Shown here: piece after piece, positions 1 to 41,309 of the stretch
Position numbering within the stretch: the first letter of the stretch is position 1
Layout of the letters: each line of letters starts with the position of its first letter
NCBI GenBank assembly: GCA_035765895.1
Contig: DASTWL010000023.1
Coordinates: 1 to 41,309, forward strand
Length of the DNA stretch: 41,309 nucleotides
Reading direction: 5' to 3'
From: Verrucomicrobiia bacterium
Lineage (GTDB): Bacteria; Verrucomicrobiota; Verrucomicrobiia; Limisphaerales; DSYF01
Made by a program: the position numbers and the translations under genes
Notes under the pieces: generated by a model
The model's input: the letters and a program-made list of their open reading frames with translations, nothing else
The model's database searches: none
Told to the model about the DNA's origin: nothing

Positions 1-1161
1 GGGGCGCGGATTGAAACTTTCCAGGTGTCGTTTGACGGTGGCAGCGAATGGGTCGCCCCGTGAGCAATCACGGGGCGCGGATTGAAACACATCCGATTGA
101 GATCGTCAAAGATAAAGCGACACGTCGCCCCGTGAGCAATCACGGGGCGCGGATTGAAACCCGGCCAAACTCCTTCGGGCTCGTCTTGTCGTCCGTCGCC
201 CCGTGAGCAATCACGGGGCGCGGATTGAAACATTCTCTCTCGCCAACCTTGCCTTTGGTTTTGGAGTCGCCCCGTGAGCAATCACGGGGCGCGGATTGAA
301 ACGCAGTTGCCGCAGGCGTTCGCGGCTCATGTTTTCGTCGCCCCGTGAGCAATCACGGGGCGCGGATTGAAACATCCTTGGGCACGAACACCGCCACCCG
401 TTCACCGGTCGCCCCGTGAGCAATCACGGGGCGCGGATTGAACCCCCCCCGGGCTACTTCTTTATTAACTCTCAACATAGTCGCCCCGTGAGCAATCACG
501 GGGCGCGGATTGAAACCAGTCCGCCAGCCGGATTGGCCGCAGGCTGTGACGTCGCCCCGTGAGCAATCACGGGGCGCGGATTGAAACGCATATCTTCGGC
601 ATGGTCGTTGGTTAAAAAGGCGTCGCCCCGTGAGCAATCACGGGGCGCGGATTGAAACTGGTTTCGTCACACAAACATTCACGCTCGATGCGTGTCGCCC
701 CGTGAGCAATCACGGGGCGCGGATTGAAACGACGAATGCCAGCGCGATCGCGCACTACACGTTCGAGTCGCCCCGTGAGCAATCACGGGGCGCGGATTGA
801 AACCAGCTTTGGCGAGTTGCCGCCCGCCGAAACATTGGGTCGCCCCGTGAGCAATCACGGGGCGCGGATTGAAACTTCATTGGTGATGGTATTGACGAGG
901 GACGGTCGGCGTCGCCCCGTGAGCAATCACGGGGCGCGGATTGAAACCGCAAGGTGCGGCGGGTCCGCAAGGCGTGGTCGGGTCGCCCCGTGAGCAATCA
1001 CGGGGCGCGGATTGAAACATGCTAAAGCGGTATGGATTGACTCTAAACTCTCGTCGCCCCGTGAGCAATCACGGGGCGCGGATTGAAACTCCGCTCACGT
1101 TTCCGATCTCGTGCGACACGGTGAGTCGCCCCGTGAGCAATCACGGGGCGCGGATTGAAAC
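1..1161 (+). CRISPR. CRISPR array, 17 repeats and 16 spacers (left end cut)
   Basis: Sixteen complete 37-base repeats plus the last 17 bases of one at positions 1-17 are separated by 16 unique spacers of 34-36 bases (nine of 34, six of 35, one of 36). Complete repeats start at 52, 124, 195, 266, 337, 408, 480, 551, 622, 694, 767, 839, 911, 982, 1053 and 1125. The repeat begins GTCGCCCC and ends ATTGAAAC. Its core is a perfect 10-bp inverted repeat (CGCCCCGTGA / TCACGGGGCG) closed by GCAA, a GNRA tetraloop. The ATTGAAAC 3' end is the usual 5' handle of crRNAs in several type I and III systems, so transcription is probably on the plus strand and the leader lies left of the window. No cas gene is visible, so the subtype is undecided. 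All repeats are identical except the one at 408. Confidence 0.99.
408..444 (+). repeat. Variant CRISPR repeat with C-run at its 3' end
   Basis: This repeat ends GATTGAACC instead of GATTGAAAC, and the substituted base sits in a run of eight C bases that continues into the next spacer. It is the only visible deviation in the array and alters the 5' handle of the crRNA carrying the following spacer. It could be a real mutation or a homopolymer read error. Confidence 0.9.
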
Positions 1162-1551
1162 TTCGAATAAAACGGACGGCAGCCCCCTCCCAACTTTGGG
1201 CTAGAGGCCAAAATCCCTCTGGGATTTTGGATGCACCCAATCGTGCGTTGCCTTCCATCAACCCGATTGAGTCTGCTGTCACCAGGGATTTGCAGCGGAA
1301 TTGCGCCGGGCCGGCAACGCGGAAGCGGGTCACGGGGCGGAACATCGGCAGCGCACTGCCCGGCGGGCACCGCTTGCGGCCGGGCCGGAAGCCGCCGTCA
1401 CCGCAGCGTCCACCGGGCATCGGCTGGACCAGAATTGCGAATCAAATGCCAATCCACACGGTTCCCAAAGCAGGCGTGCCGGTGATAGGATTCGAGTTGT
1501 CTTGAAAGAGCGCCCGTCAGTTTATCCAAATTCCAGCTCCACTTTGCTTTT
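1162..1551. other. Array trailer / intergenic stretch
   Basis: This 390-base stretch lies between the last CRISPR repeat and the secreted-protein gene. It contains one clear perfect hairpin (1208-1230, listed separately). No convincing coding region is present: open frames here are short, on conflicting strands, and two of them run back into the CRISPR repeats. It should hold the promoter of the gene at 1552, but no clear -35/-10 pair was recognised. Confidence 0.6.
1208..1230 (+). terminator. Perfect hairpin 47 bases after the CRISPR array
   Basis: CCAAAATCCC and GGGATTTTGG form a perfect 10-bp stem with a TCT loop. It lies just downstream of the last repeat in the presumed direction of array transcription. 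There is no T-tract after it, so it is not a textbook intrinsic terminator. It may end or stabilise the pre-crRNA, or be unrelated. Confidence 0.4.
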
Positions 1552-3621
1552 ATGAAAACACCCAAGCGGTTGAACGTGCTCCTCGCCGCCTGCACCTGCC
1601 TGCTGGGCACGGCCGCGACGCACGCCGCCACCAATGTTTTTTTCGACGCTGCGCAGACGGCGACCCTGATCGTCTCGAACATCAACGCGGTCACCCTCCA
1701 GAGCGGTGACTACCGCTTTACCTACTCGGTGGACGGCTACTGGTCGTCCGGCGGCGGCACGCCGACGGGGCGGTTCTTCAGCGTCTTCTGGCCCACGGGC
1801 GTGCAGGCGCAGGCCATCACCGCCGGCCCCCTGCTCGGCACCGGCGCCAACCTCACGCTGCGGCGCGCGGACGGCAAGCCGTTCGATCTCCAGGCGTTCA
1901 CCGGAAAAATCCTGCTCAACACCGCCGGCGCGGGGGCCGCGTTTGAAATCATGCCGCAGTTGAACGGCAGCGACGCGTTTGCCAATCCGCTCCCATACGA
2001 CTGCACCGGCTACGGGGGCCAGAGTTTCTCCTACATCACCCCGGCCCTGACCAACGCGGACACCTACCAAATCCACATGTGGGGCGACTTCGCGCTGACG
2101 GCGCTGACGTTGATTGACACCAATCCGCCGGTGCCGCCCGCGGCCACGTTCACCATCGCCACCAGCGTCGCGCCCGCCGGCGCCGGGACGGCGGGCGGCG
2201 CGGGAATTTATTCCAGCAACGCGCCCTGCTCGCTCGTCGCGGCGGCGAATCCGGGCTGGGGCTTCAAGAACTGGACCGAAAACGGCGCGCCCGTCAGTTC
2301 GGCGGCGACCTACAACTTCACCGTGCGCAGCAACCGCGTGCTCGTGGCGAACTTTGTGCCCGCCTACACCGTGAGCACCGGCGTCGCGCCCGGTTACGGC
2401 GGCACCGCCGCGGGCGGCGGCACATTCAACAGCAATGCCGTCGTCCTCGTCACGGCGACGCCGGTGACGGGTTTCAAGTTCATGGGCTGGACCGAGTGGG
2501 GCGCGCTGGTCAGCCCCCAGGCAAACTACAGCTTCAACCTCACGGCCGACCGCAGCCTCGTTGCAAACTTTGTTCCGGCCGGCCCCAGCGCGACGTTTGA
2601 TTTTGACACGGGGTCGCCCGCGGTGAGCGCCGGCCAGGGCCTGCCGGCGACGCAAACCAAGAACGGCGTCACGGCCACGTTCAGTTCGCTTGCGGGCGGC
2701 TGGTCGGCGCAGAACAACTTCTATTATTGGATGCCCGGCGTGTTCTCCGGGAATTTTCTGTATCCCAGCACCTGGGGCAGCACGCTGGCGGTGGAGTTCA
2801 ACCAGCCGGTCACCAACTTCACGATGGCGTTCTTCACCGGCGAAGTTGCGAGCGAATATGACACCGCCGCGCAGGTGCGTGTGACGGCCTACACCAATGC
2901 CGCCATGACAAATCCGGTGGCAACCGGCACCGCGCGCGGCGCGTGGGTCACCGGCGCCTACCCGGAGGGCGTGCTGTCGTTCGGCTCGGCGACGCCGTTC
3001 ACTAAGGTGACCATCGATGTCCCCTCGCAAAGTCCCGCGCCGAGCCAACTTTTCTTCGTGGACAACATCGTCGTGCAACCGTCCACGCCACCACTGCCGC
3101 ACGCGCCGCCGCTGGCGTTCGGCGGCGACTTCTATCAGCTCGCCGGCCAGCCGCTCGCCATCAACATCGCGGACCTGATGTGGAGCGATTACGACCCCGA
3201 TGGCGAGCCCGTGTTTTTTGTCGGCGTCAGCGCCACCACCTCCAACGGTCTGGCGCTCACCGTTCAAGGCGCGCACATCCTGGTGCCCGCGAACTCGCAG
3301 GCGGACCGCTTCACCTACACCATCGCCGACAACCTCGGCGTGACCGCGACCGGCACCGCGACCCTTTCCATCATCGACCGCCCGACGAGCCAGGCGAACG
3401 CGCTGGACGTGAGCGTGCCGGGCGAAGTCACGGTCAGCTTCACCGGCGTGCCGTGGTATTTTTATGAATGTCAGCGCGCCACGAACGCGACATTCAGCGG
3501 CACCCTGCAAACGTGGCCGGTGCAGGCGTGGGCGGATGGGTCGATCTACCTCTGGGACAACTTCGCCGACCTCACCAACGCGCCGCCGCAGGCGTTTTAC
3601 CGGCTGCGCCACGCCCCCTGA
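1552..3621 (+). CDS. Secreted multidomain surface protein with InlB-like repeats
   Basis: The 689-residue product starts with a signal peptide (KR, hydrophobic LLAACTCLLGT, likely cleavage after THA at about residue 25). Residues about 199-269 and 271-341 are two tandem copies of the divergent InlB B-repeat type, each with G-x-W-T-E and ending VANFVP. Residues about 345-510 form a module of unknown type opening FDFDTG. About 520-610 resembles a bacterial Ig/cadherin-like domain (DYDPDGEP, FTYTIADNLG). The C-terminus (about 615-689) ends FYRLRHAP, as in many secreted verrucomicrobial proteins. The ATG at 1552 is the only start that gives the signal peptide; no strong Shine-Dalgarno precedes it. 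It is probably exported and may be surface-attached. No catalytic motif is seen, so any binding role is a guess. Confidence 0.85.
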   Translation: MKTPKRLNVLLAACTCLLGTAATHAATNVFFDAAQTATLIVSNINAVTLQSGDYRFTYSVDGYWSSGGGTPTGRFFSVFWPTGVQAQAITAGPLLGTGANLTLRRADGKPFDLQAFTGKILLNTAGAGAAFEIMPQLNGSDAFANPLPYDCTGYGGQSFSYITPALTNADTYQIHMWGDFALTALTLIDTNPPVPPAATFTIATSVAPAGAGTAGGAGIYSSNAPCSLVAAANPGWGFKNWTENGAPVSSAATYNFTVRSNRVLVANFVPAYTVSTGVAPGYGGTAAGGGTFNSNAVVLVTATPVTGFKFMGWTEWGALVSPQANYSFNLTADRSLVANFVPAGPSATFDFDTGSPAVSAGQGLPATQTKNGVTATFSSLAGGWSAQNNFYYWMPGVFSGNFLYPSTWGSTLAVEFNQPVTNFTMAFFTGEVASEYDTAAQVRVTAYTNAAMTNPVATGTARGAWVTGAYPEGVLSFGSATPFTKVTIDVPSQSPAPSQLFFVDNIVVQPSTPPLPHAPPLAFGGDFYQLAGQPLAINIADLMWSDYDPDGEPVFFVGVSATTSNGLALTVQGAHILVPANSQADRFTYTIADNLGVTATGTATLSIIDRPTSQANALDVSVPGEVTVSFTGVPWYFYECQRATNATFSGTLQTWPVQAWADGSIYLWDNFADLTNAPPQAFYRLRHAP

Positions 3622-3824
3622 AGGGCAGCCGGCCGGGGCGCGGGATTCGTTGAGCCCGCCAGGCAAACCGAAGCTTGAAGGCACTGGTCGTGGAAGAGTG
3701 GCGTTTCGTTCTTTTCGCCGCCCGTGAGGTGTTTCCCGCACGGCGCGGCGACCGCCTGCAACTTTTCCATGCGCGACATGGCGGGGTTCTCCGCCGGCAC
3801 GCCGCGGGTCGCGTCCTAGTTTGG

Positions 3825-4067
3825 ATGGAGCGCGACGGCGTCGGAGACCCTGTCGCAGCACGCTTGACCGGAGGCAGCTTCACCAACCTGGGCGGCCAGT
3901 TCCGGTTCGACATCGGCGGTCTGGACACGGGCGGCTTTACCATCGAAGCCACCACCAACCTGACGCAGTGGGACACCATTCATGCCGACACCGTGCCCAA
4001 CACCAATTTCAACGACCCGGATTCCACCCTGCTGCCGAACCGCGTTTACCGCGTCACCGTGCCGTAG
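3825..4067 (+). pseudogene. C-terminal remnant of a secreted-protein gene
   Basis: The last 65 residues or so (GGSFTNLGGQFRF, IEATTNLTQWDTI, ending NRVYRVTVP) match the style of the C-terminal module of secreted verrucomicrobial proteins, normally the end of a much longer polypeptide. Here the frame has only a short, unconvincing lead from an ATG at 3825. An upstream extension in the same frame to 3675 is arginine-rich and looks non-coding. There is no signal peptide. The simplest reading is a truncated or rearranged 3' end of a gene related to its left neighbour, though an expressed 80-residue product cannot be excluded. Confidence 0.55.
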
Positions 4068-4151
4068 GCGTTCACCCCACGAAGGCGCACGTTGGACCGG
4101 CGAATCAACGGCACATCCAGGGTGGACACGCCGGAAGCCGCTCTGGTAGTA

Positions 4152-4170
4152 ATCCACCGAAACCAGAAGC
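4152..4170 (+). repeat. Short repeat, copy 1 (second copy at 5336-5355)
   Basis: ATCCACCGAAACCAGAAGC occurs here and, with one extra A, at 5336-5355 inside the intI remnant. The two copies bracket the decayed 4.2-5.3 kb stretch. No role is known; they may be traces of a rearrangement or a coincidence. Confidence 0.5.
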
Positions 4171-4302
4171 CCGACGGCGGAGTCCCGCCCGTTTTGGAGT
4201 TCGCATAAACGTTGCGCCGCTTCCACGATCATGAGTGCTGCCACGCCTTATTAATTCCTCAAAGCGGTCGAGTGGCTGACTTCGGCAGTTTATCTTGTTG
4301 GC

Positions 4303-4692
4303 TTGTGCGTTGCCTGGTGGGCCTTTCTTCGTTGTCGTAAGTGCGGCTATCTGATGATGGCCGCCTATTTTGCGTCGGTGGTCTTCTGGCTTGTGGCCTG
4401 GCCCCCGATCAGCCGCGCCCTTCGCGCTGGCCGCCCGCCGGAGTTTTCGGCGCAAACGCAGCAGAAGATTGACACCGCCGTTCAGGATGCCATTCGCAAG
4501 GTGCTCGTCGAGGAAGGTCATCCCGAAGGTGTTCCCGTCCGACGCTCCATCCTCTGGCACCTGATCAAACACCGCACCCCTTACGACCCGACCGTGTGGC
4601 AACACGCGGAAGAAAAACTGAAGCTCAAGAAGATTCAACGCCTCCACCAATCCGCCACCGCCCTCGGCTTCAAACTCACCACCACCACCTGA
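4303..4692 (+). CDS. Small membrane protein, unknown function
   Basis: The frame encodes two N-terminal hydrophobic segments (about LCVAWWAFL and YFASVVFWLVAW, separated by RCRKCGY) followed by a soluble, charged region of about 85 residues (KIDTAVQDAIRKVLVEEG ... EEKLKLKKIQ). The start is uncertain. TTG at 4303 gives 129 residues and ATG at 4354 gives 112. The open frame reaches back to 4255, preceded by an in-frame TAA at 4252. Directly before that stop is an in-frame ATG (4231) encoding MSAATPY, which suggests an originally longer protein interrupted by a nonsense mutation. I do not recognise the family. Confidence 0.55.
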   Translation: MCVAWWAFLRCRKCGYLMMAAYFASVVFWLVAWPPISRALRAGRPPEFSAQTQQKIDTAVQDAIRKVLVEEGHPEGVPVRRSILWHLIKHRTPYDPTVWQHAEEKLKLKKIQRLHQSATALGFKLTTTT

Positions 4693-4729
4693 ACTTACAC
4701 GCCTAGTTTCTTACGAGGCATCAACATCG

Positions 4730-4984
4730 TCATCTCTGATCCTCATCTCGGTCCAGCCTGCGTCTGGCCATCAACGGATCGAAAGGCGAATACGGTGAAT
4801 GTGCAAGCTCTCGTGTGCCACCATCATCCGGCCTGACCAACTCGACACGAACCAAACTGACATCATCACGACAGTGATCAATGAAATATCCGGCGGCCTC
4901 GTCCTGCGACTCCGCAGTCAACTCGTCGTAATACATCTTCCCGCCGTGCTTCCAGTGCATCCCGAAAATGTAGCTCTGCCACAT
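4730..4984 (-). CDS. Hypothetical protein, cassette-like ORF
   Basis: This 84-residue product begins MWQSYIFGMHWKHGGKMYYD and continues with an acidic, soluble sequence (DELTAESQDEAAGYFIDHC, VRVELVRPDDGG). There is no signal peptide or membrane segment, and the family is not recognised. Its ATG lies only 14 bases beyond a GTTAGGC core site and it reads away from the intI remnant, which is the position and orientation of a first integron gene cassette. A longer frame from 5029 is open but would run through the core site. No attC site was recognised after its stop codon, so the cassette assignment rests on the promoter-proximal side alone. Confidence 0.55.
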   Translation of the reverse strand: MWQSYIFGMHWKHGGKMYYDELTAESQDEAAGYFIDHCRDDVSLVRVELVRPDDGGTRELAHSPYSPFDPLMARRRLDRDEDQR

Positions 4985-4998
4985 AAGCGTGCGATGAT

Positions 4999-5005
4999 GC
5001 CTAAC
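4999..5005 (-). other. attI-like integron core site (GTTAGGC)
   Basis: On the minus strand the site reads GTTAGGC followed by ATCATC. It fits the GTTRRRY integrase core consensus and is identical to the core at class 1 integron attI/cassette junctions. It lies 100 bases ahead of the start of the divergent intI remnant and 14 bases ahead of the cassette-like ORF, the arrangement expected of attI. Seven bases alone can occur by chance; the call depends on this context. Confidence 0.5.
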
Positions 5006-5105
5006 ATTTAAGTGGATTGCAGTTTGCAATCTATCCCGGTGGTCATGATTTGACCGTAAGTCCGTCTTTCTTGCTGGTCAAGAGGGATTTGGACATCATG
5101 GCGGC

Positions 5106-5396
5106 ATGAATATGCTTCCGGCAACTACGACACCTCTCGGCGGCTTGGTGCCCAATCCAAAATTGCGTCTGCGCGAGCAGGTCCGGGAGGTGATGCGCTT
5201 CAAGCATTATGCATGGCGAACTGAGGAAGCATATTGGCAATGGATTCGGCGGTTCATTTTGTGAAGCGGGAAGCGGCACCCGAAAGAGATGGGGGCGGCG
5301 GAGGTGAATGGTTTTCTGGGGCGGCTGGCGCAGTCATCCACCGAAACCAAGAAGCGGACCGGTTTGACGCTGGACTGCGTGCGCGACGCGGCGTAG
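5106..5396 (+). pseudogene. Integron integrase (IntI) N-terminal fragment, broken
   Basis: From ATG 5106 the frame reads MNMLPATTT..., then LREQVREVMRFKHYAWRTEE, AYWQWIRRFIL and a TGA stop at 5262-5264. Directly after the stop, in the same frame, it continues SGKRHPKEMGAAEVNGFLGR and then diverges until TAG at 5394-5396. These segments correspond to the SAM-like N-terminal DNA-binding domain of IntI-type tyrosine recombinases (for example 'LRT-E-x-Y', 'R-F-I', 'G-x-RHP', 'EV-x-x-FL'). The whole C-terminal catalytic domain with its R-H-R-Y residues is absent. A small indel at the FIL-FH position probably created the stop. It cannot be an active recombinase. Confidence 0.75.
5336..5355 (+). repeat. 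Short repeat, copy 2 (first copy at 4152-4170)
   Basis: The motif ATCCACCGAAACCAAGAAGC begins here, exactly where the IntI similarity of the preceding fragment ends. It may mark the rearrangement joint that removed the rest of the integrase gene. It lies between inverted CGCAGTC and GACTGCG heptamers. Confidence 0.45.
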
Positions 5397-5550
5397 ACAG
5401 GTCTTGATGGTGGCGCCTGGCGTTGCCTTGTCGTCGGCGAAAGGGAACCTCCCCAGCGACGAACCGGCCCGGCGCCATTCCCGGCGGATTAACTTTCGGA
5501 CAACCCAGATCAAACGTTTGGCGCCCAAAGCGCAGACAAAGGAGACCACG

Positions 5551-5895
5551 ATGAGCCATGAACCGACGGCACCGGAAACAAAAGGGGGCACGGTAAAGCT
5601 GCTGGCAGCGCTTGACCTTGGCCCGGAAATCGAGGGCCTGGCCGGGCGCCAACTGCGGATGCGGATGGTGACCATCGAACCGGGCGGCGTCTTCGGCCCG
5701 GTGCACGACCACAAGGACCGGCCGGGCATGGTCTATATCCTGGAAGGAACGATCACGGATCACCGGAATGGCGTGGCCAAGGATTATGGGCCGGGAGTGG
5801 GCTGGCCCGAGGACCGGAACACCACCCACTGGCTGGAGAACCGGGGCCCGACGCCGGCGGTGGAAATCTCGGTTGATATCGTCCGGACAAGCTGA
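5551..5895 (+). CDS. Small cupin-domain protein
   Basis: The 114-residue product is a single-domain cupin (Cupin_2 type). The conserved beta-barrel is visible from about residue 38 to 110: motif 1 is GGVFGPVHDHKDRPG with H52 and H54, then MVYILEGTITDH, and motif 2 is GWPEDRNTTHWLENRG with H93. These histidines are the expected metal ligands, although motif 1 lacks an obvious glutamate at the usual place. The start at 5551 is supported by AAAGGAG 8 bases upstream, one of the few good ribosome binding sites in the window. It may bind a small molecule or act as a simple dioxygenase or isomerase; the substrate cannot be told. It is followed after 31 bases by the PepSY-type membrane protein. Confidence 0.8.
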   Translation: MSHEPTAPETKGGTVKLLAALDLGPEIEGLAGRQLRMRMVTIEPGGVFGPVHDHKDRPGMVYILEGTITDHRNGVAKDYGPGVGWPEDRNTTHWLENRGPTPAVEISVDIVRTS

Positions 5896-5926
5896 GGCCA
5901 ACGTCCCCCCTTTCACTTCATTACCC

Positions 5927-6271
5927 ATGCAAAAACTACGCGCCCTTCATCTGTATCTCGGCTGCATTTTTGCGCCGATGCTTCTGTTCTTTGCCGTCTC
6001 CGGCATCTGGCAGACGCTGGGCATTCATCCCCGGCTGTTGCAGCGGCTGTCCACGATCCACACCTCGCACGCCCTGAAGGCGGGCGGCAGCCTGACCAGC
6101 GTTTTCATGATGGCCTTCGTGCTCGTCATGGCGGCGAGCTTCATGCTCACGACCGTGCTGGGCGTGGTGATGGCGTTCAAGCATGCCCGGAGCCGGCGGG
6201 TCGTGCTGACCTGTCTTGGGACCGGCATCGCGCTGCCGTTGGCCCTGGTGCTCCTGGCGCTTTTGCGATGA
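5927..6271 (+). CDS. PepSY-associated TM-type membrane protein
   Basis: The 114-residue product has three hydrophobic segments: residues about 8-28 (YLGCIFAPMLLFFAVSGIW), about 60-85 (FMMAFVLVMAASFMLTTVLG) and about 95-113. The N-terminus 'LRALHLYLGCIFAP' with a downstream SGIW is characteristic of the first helix of PepSY-associated TM proteins, which are linked to iron uptake or reduction and to periplasmic quality control. The PepSY domain itself is missing, so this is a short family member. ATG 5927 starts the recognisable similarity; no clear ribosome binding site is present. Confidence 0.65.
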   Translation: MQKLRALHLYLGCIFAPMLLFFAVSGIWQTLGIHPRLLQRLSTIHTSHALKAGGSLTSVFMMAFVLVMAASFMLTTVLGVVMAFKHARSRRVVLTCLGTGIALPLALVLLALLR

Positions 6272-6363
6272 TGCTGCCGTCATGGCACATTACGGGGCAC
6301 ATGCCGGAGCGATTCAATTGCAACAGGGAACGTGCCCGCCCAACGCCAAAACATTTTGCCAGC

Positions 6364-6474
6364 ATGAGAAAGAAGAGGCACGGTTTCTTCCTGATCGTCA
6401 TGGTCGCAACCGCCAGACTTCTGGACCTGCTGCGCCTGGACGTCCACGGGCATCACGCGCATGAGTGTCATTAA
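6364..6474 (+). CDS. Possible 36-residue His-rich membrane peptide
   Basis: The frame starts MRKKRHGFFLIVMVATARLL, with a basic N-terminus and one hydrophobic helix, and ends in a histidine-rich tail (HGHHAHECH). It overlaps the start of the next gene by 14 bases, which would allow translational coupling. The charge pattern suits a small membrane or exported peptide and the tail could bind metal. No ribosome binding site is seen and the family is unknown, so it may be a chance ORF. Confidence 0.3.
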   Translation: MRKKRHGFFLIVMVATARLLDLLRLDVHGHHAHECH

Positions 6475-6898
6475 GGCCAGCTTGATCGCAATGGTTGCGA
6501 TGGCTTCCGTCGTCGCCATGGCTCTGCCCATGATTTTTGCCGTCAAGGGACGGGCGGCCTGGGAGGCAATTCCCCCGGACGTTTATGCCCGGGAACGAAT
6601 GACAATATTTCGCCTGCGTCCGCTGGCTCTCTGGGGTGTGCTCGGCATCGTCAGCTTGGTGGGACGCGCATGTGAGTGGCTTCATTGGCAGGCCGGCGAT
6701 GACATGGTTGAGGGAATGGTGGCGGGCATGTTGGGCTTGTTGCTGACGGCCCATTTGATTTGGTCGTTTCGATTGCTGCGGCGCGGCTCGGCGGTGGACA
6801 AGCGCCTCCGGGTGTTCGCCCGCTACACGATGGCGGTCGCGGCATTCGGTCTGGTGGCTTTAGCGGTCGGGACGCTGACCTGGCACGTGGCTGCCTGA
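6461..6898 (+). CDS. Hypothetical four-helix membrane protein
   Basis: This 145-residue protein has four predicted membrane segments: about 5-27 (ASLIAMVAMASVVAMALPMI), 50-68 (LALWGVLGIVSLVG), 83-103 (VAGMLGLLLTAHLIW) and 123-142 (MAVAAFGLVALAVGTL). The loop between the first two is charged (PPDVYARERMTIFRLR). It lies in the same direction as the cupin and PepSY-type genes but about 190 bases further on, so it may or may not share their transcript. The family is not recognised. Confidence 0.6.
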   Translation: MSVIKASLIAMVAMASVVAMALPMIFAVKGRAAWEAIPPDVYARERMTIFRLRPLALWGVLGIVSLVGRACEWLHWQAGDDMVEGMVAGMLGLLLTAHLIWSFRLLRRGSAVDKRLRVFARYTMAVAAFGLVALAVGTLTWHVAA

Positions 6899-6967
6899 TT
6901 TTTAGGCTGCACGGGCGGTCGCGGGCAGCCTCAAGGAGCATTTCCCGAAACGTGGGAGATGCGCCGC

Positions 6968-8305
6968 TTACGCCGTGGCCGGTGCCGGTGCCGGAACGTC
7001 GCCGGCCACGTCCACTTCCTTGGACACCAGCCCCACGCAGAGCCCCGCCAGCAGCATGGCCAGGCTGCCCAGCAACACGGCATTCATCGGATTGTCCCCC
7101 AGCGCGTGCTTCATCAGCAGCCCCAGACCGAGCGACGCGAGAATCTGCGGGATGACGATGAAAAAGTTGAACACCCCCATGTAAAAACCCATGCGCTGCG
7201 GCGGAATCGCATTGGCGAGCATCGCGTAGGGCATGGCCAGAATGCTGGCCCACGCGATGCCAACCAGGAGCATGGCCAGCAGCAACGCGTGGGGCTGCGG
7301 CACCAGCACGACCAGCAGCAGCCCCACCCCGCCGGCCAGCAGGCAGACGCGGTGGATGGCGCGCGCGGAAAACTTCCGCACCAGGGCCAGCAGGGCAAAG
7401 GCGAAGACGAACGCCGTGCCGTTGTAAACGGAGAAGCACACGCCGCCCCATTCGCTGCCGCGCTGATACGCCGGCGAGCCGGGCACGCCGCCAAACACTT
7501 TGGTCGCCACGGCGGGCACGAAATAAATCCACATGCAGAACAACGCGAACCAGGTGAAAAACTGCACGACGGCGAGCTGCCGCATGGCCCGGGGCATCGC
7601 GCCAATGCCGCCAACGATTTCGCGCAGCGCGTTGCCCAGCCCGGCGGAGGCGGCCTTCTGCCGGTGGAATTCCGCCGGATTCGCGGGCGGATGCTCGCGC
7701 GTGGTCAAAATGGTGTAGAGCACGGCGGCCAGAAACACCCCGGCGCCAATCCAGAAGGCCAGTTGCACCGTGCGCGGGATGGCGCCCGGCGCCGTGGGGC
7801 CCGCCACGCCCAGCACGTTCGTCAACAGATAAGGCAGGGCCGAGGACAACACGGCGCCAAGCCCGATCAACAAGCTTTGCATGGCGAAACCGGACTTGCG
7901 TTGCGCCTTCGGCAACAGGTCGCCCACGAAGGCCCGGAACGGTTCCATCGCCACGTTGACACTCGCATCGAGAATCCATAGCAGCCCCGCCGCCATCCAC
8001 ACCGTGCCGGCTTCCGGCATCGCGAGGAGCGCCAGGCTGGCGAGCACCGCCCCCGCCAGAAAATACGGCCGCCGCCGCCCCAGACGGCACCACGTGCGGT
8101 CGCTGAAGTGCCCGACCAGCGGCTGCACCAGCAGCCCGGTCAGCGGCGCCGCCAGCCAGAGCACGGCGAGTTCATTTTCCCGGGCGCCGAGGTATTGGTA
8201 GATGGCGCTCATGTTCGCCATTTGCAGGCCCCAGCCAAATTGAATGCCGAAGAACCCGAAGCTCATGTTCCAGACCTGCCAGAAGCTCAGACGCGTGTTT
8301 TGCAT
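6968..8305 (-). CDS. MFS sugar transporter, SLC45/GPH type
   Basis: The 445-residue product has about 12 membrane helices. Residues 65-80 carry GHFSDRTWCRLGRRRP, the loop 2-3 signature of the SLC45/sucrose-type branch of the major facilitator superfamily, and the N-terminus (LSFWQVWNMSFGFFGIQFGW) is also typical. Such proteins usually move sucrose, maltose or similar glycosides with protons or sodium across the inner membrane. The start at 8305 (MQNTRLSF) was chosen because the longer frame to 8431 adds a proline- and alanine-rich, non-membrane N-terminus. It is followed on the same strand by no other gene and converges with the gene at 6461-6898. The substrate is inferred from the family only. 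Confidence 0.85.
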   Translation of the reverse strand: MQNTRLSFWQVWNMSFGFFGIQFGWGLQMANMSAIYQYLGARENELAVLWLAAPLTGLLVQPLVGHFSDRTWCRLGRRRPYFLAGAVLASLALLAMPEAGTVWMAAGLLWILDASVNVAMEPFRAFVGDLLPKAQRKSGFAMQSLLIGLGAVLSSALPYLLTNVLGVAGPTAPGAIPRTVQLAFWIGAGVFLAAVLYTILTTREHPPANPAEFHRQKAASAGLGNALREIVGGIGAMPRAMRQLAVVQFFTWFALFCMWIYFVPAVATKVFGGVPGSPAYQRGSEWGGVCFSVYNGTAFVFAFALLALVRKFSARAIHRVCLLAGGVGLLLVVLVPQPHALLLAMLLVGIAWASILAMPYAMLANAIPPQRMGFYMGVFNFFIVIPQILASLGLGLLMKHALGDNPMNAVLLGSLAMLLAGLCVGLVSKEVDVAGDVPAPAPATA

Positions 8306-8437
8306 GGGGGAAAATCGCGCCTGCCAATGCACCACCGTTCCCGCGCCGGGGCAAGGCAAAGTCCCGGCCGGCGCGACCGCATCTTTGTGCGGTGCCGCTG
8401 GCCGCGCGGCCGGGCACGCCCCCGGACCCATGGGGCG

Positions 8438-10465
8438 TCAGGCGCCGGCGTTCAAGCGCGCCCTGGCCGCATCAAGCTGGGCGCGGCTGCCGAGCAGCAG
8501 CACCTGGTCGCCCGGCTGGATTTCCTCGTCCGCGCCGGGGTTGAGCAGGTTCGCGCCGGCGCGCTCCACCGCCACGATGCTCGCGCCGGTGGTGGTCCGG
8601 AGCTCCAGCTCCCGGATGAGCCGGCCGGCCGCCGCCGAATCCGCCCGGATCGACACGGTTTCCAAATTCGCTTCGCGGAGCAACGACTGCAACCGGGCGG
8701 GCGTTTCGTGCGGATGCGGCGCCGGCGGTTGGGCGAAAGTTTCCTGGAGCGCGATTTGCGCCCTCGAATACACCCGGATGAACGAGCGCCGCAGGAACCA
8801 GCTGATGATGCCGGACAACACGAGCATGACCAGCATGACGCGGACCGTTGGCAGCAAGGTGGAACTGAGCAGAATGATGTAAAGCCCGAGCACGATGGTG
8901 CCGGCAATCGGGATGACCTGCGCGACCACCGCCCGGATGGCCGGAGTGCGCTCGCCGGCCACGGCCGTCTTCACCTTCAACTCCGCGATGAGCATGCCCA
9001 GCGCCTGCAGCTTGCGCGACGTGGCGATGTTCATCGGCAGGGAAAGGATGGCCGCGGCCAGCCACAGCAGCGCCTTCAGCCAGTCCGCCTGCAGTTGCCG
9101 CGCCCGCAACCAGGCGGGCGGATGTTGTCCGATGAACGCCGCGACAATGAAAATGCCGGTGACGAGGGCCACATTGAGGGCGATTTGCGCGAGCCACGCG
9201 CGGATGAGTTTCCGGGCGAGATTGGACTGGCGCCGCCCAAGCTGGCCCACCCAGTCGGTGTAAAGCTGCAACGTGTTCACCAGGGCGCGGGGCGCAACCC
9301 GGTCAAACCAATTGGCCGTTTCATCCGCGCTCCGGATGAGATAGGGCGTCAGGAGGGTGGTGAGCGCGGAAACCGCCACGGCGATGGGATACAGGAAGTC
9401 ACTGGTCACCTTCAGGGTCACGCCCAGCGACGCGATGATGAACGAGAATTCGCCGATCTGCGACAGGCCCATCCCGACGCGCAGGGACGTGCGCGTGTCG
9501 TTGCCGCCCAGAAAGGCGCCGAAGGAGCAGGTCATGACCTTGCCCACGATCACGGCGAGCGTGATGACCACCACGGGCTGCCAGTAGGTGATCAACATGC
9601 GCGGATCAATCAGGAGTCCGATGGCGACGAAGAATATCGCGCTGAACATGTCGCGGACCGGTTCGAGGAGGGCTTCGACCCGGTGAATTTCCCGGGCCTC
9701 GGCAATGACCGCGCCGATGACAAATGCCCCGAGCGCGACGCTGTAGCCGAGCTTCGTCGCCAGCAACGAAACGCCAAAGCACAACCCCAGCAGCGTCACG
9801 ATCAGCATCTCGTTGCTTTTGAACCGGGCCACGTAACCGATCAGGCGGGGCACCGTGAGCAGGCCCGCCACCAGGACCACGGCCAGGAAAATGCCCAGCC
9901 GGCCCAGCGTCAGGCCGACATCGGCCACGCCCAGTTTTCCCGTCATGGCAATGCCGGACAGCAAGGCAATCATGGCTATGCCCAGGATGTCTTCGATGAC
10001 CAGAATGCCGAAGATCAACTGCGCAAAACGCTCCTTCATCTTGCCCAGCTCCCCGAGGACCTTGATGATGATCGTGGTGGAGGACATGGACAGCATTGCG
10101 CCGAGAAAAATGCTGTCCAGCAGCGGCCAGGCGAAGAAATGCCCCACCTCGTAACCCACCCAGAAGAGCAGCAGGATTTCCAACAGGGCGGCAATCAGGG
10201 CCGGCGCGCCCACCCGCGTCAGCTTGCGCAGGCTGAACTCCAGCCCGAGCGAAAACATCAGCAGAATGACGCCCAGTTCGGAGAGCGTGTTGATGGTGGC
10301 CTCGTCGTGGATCAGGGCATAGGGCGGCGTGTGGGGGCCAATGATCACACCCGCCAGAATGTAACCGAGCACCACCGGCTGTTTGAGCCGGTGGAAAATG
10401 ATGGTGACGACGCCGGCGACAATCATCACCACCGCCAGGTCTTGCAGAAAGGTCAAGGAATGCAT
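8438..10465 (-). CDS. CPA2 cation/proton antiporter (KefB/YbaL-like) with RCK_C domain
   Basis: Of the 675 residues, about 1-385 form the Na+/H+ exchanger core with family motifs QPVVLGYILAGVIIGP, LGVILLMFSLGLEFSL and SSTTIIIKVLGELG. Residues about 415-580 add four more hydrophobic segments, and about 585-672 form a TrkA-C (RCK_C) ligand-sensing domain (SIVAVERAGANLLNPGADEE). KefB and YbaL have a nucleotide-binding TrkA-N domain in the middle; none is seen here, so regulation should differ. It probably exchanges K+ or Na+ for protons at the inner membrane. A 13-bp hairpin and a 30-residue ORF lie directly upstream on the same strand. Confidence 0.88.
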   Translation of the reverse strand: MHSLTFLQDLAVVMIVAGVVTIIFHRLKQPVVLGYILAGVIIGPHTPPYALIHDEATINTLSELGVILLMFSLGLEFSLRKLTRVGAPALIAALLEILLLFWVGYEVGHFFAWPLLDSIFLGAMLSMSSTTIIIKVLGELGKMKERFAQLIFGILVIEDILGIAMIALLSGIAMTGKLGVADVGLTLGRLGIFLAVVLVAGLLTVPRLIGYVARFKSNEMLIVTLLGLCFGVSLLATKLGYSVALGAFVIGAVIAEAREIHRVEALLEPVRDMFSAIFFVAIGLLIDPRMLITYWQPVVVITLAVIVGKVMTCSFGAFLGGNDTRTSLRVGMGLSQIGEFSFIIASLGVTLKVTSDFLYPIAVAVSALTTLLTPYLIRSADETANWFDRVAPRALVNTLQLYTDWVGQLGRRQSNLARKLIRAWLAQIALNVALVTGIFIVAAFIGQHPPAWLRARQLQADWLKALLWLAAAILSLPMNIATSRKLQALGMLIAELKVKTAVAGERTPAIRAVVAQVIPIAGTIVLGLYIILLSSTLLPTVRVMLVMLVLSGIISWFLRRSFIRVYSRAQIALQETFAQPPAPHPHETPARLQSLLREANLETVSIRADSAAAGRLIRELELRTTTGASIVAVERAGANLLNPGADEEIQPGDQVLLLGSRAQLDAARARLNAGA

Positions 10466-10486
10466 GAAACAACCAAACTGTATTCC

Positions 10487-10522
10487 GGCCGGGCGCCGGA
10501 TGAGTTTCGCCGGCGCCCGGCC
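10487..10522 (-). terminator. Perfect 13-bp hairpin upstream of the antiporter gene
   Basis: GGCCGGGCGCCGG (10487-10499) and CCGGCGCCCGGCC (10510-10522) are exact reverse complements around a 10-base loop. The element sits between the 30-residue ORF and the antiporter start. No U-tract follows, so it may be a Rho-independent-like pause, an mRNA-stability element, or a 5'-leader structure of the antiporter transcript. Confidence 0.5.
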
Positions 10523-10543
10523 CCGAATCAGACGAACCGGCCG

Positions 10544-10636
10544 TCAATCTTGTTTGCGGCCAAAATACCAGAAAATGGCCACTCCCACGAGGATGATAAT
10601 CCCCCACAGGAGCCAGCGAATGTGTGAATCTTGCAT
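10544..10636 (-). CDS. 30-residue single-helix membrane peptide
   Basis: The ORF runs from ATG 10636 to TGA 10544. It begins MQDSHIRWLLWG, continues with a hydrophobic helix (IIILVGVAIFWYF) and ends GRKQD. This layout (short polar N-terminus, one helix, basic tail) is typical of genuine bacterial small membrane proteins, often regulators or subunits of transporters. It lies 78 bases upstream of the antiporter gene on the same strand, so an accessory role for the antiporter is a reasonable guess but unproven. No Shine-Dalgarno sequence is evident. Confidence 0.5.
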   Translation of the reverse strand: MQDSHIRWLLWGIIILVGVAIFWYFGRKQD

Positions 10637-10714
10637 ATCGGTGCCAAAAGTTGTCAGTGCCACCAAACCCTGGGTTAAATCGCCATGACACCGCACGCCG
10701 CCGCGTCATCGAAG

Positions 10715-11142
10715 CTACCGGGAGGACAGCGGGCCACGTGAGGAACAGGCGAACCGGAGCGGGAAATTCAGGCCGGGCACGGCGCCCGTGGAGAACCGGC
10801 CGTCCGGCAGCGGAAGCGCCAGCAATTCAGTCTGGCCGAGGGAACCCCCGACGAAAGGCCGCCAACAATCCGGGCCAGGTCCGCTGCCGCGCGCGGCAGC
10901 GGAATCAGCGAATCCAGGGTGGGCACCTTGGCGGTGGTCGCAAACGCGCCCGGCAGCCGGAACTGGTGAAACTGCACGGCCTGCGTCGGCGGGCAAACGG
11001 TGTAGGCCGTTTCCGTCCTGTGCGTTCGATTTGCAGGGCCGCCGCAACCCGGCCGGACGCCATCAACCGGACCGATCACCCGGGCCGGCAGCCATAGAGC
11101 CGCCAACAGGATCAGGCCGGCAAATTGAAGCATGGGTCGCAC
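10715..11142 (-). pseudogene. Putative secreted protein, probably frameshifted
   Basis: From ATG 11142 the frame gives a signal-peptide-like start (MLQFAGLILLAALWLPA) and a GC3-rich middle (FRLPGAFATTAKVPTLDSL). Past about 10850 it degenerates into cysteine- and arginine-rich sequence ending at 10768. In the neighbouring frame a coding-like sequence (GQTELLALPLPDGRFSTGAV) runs to a stop at 10715. The two parts join without residue conflict if one base is added in the run of five Cs at 10845-10849 (Gs on the coding strand). It may be a true frameshift pseudogene or a homopolymer error. The family is not recognised. Confidence 0.35.
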
Positions 11143-11277
11143 GCTGCGTCAGTGTAGGGCTCTGCGTGCCGAGGCCAATTCATTTTTCCGCCCCCCGACC
11201 CAACCGCCTCCCCCAACTCCAAACTTGCGCCGGCCGGGGCCTTGCGCCACCTATCTTTCTGCCGGGATACCTGCACC

Positions 11278-11718
11278 ATGCGCATGCCAAACTCCGAATC
11301 GTGGTTTCTCTGGGCCCTGCTCTCCGCCGTTTTCGCCGGCTTGACGGCGATTCTGGCGAAGGTGGGCGTTCGGGGAGTGGACTCCGATCTCGCCACGCTG
11401 GTTCGCACGGTGATCATTCTCTTCGTGCTCACCGCCTTTGTTGGTGCCACGGGCAAATTTGCCAGCCCGTTCCACCTGCCCGCCCGCACGTGGGTATTCC
11501 TGACGGGCTCCGCGCTGGCGACCGGCGCGTCCTGGGTTTGTTATTTTCGGGCGCTGCAACTGGGCGAGGCTTCCAAGGTGGCACCCGTTGACAAGCTCAG
11601 CCTGGTGTTCGTGGCCCTCTTCGCCTTCGCTTTCCTGGCCGAACGCCCCTCGCCGCGAGAGTGGACAGGGATCGCGCTCATGGTCGTTGGCGTGGTGGTC
11701 CTCGCCTGGAAGCGTTGA
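11278..11718 (+). CDS. Half-size EamA-type transporter
   Basis: The 146-residue product has five membrane helices and is a single EamA domain. The conserved end of the repeat is clear: WVCYFRALQLGEASKVAPVD, then LSLVFVALFAFAFLAERPS and WTGIALMVVGVVVLAW. Most DMT-family members carry two such domains in about 300 residues; this half-size form would have to dimerise, as known for related small transporters. It exports or imports a small metabolite across the inner membrane; the substrate is unknown. ATG 11278 or ATG 11284 are both possible starts; 11278 adds only two residues. Confidence 0.8.
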   Translation: MRMPNSESWFLWALLSAVFAGLTAILAKVGVRGVDSDLATLVRTVIILFVLTAFVGATGKFASPFHLPARTWVFLTGSALATGASWVCYFRALQLGEASKVAPVDKLSLVFVALFAFAFLAERPSPREWTGIALMVVGVVVLAWKR

Positions 11719-11862
11719 TCCGCATTCGTGAACATTCCAGGCTTTGCGCAGGCGACCACGGCGGGAGGCGGAAACGTTGCCGCGATTTGGAATGCCCGCC
11801 GGTGGTTCACCGCTGACAACGCCGCCCGGTGACGCAAGCGGCGGGCGAAGGTTCGCTCGGCA

Positions 11863-12582
11863 TCAGTCCCGCGTGCCGGCGAGCGCCAGCGTGGATTCGC
11901 GTCGTTCCCCTTCCTCCACGAGGTTGGTGAAGCGGCCGGCGCGATCCCGCACCACGGCCGCCAGTCGAAGCGGATCAAAGCCCTTCCGTTCGTAGTAGCC
12001 GAAGCGGGTGTTCCAGAGGACATACATGTCAAAGTCGCCCGGCTCCCGATGCGCCCCGGCCTTGAAATATTGATACAGCGCCGTCCAGTGACGCTGGGCA
12101 ACACGACGCGCCTGCGCCGGATCGGAATACGCCCGGGACGCGGAATAACGCTGCCAGACCGACGGCATGATTTGAAACCGGCTGACCTCCCCCGCCCCGC
12201 CAATGGCCGAGTCGTCGTTGCCCGATTCAATCATCCCCAGGGCATCGCAACGAACGGCGTCCAGCCAGCCCGCCCGGTTGGTCACTGCAGCAGTGCCAGC
12301 CGGCGACGGCGCGACGGCTGCGGCCACACTCGAGGTGGTCGTGATGGCATTGCCAGGCGAAGGAAGCGGGCAGGTTTCCGGCAGCGACCACAGCCCGTTG
12401 GACGGGCCTTCCGCGTCTGACTGGGAAAAATTCCAACGCACCAATCCATCTGCGTTGGCTGAAGCCGCCGGCACCGCGTGGGTGCGCTCCCACGAAGTGG
12501 CGCTGACCGTGGACACAATGCCCGGCACGGTGAGCACAACGCCCACCGCCAGCCATGCCGCCCTTTTCGTCTGCAACATCAT
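11863..12582 (-). CDS. Secreted lysozyme-like (lytic transglycosylase) protein
   Basis: The 239-residue product has a signal peptide (MMLQTKRAAWLAVGVVLTV, cleavage near VSA), a low-complexity linker (residues about 35-100) and a C-terminal domain with the lysozyme-like fold. The segment LGMIESGNDDSAIGGAGEVS contains the candidate catalytic glutamate E119, followed by SRFQIMPSVWQRY, like the glutamate and 'G-x-x-Q-I-x-P' motifs of lytic transglycosylases. WNTRFGYYERKG then corresponds to the C-terminal helices. It probably cuts peptidoglycan in the periplasm. The frame extends upstream to 12627; ATG 12582 was chosen because it starts the signal peptide directly. It is divergent from tetR. Confidence 0.65.
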   Translation of the reverse strand: MMLQTKRAAWLAVGVVLTVPGIVSTVSATSWERTHAVPAASANADGLVRWNFSQSDAEGPSNGLWSLPETCPLPSPGNAITTTSSVAAAVAPSPAGTAAVTNRAGWLDAVRCDALGMIESGNDDSAIGGAGEVSRFQIMPSVWQRYSASRAYSDPAQARRVAQRHWTALYQYFKAGAHREPGDFDMYVLWNTRFGYYERKGFDPLRLAAVVRDRAGRFTNLVEEGERRESTLALAGTRD

Positions 12583-12796
12583 CAGCGCAACGGCCCTTTG
12601 AGGCAGTAACCCTTCCAGCATGCCCAAACATGACGGTGGGCGGCAAGGCCGCGGTCGAGGAAGTTACTCACAATGCGCAATGTTCTGGTGCCTCGCGGCT
12701 TGGATCGCCACGGTCCTCCGCAAGCGGCGCCGGCCCGCGGGTGCGTTTCCGCCGCGGCGGCTTGACGTCGTCCGGCGGCCCCTTTACGATTCACAA

Positions 12797-12814
12797 AATG
12801 AATGCGGATTCATT
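12797..12814. promoter_or_regulatory. Candidate TetR operator over the tetR start codon
   Basis: AATGAAT-GCGG-ATTCATT is a perfect palindrome with 7-bp arms. It overlaps the ATG of the tetR gene at 12798, in a locally AT-rich spot of otherwise GC-rich DNA. TetR-family repressors usually bind such palindromes next to their own start, so autoregulation of the whole efflux operon is likely. The site is seen; the binding is inferred. Confidence 0.5.
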
Positions 12815-13454
12815 AACTGATTCCAACGTCATTCAGACCCCCCGCCGGGAGCGGGAGCGCCAGCAACGGCGCCAGGAGATTTTGCGCGCGGCCGAGCGCA
12901 TTTTTGCCGCCCGGGGATTTCACGATGCCTCCATCGAACAGATTGCCCACGAGGCCGAGTTCGCAACCGGGACGGTTTACCTGTATTTCAAGGACAAGGA
13001 GGCGCTGTATCTCGAACTCTTCGAGGAGAAGATCCGCGAGCTGTCCGAGACCATCCGGCGCGAGCTGGAGCCCATCAAGGATCCGCTGGAAGGGCTGGCC
13101 ACCGTGATTCGCGCCCGGATGGGCTACTTCGAACGCAACCGCGCCTTCTTCCGCATTTACGCCCGCGAAGGCATGAACCGCTATGAGCAGCGGCATGACC
13201 GCTGGCAAAACATCATGCAGATGTATGAACAATATCTGGAACGGCTGCGCAAGCTGATCCAGTCCGCCCAACGCCGGGGCGCCGTGCGCAAGGGCGATCC
13301 GCACCTGTTCGCCATCGCGCTCTCCGGCATGATGATTCAGGTCACCCGCGACTGGCTGCAGAGCCAGGACGAAACGCCGCTCACGGAACGCACGCAGTTT
13401 GTCATCGACCTCTTTTTTGGCGGCGCCCGGCCGGCCGCCCGCCATAGCGCATGA
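12798..13454 (+). CDS. TetR/AcrR-family repressor of efflux operon
   Basis: The 218-residue protein has the N-terminal TetR helix-turn-helix at about residues 20-66 (QEILRAAERIFAARGFHDAS, IEQIAHEAEFATGTVYLYFK). The remaining helices form the ligand-binding and dimerisation domain. The YLYFKDKEALY form of the recognition helix end is common in AcrR/FadR-like members. ATG 12798 is the natural start because the helix-turn-helix lies at the expected distance and the upstream frame is non-coding in style. It is the first gene of the efflux operon, and its stop overlaps the next start by four bases (ATGA). It should repress the operon until a drug or amphipathic ligand binds. Confidence 0.9.
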   Translation: MNADSLTDSNVIQTPRRERERQQRRQEILRAAERIFAARGFHDASIEQIAHEAEFATGTVYLYFKDKEALYLELFEEKIRELSETIRRELEPIKDPLEGLATVIRARMGYFERNRAFFRIYAREGMNRYEQRHDRWQNIMQMYEQYLERLRKLIQSAQRRGAVRKGDPHLFAIALSGMMIQVTRDWLQSQDETPLTERTQFVIDLFFGGARPAARHSA

Positions 13455-14866
13455 AAATGTTGCCCCTTCTTTTTGGCTCCGCCCTCGGCGGCCTGCTTGC
13501 GAGCTGCAGCGTGGGACCGAATTACCATCGTCCAACGGGCAGCGTGCCCGGCACCTGGACCGCCTCCAGCGGCGGGGCCAACACGAACGCCGCCCACCTG
13601 GCCGAGTGGTGGAAACAATTGGACGATCCCACGCTCGACCGCCTCGTCGAACGCGCGCTGCGGGCGAATTTCGATCTCCAGGCCGCCGCCGCGCGGGTGC
13701 GGGCCGCCCGGGCGTTGCGCGGCGCGGCCATCTCCGATTTCCTGCCCACCATTGACGCGAACGCGTCCTACAGCACGGCCCGGCGCAGCGCAAACTCGTT
13801 GAACTCGCCCGTGAAATCGATCGACACGGACACCTACCAGGCCGGCTTTGACGCGTCGTGGGAAATCGACATCTTCGGCGGCCAGCGCCGCGCACTGGAG
13901 GCGGCCACCGCGCAGTTGCAGGCCGTCGAGGAGGGGCAACGCGATGTGCAGGTCACCCTGCTGGCGGAAGTGGCGCGCTACTACGTGGATTTTCGGGGCA
14001 CCCAGCAGCGGCTCGCCATCGCCCGGAAAAATCTGGAGGCCCAGGCCGAAGTGTTGAACCTGACGCAACTGCTGCTCGACAAGGGGCTCGCCACGCAGCT
14101 CGACGTGGCCCAGGCAAAAACCGTGTTCGCGGCCACCAAGTCCGCCCTGCCCGCCCTCGAAACGACGCTGCAACAGGACAATCATCGCCTGTGCACATTG
14201 CTGGGCGTGGCGCCGGGTTCCCTGGATGGCGACCTGGCCGCCGAAGCGCCCATCCCGCCGGCGCCGCCGGAAATCCCGGTGGGCCTGCCGTCCGATTTGC
14301 TGCGACAACGGCCGGACATTCGCGCCAGTGAACGGCAACTCGCCGCCACCACCGCCAACATTGGCGTGGCGCAGGCCGAACTGTTGCCGAAGTTTTTCCT
14401 GACCGGCTCGGGCGGCTTTCAAAGCCTGCATGCCAGCAATTTGATTTCGCCCGCGAGCGAATTCTGGTCCGCCGGCCCCTCCGTGCAATGGCGGCTGCTG
14501 GAATACCCGCGTCTCAAGGCCGCCGTCAACGCGCAGACTGCGCAGCAGGAGCAGGCGCTGGCGCAGTTCAATCAGACCGTTCTGCTTTCGCTCGAGGACG
14601 TCGAAAACGCCGTGGTGGCCTGGAACAAGGAGCACGAACGTTATCAATCCCTGACTGAAGTCGTGCAGGCGAACCGGCAGTCCCTCGATCTCGCAAAGCA
14701 ACTTTATCAAAACGGTCTGGGCGAATTTCTCAACGTGCTGCTGGCCGAACGGACGCTTTACCAGGCCGAGGACGCGCTCGTGCAAAGCCAGAGCACCATG
14801 ACGGAAAATGCCGTGGCGCTTTACAAGGCGCTGGGCGGCGGCTGGGCCACGACCTCCAAACCATGA
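13451..14866 (+). CDS. NodT-family outer-membrane factor lipoprotein (OprM-like)
   Basis: The 471-residue product has a lipoprotein signal with lipobox LLASC (C19), followed by SVGPNYHRP, the hallmark start of mature NodT/OprM proteins. Two OEP repeats follow: residues about 55-250 and 275-465, with LRQRPDIRASERQLAATTAN and GVAQAELLPKFFLTGSGG. It should form the trimeric outer-membrane duct of a tripartite efflux pump. Its start overlaps tetR by ATGA and its end overlaps the adaptor gene by ATGA, so the genes are translationally coupled. It is the only outer-membrane factor in an operon with two different inner-membrane pumps. Confidence 0.93.
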   Translation: MKMLPLLFGSALGGLLASCSVGPNYHRPTGSVPGTWTASSGGANTNAAHLAEWWKQLDDPTLDRLVERALRANFDLQAAAARVRAARALRGAAISDFLPTIDANASYSTARRSANSLNSPVKSIDTDTYQAGFDASWEIDIFGGQRRALEAATAQLQAVEEGQRDVQVTLLAEVARYYVDFRGTQQRLAIARKNLEAQAEVLNLTQLLLDKGLATQLDVAQAKTVFAATKSALPALETTLQQDNHRLCTLLGVAPGSLDGDLAAEAPIPPAPPEIPVGLPSDLLRQRPDIRASERQLAATTANIGVAQAELLPKFFLTGSGGFQSLHASNLISPASEFWSAGPSVQWRLLEYPRLKAAVNAQTAQQEQALAQFNQTVLLSLEDVENAVVAWNKEHERYQSLTEVVQANRQSLDLAKQLYQNGLGEFLNVLLAERTLYQAEDALVQSQSTMTENAVALYKALGGGWATTSKP

Positions 14867-16053
14867 CTGTGATCAAAACCATGCATTCCGGGAAAAGCCT
14901 GCTGAACCTCCCGCTCGCCGCGCTGTTGCTGGCCGGGCCGGCCGGCTGCTCGCACGAGTCCAACGGACCGGCGAGCACGTCGATTACCAAACCCAAGGCT
15001 GCGGACCTGCCGGTGCCGGTCATCGCCGCCCAGGCGGCCCGACAAAACGTGCCCATCACGCTGACGGCGATCGGCAACGCGCGGGCGCTGGCCAGCGTCG
15101 CCATCAAGGCGCGCGTGGACGGCCAGCTCGTGAGCGTCGCCTTCCAGCAAGGCGACGAGGTCAAGGCCGGCGAAACCATTTTCCAGCTCGACGCGCGCCC
15201 GTTTCAGGCGGCCCTGGACCAGGCGCAGGCCGTGCTTGGCCGGGACGAAGCCTCGCTTGAGAACGCCGAAGTGGACATGCGGCGCACCGACGACCTGGCC
15301 AGCACGAAGGCCGTCACCGCATCGCTTGTGGATGCCAACCGCGCGAAGGTCGCCGCGTTGCGCGCGACCGTGGCGGCCGACAAGGCGGCGGTGGAAAGCG
15401 CCCAGTTGCAGCTCTCGTTCTGCTCCATCACCGCCCCCGTCACCGGGCGCATCGGCTTGTTGCAGGTGGACGCCGGCAACATGGTGAAGAACAACGACAC
15501 CGTGCTCGCCACCGTCAACCAGGTCCGGCCGATCTACGTGGATTTCTCCGTGCCGGAACAATCGCTGCTGGCCGTGCGGCGCGCGGCCAATGCGGGCCGG
15601 CTGCACGTGCAGGCGGCAATCCCTGATCACGCCGCGGAAACGGTCACGGGCGAACTCGAAGTGGTGGACAACCAGGTGGACCCCACGACGGGCACGGTGC
15701 TCCTGCGCGCGAAGTTTGCCAACGCGGATGAGCGCCTGTGGCCGGGCCAGTTTGTGAACGTCACGTTGAGCGTGGGCGAAATCACCAACGCCGTGGTGGT
15801 TCCGTCCCAAGCCATCCAGGTCAGCCAGGAGGGCGAGTTTGTATTCGTCGTCAAGCCGGACAGCACCGTCGAAAAGCGCCTGGTCAAACTGGGCATTGCC
15901 ACGGACGGCCAGACGGTCATTGAACAGGGAGTGCAGGCCGGCGAAACCGTCGTCACGGACGGCCAGTTGAAGCTTGTGCCCGGCGGCAGGGCGGAGATCA
16001 AATCGCCCGCCGCCGACGCGCCGGCGAAGCCGGAGAACGGGGGGACGGCATGA
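14863..16053 (+). CDS. RND periplasmic adaptor lipoprotein (MdtA-like)
   Basis: The 396-residue membrane fusion protein has a lipobox ending in GPAGC (C29). The biotinyl-lipoyl halves are visible as VDGQLVSVAFQQGDEVKAGE and ITAPVTGRIGLLQVDAGNMV, with an alpha-hairpin between them (about residues 105-170). A beta-barrel (IYVDFSVPEQSLLAV) and a membrane-proximal domain follow. The set VDPTTGTVLLRAKFAN-ADERLWPGQFVN is typical of the MdtA/AcrA branch. It links the RND pump to the outer-membrane factor in the periplasm. It overlaps both neighbours by ATGA. Residues after about 375 are a flexible, alanine- and proline-rich tail. Confidence 0.93.
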   Translation: MTVIKTMHSGKSLLNLPLAALLLAGPAGCSHESNGPASTSITKPKAADLPVPVIAAQAARQNVPITLTAIGNARALASVAIKARVDGQLVSVAFQQGDEVKAGETIFQLDARPFQAALDQAQAVLGRDEASLENAEVDMRRTDDLASTKAVTASLVDANRAKVAALRATVAADKAAVESAQLQLSFCSITAPVTGRIGLLQVDAGNMVKNNDTVLATVNQVRPIYVDFSVPEQSLLAVRRAANAGRLHVQAAIPDHAAETVTGELEVVDNQVDPTTGTVLLRAKFANADERLWPGQFVNVTLSVGEITNAVVVPSQAIQVSQEGEFVFVVKPDSTVEKRLVKLGIATDGQTVIEQGVQAGETVVTDGQLKLVPGGRAEIKSPAADAPAKPENGGTA

Positions 16054-19000
16054 GCGTTCCGGAGCTGTTCATCCGCCGCCCAGTCATGACCACGCTGGTC
16101 ATGCTGGGCATCCTGCTCTTCGGCATCATCAGCTATCGCGCGCTGCCGGTCAGCGACCTGCCGAGCGTGGATTATCCGACGATTCAGGTTTCCGCCAGCC
16201 TGCCCGGCGCCAGCCCGGAGACGATGGCTTCGGCCGTCGCCACGCCGCTGGAAAAGCAGTTCTCGACCATTCCCGGCGTGGATTCGATGTCGTCGGTGAG
16301 TTCCCTGGGCAACTGCCGCATCACGATTCAATTCTCGCTCGACCGCAACATTGACGCGGCGGCGCAGGACGTGCAGGCGTCCATATCCAAGGCCTCACGG
16401 CAGTTGCCCACCGGCATGCCGACGCCGCCGACCTTCAACAAGGTGAACCCGGCGGACTCGCCGATTCTCTATCTGGCGCTTACGTCGGACACGCTGCCGC
16501 TGTCCACGGTGGACGAATACGCAGAGACGCTCATTGGCCAGCGCCTGTCGATGGTGAAAGGCGTGGCGCAGGTCGGCGTGTTCGGTGCGCAGGCCTACGC
16601 GGTGCGGGTGCAGCTCGATCCGAGCGCGCTGGCGAGCCGCGGCATCGGCATTGACGAAGTGCAGAGCGCCATTGCCCAGGGCAACGTCAACCTGCCGACC
16701 GGCACGCTGGACGGGCCGCATCAGGCCTTCACCGTCCAGGCCAACGGCCAGTTGTTCCGCGCGGCGGACTACCGGCCGCTCATCGTGGCGTATCGCAACG
16801 GCCAGCCGGTGCGGCTGCGTGAACTTGGCCGCGTGATTGACAGCGTGCAGAACGACAAGGCCGCCGCGTGGTTCAACGGCAAGCGCGGCATCGTGCTCGC
16901 CATCCAGCGGCAGCCGGGCGAAAACACCGTCCGCGTGGTGGATGACATCCGCGCCACCCTGCCCACGCTGCGGGCCCAGATTCCGGGCGCCGTGAATTTC
17001 GAGGTGCTGTATGACCGTTCGCAGTCCATTCGCGAGTCGGTGCATGACGTGCAGTTCACGCTAGGCCTCACCGTGGCACTGGTGGTCATGGTGATTTTCG
17101 TCTTCCTGCGCAACATCTCCGCCACGGTCATTCCGAGCCTGGCGCTGCCCATGTCGCTCATCGGCACGTTCGCGGTCATGTATCTCCTGGGTTACAGCGT
17201 GGACAACCTCTCGCTGATGGCGCTCACCCTGTCCGTCGGCTTCGTGGTGGACGACGCCATCGTCATGCTGGAGAACATCGTGCGCCACATGGAGCACGGC
17301 GAACCGCCCTTCACCGCCGCGCTGAAGGGCTCGCGCGAAATCGGCTTCACGATCATTTCCATGACCTTGTCGCTCGCGGCGGTCTTCATCCCGGTGCTGT
17401 TCATGGGCGGCATTCTGGGACGGCTGCTGCATGAATTCGCCGTGACCATCATGACCGCGGTGCTGGTGTCCGGCTTCGTGTCGCTCACGTTGACGCCGAT
17501 GCTGTGCAGCCGCTTCGTGCGGCCGCCGGCGCAGGCGCACCACGGCAAGGTTTACGCGCTGACGCAAAAATTCTTCGACGGCCTGCTGCTGGTTTACGAA
17601 CGGACGCTGCAGGTGGTGTTGCGGCACCGGCTCATCACCCTCGGCGTGTCCGCCCTGGTGCTGGTGGCGACGGGCTGGTTCTTTGTGAAAATTCCCAAGG
17701 GCTTCTTCCCCAGCGAGGACACGGGCCAGATTTTCATCGTGACCGAAGGCGGGCAGGACGCCTCGTTTGAATCCATGCGCGAGCATCAGTTGCAGCTCAT
17801 GAAGATTGTGGACCAGGAGCCCGGCGTGCAGAACTACATTTCCGCCATCGGCGCCGGCGGGCCCAGTTCCACGCCCAACGCGGGCCGCATCTTCATCCGC
17901 TTGAAACCGCGTTCAACCGGGCGCCCGCACGTGGATCAAATCATCCAGGACCTGCGCAAGAAAATGTCCGCCGTGCCCGGCATCGGCGCCTACCCGCAGA
18001 ATCCGCCGCTCATCCGCATCGGCGGCTCGTTCACGAAGAGCCTGTATCAGTTCACGCTGCAAGGGCCGGATTTGCAGGAGCTGTATCGCTGGGTGCCCAT
18101 CGTGCAGAAAAACATGGCCGCCCTGCCCGGCCTGCAGGACGTCACGAGCGACCTGCAAATCGCCTCGCCGCAGGTGATGGTCCACATCAATCGGGACAAG
18201 GCCCGCGCGCTGGGTGTCACCGCCGAGCAGATCGAGGACGCGTTGAACAACGCCTACGGTTCGCGCCAGGTTTCGACCATTTACGCGCCCGTGGACCAGT
18301 ATTGGGTCATCATGGAAGTCCTGCCGGAAAAGCAGAACGATCCGGCGGCGCTGGCGCAGCTCTACATCCGCTCCGCCACCGGCAAGCTCATCCCGTTGCT
18401 GGCCGTGGCGGACATCACGCGCGACGTGGGCCCGCTGACGGTGAATCACTTTGGCCAGCTGCCGGCGGTGACGATTTCCTTCAACCTCGCGCCGGGGCAT
18501 TCGCTCGGCACGGCCGTGGACGACGTGCAGCAAATGCTCACCAAAATCCGCCTGCCCGCCACACTGAGCGGCAGTTTCCAGGGCCAGGCACAGGTGTTTG
18601 AAAGCTCCGTAAAAGGACTCGGGATTCTGCTGGTGATGTCCATTCTGGTCATCTACATGATCCTGGGGATTCTTTACGAAAGCTTCATCCATCCGCTGAC
18701 CATTCTCTCCGGCCTGCCGTCGGCGGGCTTTGGGGCGCTGCTCACGCTGGAGTTGTTTCACATTGACCTGAACCTTTACGCGTTCGTCGGCCTCATCATG
18801 CTCGTCGGCATCGTGAAGAAAAACGCCATCATGATGGTGGACTTTGCCATCGAGGCCCGGCGCGAAGGCAAGACACCGTTCGACGCCATTTACCAGGGCT
18901 GCGTGCTGCGGTTCCGGCCCATCATGATGACGACGATGGCCGCCCTGATGGGCACGCTGCCCATTGCCTTCGGCTTCGGAGCCGGCGGCGAATCGCGGCA

Positions 19001-19163
19001 GCCGCTCGGTCTGGCCGTTGTGGGCGGCCTGATCGTGTCGCAACTGCTGACGCTCTACATCACGCCGGTATATTACCTTTATCTGGAATCGTTCCAGGCT
19101 TGGCTGAGCCGCCACTTTGGCCGCCGGCCGGCCGTGGTGCCAACCGCCACCCAAACCGCCTGA
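16050..19163 (+). CDS. RND multidrug efflux pump (MdtB/MdtC-like)
   Basis: The 1037-residue protein has normal HAE1 length and the 12-helix RND layout: helix 1 (MTTLVMLGILLFGIISYRAL), a large periplasmic loop (about 30-335), helices 2-6, a second loop (about 545-860) and helices 8-12. The proton-relay aspartates D401 and D402 lie in SVGFVVDDAIVMLENI of helix 4, and the helix 10 lysine lies in VGIVKKNAIMMVDFA. It exports hydrophobic or amphiphilic compounds using the proton gradient, via the adaptor and outer-membrane factor encoded just upstream. MdtB-MdtC pumps are usually encoded as a pair; here there is only one gene, so it likely works as a homotrimer. Confidence 0.95.
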   Translation: MSVPELFIRRPVMTTLVMLGILLFGIISYRALPVSDLPSVDYPTIQVSASLPGASPETMASAVATPLEKQFSTIPGVDSMSSVSSLGNCRITIQFSLDRNIDAAAQDVQASISKASRQLPTGMPTPPTFNKVNPADSPILYLALTSDTLPLSTVDEYAETLIGQRLSMVKGVAQVGVFGAQAYAVRVQLDPSALASRGIGIDEVQSAIAQGNVNLPTGTLDGPHQAFTVQANGQLFRAADYRPLIVAYRNGQPVRLRELGRVIDSVQNDKAAAWFNGKRGIVLAIQRQPGENTVRVVDDIRATLPTLRAQIPGAVNFEVLYDRSQSIRESVHDVQFTLGLTVALVVMVIFVFLRNISATVIPSLALPMSLIGTFAVMYLLGYSVDNLSLMALTLSVGFVVDDAIVMLENIVRHMEHGEPPFTAALKGSREIGFTIISMTLSLAAVFIPVLFMGGILGRLLHEFAVTIMTAVLVSGFVSLTLTPMLCSRFVRPPAQAHHGKVYALTQKFFDGLLLVYERTLQVVLRHRLITLGVSALVLVATGWFFVKIPKGFFPSEDTGQIFIVTEGGQDASFESMREHQLQLMKIVDQEPGVQNYISAIGAGGPSSTPNAGRIFIRLKPRSTGRPHVDQIIQDLRKKMSAVPGIGAYPQNPPLIRIGGSFTKSLYQFTLQGPDLQELYRWVPIVQKNMAALPGLQDVTSDLQIASPQVMVHINRDKARALGVTAEQIEDALNNAYGSRQVSTIYAPVDQYWVIMEVLPEKQNDPAALAQLYIRSATGKLIPLLAVADITRDVGPLTVNHFGQLPAVTISFNLAPGHSLGTAVDDVQQMLTKIRLPATLSGSFQGQAQVFESSVKGLGILLVMSILVIYMILGILYESFIHPLTILSGLPSAGFGALLTLELFHIDLNLYAFVGLIMLVGIVKKNAIMMVDFAIEARREGKTPFDAIYQGCVLRFRPIMMTTMAALMGTLPIAFGFGAGGESRQPLGLAVVGGLIVSQLLTLYITPVYYLYLESFQAWLSRHFGRRPAVVPTATQTA

Positions 19164-19170
19164 TCTGATT

Positions 19171-20406
19171 ATGCCCGAACCTGTCCCCAACCTTTCCACG
19201 CCCGCCGCCGCGGAATCAACCCCGCCGGCCGGCAGCCGACGTCGCCTTGTCCTGGCCATTGCCGTGGGCGTTGGCCTCGCCGTGCTGTTCTTCTTTGGCC
19301 TCCGTTATCTGGTGGCCGCCTTCACGCATGAAGACACCGATGACGCGTTCATCGAGACCGGCGTGGTGGGCATTTCCCCCAAAGTGGCCGGCATCGTGGC
19401 CGCCGTGCACGTGCGGGACAATCAATGGGTCAATGCCGGCGATCCGCTCGTGGACATTGACGCGCGCGACTATGAAACCGCCCTCGCCCGCAAGCAGGCA
19501 TCGCTGTCCGTCGCGCAGAGCAACAAGAAGAGCGCCGAAGCCGCCTATCAAGTGATGCAGGCCAAGCTCGCCACGGCGGAGGCCACCGCCAAACAATCGG
19601 CGTCCGAGGCAGCGGCGTCGCAGGCCACCGCGGACAAGGCCGACGCCGATTTGAAGCGCGCGGAAACGTTGCGCGAACAGAAGGTGCTCTCCCAGCAGGA
19701 ATACGACCAGATTCGCGCCACGGCGCTGACCACGGCCGCGACTGCCGCCGCCGACCGCGACAAGGCGAGGAGCGATGAATCCAAGGTGAACGAGGCCCGC
19801 GCGCAATTGGACGCGGTGGTGGCCGCGCTCGAAATGGTGCAATCCCAAATCGCCGAGGCGCAGACGGAGGTGAAATCGGCGAACCTCGACCTCTCCTACA
19901 CGCGCATTTACGCCCCCACCAACGGCGCCGTGACGCGCAAGTCGGTGCAGGAAGGCGAATACGTCCAGGCCGGCCAGAAGCTGCTGGCCATCGTGCCTTC
20001 CAACGTCTGGGTGATCGCCAATTTCAAGGAGACCCAGCTGGACCACATCCGCCCGGGAATGCCGGTAAAAATTCATGTGGACGCCTACCCGGAGCAGGCG
20101 TTGCGCGGCCATGTGGACAGCGTGCAGGCCGGCAGCGGCGCGCGGTTCAGCCTGTTGCCGCCGGAAAATGCGGTGGGCAATTTTGTGAAAGTAGTCCAGC
20201 GCGTGCCGGTGAAAATCCTGTTCGACGACGCCCCCGACCGCACACGCACGCTGGGGCCGGGCATGTCCGTCGTGCCGTCCGTGCGGACCCGCGATTTTGC
20301 CCCGCCGGAAGCGCTGCTGGCCATGGCGGCTGTCGTCCTCGCGGCCCTCGGCACCTGGCTCGGCATCAAGGCCCTGCCCGACCGCGAAGAAAAAACGAAC
20401 CCCTGA
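19171..20406 (+). CDS. EmrA/HlyD-type MFS adaptor, with extra C-terminal helix
   Basis: The 411-residue product has an N-terminal membrane helix (about 25-46, LAIAVGVGLAVLFFFGL) and then TDDAFIETGVVGISPKVAGI, the family's first lipoyl half. A long alanine-rich coiled-coil hairpin (about 105-250) and the second half with YTRIYAPTNGAVTRKSVQEG follow. This is the adaptor of EmrAB-type pumps. Unusually, residues about 373-395 (ALLAMAAVVLAALGTWLGI) form a second hydrophobic helix near the C-terminus, where EmrA is soluble, so it may be anchored at both ends. ATG 19171 starts 7 bases after the RND gene; a longer frame runs back inside it. It is followed after one base by the MFS pump gene. Confidence 0.92.
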   Translation: MPEPVPNLSTPAAAESTPPAGSRRRLVLAIAVGVGLAVLFFFGLRYLVAAFTHEDTDDAFIETGVVGISPKVAGIVAAVHVRDNQWVNAGDPLVDIDARDYETALARKQASLSVAQSNKKSAEAAYQVMQAKLATAEATAKQSASEAAASQATADKADADLKRAETLREQKVLSQQEYDQIRATALTTAATAAADRDKARSDESKVNEARAQLDAVVAALEMVQSQIAEAQTEVKSANLDLSYTRIYAPTNGAVTRKSVQEGEYVQAGQKLLAIVPSNVWVIANFKETQLDHIRPGMPVKIHVDAYPEQALRGHVDSVQAGSGARFSLLPPENAVGNFVKVVQRVPVKILFDDAPDRTRTLGPGMSVVPSVRTRDFAPPEALLAMAAVVLAALGTWLGIKALPDREEKTNP

Positions 20407-20407
20407 G

Positions 20408-21979
20408 ATGGCAACTCCGGCCCCAGGCGCAGCGGAATGGCGGCCCCGGCACAGTCCCTGGCTGATTGCCGCGGCGGTCGTGTCCGCGACGTTCATGGAA
20501 GTGCTCGACACTTCCGTGGCGAACGTTTCACTGCCGCACATCGCGGGCAACCTGTCCGTCACCGCCGAGGAATCCACGTGGGTGCTGACGAGCTATCTCG
20601 TGTCCAACGCGATCATCCTGCCAATGGCCGGCTGGCTGGGACGCTTCTTCGGGCGTAAACGGCTGTTCCTGGGGTGCATCACGCTGTTCACGCTCGCGTC
20701 CGTGCTGTGTGGCATGGCGACGAGCCTGGACTTCCTGATTCTCGCGCGCGTGTTGCAGGGCATCGGCGGCGGCGCCATGGTGCCGATTTCCCAGGCGATT
20801 TTGCTGGAAAGTTTTCCGCCCAACAAACGCGGAGCGGCCATGGCCGCGTTCGGCATGGGCGTCATCGTGGCGCCCATTCTCGGACCAACGCTCGGCGGCT
20901 GGATCACCGACAACTATTCCTGGCGCTGGATTTTTTACATCAACGTGCCCGTGGGCATCTTTGCCTCGCTGATGGCGGAAAAGCTCATCGAAGATCCGCC
21001 CTACATCAAACAGGCCCGCGCCGGGCGCATTGACTTTCTCGGGTTCGCGTTTCTCGCCATCTGGCTGAGCACGCTGCAGGTCATCCTCGACCGGGGCGAG
21101 CAGGACGACTGGTTTTCCGCCGGGTGGATCCGCTGGTGCGGCGTGCTGTCAGTGCTGGCATTCCTGGCGTTCATCGTCTGGGAATTCCGCGTGCGCGAAC
21201 CGGTCGTCGATTTGCGCGTGCTGAAAAACCGCAACTTCGCCGTCGGCCTGATGATGATCACGATGCTGGGCGGCGTGCTCTACGGCACCACGGCGGCGCT
21301 GCCGATTTTTCTCCAGACGCTGATGGGTTATCCCGCGCTCCAAAGCGGTCTGGCCCTCACGCCGCGCGGCATCGCGGCGTTTTTCACCACCATTTTGGTG
21401 GGCCGACTGGTGGACAAGGTGCGCAAACGCTGGCTGCTGCTGACCGGCTTCACGCTGCTGGCCCTGTCCTCCTTCTGGCTGGGCTGCATCAATCTGCAGG
21501 TGGCCCTGCCCAACGTCGTCATGCCCATCGTGCTGAGCGGCGTGGCGGTGAGTTTCGTCTTCGTCCCGCTCACAACCGTGGCGATGGGCAATCTGCCGCA
21601 GGAGCAGATGGGCAACGCCACGGGGGTTTACAACCTGATGCGCAACCTGGGCGGCAGCTTTGGCATCGCCATGGTTACCACCCTGCTCTCCCGGGTGGCG
21701 CAAGTCCGCCAAGTTTCGCTGACCGCGCACACCACGCCCTACGATCCGGTGTTCAACGACCAACTGACGGCCGTGACCCACGCCATCACGCCGGCCGTGG
21801 GCGCTGCGAATGCCGGCCCGCACGCGCTCGGCCTGCTGTATCAGGAGGTGCTGGCCCAGGCAAAGTTGTGGGCGTTCGTTTACAACTTCCGGCTGTTTGG
21901 CGTGATTTGTCTGCTGGTGATACCCACCACCTTCCTGTTGAAGCGCGTGCAGTCAGGGAAACGCATCGACGCCCATTGA
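20408..21979 (+). CDS. EmrB-type MFS multidrug exporter (DHA2, 14 helices)
   Basis: The 523-residue protein belongs to the 14-helix drug/proton antiporter family 2. The family motifs are clear: motif D1 in helix 1 (LDTSVANVSLPHIAGNL), motif A (GWLGRFFGRKRLFL) and antiporter motif C in helix 5 (MGVIVAPILGPTLGGW). It should export drugs or weak acids with the adaptor encoded one base upstream and an outer-membrane factor. The only factor in the operon is the NodT protein encoded at 13451-14866, so it is probably shared with the RND pump. The gene ends the operon and converges with the anion transporter gene at 22005. Confidence 0.94.
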   Translation: MATPAPGAAEWRPRHSPWLIAAAVVSATFMEVLDTSVANVSLPHIAGNLSVTAEESTWVLTSYLVSNAIILPMAGWLGRFFGRKRLFLGCITLFTLASVLCGMATSLDFLILARVLQGIGGGAMVPISQAILLESFPPNKRGAAMAAFGMGVIVAPILGPTLGGWITDNYSWRWIFYINVPVGIFASLMAEKLIEDPPYIKQARAGRIDFLGFAFLAIWLSTLQVILDRGEQDDWFSAGWIRWCGVLSVLAFLAFIVWEFRVREPVVDLRVLKNRNFAVGLMMITMLGGVLYGTTAALPIFLQTLMGYPALQSGLALTPRGIAAFFTTILVGRLVDKVRKRWLLLTGFTLLALSSFWLGCINLQVALPNVVMPIVLSGVAVSFVFVPLTTVAMGNLPQEQMGNATGVYNLMRNLGGSFGIAMVTTLLSRVAQVRQVSLTAHTTPYDPVFNDQLTAVTHAITPAVGAANAGPHALGLLYQEVLAQAKLWAFVYNFRLFGVICLLVIPTTFLLKRVQSGKRIDAH

Positions 21980-22004
21980 GCCCCGACCGCACGCTTGCTT
22001 TGCG

Positions 22005-23261
22005 TCAGCCGACCATCCAAACCCAAGTCAACAATCCCGCCAGCGCTGCCGCCGTTACGGGCACGCCCAGCCGGGCGAAATCCCGAAACGAAATGTGGAT
22101 TCCCATTTGGCGGGCCTGTTGCACGACGATGATGTTCGACACACTGCCGACGATGAACAGGCTGCCGCCAAAGCTGTTGGCCAGCGCCAGCACATAGGCC
22201 GCGGGCGGCTGGGTCACGTGCGCCACCTTGAGCAGCAACATCACCGCCGCCGAGTTGTTGATGAGGTTGGACAGCACCGCCGTGGCGACGGCCAGGGTGC
22301 CTGGCGATTCGAGATGCAGCCCGCCGTGCGCCAGCCAGTTCACCGCCGTTTCGCCGTAGCCGGTGGATTGCAGCGCGCCGGTGACCACGAAAAGCCCCAT
22401 GAACAGGACCAGGATGGGCCAGTCCACCAAGCCCAGCAGTTCGGCCGTGCGAAACTTGGGGCTGGCCAGATGAATGGCCGCCGCGGTCAGCGCGACAATC
22501 TCCTTCGGCAACGGCGTAAAAAACAATCCAATCACCAGGGTCAGGATGACCAGCCCCTTGAGGGTGTGCGGCCGGTCAAACGGATGCGCCGTCATCGCGG
22601 CCGCCGCGCCGGTCACGGCGGGAGCGGTTGTGAGCTGGTTGCGGGAAAGCCGCCAGATGATGCCGTAAGCGGCGGCCAGGCTGAACCCGACCGGCACCAG
22701 GCACCACAGGGCGTATCGCCCGAAGTTCAGGCCGGCGATCTGCCCAATCATCATGTCCTGCGGATTGCCGACCAGCGTCGCCGCCGCGCCAATGTTGCTG
22801 GCCACCGCCAGCGCAATCAGAAACGGGACGGGATTCAGCGCGCGCCGTTGCAGGGCCACCGCCACGACCGGCGCGAAAACAAAGCACACGATGTCATGAT
22901 TCAAAAAGGCGGAGAGCCCGGCGGTCGCCAGCATGAGCACCAACAGAAACCGGGCCGGGCTGCCCAACTGCGCGGCAATCCGCCCCGCCACGACGTCAAA
23001 AAAGCCCGAGAGCCGCAGTTGCGCGGACAGGACGAAAAAGCCGAAGAGCAGCAGAATGGTGGGCCAGTTGATGAAGCCGATGATGTCTGCCGTGGGGAAC
23101 CCGCCGAACACCATCATGGCAATCGCGCCAAGCATCGCGATGCCGGTGCGGTCCAGCTTCAAGCCGGGCACGTGCCCGACGGCGATGCCGAGATAGGTCA
23201 GCCCGAAAATGACCAGCACGGCGGGCCGTTCCATCAAGGGCTGGGCAGCGTCCGCAAGCAT
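22005..23261 (-). CDS. ArsB/NhaD-type ion transporter
   Basis: The 418-residue product has about 11 membrane helices and belongs to the ion-transporter superfamily that includes ArsB, NhaD and citrate carriers (CitMHS). Recognisable parts are LSAFLNHDIVCFVFAPVV, the conserved 'N-x-D' after the first hairpin, SNIGAAATLVGNPQDMMIGQ and the second-half counterpart LSNLINNSAAVMLLLKV. These paired motifs build the substrate site. The substrate could be arsenite, a dicarboxylate, sulfate or Na+/H+; the sequence does not decide. No ars genes are nearby. It lies 15 bases downstream of the PPK2 gene on the same strand and may be cotranscribed with it. Confidence 0.82.
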   Translation of the reverse strand: MLADAAQPLMERPAVLVIFGLTYLGIAVGHVPGLKLDRTGIAMLGAIAMMVFGGFPTADIIGFINWPTILLLFGFFVLSAQLRLSGFFDVVAGRIAAQLGSPARFLLVLMLATAGLSAFLNHDIVCFVFAPVVAVALQRRALNPVPFLIALAVASNIGAAATLVGNPQDMMIGQIAGLNFGRYALWCLVPVGFSLAAAYGIIWRLSRNQLTTAPAVTGAAAAMTAHPFDRPHTLKGLVILTLVIGLFFTPLPKEIVALTAAAIHLASPKFRTAELLGLVDWPILVLFMGLFVVTGALQSTGYGETAVNWLAHGGLHLESPGTLAVATAVLSNLINNSAAVMLLLKVAHVTQPPAAYVLALANSFGGSLFIVGSVSNIIVVQQARQMGIHISFRDFARLGVPVTAAALAGLLTWVWMVG

Positions 23262-23276
23262 GGCGCGCGGCGGGGT

Positions 23277-24146
23277 TCAATGCGCGAGCAGCTTGCGAAT
23301 CTCCTGAAGTTCCTTGCGCCGTTCGGGCGGAACCTTGGGATAACGCAGCTTCAGCTCATCGAGCGTGTCCACGATGATTTGAGAAATGATGAGCCGCGCG
23401 TTGGGCTTGTCATCCGCCGGCACCACATACCACGGCGCGTGCCGCGTGCTCGTGGCGCGGAGACAATCCTCGTAGGCCGTCATATATTTTTTCCAAAGCT
23501 TGCGCTCCTCCAGATCGGCCCGGCTGAACTTCCAGTTCTTGTCCGGGTCGTCGATGCGGTCCAGAAAGCGTTTGCGCTGCTCGCCCTTGGACAGGTGGAG
23601 GAAAAACTTCACCACGCGGGTGCCGTTGCGGTGCAGATGTTTTTCCAGGTCGTTGATCGAGCGGAAGCGGTGTTTCCAAAGGCCGTCGTCGCGCAGCGTC
23701 TCGGCGGGCAGGTTTTGCGCCGCGAGAATTTCCGGGTGCACACGAACGATGAGCACCTCCTCGTAGTAGGAGCGGTTGAAGATGCCAATGCGGCCCCGCT
23801 CGGGCAGGCAGCGGTTCGTGCGCCAGAGAAAATCGTGATCGAGCTCCTGCGCGCTGGGATGCTTGAAGCTGAACACCTGGCACCCCTGCGGATTGACGCC
23901 GGACATGACGTGCTTGATCGCCCCGTCCTTGCCGGCGGCGTCCATGGCTTGAAAAATCAGCAACAGCGCATACCGGTCGTCGGCGTAAAGCATGTTCTGC
24001 CGGGCGCTCATCCGCTCCGTGTGCGCGGCGAGCAACTTCTCCGCGTCATGCCTGGTTTTGTAGAACGGTTTGACGTGGGTGGCCCACTGGTCGAGCCGCA
24101 CCTTCTGGCCGGCGCGGACGCGGAAAGGTTTGATGTCGATTTTCAT
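23277..24146 (-). CDS. Polyphosphate kinase 2, class III-like
   Basis: The 289-residue single-domain PPK2 has Walker [10 protein letters not shown] (67-75) and the lid/Walker B segment [17 protein letters not shown] (123 onward), which is the wording seen in class III PPK2 proteins rather than FDRSWYNR of class I. The length fits a one-domain enzyme. It transfers phosphate from polyphosphate to nucleotides (class III can phosphorylate both AMP and ADP) in the cytosol. ATG 24146 gives [11 protein letters not shown], typical of the family. It shares its strand with the transporter downstream (15-base gap). Confidence 0.92.
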
Positions 24147-24271
24147 GGGCGAATCCAGGTGGCCGGCGCGTGTGACGGGTTCTAGGTTTGCTGCGCCGTC
24201 ACGTTACCGCAATCGTCCGCCCGACACCAGCCCACAACCGCCGCCCGGCCGCGGCGCAAATTTTGCCGGAT

Positions 24272-25033
24272 TCAACTGCCCGGCTTGGCCTCAAACGTGA
24301 AATCCACCTTCACGTCCTGGTCCTTGACCACGATCTTTTGGGTCTGCTTGCCGGCCTTGCGATGCGCGGCTTCCAGCGTGTATTCGCCGGGCGGAACATT
24401 GTGAATGCGAAACGTGCCATCCTTCGCGCTCACGGTAAACCACGGATGGTCGAAGACGCTCACGTAGGCAAACATCCACGGGTGCACGTCGCACTTGAAG
24501 CGCACAAACTCCTCCGGCGCCTTGAAGGAAAAACTCAAATCGCCCGAGTTGGGCATCTGCGCCTGGTTTTCCTCCGGATTGTCCGACGCGGTGGGCGTGA
24601 CGTGCACGTTGTGCAAAACGGGATCCGAATTGCGGACGAGGATTTTTTGTCCGGTCTGACACGCCGCAATGTAAGGATCATACTCGCACCCTTTCTGATC
24701 GATCACCAAAGGCGCGGCTCCGGCCCCGGTGGATTTGCCGTGAACATCGGCCAGGCCCACCACGACGTCCGCCAGCCCACCCTGCGGCCCGACCGCGTAA
24801 AAGTGCGTGGTCGGCATTTCAGCATGCAGCTTGCCGCAATTTGGATCGTTCTTCAGGGGCGCGATGTCGATTTCCTTGGGCGGTGTGCCTTTGAAAGTAA
24901 TCGTGCCGTAAATGTCCGCCGCCCGCGCCGCGGACAGGCCGAGCAGCAGGCCGCCTGCGGCGAAGAGCATCGCGGCCAGCGGCGGCAACGAGCGACGATA
25001 GTTCGAATTGAGCGGAATCATCCTTGGTTTCAT
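24272..25033 (-). CDS. Secreted cupredoxin-like protein with carboxypeptidase-regulatory-like tail
   Basis: The 253-residue product has a signal peptide (about 1-38, ending SAARA). Residues about 105-195 resemble a plastocyanin-type cupredoxin. The candidate copper ligands are a histidine in LHNVHV (141 or 144) and the C-x2-H-x2-M set in FKCDVHPWM (C181, H184, M187), spaced as in type I copper sites. Residues about 200-250 form a beta-sandwich like carboxypeptidase regulatory domains (DGTFRIHNVPPGEYTLEAAH). The start at 25033 has AAAGGAAG 4 bases upstream; the longer frame to 25186 is not supported. It is probably a periplasmic electron carrier or copper-binding protein. Confidence 0.78.
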   Translation of the reverse strand: MKPRMIPLNSNYRRSLPPLAAMLFAAGGLLLGLSAARAADIYGTITFKGTPPKEIDIAPLKNDPNCGKLHAEMPTTHFYAVGPQGGLADVVVGLADVHGKSTGAGAAPLVIDQKGCEYDPYIAACQTGQKILVRNSDPVLHNVHVTPTASDNPEENQAQMPNSGDLSFSFKAPEEFVRFKCDVHPWMFAYVSVFDHPWFTVSAKDGTFRIHNVPPGEYTLEAAHRKAGKQTQKIVVKDQDVKVDFTFEAKPGS

Positions 25034-25136
25034 GTGGCTTCCTTTGCGTTTGGTTGTTGGCGTCATCAAAACCGTCCAGCCGCCGACGCCCGGCGCGAAC
25101 GCTGTGGGAGTTGGACAGCCGGCCCGCGCGAAACGC

Positions 25137-26576
25137 TCAAATTCCGTCGGGGCCGGGCGCGCGTCCGGTGGCGGGATGCAGCCCAAATTGCACCAGTTTG
25201 GCGTGCATCGTGATGCGCGTGACGCCGAGCCAGCGCGCCGCGCGGGCCTGGTTGCCGCCCGCCCGCTGGATGGCCCGGGCGAACAGCTCCCGTTCCACCG
25301 CCGCGGTCACCTGCGCATGCACGCCGGTCGATTCGCCCCGCTGCGCGGCGTCGAGAATCTGGTCCAGCCATTCGCCGAGGGATGGCTTGAGCAGCGCCGG
25401 CCCGCCGGTGTTGGCGGCAAGCGTGGCCCGCACATGGTCCGGCGAAATGGTGTAGCCCTGCGCCGCCAGCAGCACCTTGCGCACGACGTTTTCCAGTTCG
25501 CGCACGTTGCCGGGCCAGTTTTGCTGTTGCAGACAGGTCATCGCTTCGGGGTGAATCGAGGGGGCGGCCGTGCCGAGGGCCGGCCCGTGACGGGCCAGAA
25601 AGTAGCGGACCAGTTCCGGGATGTCCTCACGCCGGTGCCGCAAGGCCGGCAGCGTGAGCACGACGACGTTGAGGCGGTAGAACAAATCCTGCCGGAATGT
25701 GCCCGCTGCCATCGCGGCCTCCAAATCGCGATGCGTGGCGGCAATGACGCGGACATCCACCGGAATGATTTCCTTCCCGCCCAGCCGCCGCAGCGTGCGT
25801 TCCTGCAGCACGCGGAGCAATTTCACCTGCGTGCCCAACGTCATGTCGCCAATCTCGTCCAAAAAAATCGTGCCGCCGCCGGCCTGTTCAAACCGGCCAA
25901 TCCGCCGCGCGTCGGCGCCCGTGAACGCCCCGCGCTCGTGCCCGAACAATTCGCTCTCGAGCAGCGTCTCCGGGATGGCTGCGCAGTTGATGGTGATGAA
26001 CGGCGCGGGCGCGCGGTCGCTGTGTTGATACAGGGCGCGGGCGATGAGTTCCTTGCCCGTGCCGGTCTCGCCGCGAATGAGCACATCCACCGGCCGCGCG
26101 GCGACGCGGCCGATTTCCTTGTAGATGTCCTGCATCGCCGGGCTGCGCCCGACCAGCGCCTCGCGCCGGGCGGCCGGTTCACCCAACGCCACGGGCTCCG
26201 ACAGGCGCCGGTGACTGTCAGCCGCCTTGCGGATCAATTCCAGCAGGCGCGGCGGGTCGAAGGGTTTGAGCAGGTAATCGTAGGCGCCCCACTTCATCGC
26301 CTCGATGGCGGTGTCGGTGGTGCCAAAGGCCGTGGCCAGAATGATCGGCAGCCGGGGCTGGACGGCGTGCAACTGGCGCACGATCTCCAGCCCGTTCGTG
26401 CCGGGCACCTTCAAATCGGTCACCAGCACATCGAACGCCTCCGCCTGCGCGCGCGCCAGTCCGGCGTCGCCGCGCCGCTCCACGACCAGTTCGCAGCCCT
26501 CGCCAGCCAGCAGGCGGCTCAACGTGTCCGTGATGCCGGCGTCGTCTTCGATGAGCAGAATGCGCGTGGGCGTCAT
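25137..26576 (-). CDS. NtrC-like sigma-54-dependent response regulator
   Basis: The 479-residue protein has three domains. A receiver (1-118) has phosphoacceptor D54 in VTDLKVPG and K104 in LLKPF. The AAA+ sigma-54 activator domain (about 140-370) has Walker A GETGTGKE (169-176), the sigma-54 contact loop GAFTGA (216-221) and Walker B GGTIFLDEIGD. A Fis-type helix-turn-helix lies at the C-terminus (AIQRAGGNQARAARWLGVTR). It activates sigma-54 RNA polymerase when phosphorylated by the kinase whose gene overlaps it by ATGA. A sigma-54 promoter match at 28050 makes the nearby receiver genes likely targets. Confidence 0.95.
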   Translation of the reverse strand: MTPTRILLIEDDAGITDTLSRLLAGEGCELVVERRGDAGLARAQAEAFDVLVTDLKVPGTNGLEIVRQLHAVQPRLPIILATAFGTTDTAIEAMKWGAYDYLLKPFDPPRLLELIRKAADSHRRLSEPVALGEPAARREALVGRSPAMQDIYKEIGRVAARPVDVLIRGETGTGKELIARALYQHSDRAPAPFITINCAAIPETLLESELFGHERGAFTGADARRIGRFEQAGGGTIFLDEIGDMTLGTQVKLLRVLQERTLRRLGGKEIIPVDVRVIAATHRDLEAAMAAGTFRQDLFYRLNVVVLTLPALRHRREDIPELVRYFLARHGPALGTAAPSIHPEAMTCLQQQNWPGNVRELENVVRKVLLAAQGYTISPDHVRATLAANTGGPALLKPSLGEWLDQILDAAQRGESTGVHAQVTAAVERELFARAIQRAGGNQARAARWLGVTRITMHAKLVQFGLHPATGRAPGPDGI

Positions 26577-27964
26577 GCGGTGGCTTGGGGCAGGATGATG
26601 CCGAACGTGGTGCCGCGACCGGGCCAGCTCTGATATTGAAGCGCGCCGCCGTGTTTTTCGATGATGCCCGCGGCGATCGACAGGCCGAGGCCCGTGCCGG
26701 TTTCCTTGGTGGTGAAGAACGGGTCAAACAAGCGTTGCTGCACTTCCGGCGACATGCCTTTGCCGTTGTCCGAAACTTCGAGGACCGCCGCGGCCTGCTC
26801 GCGCCCGCCCAGGCGTTTGCGCGTGGCCCGGATCGTGAGCCGGACCGCGCCATTCTCCCCGATGGCATCCGCGGCGTTTTGAATGAGGTTGATCAAAACC
26901 TGCTTGATCTGCGCGGCGTCAGCCTGGACCCGGAGGGCGGGCGTGTCGGCCACGGTCAACTGGATGTTGTGCCGCGCCAGTTGCGGCGTCAGCAGCGTCC
27001 CAACTTCCCGCAGGAGCGCCACCGCATCGACCTCCGTCCGCCGCGGTTCGGTGGGGCGCGCAAACTGAAGGAACTCGTTGACGATGCGTTCGAGCCGCAG
27101 AATCTCCCGCTCGACGAGCTGGCTGTCGGCATGTTCACGCGAACCCGGCGGGAACTGTTTTTGCTGGATGAACAACGCCGCCTTGATGGCCGTCAGCGGG
27201 TTGCGGATTTCGTGGGCCACGCCCGCCGCCAGCAGGCCGAGGGAGGCAAGTTTTTCGCGGCGTTCCAGCAGCGACTGGCTCTCCACCAGTTTCAGGCGCA
27301 GGGGCGCGATCAGGTGGCGGTAAACGCCGAAGGCGAGAATGGCGCCCAACAGAAACAAGCCGCCGAGCGACACCAGCACCAGGGTGTGCAACTGGCCGAT
27401 GGTCTCGTTCGCCTGCCGGACCAGCCCGCTGCGGGACTGGTAATGCGCCTGCGCGAGCGCCTGCCCCAGTTGCGAGAGGTGGTCCGATTCGCGCATGAGC
27501 CCGGCGTATTCGGCCAGCGTGGCGCTTTGCTGGCCGAGCGACTCCAACCGCGTCACCAGCACGCGGGCCACGGCGAGATACTTGTCGTAGGCGGTGTCGA
27601 TTTGCTGCATGAGCGATTGTTCCGCGGTCGTCAGCAGCTTCGGCTTCTGCTGGTCAATCCACCGGTCAAGCTCATGACTGGTCTTGTCGAACCACCGCAA
27701 GTCGGCGGCGTCATGACCGGCGCCGTAACGGTAAAGGGACATGTTCAGCTCGCGGACGTAATCCGCAAACTCGGCGGCGATGCGGAAACTCTCGGAATCC
27801 ACCTGGCCCAGTTGCCCGCGCAACTTCGCGGCGCGGCCCTGGGATGCAAATGTCAGTCCGCCAACCGCAAGTCCCATCAACGCAATCCCCGCGACGAGAA
27901 TCAGGAACCGCATCTTGACCGTCGCGTCACTGGGTGAGAGCTCAGTTGCTTGCCGCCGCAGCAT
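26573..27964 (-). CDS. NtrB-type membrane sensor histidine kinase
   Basis: The 463-residue product has two membrane helices (about 19-38, RFLILVAGIALMGLAVG; and about 192-213, LHTLVLVSLGGLFLLGAIL). They flank a helical periplasmic sensor region of about 150 residues (four-helix-bundle type, rich in Q and L). A HisKA domain follows, with H251 in VAHEIRNPLTAI, and an HATPase with N box (LINLIQNAADAI), DNGKGMS and GTGLGLSIA. It should phosphorylate the overlapping NtrC-like regulator. An internal ATG 51 bases in (MRFLILV) is an alternative start. The ligand is not evident. Confidence 0.93.
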   Translation of the reverse strand: MLRRQATELSPSDATVKMRFLILVAGIALMGLAVGGLTFASQGRAAKLRGQLGQVDSESFRIAAEFADYVRELNMSLYRYGAGHDAADLRWFDKTSHELDRWIDQQKPKLLTTAEQSLMQQIDTAYDKYLAVARVLVTRLESLGQQSATLAEYAGLMRESDHLSQLGQALAQAHYQSRSGLVRQANETIGQLHTLVLVSLGGLFLLGAILAFGVYRHLIAPLRLKLVESQSLLERREKLASLGLLAAGVAHEIRNPLTAIKAALFIQQKQFPPGSREHADSQLVEREILRLERIVNEFLQFARPTEPRRTEVDAVALLREVGTLLTPQLARHNIQLTVADTPALRVQADAAQIKQVLINLIQNAADAIGENGAVRLTIRATRKRLGGREQAAAVLEVSDNGKGMSPEVQQRLFDPFFTTKETGTGLGLSIAAGIIEKHGGALQYQSWPGRGTTFGIILPQATA

Positions 27965-28049
27965 ACTGACTAGACACCCGGACGGCCGGGACGTTCGGTT
28001 TGCGCCGCAAAAGCCGGTGAAACCCGCGGCTTCCGCGCCTCCGGCCGGC

Positions 28050-28065
28050 TGGCACGCGTCCCGCT
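28050..28065 (+). promoter_or_regulatory. Candidate sigma-54 promoter of the receiver genes
   Basis: TGGCACGCGTCCCGCT matches the -24 element TGGCACG exactly and keeps the essential GC of the -12 element at the correct spacing; the two bases before it are CC rather than TT. It is on the plus strand 53 bases ahead of the start at 28119. The adjacent operon encodes a GAFTGA-type sigma-54 activator, which supports the call. Confidence 0.55.
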
Positions 28066-28118
28066 AAACACAGTCCACAGCGGCCCGCCGGGCCGCCCCA
28101 AACCAAACACGCGAAACC

Positions 28119-28688
28119 ATGAAAGCGAATGACCTCTTGATGGAACAAACCCACGGAAGCCGCCCGCCCCGCGAAGGGACCGCCCGCGAGTGGCGCAGCG
28201 CACCGGACGACACGTCGCGACGGCTCACCGCCACGGCCACGAAACGCATTCTGCTGGCCGATGATGATCCGGGCGTGCGCGAAATGGTGGGGCGCGTGCT
28301 GGAGTCCGAGCATTATGTGGTCACCTTTGCCCGCAACGGCCGTGAAGCCGCCCAGCGGTTTTCCGCCAGCGCTCCCGATCTGGTGTTGCTGGATTTGAAC
28401 ATGCCGGATGGCGACGGCTGGAAGACCTTCGGCCAGATGTGCCATGAGGATCCGCTGGTGCCCGTCATCGTCATCACCGCGCGGCCGCATCAACTGACCA
28501 ACGCCGTCGAACTGGGCGTCGATGCGTTGATGGAAAAACCGCTGAACCTGCCGTTGCTGCTCGAAACCATCCGCAACCTGATGGCCGAAACCGAGGCCGA
28601 ACGCACCCAGCGCCTCACGAATCCGGAGTTCAAAACCGTCCTGCTGAGGCCGGCCGACAGCCCACGCCAACCGCAACCCGCCACATGA
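28119..28688 (+). CDS. Single-domain response regulator 1
   Basis: The 189-residue product has a non-conserved N-terminal extension of about 40 residues and then a receiver domain (about 42-165). The acidic pocket is DDD (48-50) and the phosphoacceptor is D92 in VLLDLNMPD. The switch threonine lies in VIVITARPHQ and the conserved lysine in MEKPLN. There is no output domain. The 3' end is a short polar tail. ATG 28140 is an alternative start. It overlaps the next receiver gene by ATGA and is divergent from the kinase/NtrC pair, so it may act as a phosphate relay or sink for that kinase. Confidence 0.88.
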   Translation: MKANDLLMEQTHGSRPPREGTAREWRSAPDDTSRRLTATATKRILLADDDPGVREMVGRVLESEHYVVTFARNGREAAQRFSASAPDLVLLDLNMPDGDGWKTFGQMCHEDPLVPVIVITARPHQLTNAVELGVDALMEKPLNLPLLLETIRNLMAETEAERTQRLTNPEFKTVLLRPADSPRQPQPAT

Positions 28689-29155
28689 ACGCCAAAGCCA
28701 GGGCCCAAACCCTCGCCGCCGCCCACGGAAAAACGCTTTTGCTCGTGGACGACGAACCCGCCGTGCGCGAAATGGTGGGCCGCGTGCTGGCGCAGGAGGG
28801 CTATCGCGTGCTGACGGCTGCCAACGGCGCCGAGGCCGTGGCCATGGCGGCCGCGGATGCGGTGGATGCCGCCCTGCTGGACTTGAACCTGCCGGGCCAG
28901 AGCGGCTGGGACACATTCGAACGGCTCACCACGGCGGATCCTTTTCTGGCCGTGGTGATCATCACGGCGCGCCCGAATCAGTTGCTCAATGCCATCAACG
29001 CCGGCGTGAGCGCGCTGCTCGAAAAGCCGCTCGATTTTGAAACGCTTCTCAAAACCGTCCGCCAGGTGCTGGCCGAATCCGACCGGCGCCGCTTGGAGCG
29101 CATGACCGGCCAGCGCGAAGACATTTACTATCAGCCCGTAACCCATCCCGCGTGA
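28685..29155 (+). CDS. Single-domain response regulator 2
   Basis: The 156-residue protein consists of a receiver domain (about 16-135) with acidic residues in VDDEPAVREM, phosphoacceptor D66 in LLDLNLPGQ, threonine in VVIITARPNQ and lysine in LEKPLDF. A short tail follows. It closely resembles the preceding receiver over REMVGRVL and ITARP-x-QL-x-NA, so the pair probably arose by tandem duplication. The ATGA overlap indicates coupled translation. With no output domain it must act by protein contact or phosphate transfer. Confidence 0.88.
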   Translation: MNAKARAQTLAAAHGKTLLLVDDEPAVREMVGRVLAQEGYRVLTAANGAEAVAMAAADAVDAALLDLNLPGQSGWDTFERLTTADPFLAVVIITARPNQLLNAINAGVSALLEKPLDFETLLKTVRQVLAESDRRRLERMTGQREDIYYQPVTHPA

Positions 29156-29283
29156 CCCGGATGCCGCAGCCGACCCGCGTGCCGCCCGGCGTCCGCCAGT
29201 TGCGAAAAACGTCCGCCGCCGCTGGCGCAATGTCACCCGACGTGTGATAGGTTGTGGCGAAGGGAAACAACCACGTGCGCACC

Positions 29284-29739
29284 ATGAACCAAAACCCCGA
29301 GGCCAAATCGGCGCCCGCCACCGAACCGTGGAAGACCGTGCTGCTCTACGGCGACGCCGAATCCGGTTCGTCCGCGCACCACCTGCTGACGCGGGCGGCG
29401 GCCCGCACCGAGTCCTCCGCCACGTGGGAGTCCGACTTGTGGCGCTTCGACGTAATGCAGGAAAAGCCCGTGGCCGCCCAGGCGTTGAAACAAGCGCAGA
29501 ACGCCGATTTGATCATGCTCTCCGCCAAGGCGATTGAGGAGCCACCGGCCTGGCTCATGGAGTGGCTGGGTGAATGGGCGGTGAACCGCACGGTGCCGGA
29601 TGCCGCCGTGGCGGCGTGGTGCCGTCATGCCGATGATCAACCCGCGACGCCCGGCGTCGAGAAACTCCGTCAGTTTGCCCAAGCGCACGGGCTCGCTTTT
29701 CTTTGCGCCAACGACTACCGCCAACCGTCCGTGGTTTGA
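29284..29739 (+). CDS. Unknown protein linked to receiver genes
   Basis: The 151-residue product is soluble, without signal peptide. The core looks like a small alpha/beta domain: WKTVLLYGDAESGSSAHHLL, a segment WRFDVMQEKPVAAQAL, then NADLIMLSAKAIEEPPAWLM and a C-terminal GLAFLCANDYR. The alternation of hydrophobic strands (TVLLYGD, DLIMLSAK, LAFLCAND) suggests a Rossmann-like or receiver-like fold without an obvious phosphorylation site. A GTG at 29254 could extend it by 10 residues. It follows the two receivers by 128 bases in the same direction. I do not recognise the family. Confidence 0.65.
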   Translation: MNQNPEAKSAPATEPWKTVLLYGDAESGSSAHHLLTRAAARTESSATWESDLWRFDVMQEKPVAAQALKQAQNADLIMLSAKAIEEPPAWLMEWLGEWAVNRTVPDAAVAAWCRHADDQPATPGVEKLRQFAQAHGLAFLCANDYRQPSVV

Positions 29740-29767
29740 AGCGCGCGCAGGTCGTTCCGTAAAAACC

Positions 29768-32700
29768 TCAACGCCGCCGGCTCACCTTCTCCCGGTCGGC
29801 CTTTGCCGTTTGGGCAAACAATTCCTGCTGGTGCCAGCCGCCGCCCAGGGCTTTGATGAGTTGCACGGAAGCAATCAACCGCTGCCCCACAAGTTGCGCG
29901 TTGGCGCGCTCGGCCAGGAGGGCTTCCCGGCTGGCGTCCACCACGTCGAGATAACTCACGATGCCGGACCGGTAGCGATCCGCCGCCAGTTCCGCCGCTC
30001 GCCGGGCGCTGTCCACGGCGCGCTGCTGCGCCTCCGCCTGTTCCGCCAGATGACGAATGCCGGACAGGCTGTTCTCCACGTCGCCAAACGCCACGAGCAC
30101 CTGCTGACGATAGCGGGCCACGGCTTCCTGATACGCTGCTTGTGAGCGTTTGTAGTTGGCGCGGTTGCGCCCGCCCGCGAAAAGCGGCAACGACAGGCTG
30201 GGGCCAATCGACCACGTGTGGCTGTCCCAATTGAACAAATTGTCCACGTCGCCGCTGAGATAGCCGCCGGAACCGGTGAGCGTCAGCACCGGAAAGAAGG
30301 CCGCCTTGGCCACACCAATGCGCGCATTGGCCGAGGCAAGCTGCCGTTCGGCTTCGGCCACATCGGGCCGGCGTTCGAGCAGTTCGGCGGGCAGGCCGGC
30401 CGGAATCTCCGGCGGCCGGGGATGCCAGGTGTTCGTGCCCCGCGACGGCAGGGCAAAGGCCACGGGATTGGCGCCCACCAGAATCGCGATGGCATTCTCC
30501 AGTTCCGTGCGCCGCCGCGCGAGCGAAGCGGCCTCGGCCTGGGTCGTCGCCAGTTCCGTTTCGGCACGGGCCACGTCCAGTTCATTGCCAATGCCGCCTT
30601 CAAACCGGCTGCGCACGAGCTGCAATTGTTGTTGGCGCAAATCAACGGTGGCCTGGACGGTGGCGATCTCGGCGTCCAGCGCGCGCAACGCGAAGTAGTT
30701 TTGCGCCACGTCGGATTGCAGGGTCAGCAACACGCCATAGAACCCCGCCAGGGACGATTGCGCCTCGGCCCGCGCACTTTCAAAACCGCGGCGCACGCGG
30801 CCCCACAAATCCACCTCGTAACTCAGGTCCAACGGTGCGTGAAACGTGTTTGCGGTCAGGGTGCCAAAGCCTGGCTCCTGGTTGGGCGAGTAACGCTGAC
30901 GCGTCAGACTCGGATCGAGAGTCAAGCTCGGCAGCAAATCGCCCCGGGCCACCCGGGCGGTTGCCCGCGCCTGATCCACCCGCGCCACCGCGGCCTTGAG
31001 AGCTTGATTTGACTCCGCGGCCTGCAATTCGAGCCGGTTCAAATCCGTGTCGTCGTAAACTTCCCACCAGCTTCCCTTGGGCAGCGTGTCCAGTGGGTGC
31101 CCTTCCTGCCACGTCCCCACAGCGGCCTCCTTGTATTGGCCGGGCGCCGCGTTCGTAGGCGTTTGATAATCCGGCCCCACCGTCAACAGACCCGCACGGG
31201 CCGGGCTGGCGGCAAGCATCAATCCCAGGGCCACCACGGTCGCCGTCGCGCCGGTGGCACCCAGCGCCGGACCTTTGGCCGCCGGAGCCGGCGCGGGTTT
31301 TTTCTTGGTGCTGAGTTTCATCAGCGAAACATAGAAGACCGGCGTGAGGAAGAGGCCGAATACGGTCACGCCAATCATGCCGGCGAACACCGCCACACCC
31401 ATGGCCTGGCGCATTTCGGCGCCGGCGCCGTGGGATTTCACGAGCGGAAACACGCCCGCGATGAATGCGATGGAGGTCATCAGAATCGGCCGCAAGCGCA
31501 GCCGGCAGGCCTCGATGGCCGCGTCAAACGGGGACAGCCCTTCGTCCTGTTTGTGCTTGGCAAACTCCACGATGAGGATGGCGTTCTTGCACGCGAGCCC
31601 GACCAGCACAATCAGCCCGATCTGCGTAAAGATGTTGTTGTCTCCGCCGAACAGCCAGACACCCGTGATGGCGAACAACAGGCACATCGGCACGATGAGA
31701 ATGATGGCCAACGGCAGCCGGAAGCTCTCGTATTGCGCGGCGAGCACGAGAAACACCAGCAACAAACAGAGCGGATAAACATAGACCGCCGTGTTGCCGG
31801 CCAGGATGCGCTGGTAGGTCAATTCGGTCCACTCCGTCTTCATGCCTTTCGGCAGCGTCTGGTCGGCGATCCGGGTGATGAGTTCCTCCGCCTGGCCGGA
31901 ACTGTATCCCGGCGCCGGGCCGCCATTGATTTCCGCGGCCGGGTAGCCGTTGTAACGCATCGCCCGGTCAGGCCCGTGTGTTTCGGTCACCTTCACAATG
32001 GCACCCAATGGCACCATCTGCCCGCTGGCATTGCGCGTTTTGAGACGCGTGACGTCCTCCACCCGGTCCCGGAAACGTGCGTCAGCCTGCGCCACGACTT
32101 GATACGTCCGGCCAAACCGGTTGAAGTCGTTCACGTAGAGCGAGCCGAGGTAAATCTGCATCGTCTCAAACAGATTTTGCAGCGGCACGCCCTGCTGCTT
32201 GGCCTTCACACGGTCAATGTCAGCATCCAGTTGCGGCACGTTCACGGTGAAGGTCGAGAATACTCCAGCCAACCCCGGTGTCTGGTAACTTTTGCCGATG
32301 ATTTGCTGCACGTTTTGATACAGCGCGTCGTAGCCCAGGTCCGCGCGGTCCTCGACGTAAAACTTGAATCCCCCAATCGTCCCCAGCCCCTGCACGGGCG
32401 GCGGCGGCACCGTCAGGATGAACGCCTCCTGAATCCCGCCGAATTGCCGGTTGAGCGCCTGGGCAATCGCCGGCCCGCTCAACGCATGGCCCGGGCGGTC
32501 CTCGAACGGCTTCAACGTGAAGAACACGATGCCCGCGTTGGGCGCCACGCTGAATCCGCTGATGCTCAGGCCGGGAAACGCCACCGCGCTTTGCACGCCA
32601 GGCTGCTTCAGGCCAATGTCCGTCATGTGACGAATCACGGCTTCGGTCCGGTCCAGCGACGCGCCATCCGGCAACTGGGCAAAAGCGACCAGATATTGCT

Positions 32701-34429
32701 TGTCCTGCGTGGGCACGAATCCGGTGGGAACCTTGTTGAAGCCCCAACCTGTCAGCACAACCAGCCCGGCATACACGACCAGCGCCACGGCGCTCTTCCG
32801 CAGAATGGAACCCACACCCACGGCGTAACGGTTGCCCGACCAGGCGAAGAGGCGGTTGAAAGGACGGAAGAACCAGCCCAGCGTCCGGTCCATGCCGCGC
32901 GCAAACCAGTCCTTCGGCGCATGGTGATCCTTGAGCAACACAGCGCACAGCGCGGGCGAAAGCGTCAGTGAGTTGACAGCCGAAATCACGGTCGAAATCG
33001 CGATGGTGATGGCGAACTGCTTGTAAAACTGGCCGGTCAAGCCGCTGATGAACGCCGTGGGCACGAACACGGCGCACAGGACGAGCGCCGTGGCGATGAT
33101 CGGACTGGTGACCTCGCTCATGGCGCGTTTGGCCGCTTCCACGGGCGACAAGCCGAGCGCGATGTTGCGCTCCACGTTTTCGACCACCACGATGGCATCA
33201 TCCACCACGATGCCGATGGCGAGCACCAGCCCGAACAACGACAGGTTGTTGATCGAAAAGCCCAGCGCGAGCATCACTGCAAAGGTTCCGACGAGCGACA
33301 CCGGCACCGCCGCCAGCGGAATGATCGAGGCGCGCCACGTCTGGAGAAAGAGAATGACCACGAGCACCACCAGCACAATCGCCTCGACCAGCGTGTGCAC
33401 GACCGCCTCGATGGAATGCCGCACGAACACCGTCGGGTCATACACCACGTCGTAGTCCAGGCCGTCCGGAAAGTTTTTCTTCAACTCCTCCATCGTGCGG
33501 CGGACGTTGGCCGAAAGTTCAAGCGCGTTGGCACCGGGCGTCTGAAAGATCGGCAGCGCCACCGCGGTCCGGTTGTTCAACAGCGACCGCAACGCGTAGC
33601 TGTCCGCGCTGAGTTCGACGCGCGCCACGTCCTTGAGCAGCGTCTTTTCGCCATTGGGACCGGTCTTCACGATGATCTGGCCGAATTCATCGGCGGAAAC
33701 CAGACGGCCCTTGGCGTTGATCTGCATTTCGAAGTTCACCGGCTCGCCGACCGGCTGCTGCCCGATGGCCCCGGCCGCCACCTGCACGTTCTGCTCGCGA
33801 ATCGCGCTGACCACGTCACTGGCCGTGAGATTGCGCGCCGCGATTTTATCCGGGTTGAGCCAGATGCGCATCGCATAGTCACCCGAGCCAAACACGCGCA
33901 CCTCGCCCGCGCCGGGAATGCGCGCCAGCACGTCCTTCACCTGCAACGTGGCGTAATTGCGGATGTAAACGGCATCGTAGCGGTTGTTCGGTGAGAAGAG
34001 GTGCACCACCATCGTGAGGTCGGGCGACTGCTTGGTGGTCGTAACGCCAAGGCGCCGGACTTCCTCGGGCAGTTTGGGCAGCGCCTGCGACACGCGGTTC
34101 TGCACCTGGACCTGCGCCTTGTCCACATCCGTCCCGAGCTTGAACGTGATGGTCAGCGTCATCACACCGTCACCGGTGGATTGCGAAAACATGTAGAGCG
34201 AATCCTCGACGCCGTTGATCGCCTGCTCGAGCGGCGAAGCGACCGTTTCCGCAATGGTCTTGGGGTTGGCGCCCGGATACGTGGCGCGCACGACCACCGT
34301 GGGCGGAACGACTTCGGGATACTCGCTGATGGGCAGCTTCCACATGGCGATGGCGCCCACGAGGAAGATGAGGATCGAAAGCACGCCGGCAAAAATCGGC
34401 CGGCGAATGAAAAAGTGTGAAAAATTCAT
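29768..34429 (-). CDS. Fused RND efflux pump and outer-membrane factor
   Basis: This uninterrupted frame encodes 1553 residues. Residues 1-1036 are a complete HAE1 RND pump of normal length: helix 1 after MNFSHFFIRRPIFAGVL, proton-relay D410 and D411 in AIGIVVDDAIVVVENV, and the helix 10 lysine in VGLACKNAILIVEFA. Residues 1037-1553 are a complete NodT/OprM-type factor (VGPDYQTP; LLERRPDVAEAERQLASANA; LSGIRHLAEQAEAQQRAVDS). The joint has a basic stretch (STKKKPAPAPAAK), a hydrophobic segment (about 1057-1074) and a PARA cleavage-like motif near 1079, i.e. an internal signal peptide. Methionine 1037 could also be an internal start. The pump works with the adaptor encoded 60 bases upstream. The products could be one chain, a cleaved pair, or two separately initiated proteins. 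Confidence 0.93.
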   Translation of the reverse strand: MNFSHFFIRRPIFAGVLSILIFLVGAIAMWKLPISEYPEVVPPTVVVRATYPGANPKTIAETVASPLEQAINGVEDSLYMFSQSTGDGVMTLTITFKLGTDVDKAQVQVQNRVSQALPKLPEEVRRLGVTTTKQSPDLTMVVHLFSPNNRYDAVYIRNYATLQVKDVLARIPGAGEVRVFGSGDYAMRIWLNPDKIAARNLTASDVVSAIREQNVQVAAGAIGQQPVGEPVNFEMQINAKGRLVSADEFGQIIVKTGPNGEKTLLKDVARVELSADSYALRSLLNNRTAVALPIFQTPGANALELSANVRRTMEELKKNFPDGLDYDVVYDPTVFVRHSIEAVVHTLVEAIVLVVLVVILFLQTWRASIIPLAAVPVSLVGTFAVMLALGFSINNLSLFGLVLAIGIVVDDAIVVVENVERNIALGLSPVEAAKRAMSEVTSPIIATALVLCAVFVPTAFISGLTGQFYKQFAITIAISTVISAVNSLTLSPALCAVLLKDHHAPKDWFARGMDRTLGWFFRPFNRLFAWSGNRYAVGVGSILRKSAVALVVYAGLVVLTGWGFNKVPTGFVPTQDKQYLVAFAQLPDGASLDRTEAVIRHMTDIGLKQPGVQSAVAFPGLSISGFSVAPNAGIVFFTLKPFEDRPGHALSGPAIAQALNRQFGGIQEAFILTVPPPPVQGLGTIGGFKFYVEDRADLGYDALYQNVQQIIGKSYQTPGLAGVFSTFTVNVPQLDADIDRVKAKQQGVPLQNLFETMQIYLGSLYVNDFNRFGRTYQVVAQADARFRDRVEDVTRLKTRNASGQMVPLGAIVKVTETHGPDRAMRYNGYPAAEINGGPAPGYSSGQAEELITRIADQTLPKGMKTEWTELTYQRILAGNTAVYVYPLCLLLVFLVLAAQYESFRLPLAIILIVPMCLLFAITGVWLFGGDNNIFTQIGLIVLVGLACKNAILIVEFAKHKQDEGLSPFDAAIEACRLRLRPILMTSIAFIAGVFPLVKSHGAGAEMRQAMGVAVFAGMIGVTVFGLFLTPVFYVSLMKLSTKKKPAPAPAAKGPALGATGATATVVALGLMLAASPARAGLLTVGPDYQTPTNAAPGQYKEAAVGTWQEGHPLDTLPKGSWWEVYDDTDLNRLELQAAESNQALKAAVARVDQARATARVARGDLLPSLTLDPSLTRQRYSPNQEPGFGTLTANTFHAPLDLSYEVDLWGRVRRGFESARAEAQSSLAGFYGVLLTLQSDVAQNYFALRALDAEIATVQATVDLRQQQLQLVRSRFEGGIGNELDVARAETELATTQAEAASLARRRTELENAIAILVGANPVAFALPSRGTNTWHPRPPEIPAGLPAELLERRPDVAEAERQLASANARIGVAKAAFFPVLTLTGSGGYLSGDVDNLFNWDSHTWSIGPSLSLPLFAGGRNRANYKRSQAAYQEAVARYRQQVLVAFGDVENSLSGIRHLAEQAEAQQRAVDSARRAAELAADRYRSGIVSYLDVVDASREALLAERANAQLVGQRLIASVQLIKALGGGWHQQELFAQTAKADREKVSRRR

Positions 34430-34471
34430 ACCTTCAAACAGTGGAGGTTGGGAACAACTAAGTTGGGAGCG

Positions 34472-34488
34472 CAGCGGGACCCCCGCTG
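34472..34488 (-). other. Intra-operon hairpin before the RND-OMF gene
   Basis: CAGCGGG and CCCGCTG form a perfect 7-bp stem around three bases, immediately after the adaptor stop codon and 43 bases before the fused pump start. It may stabilise the upstream mRNA segment or lower expression of the pump relative to the adaptor. No U-tract follows. Confidence 0.4.
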
Positions 34489-34489
34489 G

Positions 34490-35677
34490 TTACCGGCGGG
34501 CGGTTTGCACGCCTTCCGTTGGAGCCTGGGCCACCGCGGTTTGGGGTGTCACGGCCATGCCCGCGCGGACGCGTTGCAGCCCGTTCACCACGATGCTCTC
34601 GCCCTGCCGCAGCCCGGATCGCACGACACGTTTCCCCTCGATGTAGGGTCCAAGTTGCACGGATTGGTAGGCCACGGTGTTGGACGACGTCAGCGTCAGG
34701 ACAAACTTTTCCGCCTGGTCCGTGCCGATGGCGCGCTCATCCACCAACAACGCTGGGTGCCGCGCGCTCAACGGCACGCGAATCCGCGCGAACAGCCCGG
34801 GCACGATGCGGCCGTCGTCATTCGGAAACACTGTGCGCAACAGGATGCTGCCCGTGCCGGGATTGAGCTGGTTGTCCAGCGATTCGATATAGCCCTGATG
34901 CTTGAATCCGTCCTCGTCGGCGAGTTGCAGTTCCACGGGAATCCGGCCATCACGATTCGTTTCGAGCTGTCGGTCACGCGCGAGGGCGTTGAACTTGAGC
35001 AGCGAGTCTTCATCCATGTCCGCATACACGTAAACCGGGTCCACCGAGACAATGGTGGTCAGGCGCGTGGCGGCGCCCGCAATGCCACTGACGTAGTTGC
35101 CCTCGGTCAGCAACGCCCGGCTGACCCGCCCGTCAATGGGTGCGCACACCTGGGTGTATTCAAGATCGAGCTTTGCCGAATCGCGGGCGGCTTGCGCCGC
35201 GAGCAAGGCGGCCTGCGCTTCATGGTAACGGGCAATGCGCGCGTCCCCCTCCTCCGTCGAAATCGCCTTGCTGGAGAGCAACTGCACCGTGCGATCCGCC
35301 TCCCGCTTGGCGTTGTCGAGCAACACCTGAGCGCGCTCGGCCTCGGCCTCGCGCCGGTTGAATTCCGCCTGGTGCCAGCGCGGATCAATGACGAACAACA
35401 CGTCGCCCCGCTTCACCATCTGGCCGGACTGAAAGCGAACCTCCTGAATGTAGCCGGACACGCGCGGGCGCACTTCGACCGATTCAACGGGCTCTGTGCG
35501 GCCGGTAAATTCGCTCCACTCGACAATTTCCTGCTGGGCCACCGGAGCCACGGTAACGGTTGGTGGTGGCGGCAACTGCGTGGTGGCCGCCTTGGGCTCA
35601 CAGCCCGTCAGCACAGCCATCGCGCCGCTGACGGCCACGGTCGGGAGTAAAAGAGACAAAAAGGACTTCGTGATCAT
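34490..35677 (-). CDS. RND periplasmic adaptor lipoprotein (AcrA/MexE-like)
   Basis: The 395-residue membrane fusion protein has lipobox AVLTGC (C26). The lipoyl halves are RPRVSGYIQEVRFQSGQMV and VCAPIDGRVSRALLTEGNYV, with an alpha-hairpin in between (about 95-170, EAEAERAQVLLDNAKREADR). A beta-barrel (VYVYADMDEDSLLKFN) and membrane-proximal domain ending in NGLQRVRAGM follow. It couples the RND pump encoded next to the outer-membrane factor fused to that pump. The short spacing (60 bases to the pump, 47 bases from the 107-residue gene) indicates one operon under the TetR regulator upstream. Confidence 0.93.
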   Translation of the reverse strand: MITKSFLSLLLPTVAVSGAMAVLTGCEPKAATTQLPPPPTVTVAPVAQQEIVEWSEFTGRTEPVESVEVRPRVSGYIQEVRFQSGQMVKRGDVLFVIDPRWHQAEFNRREAEAERAQVLLDNAKREADRTVQLLSSKAISTEEGDARIARYHEAQAALLAAQAARDSAKLDLEYTQVCAPIDGRVSRALLTEGNYVSGIAGAATRLTTIVSVDPVYVYADMDEDSLLKFNALARDRQLETNRDGRIPVELQLADEDGFKHQGYIESLDNQLNPGTGSILLRTVFPNDDGRIVPGLFARIRVPLSARHPALLVDERAIGTDQAEKFVLTLTSSNTVAYQSVQLGPYIEGKRVVRSGLRQGESIVVNGLQRVRAGMAVTPQTAVAQAPTEGVQTARR

Positions 35678-35724
35678 ACGGAGAACAACTTGATGGGTTC
35701 AGGGTTTGGAAACCGACTTTGAAT

Positions 35725-36048
35725 TCAGGCCGCGAGCCGGCGCGAAAGCTCGGGCTGCAGCATGCCCTGCTGACGCGAGTTCCAGGCCGACACCGCCAGC
35801 GCCTTTTCGTGCGCCAATGTGGGGAAGAACAAGTGCGGGTAGCCCGTTTCCCACGCCAGGGCTTCTGCCTCGTTGAGCGCGAGTTCGAGCAGGCGTGATT
35901 GGGCATCGCGCGTTTCCCTAAACTCGGCCAGGACGGCGTCCTTGGCCGCTTGGAGTTGCGCGACGAGTTTCTGGCACGACGCCAGGCAGGCTCCGACGAA
36001 ACGCCGCCCGTTGGAGGCAAGAGTATTGAATGAATCTGAGGTATTCAT
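35725..36048 (-). CDS. Unknown 107-residue helical protein in efflux operon
   Basis: The product is soluble, without signal peptide, and mostly alpha-helical in style: FVGACLASCQKLVAQLQAAK, AVLAEFRETRDAQSRLLELA, then ETGYPHLFFPTLAHEKALAV. The ordered amphipathic helices and GC-rich third codon positions argue for a real gene. It is the first gene after the operator-like site at 36067-36083 and directly precedes the adaptor gene. The helix pattern faintly recalls phasin-like proteins, but I do not recognise the family and do not assign a function. It may be an accessory or stress-response factor of the pump. Confidence 0.65.
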   Translation of the reverse strand: MNTSDSFNTLASNGRRFVGACLASCQKLVAQLQAAKDAVLAEFRETRDAQSRLLELALNEAEALAWETGYPHLFFPTLAHEKALAVSAWNSRQQGMLQPELSRRLAA

Positions 36049-36066
36049 GTTGGTTGAGGTTTTGTA

Positions 36067-36083
36067 GTTGTCTGTTTAGTCAA
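36067..36083 (-). promoter_or_regulatory. Candidate TetR site at the efflux-operon promoter
   Basis: On the minus strand the site reads TTGACTAAACAGACAAC, 18 bases ahead of the 107-residue gene. It shares TTGACTAAA and 13 of 16 positions with the palindromic site ahead of tetR (36791-36807). The flanking DNA is AT-rich, as expected of a promoter. It suggests a second binding site for the same repressor. Confidence 0.5.
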
Positions 36084-36111
36084 ATATGCGGTCAAAAAAA
36101 TTTCAAACGGT

Positions 36112-36726
36112 TCAGGCCGAAACCGGCCCGGCTGTCTTGACGCCCAGCAAATCGAACGTGCCGCGCAGCGCATCTCGCAGAATTTCCAAGTTGTTCTGAA
36201 TGCGCGCCTCGGTGACGAGCCCTTGGTAATATGCAAATAACGTGCGCGATTTTGCGGCCGCATCCGGCGCGTCAATCAGGTCGGCCGCAGCGGCGTCCCG
36301 AATGGCGCTTTCGAGATACTTGCGCTTGTATTCAAGCACCTCGCTGATCTTAGCACGCAACCGGTCTTCCTGCGTGCAGACCTCTGCCCCCACCGAGTGA
36401 AGCGGACAGCCAAGCACACACCCATATCGCTGTTGTTTAGCCACTTGGAACCGGTAGACGAAATCGCAATAGCGGCGCAGCCGCTCCAACGGCGGAACCG
36501 TCGGCGAAAACAAGGAATCCAGCTCCGGCCGATGCCGATCCCAATCTGCTTCCAAAGCGGCCATCGCCAAGTCCGCCTTGGACTCAAAAAAATAGTAAAA
36601 GCTGCCCTTCTTTACGCCGGCCTTTTCACAGATCTGGTCAATCGTCGTGCTGCCGTAGGAACCTGTCCAAATCAACTCGCTGACGGCTTCCATCAATCTC
36701 ACTTTGGCATCACTGACTCGACCCAT
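36112..36726 (-). CDS. TetR-family repressor of the fused RND system
   Basis: The 204-residue protein has the TetR helix-turn-helix near residues 8-52 (LMEAVSELIWTGSYGST, TIDQICEKAGVKKGSFYYFF), with the VKKGSFYYFF end typical of AcrR/NemR-like members. The C-terminal domain contains two cysteines in GCVLGCPLHS and one in EVCTQE, which may allow redox or electrophile sensing; this is a guess. ATG 36726 (MGRVSDAK) was preferred to 36753 because it starts directly before the first helix. Operator-like palindromes occur upstream (36791-36807) and downstream before the pump operon (36067-36083). Confidence 0.88.
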   Translation of the reverse strand: MGRVSDAKVRLMEAVSELIWTGSYGSTTIDQICEKAGVKKGSFYYFFESKADLAMAALEADWDRHRPELDSLFSPTVPPLERLRRYCDFVYRFQVAKQQRYGCVLGCPLHSVGAEVCTQEDRLRAKISEVLEYKRKYLESAIRDAAAADLIDAPDAAAKSRTLFAYYQGLVTEARIQNNLEILRDALRGTFDLLGVKTAGPVSA

Positions 36727-36790
36727 AACGATTTTCACTTTCAATGTTGGCAAACGAGGTTTCGTTCACCAACGCGCTCATCCTATCGAA

Positions 36791-36807
36791 TTAGACTATT
36801 TAGTCAA
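36791..36807 (-). promoter_or_regulatory. Candidate TetR operator upstream of tetR
   Basis: On the minus strand it reads TTGACTAAATAGTCTAA, containing the palindrome GACTA-AA-TAGTC. It lies in the 116-base AT-rich gap between the CzcA-like gene and the tetR gene, 65 bases ahead of the chosen tetR start. It resembles TetR-family operators and matches the site at 36067-36083. Confidence 0.55.
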
Positions 36808-36869
36808 CTATTATTTTACAACGATTCACGAGGAGGTCGTGACGGCTGGCGGTCTGCTTGGCGCGACAG

Positions 36870-39800
36870 TCAGGCCTGATCGTCGATTGGCTTGGTCTCA
36901 AATCGCCCGAAGCGCAGGGCCAAGGTCGGCAGAACCAGCAGGTTCAGAATTGTGGAGGTTATCAAGCCGCCCAGAATGACAATGGCCATCGGCCCTTCAA
37001 TCTCGCGCCCCGCCTCGCCCGAGCCCAGCGCCAGCGGCAGCAAGCCGAGCCCCGTGACGGTGGCGGTCATCAGTATGGGCATCAGCCGTTCGGCAGCGCC
37101 GCGGCGGGCCGCTTCCGCGCCCCACGTCATGCCCTCCGCTTGAACGAGATGTTCGAAGTGCGAAATCATCATGATCGAGTTGCGCATGGTGATGCCGAAC
37201 AACGTCACGAACCCGACCAGCGAACCAATGGTCAGGGAGCTTCCCTCCGGACTCAACAGACTGGTCACCCATACTGCCAGCACCCCGCCAACCAGCGCGA
37301 AGGGCACATTGACGAGCACCAACGCCAAATTCCGCCAGTTATGAAACACAACCGTCAACAACAGCAGAATTCCCACCGCCGCGATGGCGGAATGCAGCAG
37401 GAGCTGGTGTTGTGCCGCCGCCTTGGCCTGGGCAGCACCGCTGAATTCGACATAGGTGCCGGTGGGAAAACTGACCTTTTGTGCGATGAGCCTTTTGGCC
37501 GCGGCGACAAATGAGGTCACGTCCCGGCCGCTGGTGGCGCACGTCACCACCTGGCGCCGCCGGGCGCCGTCGTGAAGAATCGAAGACCGGCCGGTGGTGA
37601 GATAAACATCGGCCAATTCGCGCAGGGGCAGCAGCACGCCTCGCTCGCTGCGCAGGGGCAGTTCGCCGATTGCCTCCGGATCACGCCGCCCGGCGGGCGA
37701 CAAAATCACGGCCACATCGGTGACGGCGTTTGCGCGGTGTGTCTGCGCCACCACCGTGCCCTGATACGACGTTTGCAATGCCTCCATCACCTCCACCGGA
37801 CGGAATCCAAACTGCGTCAGCCGATCCGGCCGCAGACGAACCACAACACGGGGTTCACCAGGCGGCGACTTCACCTTCACGTCCACGGCCCCGGGAATGT
37901 CATGCAGCACCGTGGCGACCTCCTGCGCCCTGGCATCGAGCACGTCCAAATCCTCGCCGAAAATGTTCACCACCACCGGCGCCGTTTCGCCGGAAATGGT
38001 TTCACCGATGCGATCCCCGAGGAAGGTCAACACTTCATACTGAATGCCCGGGAATTGCTTGAGCACGGCGCGGATTTTGTCCGCCATCGCCTCCTCCTCG
38101 TCGGCCGGCATGGGGTTCAAATCCACGTGGAACTCGCTGCGGTTGGGCCCCCACGGATCCTCGCCCAGTTCGGCCCGCCCCACCTGCTGTTCCACGGTCG
38201 CAATGTGATTGGTGTCCTTGAGCAACTCCGCGGAAATCCGCGTGCCGATGCGCAACATTTCCGGCAGCGACGTGCCGGGCGCGGCATAGACCTGCAACAC
38301 AAAGTGGCCCTCCCGAAAATCCGGGAGAAACTCCCCGCCCTGCGGCAATCGCGTGAACGCGGCAACGCAAATGATCAACACGGCAACCAGCACCGACCGC
38401 GGCCGGCGCATGACGAAATCCAGCACCCGCGCGTAGCCGGCTTTCAGCCACCGTTGCAGACGCGGTTCCTCCGCACGGCTGGCGCCCCGGTCGAAGAGCA
38501 GGAACGCCAGCGCCGGCGTCAACGTCAGCGCCACCAGCAGTGACGCCAGAATCGCCAGTATGTAACTCAACGCGAGCGGCGAAAAGAAACTGCCCTGCAA
38601 GCCGGTCAACAGCAGCACCGGCAAAAAGACCAGCGTGACAATGAACGTGGCGAACACCACGACGCGACGCACTTCCAGCGAGGCCAGCAAAATGACGCTG
38701 ATGACCGGCCGTGGATGCGTTCGCGCCCGATTCTCCCGCAGGCGGCGGAAAATATTTTCCACGTCAATGATGGAGTCATCAACCACTTCGCCGAGGGCAA
38801 TCACCAGTCCGCCCAGAGTGATCGTGTTGATGGTGACCCCCATTTTTTCCAGGGCGATGACGGCCGTCAGGAGCGAGACCGGGATGGCCGCGAGGGAAAT
38901 GCAGGCCGTCCGGGCGCTGCCGAGCAGGAGGAACAACACCACCGCCACCAGCAAGCCGCCCAGCAGCAGCGAGTGCTTCATGTTGCGCAGGGCAACCTCG
39001 ATGAAGGTTGCCGGCCGGTGTAGGCGCGGATACAGCTTGATGCCGGCCCGGGCAAAAACCGGCTTCAGCTCGCCAAGCGCCGCCTCCAGCGACTTCGTGA
39101 CCTCCATGGTATTGGCGCCATACTGGCTCGACATCGTCATCAAAACGCCCCAACGGGCTTGGATGACCGTGTCACCAAATTTGGGTTCCGCCCCGGCGAC
39201 GACCTTGGCCACGTCCTTGAGCCGCACACTCAAACCATCCTTGTGCGTCACCACGACGTCCCCCAGTTCGGCCGGCGTGAGAGTTCGTTCCTCGGTTTGA
39301 ATCGTGATGCGTTGGTTCGCCGTCTCCACAAAGCCCGCGCCCATCACGGCGGTGGAGGCGCGCGCCGCAGCCAGGACGTCCGACAATGCCAGCCCGTAAG
39401 CCCGCATTTTTTCCGGCGACACCTGCACTTGCAACTGCCGCACCTCGCCACCGAAGACGCTGCACTTCGCCACGCCCGGCACGGAAAGCAACCGCGGTTT
39501 GAGCGTCCAATCGGCGAACGCTCGCAGTTCCATCGGCGTCAGCGTGTCCGAGACCAGACCGATCTTGAGCAGGTCCATGGTGGAGGACGTCAGCGGCGTC
39601 ATTTTCGGCGCCTTGGCCGTCACCGGCAGTTCTCCCGCAGTTTCCGCCAGTGTCTCGGCGAGCATCTGCCGCGCGCGAAAGACATCCGTGCCCTCCTTGA
39701 AAACGGCGGTGATGATGGACAAGCCTTCGATGGACTCCGAGCGCAGGGATTCCATGTCACCCAGGCCGTTGATGGCCGTTTCCAGCGGCCGGGTCACCAG

Positions 39801-39989
39801 TTGCTCCACCTGTTCTGGCGCGAAGCCGGGACATTCCGTCTGCACCGTCACCTGCGGCTGAACAAAATCCGGAAAGACATCCAACCTGGCATTCTTGGCC
39901 GCGTAAAAACCGTAAACCAGCAGCACGCAGGCGAGGGCCACCACAATGCCACGGAACTTCAGCGAGAATTTGACGAGCGCCTGCAGCAT
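36870..39989 (-). CDS. CzcA/HME-like RND efflux pump
   Basis: The 1039-residue protein has the 12-helix RND plan. The N-terminus (LVKFSLKFRGIVVALACVLL) and first periplasmic loop (ARLDVFPDFVQPQVTVQTEC, PGFAPEQVEQLVTRPLETAI) match the heavy-metal efflux branch (CzcA/CusA). Helix 4 has ALGEVVDDSIIDVENIF with D404 and D405; this differs from the DFG-x3-DGAV form of classic CzcA, so it belongs to a separate subgroup and the substrate may not be a divalent metal. It follows the CzcB-like adaptor by 4 bases. The C-terminal tail (FETKPIDDQA) is short and normal. Confidence 0.9.
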   Translation of the reverse strand: MLQALVKFSLKFRGIVVALACVLLVYGFYAAKNARLDVFPDFVQPQVTVQTECPGFAPEQVEQLVTRPLETAINGLGDMESLRSESIEGLSIITAVFKEGTDVFRARQMLAETLAETAGELPVTAKAPKMTPLTSSTMDLLKIGLVSDTLTPMELRAFADWTLKPRLLSVPGVAKCSVFGGEVRQLQVQVSPEKMRAYGLALSDVLAAARASTAVMGAGFVETANQRITIQTEERTLTPAELGDVVVTHKDGLSVRLKDVAKVVAGAEPKFGDTVIQARWGVLMTMSSQYGANTMEVTKSLEAALGELKPVFARAGIKLYPRLHRPATFIEVALRNMKHSLLLGGLLVAVVLFLLLGSARTACISLAAIPVSLLTAVIALEKMGVTINTITLGGLVIALGEVVDDSIIDVENIFRRLRENRARTHPRPVISVILLASLEVRRVVVFATFIVTLVFLPVLLLTGLQGSFFSPLALSYILAILASLLVALTLTPALAFLLFDRGASRAEEPRLQRWLKAGYARVLDFVMRRPRSVLVAVLIICVAAFTRLPQGGEFLPDFREGHFVLQVYAAPGTSLPEMLRIGTRISAELLKDTNHIATVEQQVGRAELGEDPWGPNRSEFHVDLNPMPADEEEAMADKIRAVLKQFPGIQYEVLTFLGDRIGETISGETAPVVVNIFGEDLDVLDARAQEVATVLHDIPGAVDVKVKSPPGEPRVVVRLRPDRLTQFGFRPVEVMEALQTSYQGTVVAQTHRANAVTDVAVILSPAGRRDPEAIGELPLRSERGVLLPLRELADVYLTTGRSSILHDGARRRQVVTCATSGRDVTSFVAAAKRLIAQKVSFPTGTYVEFSGAAQAKAAAQHQLLLHSAIAAVGILLLLTVVFHNWRNLALVLVNVPFALVGGVLAVWVTSLLSPEGSSLTIGSLVGFVTLFGITMRNSIMMISHFEHLVQAEGMTWGAEAARRGAAERLMPILMTATVTGLGLLPLALGSGEAGREIEGPMAIVILGGLITSTILNLLVLPTLALRFGRFETKPIDDQA

Positions 39990-39993
39990 GGGC

Positions 39994-40986
39994 CTATTCC
40001 TCGCCTCCCTGCCCCTTCAGCTCCTCCGAAAGCAGTTGCTGGGCGCCGGTGGTCACCACTTTCGTGCCCACCGCCAAACCTTCGCGGACAAACCAGCCTC
40101 CCTCGAATGGTTGTTCCAGCGCCACCTGCCGGCGAACAAACTCGTCGGCGCCCGTCAGCACATAAACCCACGAAGTTCCCTTGAAACGAACCACCGCCGC
40201 ACGAGGCAGCAGCACGCCACTCTGCCTCGCGCCCGGAATTTGCACATAACCCGTAACGGCGGAATTCGGCGGCAATTCGGCGAGATTCGTCGTCGCAAGG
40301 AACCAGAGCGCGCGGCCCTGGGTTTGTGGATCCATTGCAGCCGCCGCGCCGACGAATTGGGCCGGCACCGGCGTTGCGTCTTCAATGAGGCTCACCAGCC
40401 GGGCGCCCACGGGAGCGGCCGCCAGCGCTTCGCCGGCCGGCAAATCCAGCCGCACCAACACCTCGCGGCCGGCGATCAATCCCGCCGTGAAGTCCGCCAG
40501 GTCCGGCCGCTCCGCCAGCTCCTTGCACGTGATCCCCTGCACTTTCGCCCGCGCCACCGCCGCCATGGCGGCAGACCGTTGCGCCTCCGCCTGCGCCGCT
40601 TCAAGCGCGCGCGTGGAGGCATTGTGCTGCGCGGCGAGGGTCTGCAATCGCGCCAGATCCTTCTGGGCCGCCTCCGCGCCGGCTTGAGCCGACACCCAAT
40701 CCGCCACCAACGCAGACAACGTCGTGGGATCCATCACCCGGCCAAACGCCTTCACTTCCGGCGCGAGTTCCTTCGCGGCGAGTGACGCGACCTGCAGTCC
40801 CATGACTCTCTGGGTGGCCGCATCCAGTTTGATGATCACGTCACCGTTGGTGTCGTGCTGCACCCGCGATGCGGGTTCGGAACGGCTTTCATCCGCCGCC
40901 GCGGCCTGATCCTTGCCGGTGGGCGAACAGGCGGTCAGAACGACGGCCGCCGTCAGCACGGCTGTGGCATAAACGATTCGGTTCAC
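39994..40986 (-). CDS. CzcB-like RND adaptor lipoprotein
   Basis: The 330-residue membrane fusion protein starts with a GTG that overlaps the previous stop codon (GTGA). It has lipobox VLTAC (C20), followed by a polar linker, a barrel/lipoyl region (VKAFGRVMDPTTLSALVADW), an alanine-rich helical hairpin (about 90-150, AGAEAAQKDLARLQTLAAQH) and a beta-barrel (VLVRLDLPAGEALAAAP). The C-terminal part ends with GTKVVTTGAQQLLSEELKG, typical of CzcB/CusB-like adaptors. The usual metal-binding N-terminal histidines are absent. It connects the pump at 36870-39989 to the outer-membrane factor whose 3' end is at the right edge. Confidence 0.88.
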   Translation of the reverse strand: MNRIVYATAVLTAAVVLTACSPTGKDQAAAADESRSEPASRVQHDTNGDVIIKLDAATQRVMGLQVASLAAKELAPEVKAFGRVMDPTTLSALVADWVSAQAGAEAAQKDLARLQTLAAQHNASTRALEAAQAEAQRSAAMAAVARAKVQGITCKELAERPDLADFTAGLIAGREVLVRLDLPAGEALAAAPVGARLVSLIEDATPVPAQFVGAAAAMDPQTQGRALWFLATTNLAELPPNSAVTGYVQIPGARQSGVLLPRAAVVRFKGTSWVYVLTGADEFVRRQVALEQPFEGGWFVREGLAVGTKVVTTGAQQLLSEELKGQGGEE

Positions 40987-41309
40987 TTCGCGGATTCCTT
41001 TCCTTGGCCCAAGGCCGGTTCAAGCATCGTTGGTGTGACTTTGAAAGTGCTCTGGCTCGCGTCCTCCAGCTGACCAAGCGCGCGTTGCACTTTCAGCCGG
41101 GCGTCCAATCGCGCCAGCATGCCACTGGCGAACTCCACCCGGGCGCTCGCGGCGGCCAGCGGCTCCAATTCTCCCGCCTGTTGCCGCGCGCGAACGGCGG
41201 CCATTCTTGCTTGCAGCTCCTGCACCAGCGTATCCGCCCCAACCGTTTGCTCCCGTGCGGCACGGTAACCGGTCAGCGCCCGGTCGATTTCGCCCATCGC
41301 ACGGGCCTG
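40983..41309 (-). CDS. Outer-membrane factor, C-terminal part (cut by window edge)
   Basis: Only the last 108 residues lie in the window and the frame is open to its end. They are helical (LVQELQARMAAVRARQQAGE, LARLDARLKVQRALGQLEDA), matching the final coiled-coil of TolC/CzcC-type factors, where QRALGQLEDA ends the family domain. A short tail (VTPTMLEPALGQGKES) follows. It overlaps the CzcB-like adaptor by four bases, so the order is OMF, adaptor, pump, as in czcCBA operons. The start lies beyond 41309. Confidence 0.75.
   Translation of the reverse strand, partial: QARAMGEIDRALTGYRAAREQTVGADTLVQELQARMAAVRARQQAGELEPLAAASARVEFASGMLARLDARLKVQRALGQLEDASQSTFKVTPTMLEPALGQGKESAK

Follow-up and report, generated by a model that had tools for sequence, protein, structure and literature searches.

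A sensor–regulator pair of a Verrucomicrobiia bacterium appears to switch on receivers matched to its own kinase through a sigma-54-type promoter

In a Verrucomicrobiia bacterium, small receiver proteins matched to the kinase of a sensor–regulator pair appear to be produced at the command of that pair, from a sigma-54-type promoter, and the recurrence of this wiring in many relatives suggests a feedback built into signalling. The elements concerned (Table 1) lie in the window, by which is meant the whole stretch of 41,309 nucleotides that was analysed. An earlier note on this DNA had predicted a circuit in which the activator drives expression of extra receivers that may draw phosphate from the same kinase. 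Comparison among related loci now lends this idea support, through a promoter site kept at 63 of 71 loci, an enhancer-like motif upstream of it, a divergent layout at 54 of 71 and a residue code that the receivers seem to share with the activator.

Table 1. Features of the module, with positions in the window
Feature	Position	Strand	Basis or remark
NtrC-type sigma-54 activator, 479 aa, GAFTGA	25137..26576	-	Response_reg, Sigma54_activat, HTH_8
Histidine kinase	26573..27913	-	HisKA + HATPase_c
Degenerate two-site enhancer-like motif	27937..27980	+	Starts 113 bases before TGG; in phase with most orthologs
-24/-12 (sigma-54-type) promoter, TGGCACGCGTCCCGCT	28050..28065	+	Sequence; kept in 63/71 orthologous loci
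RR1, receiver-only, 189 aa	28119..28688	+	Response_reg E 1.2e-23, sole Pfam domain
RR2, receiver-only, 156 aa	28685..29155	+	Response_reg E 1.1e-23, sole Pfam domain
161-aa protein, no known family	29254..29739	+	98 bases behind RR2

The activator combines a receiver, a sigma-54 AAA+ domain with GAFTGA and a Fis-type helix-turn-helix, as is typical of NtrC-type enhancer-binding proteins, and the divergent operon with a GAFTGA activator described in the earlier note is borne out by the translation and by the Sigma54_activat match (E 1.2e-72). For the kinase, a start at 27913 (446 aa) is likelier than one at 27964 (463 aa), because the coding score favours it and because 27964 falls inside the enhancer motif. 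RR1 and RR2 each consist of a receiver with its phosphorylation residues, as in single-domain response regulators, and the RR2 start overlaps the RR1 stop by four bases. Whether the 161-aa protein belongs to the receiver operon is uncertain; it matches no Pfam or NCBIfam family, and of 196 genomes of the order, 73 encode a related protein (E <= 0.001). Across the receiver family, the phospho-Asp and the Lys are present in 89 of 89 proteins and the Thr in 88 of 89. The D+2 and T+2 residues, positions that are treated in the literature (PMC8510515), are mostly hydrophilic in receivers and activators alike; such kinetic residues were considered as proof of a fast sink and set aside as not discriminating.

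The promoter match was confirmed as a TGGCACG with a correctly spaced GC ahead of two receiver genes: GG at 28051-28052 and GC at 28063-28064 stand in the canonical 12-base register, with TGGCAC intact and CC replacing TT before the -12 GC. The match had earlier been titled as facing the NtrC-like regulator genes, an ambiguous wording: the match is directed to the receiver genes and points away from the kinase/activator operon. RR1 begins 53 bases past the promoter end, and transcription is expected to start at about 28076, given the usual 12-base distance behind the GC. Taken alone, the match is no better than chance. The window holds seven matches with two or fewer mismatches against 11.59 expected, and three to TGGCAYN7GCW against 2.91 expected; genome-wide (4.6 Mb in 96 contigs), TGGCAYN7GCT gives 68 matches against 149 for the reversed pattern, and a control with one extra N gives 66 against 137. 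The genome does encode RpoN, with one Sigma54_DBD match (E 6.7e-58). Definition of a regulon by consensus was tried and rejected (the 68 against 149, and likewise 60 against 121); consensus sites are not enriched genome-wide, and no regulon is therefore claimed. The first -24/-12 weight matrix was built on a consensus sequence.

Because single-site counts lay at or below their controls, orthologous loci were gathered. A search with RR1 of 293 genomes of the order returned matches at E <= 1e-27 in 65, own genome included. By protein comparison, all five of the nearest named relatives belong to Verrucomicrobiota. Sixty regions from this list, 12 gathered earlier and the window made up 73 loci, in 71 of which a receiver was called; kinase or activator genes lie divergently upstream in 54 of the 71 (two of the 54 with the activator only). 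TGGCAY-N7-GCW occurs on the receiver strand in 63 of the 71, compared with 0-4 loci for wrong spacers of 3-6 and 8-12 bases on that strand and a mean of 1.46 loci (maximum 6) in 100 dinucleotide shuffles. Four of the eight loci that lack an exact site are one base off (G086a, G225b, G191, G108), and another has a region of only 82 bases; L062, a locus of divergent layout outside the 71, has no -24/-12 site. The TT ahead of the GC is not conserved across loci. On the strength of the 63 loci against the shuffle mean, the promoter is near certain, by conservation, to be real, and a chance match, to which the window and genome counts taken singly would give room, is extremely improbable. A kinase-facing -24/-12 site was found in only one of the 71 loci, so the circuit looks one-way. 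In a few receiver leaders (L046, L056, L151, L052 and L054), a stem CCTGTGG...CCACAGG stands just before the receiver gene and is followed in three of the five by a T run, like a terminator or attenuator; Rfam gave nothing at gathering score on five loci, and the stem leaders had no Rfam match.

The stretches of 250 bases that precede the 63 sites contain a two-site motif, approximately GTG..AAG..CTTACCAC, which is repeated in weaker form some 21 bases further along; it was scored with the own genome of each locus and near-identical sites left out. It beats all 40 mononucleotide shuffles in 50 of the 63 loci, a score with some circularity because the seed was picked by eye from the same sequences. 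Forty of these 50 motifs start 112-117 bases before the TGG; among the remaining ten, nine are offset from that position by near whole helical turns. The window's own copy is weak and degenerate, though in phase, with a leave-own-genome-out score of 6.1, where its 40 shuffles reach 2.5 at most. The nearest in-frame kinase ATG is within five bases of the motif in 18 of 35 good-motif loci, a distance that is biased in that the nearest start was the one picked; because the kinase ATG sits near the motif, bound activator might limit the kinase operon too. Applied to 102 sites of the genome (with flanks for part of the GCA sites), the enhancer matrix scored two above 10: the window's, itself part of the training set, and another that precedes a glnK-like gene. 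At L032 (G000:C8:76795-77240), two -24/-12-type sites lie ahead of glnK-amtB-like genes, with a short, apparently decayed glnK-like start between them and an enhancer-like dyad near the second.

Control of the promoter by the neighbouring activator is very likely. It could instead be that the sigma-54 promoter is real and driven by another activator, with the divergent neighbour incidental, since the genome has 12 places with similarity to the activator at E <= 1e-60 and the window's enhancer copy is degenerate; set against the divergent kinase or activator genes of 54 loci and the shared specificity residues discussed below, this is quite improbable.

The specificity residues were compared at five positions of receiver helix alpha1, which we take to correspond to OmpR 15, 16, 19, 22 and 23. 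Kinase specificity is described as lying mostly on one face of this helix (PMC2991266). Across 35 loci, coupling between kinase and receiver at these positions was equalled by 10 of 2000 entropy-matched columns and by none of 60 permuted pairings, and the kinase–activator pair, a positive control, was equalled by none of 2000 columns and none of 60 pairings. These statistics control in part for the relatedness of the loci, and the final register was set from the acid pair: the right register scores 0.0315, nearly equalled by wrong registers at +3 (0.0289) and +4 (0.0275), and with the register off by one the kinase–receiver covariation was not significant. The match between activator and receiver is clearest at the OmpR-22 position, where identity is 0.59 against 0.20 for mismatched loci (32 loci), rank 1 of 110 matched columns; of the other four positions, three rank 3, 4 and 7 and the last 34. 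The activator and the receiver carry the same residue there in 23 of 39 loci, against 8.1 expected and in none of 20000 permutations as often, and the same charge class in 35 of 39; when one locus per family and residue is kept, 14-16 of 28 are identical. Second receivers agree with the activator in five of nine cases (1.0 expected), and in the window the activator, RR1 and RR2 all have Arg. Paralogous modules within each of four genomes (G208, G086, G013, G225) differ from one another in a matched way, with some matched pairs being non-identical (Asp/Ala in G208a, Gln/Ala in G013a, Glu/Asp in G086a), and in G129 both modules agree with each other. Contig C28 of the window's genome carries a second module, in which the residues, as read by eye, are Lys for the activator and Arg for a receiver, equal in charge and not identical. 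The earlier suggestion of a shared kinase thus gains support, in the matching alpha1 residue and its rank, with the +3 and +4 registers close behind in the kinase comparison, and the receivers are likely to be served by the kinase of the activator.

What the receivers do once phosphorylated can be read in more than one way. They may be outputs, phosphorylated by the same kinase and made from the same promoter, that bind a partner and form a post-transcriptional arm. The Trp of DGW (84 of 85) and the Gln of TARPNQ (79 of 85) are near-invariant, which hints at a specific partner, a universal-stress-protein/receiver fusion exists in one genome (G148), and 11 of 71 loci have RND-efflux-type genes no more than 4.5 kb away on the same strand, with stress genes elsewhere: genes of Hsp20, ribosome-hibernation, glycogen-binding and P-type-ATPase-like type, in 2-5 loci each, named by Pfam on one representative each and, for the ATPase, by inspection only. 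Efflux-type genes follow two of the three kinases that most resemble the window's (those of G268, G290 and G101a), and in the window an RND operon adjoins the module on the opposite strand. These family-specific residues, the fusion and the efflux and stress neighbours are compatible with an effector role and speak against simple competition. However, no conserved partner gene was found, with no non-receiver neighbour family in more than 10 of the 71 loci, and a matched kinase code would be needed for a phosphate sink too. Altogether, a role as outputs is a serious possibility with roughly one chance in three.

Several observations concern the neighbouring genes themselves. In the window, a single frame of 1553 aa (29768-34429, minus strand) joins an AcrB-type RND pump (residues 3-1035) to an outer-membrane efflux protein (1346-1529), and is either a natural pump–channel fusion or a frame error. 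The fusion in G148 (L185) is a 465-aa protein with a receiver behind universal-stress-protein domains. A text pattern for universal stress proteins gave no match, despite the presence of Pfam-named domains of that kind among the proteins searched, and was set aside. The second kinase–activator pair of the window's genome (L128/L129; G000:C28:6001-38000) has -24/-12-type sites on both sides, with further sites TGGCAYG...CAGCTAA near genes for universal stress proteins, a Na/H exchanger and GreA-like, ferritin-like and GrpE proteins.

The preferred reading is that the receivers are competing phosphoryl acceptors. In the proposed circuit, the membrane kinase would phosphorylate the NtrC-type activator, which would bind the two-site enhancer, some 113 bases ahead of the -24 element, and fire the promoter together with sigma-54 polymerase to make RR1 and RR2. 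Because their kinase-contact code equals that of the activator's receiver, RR1 and RR2 would trade phosphoryl groups with this kinase too, and as they accumulate would compete with the activator, giving a damped or time-limited response. The simplest reading is such competition between the receivers and their activator, which would give negative feedback. The promoter, the enhancer motif, the divergent layout, the intact receiver chemistry and the shared code find support in the comparison of sequences; that transcription depends on sigma-54, that the kinase passes phosphate to the receivers and that the feedback is negative are what we infer. Negative feedback by phosphate draw is somewhat likelier than the best single rival, and the whole one-way sigma-54 circuit with receivers as competing acceptors has about an even chance of being right.

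Among known systems, ZraSR-zraP pairs a membrane kinase with an NtrC-type activator, and the sigma-54 target gene that lies divergent from them encodes a periplasmic protein. The module is like it in its divergent layout and differs in that its targets are receivers, and the window's proteins do not reach the cut-off for ZraS (196.9 bits, 479 required) or for ZraR (396.7 bits, 760 required). The activator's best NCBIfam match is ntrC, at 487.5 bits under a cut-off of 558.6, and, unlike in NtrBC, the kinase's best match is AtoS, likewise under cut-off; the activator also scores under the NCBIfam cut-off for the PrsR equivalog (375.2 against 502.6 bits). Feedback of the same general form as proposed here is described for Osp of Rhodobacter sphaeroides, a single-domain receiver under the pathway's own regulator that feeds back on CckA, but there the control is by CtrA, the kinase is a hybrid and inhibition by Osp reportedly works through binding (PMC9430884); the present module has a divergent kinase–activator operon, a sigma-54-type promoter and often two receivers. 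In Caulobacter crescentus, MrrA and LovK/LovR are presented as systems whose single-domain receivers act as phosphoryl hub or sink in the stress response, within a multi-kinase network whose abstract mentions neither sigma-54 nor a divergent cassette (PMC5964349). Following these precedents, the receivers of the module might bind and inhibit or reverse the kinase, as Osp does by direct binding while being made under the same pathway (PMC9430884), or serve in a phosphorelay, with MrrA as an example of a receiver hub (PMC5964349), so that the main effect would not be simple competition. Nearly all receivers keep their phosphorylation residues, of which pure binding needs none, and such a role is unlikely, at perhaps one chance in ten. 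In the portions of the open-licence literature consulted on sigma-54 in Verrucomicrobia, on receivers or sinks with sigma-54 and on Limisphaerales two-component systems, the module is undescribed.

Receiver-only proteins that fit the kinase of the very NtrC-type system by which they are transcribed would be a variation on known designs. In its broadest form, the idea is of a widespread, duplicated cassette in which an NtrC-type system makes dedicated phosphoryl acceptors through a one-way sigma-54 promoter, each co-evolved with the kinase of its module, giving insulated adaptation of efflux and stress responses by acceptors that have no DNA-binding output; this we hold tentatively, at a little under even chances. 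If true, the module would be a compact and testable circuit by which the response of a two-component system is kept in bounds by the system itself. Natural replicates are offered by paralogous modules that share a genome and carry different kinase-contact residues, and a working promoter and enhancer consensus is gained for a little-studied group.

Follow-up and report, generated by a model that had tools for sequence, protein, structure and literature searches.

A single open reading frame on the minus strand of the analysed window, a stretch of 41,309 nucleotides from a Verrucomicrobiia bacterium, encodes an RND pump and its outer-membrane factor (OMF) with an internal signal peptide between them (29768..34429). 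The frame was identified by translation, which gave 1553 codons free of stops from 34429 to 29768, and by fused orthologues in other genomes. Two proteins for two membranes are thus probably made as one chain. Our favoured reading, to which we give a high probability, is an inner/outer-membrane polyprotein, in which a 12-helix pump is followed by an internal signal peptide that would be cut by signal peptidase I or, where relatives have a lipobox instead, by signal peptidase II. What the sequences themselves show is the fusion and its conservation, together with the signal peptide and a cleavage motif under selection.

The pump domain was assigned to residues 1-1036 (31322..34429, minus strand). 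Pfam ACR_tran (PF00873) matched residues 3-1035 over profile positions 1-1019 of 1021 with 1201 bits, and RND_permease_1 gave 1473 bits against a cut-off of 1250. The domain extends over residues 1 to approximately 1039, shows exactly 12 strong segments in the hydropathy analysis, and contains the D-D, K, and R motifs of the proton relay (GIVVDDAI at 406, ACKNAIL at 946, and LRLRPI at 977), as a complete HAE1/OqxB-MexF-type RND pump. The solved structures nearest to it by sequence belong to the multidrug RND group, and from this family membership we infer drugs or amphiphiles as the exported substrates. The remainder of the chain is a NodT/OprM-type OMF with a predicted mature length of 474 amino acids (residues 1080-1553; 29771..31192, minus strand). 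NCBIfam outer_NodT (TIGR01845) matched residues 1084-1531 over profile positions 12-460 of 460 with 431 bits against a cut-off of 210, and phmmer aligned OMF residues 6-466 of 474 with OprM 4-464 (E 6e-64); by sequence, the domain resembles OprM, OprJ, OprN, and CusC. A lipidated N-terminal Cys is usual in OprM and is neither universal nor defining for NodT/OprM factors. The OMF of the window gene has no lipobox Cys at its N-terminus, where the site reads ASPARA↓GLL. The initial annotation had described a full HAE1 pump and a full NodT/OprM factor in the 1553-residue frame, which agrees with the near-complete ACR_tran match and with the TIGR01845 match running to the end of the model. It had set the border of the domains at 1036/1037, and here the fusion stood while the border did not: because Met1037 and "MKL" belong to the C-terminal tail of the pump, the meaningful boundary is A1079↓G1080. 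Indeed, unfused relatives carry the same MKL residues before the stop codon of the pump.

The joint consists of STKKKPAPAPAAK, a hydrophobic core, and ASPARA↓GLLTVGPDY, in this order. The basic loop, which would act as the n-region of the signal peptide, was located in the sequence at residues 1040-1054 (STKKKPAPAPAAKGP; 31268..31312, minus strand), the core by hydropathy at residues 1055-1073 (31211..31267, minus strand), and the c-region, ending in SPARA, by conservation at -3/-1 and by the N-termini of mature OMFs at residues 1074-1079 (31193..31210, minus strand). These are the traits of a signal peptidase I substrate, namely a basic n-region, an h-region, and small residues at -3/-1, and the cut was predicted between A1079 and G1080. 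The resemblance to a complete signal peptide, pointed out in the initial annotation, was confirmed for the basic loop, the core, and the SPARA site, and the joint is almost certainly, to judge from these elements, a built-in export signal. The predicted N-terminus of the OMF lies within 2 residues of the starts of mature OprM, OprN, and CusC, with OMF residue 6 aligned to residue 4 of mature OprM. Genes for both signal peptidases, S26 and A8, are present in the source genome. Pumps of the AcrB type have their C-terminus in the cytoplasm; therefore, an N-in/C-out segment that follows the pump places the OMF in the periplasm. Two features of the window gene count against a cut: the hydrophobic core is weak, being the 13th and weakest hydrophobic segment of the chain (hydropathy 1.74 over 19 residues), and the distance from the n-region to the site is long. 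Cutting might also be inefficient where a signal peptide comes behind a polytopic protein, so that some of the long chain is left.

According to the mechanism that we propose, the first ~1039 residues would enter the membrane like any 12-helix RND pump, with the C-terminus facing the cytoplasm, residues 1040-1079 would serve as an N-in/C-out signal peptide, and the OMF would be exported to the periplasm through Sec. Signal peptidase I would then cut after Ala1079, its place being taken by signal peptidase II in the lipobox relatives. The freed 474-residue OprM-like factor would move to the outer membrane and trimerise, and the pump would retain the signal peptide as a 13th helix if no trimming took place. 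Origin from a polyprotein would yield pump and duct in equal numbers, and two genes, the fused one and that of the upstream adaptor, would be enough for a standard tripartite efflux system.

The cleavage motif was compared across 72 distinct fused joints, 33 with a lipobox and 39 of type I. Behind the 12th helix of the pump, all 72 contain a signal peptide with at least three K/R residues, a net charge of at least +2, a hydrophobic core, and a peptidase motif. G-C is invariant in the lipobox group (33/33), and none of its members has Asp at +2. The type I group has a small-x-Ala/Gly site in 39/39; with positions counted at fixed offsets and a 4-residue deletion in two rows allowed for, -1 is Ala in 38 joints and Gly in 1, and -3 is mostly Ala, Thr, or Val. 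No column of the joint varies more than -2, whose entropy in this group was 3.36 bits, compared with 1.36 at -3 and 0.46 at -1; parsimony on the pump tree counted one change at -1, nine at -3, twenty-three at -2, and eighteen at -4. Three different codons encode the Ala at -1 in the type I joints. A nearly invariant -1 beside a variable -2 is the pattern expected of selection for cleavage, which an uncut anchor would not need. The conservation of -1/-3 and of G-C is partly owed to common descent. Lipobox and type I joints coexist inside the window's own clade, where L016, L058, and L059 have Cys, and in the unfused sisters, whose OMF gene lies just downstream, the same two kinds of signal peptide are found at the equivalent place. 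The polyprotein cut by signal peptidase I, which the initial annotation had preferred, is supported by the motif in 72/72 joints with its variable -2 and by the interchange of lipobox and AxA sites, and likewise by the fit of the predicted cut to the mature OMF starts and by the A↓Q sites at the joints of Bacteroidota CusA-TolC fusions.

Every one of the 13 CusA/CzcA transporters examined from Bacteroidota plasmids (L230:5035-9390 and L232-L243) is such a fusion, an RND-TolC protein with an internal signal peptide. All 13 have (A/S)↓Q at the joint, whereas Q makes up 10.7% of their OMF parts. Substrates of signal peptidase I in Bacteroidetes follow a lineage-specific Q-rule at the cleavage site (PMC5837995); since the joints agree with this rule, we counted them as independent support for cutting. 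Like the window gene, the Bacteroidota fusions (e.g. WP_013768944.1 from Haliscomenobacter) place pump, internal signal peptide, and OMF in one CDS with an adjoining adaptor gene. They differ in having a pump of the heavy-metal (HME) family, another OMF, the adaptor gene downstream, and the A↓Q site, and the fusion is almost certainly independent of that in the window. Two further fusions, on contigs of Omnitrophota MAGs (L182:1926-6452 and L187), have an internal LSGC lipobox and a pump of a distant subfamily with 31-33% identity; the pump of another Omnitrophota relative, L175, is unfused. As far as sequences can tell, the pump-OMF layout thus recurs in at least three bacterial phyla.

The cleavage motif also bears on the reading that a single uncut chain runs across both membranes, with the 13th segment as a signal anchor and the OMF tethered to the pump. 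We consider this improbable. The frame is continuous, the hydrophobic core could anchor, and the 41 residues from the site to the first conserved helix region of the OMF are a possible tether. However, by our own estimate ~40 residues span ~14 nm at most, whereas the equatorial domain of the OMF is near the outer membrane, across a gap of 23 nm; a known pump spans this 23 nm between the membranes without contact between pump and OMF (PMC4754349). Moreover, the feature under selection is the cleavage motif (-1/-3, the G-C of the lipobox, and A↓Q) and not an anchor, and the lipobox relatives should require a free N-terminal Cys. The long chain through both membranes, an alternative in the initial annotation, is hence disfavoured on account of both the motif that it leaves unexplained and the length of the tether.

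A start of translation within the joint, at Met1037 or another codon, would make the OMF a separate product. This second alternative of the initial annotation has in its favour that an in-frame ATG is conserved at the Met1037 position in the window's clade, but MKL is the pump's own C-terminus in unfused relatives, and no Shine-Dalgarno-like sequence precedes Met1037. Such a sequence lies near any candidate start in only 4 of the 72 joints, while 22 lack an ATG and six have no start codon whatever, and we regard an internal start as very unlikely. An error of sequencing or assembly, or a recent dead fusion through a lost stop codon, is scarcely credible: a run of six T is present at the joint (31298-31303) and some close relatives have separate genes, but over 50 further genomes of the phylum, single-contig ones among them, contain the same open in-frame fusion with both domains intact. 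These conserved open fusions exclude both a lost stop codon and a frameshift as the explanation.

The search for homologous fused proteins in related genomes, suggested in the initial annotation, was thereby successful. In a whole-protein search, roughly twelve of the first 58 genomes had pump and OMF in one open frame, and a count of the listed matches, partial contigs included, gave fusions in ~55 of 293 genomes of the order. They are spread across many families of the order, with more distant ones throughout the phylum, and fused pumps recur down to ~38-40% pump identity; the fusion is an old one. Four are in single-contig genomes (G099, G373, G375, and G479), and those neighbours that bear names are MAGs assigned to Verrucomicrobia subdivision 3 and Pedosphaera. 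The initial annotation would have abandoned the fusion if all close relatives had separate genes; only some do (e.g. L019 and L092), and because these keep pump and OMF apart, the fusion is not essential. We placed 156 pump domains, 67 of them fused, on one tree; the fused or unfused state needs 12 changes there, 11 of which are forced by well-supported branches. Fusion, fission, or both have consequently been repeated, and the count cannot tell which. A single origin in one small clade was rejected in view of these at least 11-12 changes and of the other pump subfamilies in Bacteroidota and Omnitrophota. Where the sisters are unfused, the gene for the OMF frequently comes next and sometimes begins in the same frame right behind the stop, so that the loss of one stop would suffice to fuse the genes. 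One fusion, L165, on a contig labelled Methylacidimicrobium fagopyrum, falls within the subdivision 3 clade; the label of this MAG may be wrong.

Tripartite systems usually have one gene for the pump and another for the duct, and TolC-type ducts are commonly shared. The nearest known relatives of the window system are MexEF-OprN, OqxAB, and AdeFGH: by its matches to the RND_permease_1 and OqxB models, the pump falls nearest to this HAE1 group, the adaptor is MexE/OqxA-like, and the OMF is NodT/OprM-like. In contrast to the one frame with an internal signal peptide in the window, these systems have separate pump and OMF genes; the adeFGH locus was matched in one piece, and adeH starts 12 bases past the end of the preceding pump gene. 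A comparable arrangement is FbcH, the cytochrome b-c1 polyprotein of Bradyrhizobium, a polytopic inner-membrane protein with an internal signal peptide at which signal peptidase releases a second, exported protein. The second product of FbcH stays in the inner membrane or periplasm, whereas the OMF of the window gene must reach the outer membrane. An AcrB-AcrA fusion has been made in the laboratory. This and the AcrZ-AcrA laboratory fusion, mentioned in PMC4446572, resemble the window gene in that two parts of an RND tripartite pump are on one chain; unlike it, they are artificial, join the adaptor to the pump or to a pump helper, and are intended to remain intact.

The architecture is not new to databases: fused CusA/CzcA-TolC CDSs stand in RefSeq under a single transporter name, each annotated as one transporter of ~1450 amino acids. 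The fused CDSs are therefore already annotated. Full-text literature, covering few subscription papers, yielded no description of RND-OMF fusions in nature or of the signal peptide inside them, and no paper on the cut, which is weak evidence of absence. If the polyprotein reading is true, an equal supply of pump and duct would be fixed, the duct would be dedicated to one pump, and assembly would possibly be coupled; an internal signal peptide behind a 12-helix transporter could still deliver an outer-membrane protein. Many entries of 1440-1560 amino acids named "efflux RND transporter permease" or "CusA/CzcA" would then probably represent two mature proteins. A bolder proposal, which we offer only tentatively and think rather doubtful, is a recurrent and overlooked route of building RND systems in Verrucomicrobiota, Omnitrophota, and Bacteroidota, in which the signal peptide is kept as a functional, AcrZ-like 13th helix and the numbers of pump and duct are locked equal.

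Directly upstream of the fused gene lies a gene for a MexE/OqxA-like periplasmic adaptor (34490..35677, minus strand; NCBIfam MexE and RND_mfp, Pfam HlyD_D23). As the adaptor gene and the fused gene are on one strand, two genes encode a complete tripartite RND system. A TetR-family regulator gene (36112..36753, minus strand; TetR_N and TetR_C_13) is located upstream of the adaptor gene and likely controls the pump operon. The window contains two more RND pumps, both unfused and one CusA/CzcA-like, at 16062-19085 (plus strand) and 36870-39989 (minus strand). Two genes for stand-alone response-regulator receivers (28119-28688 and 28685-29155, plus strand) overlap by 4 bases and are near a histidine kinase (26573-27964, minus strand) and a sigma-54 activator (25137-26576, minus strand). 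Elsewhere in the same genome, the RND profile matched a pump with a frame of 1186 amino acids (G000:C47:67857-71051; L008/L009) in two pieces whose profile coordinates overlap, which suggests that this pump holds extra or rearranged sequence in the middle of the protein.
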